Below are positions 1 to 14,047 of a stretch of 14,047 nucleotides of DNA, piece after piece. The stretch is from Prevotella sp. (GTDB lineage: Bacteria; Bacteroidota; Bacteroidia; Bacteroidales; Bacteroidaceae). Made by a program: the position numbers and the translations under genes. The notes beneath the pieces are model-generated. The model was not told the DNA's origin. It searched no databases and saw only the letters and a list, made by a program, of their open reading frames with translations. The DNA lies in the NCBI GenBank assembly GCA_021204735.1, contig JAJPYV010000407.1, positions 1-14,047 on the forward strand, read 5' to 3'. How positions within the stretch are numbered: the stretch's first letter is position 1; every line of letters starts with the position of its first letter.

Positions 1-19
1 ATAGGTGTATAAGAGACAG
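1..19 (+). other. Residual Nextera/Tn5 mosaic-end adapter at contig edge (artefact)
   Basis: Bases 5-19 (GTGTATAAGAGACAG) match exactly the last 15 bases of the 19-bp Tn5 mosaic end used in Nextera libraries (AGATGTGTATAAGAGACAG). Over all 19 positions 17 agree. It lies exactly at the first base of the window, where untrimmed adapter would remain at a contig end. These bases are therefore probably not genomic, and real sequence begins near base 20. Any reading frame running through this stretch should be cut there. Confidence 0.9.
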
Positions 20-122
20 GAGCATTATCGCTTGGATTTTGACTTCTATGCTCTTGCAATTGGATTGCTGATATATTTACGGTGTAGGCGCAAATAAATA
101 ATAGAGTTATTAATCGTGTCAT
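20..122 (-). CDS. Partial secreted protein, N-terminus only (runs off contig)
   Basis: An ATG at 122-120 overlaps the TGA of the preceding four-helix-bundle gene (121-119) in the ATGA arrangement used twice elsewhere in this operon. The frame stays open to the window edge. Thirty-four codons are genomic, and the six beyond them come from the adapter. The start reads MTRLITLLFICAYTVNISA, then IQLQEHRSQNPSDNA: one basic residue, a hydrophobic core of about 12 residues, and a plausible signal peptidase I site after ISA near residue 19. This is therefore probably an exported protein, in keeping with the upstream enzymes. Too little remains to name a family. The position suggests another polysaccharide-utilisation enzyme or binding protein, but that is inference from context only. 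Confidence 0.55.
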
Positions 123-520
123 TTTTGAATGTATTGTTTTTGTTTTTTCAATTTGGCGTCTTTAAGCTCATTTTCCTTGGCGGTTTTTACTATTTTGACG
201 AGAATACTAATGATTTCATCATTGTCATGGAATATTGAGTTGTATTCCTCTTTTGAGAGGTATTTGGCGTCGTATAGTGTAGTGAGCCAATTCTCGGTCT
301 CGTTGGCCTCTTTCAGGGCGATTTGCATCTTGCTGATAAAATCAGGACGGCTTTGGGCAAATTGTGCTTCGGCTACGTTTGCCGCGATACTCGTGCCACT
401 CCGAAAAACTTGATCCAACATCCCTCTACCTTTCTTGTCGATTTTTTTGCTTTGCAAATAATCAACCATCTTGATGAGACGTCTATTGAATAAAGCTGCC
501 TTTTCGGAAATTATGCCCAT
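119..520 (-). CDS. Four-helix bundle protein (S23 / 23S rRNA intervening-sequence protein family)
   Basis: This 133-residue protein carries the family signature RSGTSIAANVAEAQ at residues 40-53, followed by FISKMQIALKEANETENWL at 61-79. Both are diagnostic of the four-helix-bundle family first seen in proteins encoded by 23S rRNA intervening sequences and related to the Avd accessory protein of diversity-generating retroelements. No signal peptide is visible and the C-terminus is lysine-rich, so it is probably cytosolic and may bind nucleic acid. The role of free-standing copies is not established. I chose the ATG at 520 because the family usually begins about 40 residues before the RSGTS motif. 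An upstream in-frame ATG at 619 would add 33 Tyr/Arg/Asn-rich residues that do not look like family sequence. It is the only non-secreted product in this run, follows a heptamer repeat, and its stop overlaps the next start. Confidence 0.85.
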   Translation of the reverse strand: MGIISEKAALFNRRLIKMVDYLQSKKIDKKGRGMLDQVFRSGTSIAANVAEAQFAQSRPDFISKMQIALKEANETENWLTTLYDAKYLSKEEYNSIFHDNDEIISILVKIVKTAKENELKDAKLKKQKQYIQK

Positions 521-613
521 AATATATGTTCTTATTCTATAATTTTTATAATTCTTATTCCTCCTGTAATATTGTGCAAAGCAAAGTGTTAATAGGAAAA
601 GTTTCGAGGAAAT

Positions 614-662
614 GCTCATTCTTCACTCTTCACTCTTCATTCTTCACTCTTCACTCTTCACT
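614..662. repeat. Seven-base tandem repeat (unit AGTGAAG on the minus strand)
   Basis: Six consecutive 7-base units occupy 621-662 (CTTCACT on the plus strand; the unit at 635-641 reads CTTCATT). A degenerate seventh copy, GCTCATT, lies at 614-620. The array sits between the GH78 fusion gene and the four-helix-bundle gene and overlaps the 3' end of the former: its last three residues (Ser-Glu-Glu) and its stop are encoded by repeat units. Because the period is not a multiple of three and each unit contains TGA, all three minus-strand frames close within 21 bases. Copy number may vary by replication slippage. Confidence 0.95.
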
Positions 663-3600
663 CAGTTCTACGTGTTTTATCCTCTGCCGTCTCCATGTAT
701 AAATACAGTGCAAATGTCCGTCTTCTGTCTGAATTATGGATGGATAGGAGTACTGACTGACAGGAGAGTCCTCAATGGTAATCCAGTGCTGCCAGTTTAC
801 GCCATCGTCAGAAATGAGCAGCGACAATGGGGTGCGCACGCCTTTTCCACTTTTTATTCCATGTGGTATCGGCTTTTCATTGCAAATCATAACATGTCTG
901 CCATCTCGGAGGGTAACTGCATCGAGACCGCTGTTGTTGTTCGGGGTGTCGATTAATTGGAGTTTGGACCAGGTAACACCATTATCTTTGCTGTACGTTA
1001 TTCCGATATGCTCACTGCGCGTGCGTGCAACGGCAGCAAGTGTGCCGTCGGAAAGTGTGATTATTGAAGGTTGGATTGCATCGACACTACTGTCAGCTTC
1101 CACGAAGTCGGTACGTTGCCACGACTTGCCGTTGTCATCGGAATACTCGAAATAGATACGCCATCCGCCTTTTTCAACACTCGTAGGAGCTATTAGTCTG
1201 CCGTTGGAGAGAATAGGCTTGTTCTTTACCGGACCGAGATAATTTTCCTGCAGTGGCTCACGCTTGCTCCATGTCTTGCCATTGTCTTTCGAGCGCACAA
1301 GCCAGCCTGTCCAGTCAGACACCGACTCTCCGATTTTGAAGTAAATCTGCAGTTCCCCATTAGGATTCTGGTAAACGACTGGATTCCAGCATGCCTTGCG
1401 CAACGTGTCGGAGAAGACACCATCGGCGACCATTTGCGGTGCTGTCCAGGTATCTGACCCCTTCGGCTTGCGTGACACCCAGATACACACATCAGGGTTG
1501 CGTTCCTTAGTACCTCCGAAATACGTCGCCACGAGGTCACCATTGGAAGCCTCTGCAATTGTAGCTGAGTGACATTCTGGGAAGGATGTCTGCTTATAAA
1601 GGAACTCATCGGTAATTATTGCCGCATCTCGCATAGGTATGTTGGCAGTGAAGTCGTAAGAGCCAGAGCCGATTTCCTTTTGCGAGTCGTCTGGGAAGAA
1701 AAGTAAAGCAGATGTGTTGGCAGGGATTTCCACGTGCCACAGCAGATTGCCGTTGGATTTGTGCCAGCGGCTCACAATGTCTCCATAGATAGAATGATAA
1801 GAAGCATCGATATCGTCAAGTTCATCCGTGAGGAAGTCTGGTTTCATTATAATGCGCTTAAAACCAGTGAACGTACTGTCGGAGCGTATTCCTGCCACAT
1901 CTTCGAAGATCCAGGAAAGCAGGTCTCCTAACAGCATAATGTGGTTGCCACTGTTCATAGCCGGGTCTGCCGTATCCCCGTTCCACAGTTCCCAAATCGT
2001 AGTAGCTCCCTTTTCAGTCATGTAGCCCCAGCTTGGATATTTTTTGTTGGTGGCAAGCAGCCAGGCAATATCAGAGCGTCCCATATCAGTGAGTGCATGC
2101 ATGAGCCACTGTACGCCGATTATGCCACATGAGATAAACCCATTGTTGAGTGTTATGATGTTCGTTATAATATTTTTCTGTACCTCTGAGCGCACGTAAT
2201 CATCGTCTATCATACCAAAAGTGAGAGGTAACAGGTTGGCTGTAACCGTATTGTTGCCATAGAACGTGCTGTCAGGATAAAGCAGTAGGCTCTCGCCTGG
2301 TAATACACTGCTGCCACGGTTTATGGAGAGGAATTTATCGTTGAAAGCAGTTTTGGTAATCTGTGCTTCTTTGTCAAACTCGTCTGCATCACTGTCATAT
2401 CCGAGAATGTTGGCGAACTTCTGCATCAATCTGTTCAGATGGTAATAGTACGCCGTAGCGATTAGTGTTCCGTCTGTGATGCGCGCCGGGTCTTTAGAAT
2501 GAATCAGCGAAGGCTCCTCAGGGGGCACACACCAGTCTCCATACTTGTCACGCGGCATAAGACCGTCTTTGCCATACTGATATTTAAGATGTGCTAACCA
2601 TTTCTTGACCGCAGGATAATATTTTTTGAGAGGAGCGATGTCACCATATTGGTTGTACATCATTTCCAATGAGAAGGGGAGCGTGGAGGGCCAAGTGACG
2701 TTATCAGAGAAATAGTTCCAATAAGCAGGAGCCACATCAGGGATGCAGCCATCTTCACGCTGCGACTCAACGATGTCTCTTGTCCACTTAGAATAGAGAT
2801 TATTGTTGTCGAAGAGAAACGCCTCACCGAAACAGCCACGTGCACGGTCGCCTAACCATGGTTGCCGCTCATCACGCTGTGGGCAATCCACTGGCATACC
2901 TTTATAATTGGAGAGAACTCCCCATACCGCATTATTGTAAATCTTGTTTACGATAGAATCACCACAAGAGAAGAAGCCTGTCTGCGCCATATCATCAGAT
3001 ACAACCTCTCCAATAACGTTATCAACGGAGAGAGATGGAATACCTGTTACCATGGCATAACGGAAACCATGATAAACAAAGGAAGGTGCCCACCATCTAT
3101 CTTTCTCCATGCCCGAAGGCACATATTTGTCGGTAGAGAGAGCATTGCGGAAATTGTCACGGTATAGATTGCCTGCAGAGTCGAGGGACTCGGCAAAACA
3201 GACAAAGACCGTATCGCCTGGAGAAGTGTTGTTGATGCAGAGACGGAGCCAACCCGCCATGTTCTGCCCCATGTCTACGAGGAAACCATCCCCCTGTTTT
3301 TTGACGGAGATAGGAGAGAGTGACTTGAGGACTCGCATATTCTCTGACATCGCTCCACGTAGGGTACCATCTGGAATAGCCGCACGTTCAGCAAAGAGCC
3401 AGGATGAATCGTCGTAGCCAACGCAAGACCAGTCGCCCAAATCTTTGCGCTCGTCATAGATCTCTCCATCGTACTCGTTGGCAGAGCGTATTGGTCCATC
3501 GGGAGTGAGTCGCCACTTATTGTCAGAAGATACGACAAATTTAGAACCGTCATCATAGAGAATTATGAGGTTAAGGCGCAACTTAGGGAAGCCGAAATTG

Positions 3601-4376
3601 TTGATTTTGTAGAGCTTCTTATTCTGCTGCATGGTAAAGAATCGGCCGTTGGAAAGAGTAACACCGATAGCATTATTGTCAGCGTTGAGCAAGTCGGTTA
3701 CATCGAATGCATTATAGAGCACTGTCTTGCGGTAATCGGTAGGAGCAGGAGCAAGGACTTGGTCGCCAATGCGCTTGCCATTGATGAACGCCTCGTAGAG
3801 CCCGAGCCCCGATATGTAGAGGGTGGCACGAGAAACCTGCTTGGAAACCTTGAATTCTGTACGAAGATAACGGGAAGACAGGCGGCTATGAACAGTAAGA
3901 CTGTCCCATGGCATCGCTTGGTCAAGCCCAATCCACTGCCCTTTCCAGTCTGATTCGTTGAGAAGTCCGATGTTCCAGGAAGCGATGTCACTCCAGTCGG
4001 AAGCACCTTGCGTGGTGTTGACTTGCACACGCCAGTAGCAACGGGTGTCACTTCGGAGTTCTTTGCCTGCGTAGGTAATCCACTGCGACTGGTCGGAGTT
4101 GGCGGTGACATCCCATAGGTCACCATCCAAAGCTTGCGCCTTGTCAGCAGACGAGGAAACGATTATATGATAAGAAGTCTGCATTACATCGTTCAAGTCA
4201 GAGACGATTTGCCAGCCCAAACGGGGATTTGGAGTGTCGATACTCATTGGGTTGAGCATGCGCTCCGTTCTTAAATCTGTTATGGAAACTGTGTAGGTTG
4301 GGTTTTTATCTTTGGCTATCGAAAAAGAGGATAGACAAAGCAAAACAATTGCTGTAAATATTGTTTTTCTTATCAT
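651..4376 (-). CDS. Bimodular glycosidase: GH78 alpha-L-rhamnosidase fused to GH33-type sialidase-like propeller
   Basis: The 1241-residue protein begins with a signal peptide (cleavage probably after FSIA, residue 21). Residues about 28-830 have the GH78 plan: fibronectin-like start (TDLRTERMLNPMSID), substrate-binding beta domains (GLGLYEAFINGKRIGDQ, 190-206), then an (alpha/alpha)6 catalytic barrel. The barrel carries the acidic signature DCPQRDERQPWLGD (497-510, with the likely general acid Glu503) and the likely base Glu796 in ATTIWELWNGD. From about 918 a second enzyme-like domain starts (FPECHSATIAEA, 932-943; FGGTKERNPDV). It has four Asp-box motifs (SKDNGKTW 1029, SDDNGKSW 1079, SKDNGVTW 1129, SDDGVNW 1189), the mark of sialidase-type beta-propellers (BNR). 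GH78 removes terminal alpha-L-rhamnose, and GH33 includes sialidases and Kdo hydrolases. Joined, they suit Rha-(1,5)-Kdo, the RG-II chain C. That pairing is inference. It follows the GH140 gene by 21 bp. Confidence 0.88.
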   Translation of the reverse strand: MIRKTIFTAIVLLCLSSFSIAKDKNPTYTVSITDLRTERMLNPMSIDTPNPRLGWQIVSDLNDVMQTSYHIIVSSSADKAQALDGDLWDVTANSDQSQWITYAGKELRSDTRCYWRVQVNTTQGASDWSDIASWNIGLLNESDWKGQWIGLDQAMPWDSLTVHSRLSSRYLRTEFKVSKQVSRATLYISGLGLYEAFINGKRIGDQVLAPAPTDYRKTVLYNAFDVTDLLNADNNAIGVTLSNGRFFTMQQNKKLYKINNFGFPKLRLNLIILYDDGSKFVVSSDNKWRLTPDGPIRSANEYDGEIYDERKDLGDWSCVGYDDSSWLFAERAAIPDGTLRGAMSENMRVLKSLSPISVKKQGDGFLVDMGQNMAGWLRLCINNTSPGDTVFVCFAESLDSAGNLYRDNFRNALSTDKYVPSGMEKDRWWAPSFVYHGFRYAMVTGIPSLSVDNVIGEVVSDDMAQTGFFSCGDSIVNKIYNNAVWGVLSNYKGMPVDCPQRDERQPWLGDRARGCFGEAFLFDNNNLYSKWTRDIVESQREDGCIPDVAPAYWNYFSDNVTWPSTLPFSLEMMYNQYGDIAPLKKYYPAVKKWLAHLKYQYGKDGLMPRDKYGDWCVPPEEPSLIHSKDPARITDGTLIATAYYYHLNRLMQKFANILGYDSDADEFDKEAQITKTAFNDKFLSINRGSSVLPGESLLLYPDSTFYGNNTVTANLLPLTFGMIDDDYVRSEVQKNIITNIITLNNGFISCGIIGVQWLMHALTDMGRSDIAWLLATNKKYPSWGYMTEKGATTIWELWNGDTADPAMNSGNHIMLLGDLLSWIFEDVAGIRSDSTFTGFKRIIMKPDFLTDELDDIDASYHSIYGDIVSRWHKSNGNLLWHVEIPANTSALLFFPDDSQKEIGSGSYDFTANIPMRDAAIITDEFLYKQTSFPECHSATIAEASNGDLVATYFGGTKERNPDVCIWVSRKPKGSDTWTAPQMVADGVFSDTLRKACWNPVVYQNPNGELQIYFKIGESVSDWTGWLVRSKDNGKTWSKREPLQENYLGPVKNKPILSNGRLIAPTSVEKGGWRIYFEYSDDNGKSWQRTDFVEADSSVDAIQPSIITLSDGTLAAVARTRSEHIGITYSKDNGVTWSKLQLIDTPNNNSGLDAVTLRDGRHVMICNEKPIPHGIKSGKGVRTPLSLLISDDGVNWQHWITIEDSPVSQYSYPSIIQTEDGHLHCIYTWRRQRIKHVELSEE

Positions 4377-4397
4377 ACTAATCGCTTAAGTTTTATT

Positions 4398-5864
4398 TTA
4401 ATGCTTTTCAGTAAGTTGCGTGGCAGTTGTGGAGATGTAGTCCTTGACTGTGTCGATTGCAATGAGTACACGGTCACTGCCGCGGAGATATGCAGCATCG
4501 TATGAGAACTCAGTAACTTTTGAGTCGAACTCTCCTAAATAGGTCAGAGAGCCGTCAGACGGGTTCATCCACCAAACATTCTTTTTACTACCACTGATTT
4601 TGGAAAGGTCGATAGACATCGGTTTTCCACTGTAATTGTAGACAAGCAGATAATCGTTGCCCCTTGTAGCTATGATTCGGTCGTAACGCTCACCATTCTG
4701 ACTTGCTATGACACTTTGGTCTGGTATTCTGTCAGTGAATGGGAGGGAGAGAATGAGCCATTTGAGATATTTCATTTGATTATAACCTGGATCCTTGATT
4801 GCATCCCACCAAGGTGTCTCAGCTCCGTATGAAGCGAGCAGACCAGGACGGATAAACTGCATAATAGAATTATGTCCGTAGGTATGCCCGAAAGACCCGG
4901 CGAAAACTGACCAGTAGGCGTAGCGTCTGACGTCATAGTCCATCCAGCGTGGTGCTTGCAAGTCGTGCAGTCCCTGTGGAATGTCCTCGTATGAAGGTTC
5001 ACCGTCGAGAACAGGACGGATAGGTGACTTCTCCCAACTAAGGTCAACATAGCGCCAGTTGTCTTCCTCCGTATTCTCCTTAATTGTATAATCACCGTCA
5101 CCGTTACGCTGTCCATAACGCCTATGTCCGCTTTGGAACATATTGAAGTCGAGCCAATCGCGGTCATTGAACCAGCGTGCGGAGGTTGTCCTGCCACGCG
5201 GGTGGAAAGTCATGAGGTGGTCAGGATCAATCTTCTTGATAGCGTTAGCCATGGCATCCCATATTTCAGGTGACTTATCACCCATGATATCGCCACCAAT
5301 CATCCAAATGATATTAGGCTTGTCCTTGTAGCGTTCTGCAAGGAACTTGCCGAGTGCCTCACCCTTCTTGACGTCCATTTGCGGAATCATGGAGCCCCAA
5401 ATGCAATCCATAGCGATGTATATTCCGTTGCGCTCTGCCACATCAACGATATAATCGAGGTGCTCCCAATAGCCGTAAACGCCATTCTTGGAGACCTTGG
5501 AAAAGTCGAACTCAGCATTGTTGGCGGCATATCCGTAGATATTGAAGGTAGGTATAGCGTTAAGCACCTGAATCTGTTCTACATTGTAGCCAGCTTTTCG
5601 CTCTGCATCCAAATAGAACTCTGCTTCCTCTCGGTTCAGACGTTCTGGTAATAGCCATGCTGTATTCCCCAACCAGAAAAATGGGGTACCGTTCTCGTGA
5701 ACGAGAAATTTGCTGTTTTCAGACACAATGAGTTTTCCATTATCCCACGGCTTGTAAATGCCGTCGGCGGCGATGGAGAGGGATGCCAAAAGAAAAAATA
5801 GCCCCCAAGCCCCCCTAAGGGGGATGTTCAAGAGGGTGGAAATAATGTTTGATATTTTTTTCAT
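4398..5864 (-). CDS. GH140 apiosidase-like enzyme (DUF4038)
   Basis: This 488-residue secreted protein has a DUF4038-type TIM barrel: GKLIVSENSKFLVHENGTPFFWLGNTAW (43-70), KAGYNVEQIQVL (90-101), IIWMIGGDIMG (185-195), HPRGR (221-225) and PVLDGEPSYE (284-293). A C-terminal beta domain follows (about 385-470; YDRIIATRGNDYLLVYNYSGKP). Asp192 and Glu289 sit in the places of the acid/base and nucleophile of the characterised GH140 apiosidase BT1012. As I recall, those are Asp187 and Glu284, the same spacing of 97 residues. Known GH140 members cleave the apiose-galacturonic acid bond that joins RG-II side chains A and B to the backbone. The signal peptide is odd: a REP-like palindrome encodes part of its n-region (residues 13-21), leaving the hydrophobic core GLFFLLASLSIA intact. 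It lies 92 bp after the GH95 gene. Confidence 0.88.
   Translation of the reverse strand: MKKISNIISTLLNIPLRGAWGLFFLLASLSIAADGIYKPWDNGKLIVSENSKFLVHENGTPFFWLGNTAWLLPERLNREEAEFYLDAERKAGYNVEQIQVLNAIPTFNIYGYAANNAEFDFSKVSKNGVYGYWEHLDYIVDVAERNGIYIAMDCIWGSMIPQMDVKKGEALGKFLAERYKDKPNIIWMIGGDIMGDKSPEIWDAMANAIKKIDPDHLMTFHPRGRTTSARWFNDRDWLDFNMFQSGHRRYGQRNGDGDYTIKENTEEDNWRYVDLSWEKSPIRPVLDGEPSYEDIPQGLHDLQAPRWMDYDVRRYAYWSVFAGSFGHTYGHNSIMQFIRPGLLASYGAETPWWDAIKDPGYNQMKYLKWLILSLPFTDRIPDQSVIASQNGERYDRIIATRGNDYLLVYNYSGKPMSIDLSKISGSKKNVWWMNPSDGSLTYLGEFDSKVTEFSYDAAYLRGSDRVLIAIDTVKDYISTTATQLTEKH
5797..5826. repeat. G/C-rich REP-like palindrome inside the GH140 signal-peptide coding region
   Basis: The plus strand here reads AATAGCCCCCAAGC, then CCCCCTAAGGGGGATG. 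The CCCCC/GGGGG arms at 5811-5815 and 5819-5823 can form a short strong stem around a 3-base loop, with a further C-run just outside. C-run/TAA/G-run units of this kind occur dispersed in Bacteroidetes genomes (recalled, not searched). On the coding strand it encodes Asn-Ile-Pro-Leu-Arg-Gly-Ala-Trp-Gly, which interrupts an otherwise ordinary signal peptide. Its composition contrasts with the A/T-rich sequence on both sides. Confidence 0.65.
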
Positions 5865-5898
5865 AACAATTTTTATTTAATCATTTTTTGTCTTTGTA

Positions 5899-5919
5899 GG
5901 GACATAATTTATTATGCCC
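5899..5919. repeat. REP-like hairpin in the GH95-GH140 gap
   Basis: GGGACATAA at 5899-5907 pairs with TTATGCCC at 5912-5919, giving eight base pairs with one bulged A and a 4-base TTTA loop. It lies in the only sizeable gap (5865-5956, 92 bp) between enzyme genes. It has no T-run after it on the minus strand, so it does not look like an intrinsic terminator. It could be a dispersed REP element or a message-processing or stability hairpin between the two genes. Confidence 0.6.
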
Positions 5920-5956
5920 GAATATCACTTAGAGATGAACATAATTAACATTCACG

Positions 5957-8413
5957 TTATTTTGCGTTAAGAGTATATGTCTCGCCCTTCTTTGTGGCAA
6001 GGTCATAGAGATAAGTTTTTTGAAGTTCGGACAGAGATTCAAGGGCATCAGGGTAATTGATTTGTTGTTTCACGTTTGTAGGCGTGGAAAACAGAGGATT
6101 GCTGTTCTCACCCTTTGCCACTTTCAGTCCCTTGCCTGTGAGAGGAACGGCAGAACGGATACGCAGGTTGCCGCCAACTTCCGACTTAATTACAGTTTGC
6201 GTAATCTTGTTATCTTTCCAGTCAATAGACACCTCAAATCCACCACGCACTTTAAGTCCGCTTACAGAACCGTCTGACCATGCATCAGGTAAGGCAGGCA
6301 AGAGATAGACGAAACCATCGTGGCTCTGTACGAGCATTTCTGCGATACCTGCCGTACAACCGAAATTGCCATCAATCTGGAATGGCGGATGGGCATCGAA
6401 TAAGTTAGGATACGTACCACCTTTTTTCAGCTCGTTGCGCACTAATGTCAATTGGTCGCCTATGAGACGGTATGCATGGTTGCCGTCAAGCAATCGAGAC
6501 CACAAGCACACTTTCCAGCCCATGCTCCAACCAGTGGACGGGTCGCCACGGTGGATGAGTGATGTGCGTGCGGCGGCAGTTAACTCAGGTGTGCGGAAAG
6601 GAGAAATCTGGTTGCTTGGATAAAGACCATAGAGATGGGAAACATGACGGTGTGTGTCGTCAGGGTCGTCCCAATCGTCTTTCCATTCCTGCAACTGTCC
6701 CCAGCGGCCTGTTTGCAGAGGAACAAGTCCGTCGAGTTTGTTCTTTAAACTGTCTATGATTGTTGTTTCTGATGCCTTACCCAATATGTCAGCCGCAGCG
6801 ATTACATGGTTGAACAGATCAAAAATCAGTTCGTTGTCCATTGTCACGCCTGCTGCAGTGGTAGCATTATACGGATGTTGGTTTTCAGGAGACAAGCTCG
6901 GGCACACAAGCCAATAGGTATCTGTCGGGTCTTTCACCATCACTTGGTTGAGGAAACGGGCGGCATTCTCCATTATCGGATAAACTTCAGCAAGGAAATC
7001 CTTGTCGCCTGTGTATAGATAATGTTCCCATAAGTGTTGGCAGAGCCATGCTCCTCCAGTACACCACAGACCTGATGGCGCCTTGTCGATAGCTCCTGTA
7101 ACACGCCATAAGTCGGTGTTGTGGTGAAGAACCCAACCAGTTGCGCCATACATTATGTCTGCCGACTCATGACCAGTTACACTTACGTCTTTGATGAGAG
7201 AGAACAGAGGTTGGGTAAGTTCCGATAAGTTCGTTACCTCTGCGGGCCAGTAGTTCATCTCAAGGTTGATGTTGCAAGTGTATTTGCTGTCCCACGAAGG
7301 CAATATCTTATCGTTCCACATACCTTGCAGGGTAGGTGGTTGTGTGCCTGGTTGCGAGGTGCAGATGAGCAGATATCTACCGAACTGGAAATATGTTTCA
7401 ACAAGATGCAAGTCATTATGCTCACTAAACTGTTCTACCCGTTTGTCTGTTGTGATGTTAGCATATTCATCATTTCCGAGATTTAGTTTCACACGGTCAA
7501 ACTGACTCTTGTATTTAGCTAAATGAGCGGCTTTCATGTCATTGTAGTCAGTTTTCAACGCATTGCGCAATATTTCTTCCGACAAGATGGTATCGTTTAT
7601 GCTGATGTCATTGTAATTCTTGAAGTTGGTTGCAATAGTGATATAGATAATAGCCTCGTCAGCATTCTTAATTTGAAGTACACCATCCTCGCTCTGCATG
7701 GTGCCACCATTGATTTTGGCTGTGGCACGACCTGTGAACGTAATCTTACCTTTCAGTCCTTCATGCTGACCGCTGATTCCATAAAGAACAATCTCATTGT
7801 TTTCGGAGCAAACGGAAACATCTTGATGAGGTGAGGTGAATATAGCATTGCATGTTATCATACCTTTTTTGCTTGCGGTGAGACGCACCGTGATAACGTT
7901 GTCTGACAAAGAAGATATGTACTCACGCTGGTATGTAACGCCGTCAGCAGTATATCGTGTTATAGAGAGAGCAGAGTCAAGACTAAGTTCACGGTAATAA
8001 TTTGTGTATTCACCTTGTCCAGGAAAACTTATATATATATCACCAAAGGGCTGGTATGGCATTCCATGGTTGGTGCTCGATTGTACATGAGCGGTAGCAA
8101 GGTCTTGGGCTTCCTTATATTTACCTTCCCATACAAGTTGTCTTACTTTTGGCAAGTATTCTTTTGCCTCTGGGTTGGCGTTGTTGTTCGGCCTGCCGCC
8201 CCAAATCGTCTCCTCGTTCAACTGCATCCTTTCCACTGATGGTTTCCCGAAAATCATCGCAGCGAGTTTACTGTTAGCGATAGGCAACGCTTCTGTCCAG
8301 ACAGCAGCTGGGGCATCATACCATAAAATATGGTTGTTCTCCGAATAAAGATTGTCTTGTGCCGCACAGCAAATTGTTGCGAATATAGCGGCAGTCAATA
8401 TTGCTTTTCTCAT
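5957..8413 (-). CDS. GH95 glycosidase, predicted alpha-L-galactosidase (or alpha-L-fucosidase)
   Basis: The 818-residue protein starts with a signal peptide (MRKAILTAAIFATICCAAQ, cleavage near 18). It then shows the GH95 N-terminal beta-sandwich signature (LWYDAPAAVWTEALPIANSKLAAMIFG, 30-56; LNEETIWGGRP, 65-75). The (alpha/alpha)6 catalytic domain carries TCNINLEMNYWPAE (379-392), GQLQEWKDDWDDP (572-584), HRHVSHLYGLYP (588-599) and HPPFQIDGNFG (675-685). Asn381, Asn383 and Asp681 match the catalytic Asn pair and Asp of the family; Glu576 in QEW is a candidate acid. The residue two before the first Asn is Thr379. In the fucosidase AfcA the same place holds His, and as I recall Thr is found in members preferring L-galactose. 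L-galactose is the terminal sugar of RG-II chain A, so galactosidase activity is the better guess. Its start overlaps the esterase stop by ATGA. Confidence 0.9.
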   Translation of the reverse strand: MRKAILTAAIFATICCAAQDNLYSENNHILWYDAPAAVWTEALPIANSKLAAMIFGKPSVERMQLNEETIWGGRPNNNANPEAKEYLPKVRQLVWEGKYKEAQDLATAHVQSSTNHGMPYQPFGDIYISFPGQGEYTNYYRELSLDSALSITRYTADGVTYQREYISSLSDNVITVRLTASKKGMITCNAIFTSPHQDVSVCSENNEIVLYGISGQHEGLKGKITFTGRATAKINGGTMQSEDGVLQIKNADEAIIYITIATNFKNYNDISINDTILSEEILRNALKTDYNDMKAAHLAKYKSQFDRVKLNLGNDEYANITTDKRVEQFSEHNDLHLVETYFQFGRYLLICTSQPGTQPPTLQGMWNDKILPSWDSKYTCNINLEMNYWPAEVTNLSELTQPLFSLIKDVSVTGHESADIMYGATGWVLHHNTDLWRVTGAIDKAPSGLWCTGGAWLCQHLWEHYLYTGDKDFLAEVYPIMENAARFLNQVMVKDPTDTYWLVCPSLSPENQHPYNATTAAGVTMDNELIFDLFNHVIAAADILGKASETTIIDSLKNKLDGLVPLQTGRWGQLQEWKDDWDDPDDTHRHVSHLYGLYPSNQISPFRTPELTAAARTSLIHRGDPSTGWSMGWKVCLWSRLLDGNHAYRLIGDQLTLVRNELKKGGTYPNLFDAHPPFQIDGNFGCTAGIAEMLVQSHDGFVYLLPALPDAWSDGSVSGLKVRGGFEVSIDWKDNKITQTVIKSEVGGNLRIRSAVPLTGKGLKVAKGENSNPLFSTPTNVKQQINYPDALESLSELQKTYLYDLATKKGETYTLNAK

Positions 8414-9705
8414 CTCTTGTAAGGTGTAAAACGTAAATCTTTTTCTTCCTCTATCTTAATTTTGTCTTCATCGAGCATTGAGGCATCGAGACCAAATGTT
8501 TCTATGAAAAACTTATATACAGCGTTTCTCTTGTTAGGTCCGAAGTCGTGGATTTCACCAGGCAGGTGAATGTTTTGTACGTTGTCTTCTTTGCCATAGA
8601 AACCATATATTCTCTTGATAAAAGGATATTCAAGGTTAGGCGTTGTAACTGTCCAGTCTCCATCATCGCTCACAATCATCATCGGACGGGGAGCGAACGT
8701 GGCAGCAAGTTCGGGGTTACATGTGCCACCACCAGAAAGTTGGATAGGCATGCCACTCTCACATGGGCAGCCACCGTCAAACCATGATGACATACTGACT
8801 ACAGGGTTGGAAGCCGTGTAGCGGTCATCTATTACAGATAGTAGCACTGTCTGCGAGCCGCCGCCGGAACCGCCGTTCACTCCAATTCTTTCTGTATCTA
8901 CGTCCTTGCGCTTTATCATCCAGTCGAGTATTCTGATACCATTGAGAGCCTGCATAACATGAGCCTCTGATGTCTGGTGAGCTGCCTCGCCAACCTCATC
9001 CTCCGATTCGCCCCAGCCCCACAGGTCATAATCAACGCAGATAGCTCCCATGCGTGCCAGCGTACCGAGACGCTGTTGTTGCACGGCGCCATAACGCCCA
9101 TTGCTGAAATGCCCATTAGGACATATAATCAGTGGGTGTTTTCCTTTGGTAGTGGGAGCATAGATAGAACCGCATACGGTATGGTTGTTAACTGTCTTCA
9201 AACGAAAATTTTGTACTGTATAGCCTTCATACGTCCTTATTTCGCTATATTCTGGTGCTTCTTGCGAGCATTGTGCAAGCAATGGGTCAATACCCAAATT
9301 CTCCCTTACTTCTTTTTTCAGAATCGCTTTTCGTGCTTCCCATGTGTCCAAATCATTGTAAAGTGACGAGAGATATGTGATGAGTTTCACACCATCCTCT
9401 TGTACTCTACGTGGATATTCATAATACTTTATTTTATAGAAAGTATCATTTTGCTTAGATGCCACGAAGTCGAAAGGTGCTGTTATGTTTCTCAGCGTCT
9501 CTTCAAGAGAGTAGGGGCGTATACGGAAATCAGCATAATTCAACATCAAGCCCGATGTGTCGGCATCGCATTGGAGTTTTACACCAAACTGTTTTGATAC
9601 CTTATTAATCACCTCACTAAGTGGTTTGGCGTATTTTGTCTCAAAGGTTTGCGCCCCTGCGATAGTGCTGATAAACAACATCACAGGTAAGATTAGTTTT
9701 TTCAT
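8410..9705 (-). CDS. Secreted alpha/beta-hydrolase carbohydrate esterase with STN-like N-terminal domain (CE19/CE15-like)
   Basis: This is a 431-residue exported protein (signal peptide MKKLILPVMLFISTIAGA, cut before QT). Residues 21-96 (FETKYAKPLSEVINKVSKQF, then GVKLQCDADTSGLMLNY, SLEETLRNI and FYKIKYYEY) have the pattern of an STN or secretin-type domain. A helical linker (105-140) leads to an alpha/beta hydrolase with HPLIICPNGH (190-199), DYDLWGWGES (225-234), the nucleophile elbow GVNGGSGGGSQT (Ser280), SDDGDW (346-351, candidate acid) and GEIHDFG (His386). The GGCPCESG segment (311-318) with Cys329 may form a disulfide. Such esterases include pectin methylesterase (CE19, founder BT1017 of the RG-II locus) and glucuronoyl methylesterase (CE15). 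In this setting it probably removes methyl or acetyl esters from RG-II. The exact family is uncertain. ATGA overlaps join it to both neighbours. Confidence 0.82.
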   Translation of the reverse strand: MKKLILPVMLFISTIAGAQTFETKYAKPLSEVINKVSKQFGVKLQCDADTSGLMLNYADFRIRPYSLEETLRNITAPFDFVASKQNDTFYKIKYYEYPRRVQEDGVKLITYLSSLYNDLDTWEARKAILKKEVRENLGIDPLLAQCSQEAPEYSEIRTYEGYTVQNFRLKTVNNHTVCGSIYAPTTKGKHPLIICPNGHFSNGRYGAVQQQRLGTLARMGAICVDYDLWGWGESEDEVGEAAHQTSEAHVMQALNGIRILDWMIKRKDVDTERIGVNGGSGGGSQTVLLSVIDDRYTASNPVVSMSSWFDGGCPCESGMPIQLSGGGTCNPELAATFAPRPMMIVSDDGDWTVTTPNLEYPFIKRIYGFYGKEDNVQNIHLPGEIHDFGPNKRNAVYKFFIETFGLDASMLDEDKIKIEEEKDLRFTPYKR

Positions 9706-12700
9706 TTGCTTGTTCCTTTATATGTAAGTTTTCCAAGATCTTCACGGCTTGCCACCTCTTTGCCATTGACAAGTAGAATAAGTCCTTTGCCCTGATGGTA
9801 GTTTTGTCCATCTTTGTCATATAATATGGTGATGACGTTGCCACGATAGTTGACGTTGTCAAGACAGAAGTGATCCCACGTGTTCTCAGGCAAGAGAGGA
9901 TTGATTACAATACTTCCATCAGCCTGTGGCCTTAGTCCAACAATTCCTGTGATTATTAAGTCAGCAAAGGTAGAATGGTTGTAGTAACGACTGCGTTCCT
10001 GGTCACCCATAAGCCATGCACCATTGGTCTCATCAAGGTATTCCCCGATGTATGGCCTACCTCTTTTGTGCTGACTTTCCACATATAGTTTCATCTGCCT
10101 GAAGAAAGTGCTGTCTGTCAGAACTGGCGAAGGATAGTCATTCAAATAATTTGCCATTGCCGTGAGAGTCTGGGAAGTTGCGAAAGGCCATATCGCACCG
10201 TCCCACTCACAAGTTCCCGTTCCATGACTACGGAACTCTGGATGTCGCCTTTCGGCAGTAGTAAGTCCGTAAGGTGCTGAAAAACCTTTCTCATCGTTTA
10301 TCTGTTTCCATGCCTCGTCATATTTGTTTTCATCATCAGGCAAATTGAAATACCACGGAATGAAACCTATTGCTTCCCGTACGGCAGCAAGGGTGTCACC
10401 ACGCATTGTCTCAAAGAAGGAATGATTCTCGTTCCACAGTTTTGTCTTGATTAGTGATTTCAATTCATCAGCATCTTGGTCGTATTTAATTGCTTTATTA
10501 GAATCTCCCGCCAATGTGCTCATTGCGGACAAGGCACGGGCATTGCCATACATATAACTGTTGATGGTAGGACGAGCGTATTGCTTTTTGCGACCACCAC
10601 TGATACTTTCCTCCATACCGTCCTGTACGTCACCCTGCCAATAAAGTCCGTTTTCCAACCTGTTACTGCCTTTCCAACGGGCATATTCTTCTTCTAAAGA
10701 AGGCATTAATCCTAACATGTATGTCGTGTCTCCCAATACTTTGTATGCCTCGTAAACGGCGGCAGGATTCCATGAACTGAACCTCTCCATTTTTTTCATT
10801 GCCTTACCGTCGTTGCCATAGTACCATGTGTTGAGGATTTGGTGGATATAGGTGGTGTCTCTTAGCCAGCGTGTCTCCATAATATGATGGCCGATTGCAC
10901 AAGCTATCAAGTTGTATTTGTCAGCGTATGACCGATTAACGAGAAATTCTGTCATGCCATAGCCTACAGGTGTGCGTTTGATATGTTTTCTCAATGACCA
11001 CCAACGGAAGTAATACATCTCTTCGAAATCTTTATCTGGACAGTCAAAGAGTGGTATGTTTTTGCTGAGCCATTCTGAAGATTCACTGTTGGGAATGTCT
11101 GTAACGATGTTTTCATCCTCCATCTCGTTGAAATAGTTTACATGATAAGCATAATCATCGTATTTCAATACAGAAGACGTGGCGTCAGCATCGGATGATG
11201 ATGTCTTGAAGTTTGCTATGTAGAAAGTTGCCATTTGGTCTTCCTCATCGGCACGGGGCATATCTTCTGTTTGGTCAGCTGGAGTCTCGAAATCTGGCTT
11301 TTCAAACACGTCGCCTGTGCGGAAAACAACTCTTGTGATTGCCTCTAATGGTGTGTCAAACATCCTTGAGGTAACTTTTTTGCCGTTAACAAAATAAGTA
11401 CCGACATGACCGTCAATAGACAGTTTTGCTGTGATATGGTATTCCTTGTTGGGCTCGTAATTTTTTACCAAACCGCCATATCGTGCACCTCCCTTAACTT
11501 TGATTGTTGACAATGAGTCAATCATGATACGAGTGCACATATTTCCTTTGTCGTCAAGAAACTCGATATTTAGTTGCCCATGGTCGTTCTGTGCTGCTTT
11601 TACGTCAAAGTCAACCGTCAATTCCTTTGTCGCAGGAATAACTTTTTCAACTCTTGCATAGTCGTATGGATCTTTGTCACTAAGAACAAGCCATTTGCCA
11701 TTAAGTGAAACCGGAGCCCAAAGAGATGAATAGATATTCCAGTCAGTCATGTCTGCCAACTTGTCGTATTTGTCGAAACTTACATCGGCTTGCTCTGTGG
11801 CAGTAAGTTTTACTGGTACGGGTACGCTTGCCACCCAGATATCCTCCTTGTTCATGCTGTATGTTACCCACAGTTTGTTGTCGGGAGGTGTGCCGTTACC
11901 CTCCAAAATACCACGAGTGTATTGCGGCCCGTAACTTTTATATAGTCCCCAATGGCGTTCAGGGGTAACCTCGCCACTAACCAAATTCAGTGTGGTGTAT
12001 TCCAGACCATCAGCACTTAGTGATATTGCGAGAGGCCAACGGTATTCAGCTGGGTTGTAGACGGTTGCGTATGTTCCGTCAGATAGTCGTTGTCCCCATA
12101 TTTTAGCGTTGGAATTTACGAAACCATGGGCTCTGTAAACAGGCGTGCGCCACGTGTTGCCACCATCGCTGCTCATGCTTGTCAACGCATGTTTCCACAG
12201 AGCTACTTTTCGACCGTCAGGGAGGGTATATCCGCAAAATGCCTTGTAAGGAGTCTTTAATGGAAGTATGTCATCATTGCGGTCTGCTTCTTCTGCCCAC
12301 TGCATCCTAATCATCGGGTCGGCAATGAGTTCTTCGCAGGCTTTCACAAATTCCTTGTCCTTTGATTTTTTGTAATTTGGAAAATCAGTGTTTTTTTCAC
12401 TGAATCCATGGTTGTAATAGATGAAATATATGTCTCCGAATGAACCGTCGGCCTTTATCTCTCTTACCACACGCCCTATACCGTTGCCGTCATTAGGATC
12501 ATCGGTTGGTGTGAGGGCCACTCCATAATTGCCTATGGCTATCAACTTGTTGCTCTTTGACACGAAGAAACCAACTCTCTGGTGCATTATTGCTTTCAGA
12601 TTCTTTGCCTCCACACCAGGGATGTTCGGCTTGGTGAATCCGTCGGGCACATTATATTCAGGGAACAGTTCCACTTGTTCGCTCCATGTGTAACCGTCTG

Positions 12701-13847
12701 TGGAAGTCTGTAACATCGTCTTGCCAGGAGGTTCATGCTCACTTCGTGGGTCAGTGAGATAGTGTATGTAAAACTTGCCGTTCCAATATGCCATCATAGG
12801 TTGGTGGTTGTATAGCCAGCCCTGTTCACTGCGCCATATCTGTATGTTGTGTGCTCCAATTACAGGGGAAAGTCCACCGTCATGTCTTGATGGTGTTGCT
12901 ACTGTTTTTCCAGTGTAATGAACGGCATCCCTATTTTCTTTTATCAGATTGTTCACTATTTCTTCTGATGCCATGAACACCGTGCCATGCTTATGCCCTA
13001 TAGGAAAGTTTACTACTCCTGTCTGGTCCTCAAATTCGATAAAGTCCTTTGTGCGCGAAGCTCCGTAGATACCATGGCGGTAGGAGTCGTAGTAGATATA
13101 ATACCAGCCGTCAACGTATGCTGTGGAAGGGCCCTCGCAAAAACTCTCTGTAAACGGCTCTGAAGCCTTGCTCCACGGACCGTAAGGTGACTTTGCGAAT
13201 GCCACCTTGATGTTGCGCTCTTTACGTGAGTTGTCTTTCAGAACCATCACGTAGTCATCGTTGCCACGTTTTACCAATGTCGCATCAATGCAACTGAAAT
13301 CAGGATCGATAAGAAGGGCTGCATTACTGAACGTCTTGAAGTCTTTTGTTGTTACATAATATAATCTATGGTTGTTGTCGTGGTCTTCTAAATAATCGGG
13401 AAACTTACCAGGAATACAAGAAGCCCAAACAATCATGAACTGTTTTTTAACGTCATCATAAAACAGTTCAGGTGCCCAGACATTTACTGTTGTTGGGTCG
13501 TCCATAACGGTGATGAATCTCTCCTCACTCCAGTGGATAAGGTCTTTTGATGATGCATAACCGAATCCCTTATCTCCTTTCCAGCTTGATGTCCAAACCA
13601 AATGAAATGTCCCATCGGGACCTTTCACTATCGATGGGTCACGCATAACTTTCTGATTGCCCACCTCCGGATGTAGGAAAGTTCCTTGAATGGAGTCCCA
13701 GCGTATGCCATCATAACTGTAAATGAACCGTAATCCTTCATTTGCCGGTTCATGGAAAGAAGTGGAAACATAAATGTCTTTCGCATAGGAAATATAAGGC
13801 ATTATCGCTGCTATGGAAACGATAAGGCATAACAAGACTTTTTTCAT
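9702..13847 (-). CDS. Giant multi-domain glycosidase: GH43-like propeller, sialidase-like (GH143-type) propeller, beta-sandwich, six-hairpin (GH142-type) domain
   Basis: This 1381-residue secreted protein (signal peptide cut after ISYA, residue 22) is the first gene of the operon. Residues 25-300 look like a GH43-type five-bladed propeller with VMRDPSIV (Asp70), NVWAPELF (122-129), SCIDATLV (Asp188) and FCEGPS (Glu238), which match the family's base, modulator and acid. Residues about 310-680 resemble a sialidase-type propeller (TSTDGYTWSE 381-390; SMSSDGGNTW 557-566; VTYSMNKEDIWV 661-672). Residues 700-880 form a concanavalin-like beta-sandwich with an acidic loop (848-870). Residues 895-1381 form an (alpha/alpha)6 domain (SLRKHIKRTPVGYG, GLYWQGDVQDGMEES, HGTGTCEWDGAIWPF, LDETNGAWLMGDQERSRYYN). 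The plan recalls BT1020 of the B. thetaiotaomicron RG-II locus, with GH143 (DHA hydrolase) and GH142 (beta-L-arabinofuranosidase) in one chain. The substrate assignment is inference. Confidence 0.82.
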   Translation of the reverse strand: MKKVLLCLIVSIAAIMPYISYAKDIYVSTSFHEPANEGLRFIYSYDGIRWDSIQGTFLHPEVGNQKVMRDPSIVKGPDGTFHLVWTSSWKGDKGFGYASSKDLIHWSEERFITVMDDPTTVNVWAPELFYDDVKKQFMIVWASCIPGKFPDYLEDHDNNHRLYYVTTKDFKTFSNAALLIDPDFSCIDATLVKRGNDDYVMVLKDNSRKERNIKVAFAKSPYGPWSKASEPFTESFCEGPSTAYVDGWYYIYYDSYRHGIYGASRTKDFIEFEDQTGVVNFPIGHKHGTVFMASEEIVNNLIKENRDAVHYTGKTVATPSRHDGGLSPVIGAHNIQIWRSEQGWLYNHQPMMAYWNGKFYIHYLTDPRSEHEPPGKTMLQTSTDGYTWSEQVELFPEYNVPDGFTKPNIPGVEAKNLKAIMHQRVGFFVSKSNKLIAIGNYGVALTPTDDPNDGNGIGRVVREIKADGSFGDIYFIYYNHGFSEKNTDFPNYKKSKDKEFVKACEELIADPMIRMQWAEEADRNDDILPLKTPYKAFCGYTLPDGRKVALWKHALTSMSSDGGNTWRTPVYRAHGFVNSNAKIWGQRLSDGTYATVYNPAEYRWPLAISLSADGLEYTTLNLVSGEVTPERHWGLYKSYGPQYTRGILEGNGTPPDNKLWVTYSMNKEDIWVASVPVPVKLTATEQADVSFDKYDKLADMTDWNIYSSLWAPVSLNGKWLVLSDKDPYDYARVEKVIPATKELTVDFDVKAAQNDHGQLNIEFLDDKGNMCTRIMIDSLSTIKVKGGARYGGLVKNYEPNKEYHITAKLSIDGHVGTYFVNGKKVTSRMFDTPLEAITRVVFRTGDVFEKPDFETPADQTEDMPRADEEDQMATFYIANFKTSSSDADATSSVLKYDDYAYHVNYFNEMEDENIVTDIPNSESSEWLSKNIPLFDCPDKDFEEMYYFRWWSLRKHIKRTPVGYGMTEFLVNRSYADKYNLIACAIGHHIMETRWLRDTTYIHQILNTWYYGNDGKAMKKMERFSSWNPAAVYEAYKVLGDTTYMLGLMPSLEEEYARWKGSNRLENGLYWQGDVQDGMEESISGGRKKQYARPTINSYMYGNARALSAMSTLAGDSNKAIKYDQDADELKSLIKTKLWNENHSFFETMRGDTLAAVREAIGFIPWYFNLPDDENKYDEAWKQINDEKGFSAPYGLTTAERRHPEFRSHGTGTCEWDGAIWPFATSQTLTAMANYLNDYPSPVLTDSTFFRQMKLYVESQHKRGRPYIGEYLDETNGAWLMGDQERSRYYNHSTFADLIITGIVGLRPQADGSIVINPLLPENTWDHFCLDNVNYRGNVITILYDKDGQNYHQGKGLILLVNGKEVASREDLGKLTYKGTSK

Positions 13848-13906
13848 GCGTTTTTCGTTTTTTTTATGACGATTGATTTAAAGATTTGTACCCTACAACT
13901 TTAACG

Positions 13907-13920
13907 AAACAAATTTGTTT
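13907..13920. promoter_or_regulatory. Perfect 14-bp palindrome AAACAAATTTGTTT over the putative -7 box
   Basis: The sequence equals its own reverse complement over 14 bases. It shares the core CAAATTTG with a 10-bp palindrome 28 bp upstream (centre to centre) and covers the proposed -7 element. It could be a repressor or activator half of a paired operator. In A/T-rich DNA a chance palindrome is possible. Confidence 0.35.
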
Positions 13921-13941
13921 TTATTATATTATTTTGTCAAA
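13910..13941 (-). promoter_or_regulatory. Candidate Bacteroidetes-type -33/-7 promoter for the enzyme operon
   Basis: On the minus strand TTTG (13941-13938) is followed by exactly 20 bases and then CAAATTTG (13917-13910). The Bacteroidetes consensus is TTTG, about 19-21 bases, then TAnnTTTG. The -7 box differs only at its first base. Transcription would begin around 13905, leaving a leader of about 55-60 bases before the ATG at 13847. That leader is A-rich just before the start and has no Shine-Dalgarno sequence, which is normal in this group. Confidence 0.45.
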
Positions 13942-13946
13942 TTTGA
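13937..13946. promoter_or_regulatory. Perfect 10-bp palindrome TCAAATTTGA over the putative -33 box
   Basis: This is the second copy of the CAAATTTG core, covering the proposed -33 TTTG. With the palindrome at 13907-13920 it forms a pair on nearly the same face of the helix (28 bp apart). The rest of the leader (13947-14047) is A/T-rich, and I see no gene, RNA or terminator in it. Confidence 0.3.
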
Positions 13947-14047
13947 AGTTCTGATATGGTTTTATTCATTGTATAAAAATAGTAACTTATAACATGCTTT
14001 TTAATGCAAACTGATATTTAATAAACTGATTAACATGACAATTTGCA

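Follow-up and report, generated by a model that had tools for sequence, protein, structure and literature searches.

Rhamnogalacturonan-II (RG-II) is the most complex plant pectin, and the pathway for its degradation has been worked out mainly in Bacteroides thetaiotaomicron. The RG-II enzymes of that organism, BT1010 to BT1021, were reportedly described by Ndeh et al. in 2017. The window analyzed here, a whole contig (C329) of 14,047 nucleotides from a Prevotella sp. assembly of 2.74 Mb (438 contigs, 81% complete), raises the question of whether five adjacent genes can serve as a dedicated RG-II side-chain cassette and how the domain arrangement of the first of them is to be read. We predict, with a probability of about 0.88, that the window encodes a co-transcribed RG-II side-chain cassette whose first enzyme has three active sites and whose products are likely periplasmic, the activities being assigned from sequence. 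The RG-II pathway itself is known; the domain arrangement of the first gene appears to be new as far as openly available papers show, no description of the fusion having been found in their titles or accessible passages.

Organization of the cassette

The cassette proper extends from position 651 to 13847 and comprises five open reading frames (ORFs), all on the minus strand, in the transcription order GH43-GH143-GH142 protein, BT1017-type esterase, GH95, GH140, and GH78 with a sialidase-like domain. Consecutive ORFs overlap by 4 bases at 9702 to 9705 and again at 8410 to 8413 or are separated by gaps of 92 and 21 bases, and the cassette is probably co-transcribed. Over its first 400 bases, the operon strand contains no match to a Bacteroidetes promoter pattern (TTTG, 17 to 23 bases, TAnnTTT). 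A first-pass annotation of this DNA had described GH140, GH95, GH78 with a GH33-like domain, a GH142/GH143-like protein, and an esterase as adjacent on one strand, and the five ORFs and their families bear this out. The extent that it gave, 20 to 13847, is too wide at the left end, where positions 119 to 619 hold an unrelated gene, a 23S rRNA IVP/four-helix-bundle gene lying behind the cassette; a 73%-identical relative also lies behind the cassette in the nearest relative genome (L012).

The complete five-gene order recurs in 20 of 80 loci (the best 80 of 535 relatives), and the set is therefore not a chance grouping; some of the other loci stop at a contig border. Xylanibacter rarus 109 (L003), X. 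caecicola PCHR (L011), and Marseilla massiliensis An824 (L005) share the five genes, their order, and the fusion, differing from the window only in sequence and in small gaps; asnA adjoins the cassette in M. massiliensis, and one contig of X. caecicola has genes for GH106 and GH139 as well, within about 20 kb. At another locus (L036:14237-18025), a single frame of 1,262 amino acids (aa) joins the esterase to GH95, which makes this a further fusion within the cassette.

The first enzyme

The first gene (9702 to 13847, minus strand) is a single open frame of 1,381 aa in which a GH43-type module is fused to a BT1020-type GH143/GH142 enzyme. The GH43-type module (residues 23 to 298; 12954 to 13781, minus strand) can be assigned to that family by its five-bladed propeller fold and its two aspartates and one glutamate (D70, D188, and E238), which are invariant. 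It is followed, on the same strand, by a GH143-type propeller (about residues 305 to 690; 11778 to 12935; PF24067, the BT_1020-like propeller), a sialidase-like CBM domain (residues 703 to 859; 11271 to 11741; PF22585), and a GH142-type catalytic part (residues 977 to 1365; 9753 to 10919; PF22422, the MGH1-like hydrolase domain, and PF03633). Structure 5mqr, on which the GH143 and GH142 limits also rest, aligned over residues 305 to 1375 with 1663 bits and, together with PF24067, PF22585, and PF22422, places this part in GH143/GH142 of the BT1020 type. The family type had thus been recognized at first pass, and what had been overlooked was the N-terminal GH43-type module and hence side chain F.

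The GH43 module is joined to the GH143/GH142 part without a linker, the domain matches lying 0 to 4 residues apart in the fused rows printed. A 700-residue model of the joined propellers was poor (pLDDT 65.4, pTM 0.50) and is the basis for no claim about their geometry. The module is 57 to 68% identical to the unfused GH43 proteins of related loci, and we regard it as the putative counterpart of BT1021 by its position beside a BT1020-type gene. The cassette could also act on RG-II with a GH43 module that cuts a different arabinofuranose or mainly binds or places the GH143/GH142 part. Activities within GH43 are diverse, the best structural neighbors of the module (arabinan, xylan, and other GH43 enzymes) differ little in Z, the BT1021 comparison is positional, and the leader type of the fused module has changed. 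Nevertheless, the module holds the place of BT1021 in the unfused loci, resembles their proteins to the degree given above, and keeps all three acids, which makes this alternative improbable, if the strongest of those considered, and favors a module directed at chain F.

The other four enzymes

The second gene (8410 to 9705, minus strand) encodes a predicted BT1017-type pectin methylesterase of 431 aa, a type that we take to be CE19. Its AXE1 Pfam match is weak, but structure 6goc, which the accessible text of its paper (PMC7939467) identifies as BT1017, aligned over residues 17 to 422 with 601 bits. S280, D350, and H386 stand in motifs matching a Ser-Asp-His triad, apparently displaced by 2 throughout relative to S282, D352, and H388 of the published enzyme (PMC7939467, as far as accessible), and the catalytic module is of the BT1017 type; what had been called a pectin-type esterase is thus an alpha/beta-hydrolase of that type. 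The C-terminal DUF3826 domain is absent, there being no match after residue 422 by Pfam or in the 6goc alignment. It is evidently not needed, since the central module of BT1017 alone was active according to the passages available (PMC7939467).

The GH95 enzyme (5957 to 8413, minus strand; 818 aa) is placed in its family by PF22124, PF14498, and PF21307 and is a predicted alpha-L-galactosidase, its nearest structure being 4ufc (854 bits), the alpha-L-galactosidase BACOVA_03438 (PMC10063614, accessible passages). It has Thr, as does 4ufc, at the Thr/His position, but by the accessible parts of two papers (PMC8245568 and PMC10063614) this position alone does not set specificity, and its use for that purpose was dropped.

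The fourth gene (4398 to 5864, minus strand) encodes a predicted GH140 apiosidase of 488 aa that matches PF13204 (Apiosidase) with 365.8 bits against a cutoff of 26.5 and has solved GH140-type relatives (4qfu, 730 bits; 3kzs/5msy, 710 bits). Structure 5msy is presumably BT1012. The last gene (651 to 4376, minus strand; 1,241 aa; PF17389, PF08531, and PF13088; 6i60) joins a predicted GH78 rhamnosidase to a sialidase-like domain (residues 946 to 1224; 705 to 1541, minus strand). This domain matches PF13088 (BNR_2) and sialidase structures at E values down to 8.8e-14; the solved sialidases align mainly to residues 97 to 297 of a 311-residue piece, i.e., to the later part of the domain.

We take chain D to be the target of GH143/GH142, the L-galactose of chain A that of GH95, and chain C that of the GH78/sialidase-like protein. 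Assuming these targets, the first protein would clear the backbone of the chain F arabinofuranose through its GH43 module and would remove chain D through its GH143 and GH142 modules. The esterase would take off methyl esters, chain A would lose its L-galactose to GH95, chains A and B would lose their apiose base to GH140, and the Rha-Kdo chain C would fall to GH78 with its sialidase-like domain, with substrate supplied by a SusC/SusD pair encoded elsewhere. In the passages available of one paper (PMC7939467), BT1021 removes chain F, BT1012 is an apiosidase, and BT1017 is a methylesterase.

Partner genes and genomic setting

Neither ORF nor Pfam search found a SusC/SusD pair in the window, which is therefore not by itself a polysaccharide utilization locus. 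Partner genes lie on other contigs. Contig C385 encodes GH127, GH141, an MFS transporter, GH78-like and GH138-like proteins, GH137-GH2 split between two frames, and the beginning of a GH2 gene, and its end overlaps by exactly 55 bases with that of C383, which holds GH2 parts and GH106. The domain related to 5mt2/5mui is taken here to be GH137, and its neighbor on C385 to be GH138. C221 encodes a SusD of the RG-II type, 62% identical to that of the Prevotella lacticifex locus, and C431 encodes a BT1019-type GH78 and a DUF5703 protein, assigned to GH139 because the GH139 paper (PMC12282258, accessible part) is the source of both its solved relatives, 9hyq and 9hmb. The GH137-GH2 frames (G000:C385:27549-31435; 970 and 325 aa) correspond to one frame in relatives, and the split is possibly an assembly error. 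No close BT1018 counterpart was found in the genome, the best GH28, on C71, being 43% identical to that of Bacteroides luti.

Among seven hand-chosen genomes, each brought in by the cassette, GH106, GH137-GH2, GH138-like, and GH139 occurred in all seven and GH141 and the RG-II-type SusD in six; the SusD was not found in the nearest relative genome, which is fragmented. P. lacticifex (G006:C1, about 574 to 630 kb) also has the fused GH43-GH143-GH142 protein, GH95, GH140, and the GH78-sialidase-like protein, which share a single region of about 55 kb with SusC/SusD, GH106, GH137-GH2, and GH139, whereas here the genes are spread over at least four contigs. At its upstream end the window shares a 64-base stretch, one mismatch included, with the start of C99, whose first gene is asnA, pointing away as it does in L012 and M. 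massiliensis. Such an overlap is not proof alone, but the agreement with relatives suggests that C99 likely adjoins the window; the fused gene is therefore probably the first of the operon, with no SusC/SusD adjoining.

GH140, GH143/GH142, GH137-GH2, GH139, and GH141 share RG-II as a common substrate. Relatives of all of them occur together in this genome, and this makes it very unlikely that the cassette is a general pectin or arabinan system (RG-I, xylan) in which RG-II-like families meet by chance, even though GH78, GH95, and GH43 are found in many systems and the nearest GH95 structure is BACOVA_03438 (PMC10063614, as accessible). An RG-II target had been proposed at first pass, with other RG-II genes expected in the same, Prevotella-type genome. 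The closest solved relatives, which include BT1017, a BT1020-type enzyme, and apiosidases, support the target; GH106, GH137-GH2, GH138-like, GH139, GH141, GH127, and the RG-II-type SusD on other contigs supply the expected genes; and the nearest relatives agree on the genome type.

Gene order in unfused loci

The unfused order is GH43, GH143/GH142, GH78 (BT1019 type), GH28 (BT1018 type), esterase, GH95, GH140, and GH78 with the sialidase-like domain. GH43 and GH143/GH142 are separate, neighboring genes in Bacteroides-type loci, and in all 20 unfused loci the former immediately precedes the latter; in 13 of the 20 (L035, L037, L048, L121, L123, L124, L126, L127, L129, L134, L137, L138, and L139, with L121 counted although other ORFs intervene) the esterase, GH95, and GH140 follow these two in the unfused order. 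Of the remaining seven, L046 and L058 are cut by the contig end, L128 and L135 are without a recognized esterase in place, and in L122, L125, and L140 GH95 and GH140 do not adjoin the esterase. The window thus presents the unfused order minus some genes, with two genes fused. BT1018-type GH28 (≥50% identity) occurs in none of 72 fused loci, and BT1019-type GH78 (≥40% identity) in 29 of the 72, mostly in other fused clades. A condensed cassette, as had been claimed, is therefore what we find; the reordering also claimed is not supported against the unfused relatives compared here, 13 of whose 20 loci share the order of the window.

BT1010 to BT1021 of B. thetaiotaomicron, as described in the literature, are of the same types (apiosidase, methylesterase, GH95, GH78 with a sialidase-like domain, and GH143/GH142), with a GH43-type gene at BT1021. 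In contrast, the window has GH43 and GH143/GH142 as one protein, and its block is without BT1018- and BT1019-type genes, DUF3826, or adjoining SusC/SusD. Bacteroides luti DSM 26991 (L048) has the order GH43, GH143/142, (GH78, GH28), esterase, GH95, GH140; unlike the window, it has a separate GH43 gene with a lipoprotein-type leader, the two extra genes, and adjoining SusC/SusD. One unfused GH43 (L122, G156:C1:1275178-1276026) has a TGA inside the matched stretch.

Distribution of the fusion

Among the best 80 of 535 relative loci, 72 are fused, 5 are unfused, and 3 are cut at a contig end, a sample that favors fused proteins because the query was fused. Rows L130 to L133, copies of L037, L003, L006, and L043, were dropped, and L079 to L081 and L136, in which the GH43 part is cut off or unrecognized, stand outside the fused and unfused counts. 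Sampling 398 genomes evenly across the genus yielded 145 GH143 matches, distributed over 143 genomes, with frames of at least 1,290 aa (95), 1,080 to 1,289 aa (31), about 600 aa (12), and other lengths (7), length being only a proxy for the fused state. The three long frames opened besides the window (G742, G212, and G128) were all fused, and the four opened from the middle class (G771, G641, G011, and G156) were all unfused. Three of the 12 short frames (L145, L146, and L147, from G684, G513, and G414) were opened and proved to be paralogues about 41% identical, without a GH142 part and in other surroundings; this class was set aside from the account of the fusion. In a family-wide draw, 52 of 399 genomes had a match to the GH43 module at an E value of 1e-60; of the matches with at least 57% identity, those of four genomes, including this one, were fused, and the rest lay in frames of 309 to 363 aa. 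A protein collection, searched for proteins 0.55 to 1.75 times the length of the first protein, yielded 1,009 relatives at an E value of 1e-30, with lengths of 1,372 to 1,390 aa among the 120 matches listed.

An assembly or frameshift artefact, conceivable in an assembly of 438 contigs with GH137-GH2 split in two frames, is refuted in practice and has a negligible probability, as 72 of the 80 loci, from other genomes, show the single frame, including the isolates X. rarus, X. caecicola, M. massiliensis, and P. lacticifex. Many Prevotella-type genomes from gut and rumen show the RG-II pathway in a compact form. The fusion is an independent argument for cooperation between the chain F and chain D enzymes, and one protein with three predicted pectin activities is directly testable.

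Evolution and cellular location

The tree of the GH143/GH142 part, built from 55 rows (35 of the 73 fused and all 20 unfused), requires three changes and rejects a single fused clade (p-AU, 2e-8), the fused clade of the window standing beside an unfused row and other fused clades elsewhere; a tree of all 97 rows requires the same number of changes. In the GH43-domain tree of the same 55 rows, the fused rows group together with 90% support and one change, but this tree does not reject the other grouping (P = 0.21 and 0.23). The fusion therefore likely arose repeatedly, as one tree indicates and the GH43 tree does not confirm; alternatively, there may have been one old fusion with later splits, or an exchange of parts.

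A lipobox-like sequence precedes the GH43 domain in 18 of the 19 unfused proteins having the anchor motif (L128, without it, is outside the 19). The same loose and admittedly crude pattern occurs in 10 of 72 fused proteins, where by eye the cysteine lies inside the hydrophobic stretch. Lipoprotein-type leaders thus appear to be the rule in unfused GH43 proteins and are lacking in most of the fused ones. Judged from their leaders, which look like ordinary signal peptides, the cassette enzymes are likely periplasmic.

We tentatively suggest, as a speculation with the odds against it, that selection in Prevotella-type bacteria has more than once favored a chain F arabinofuranosidase joined to the chain D enzyme and freed of its lipid anchor, because a single soluble protein could then make three cuts per docking event on adjacent sugars of the backbone and so expose it to the apiosidase. 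Distant relatives of the GH43 module (46 to 48% identity; G358, G400, G271, G247, G151, and G179) lie in frames of 971 to 1,027 aa, and the module may therefore be fused to other partners elsewhere.
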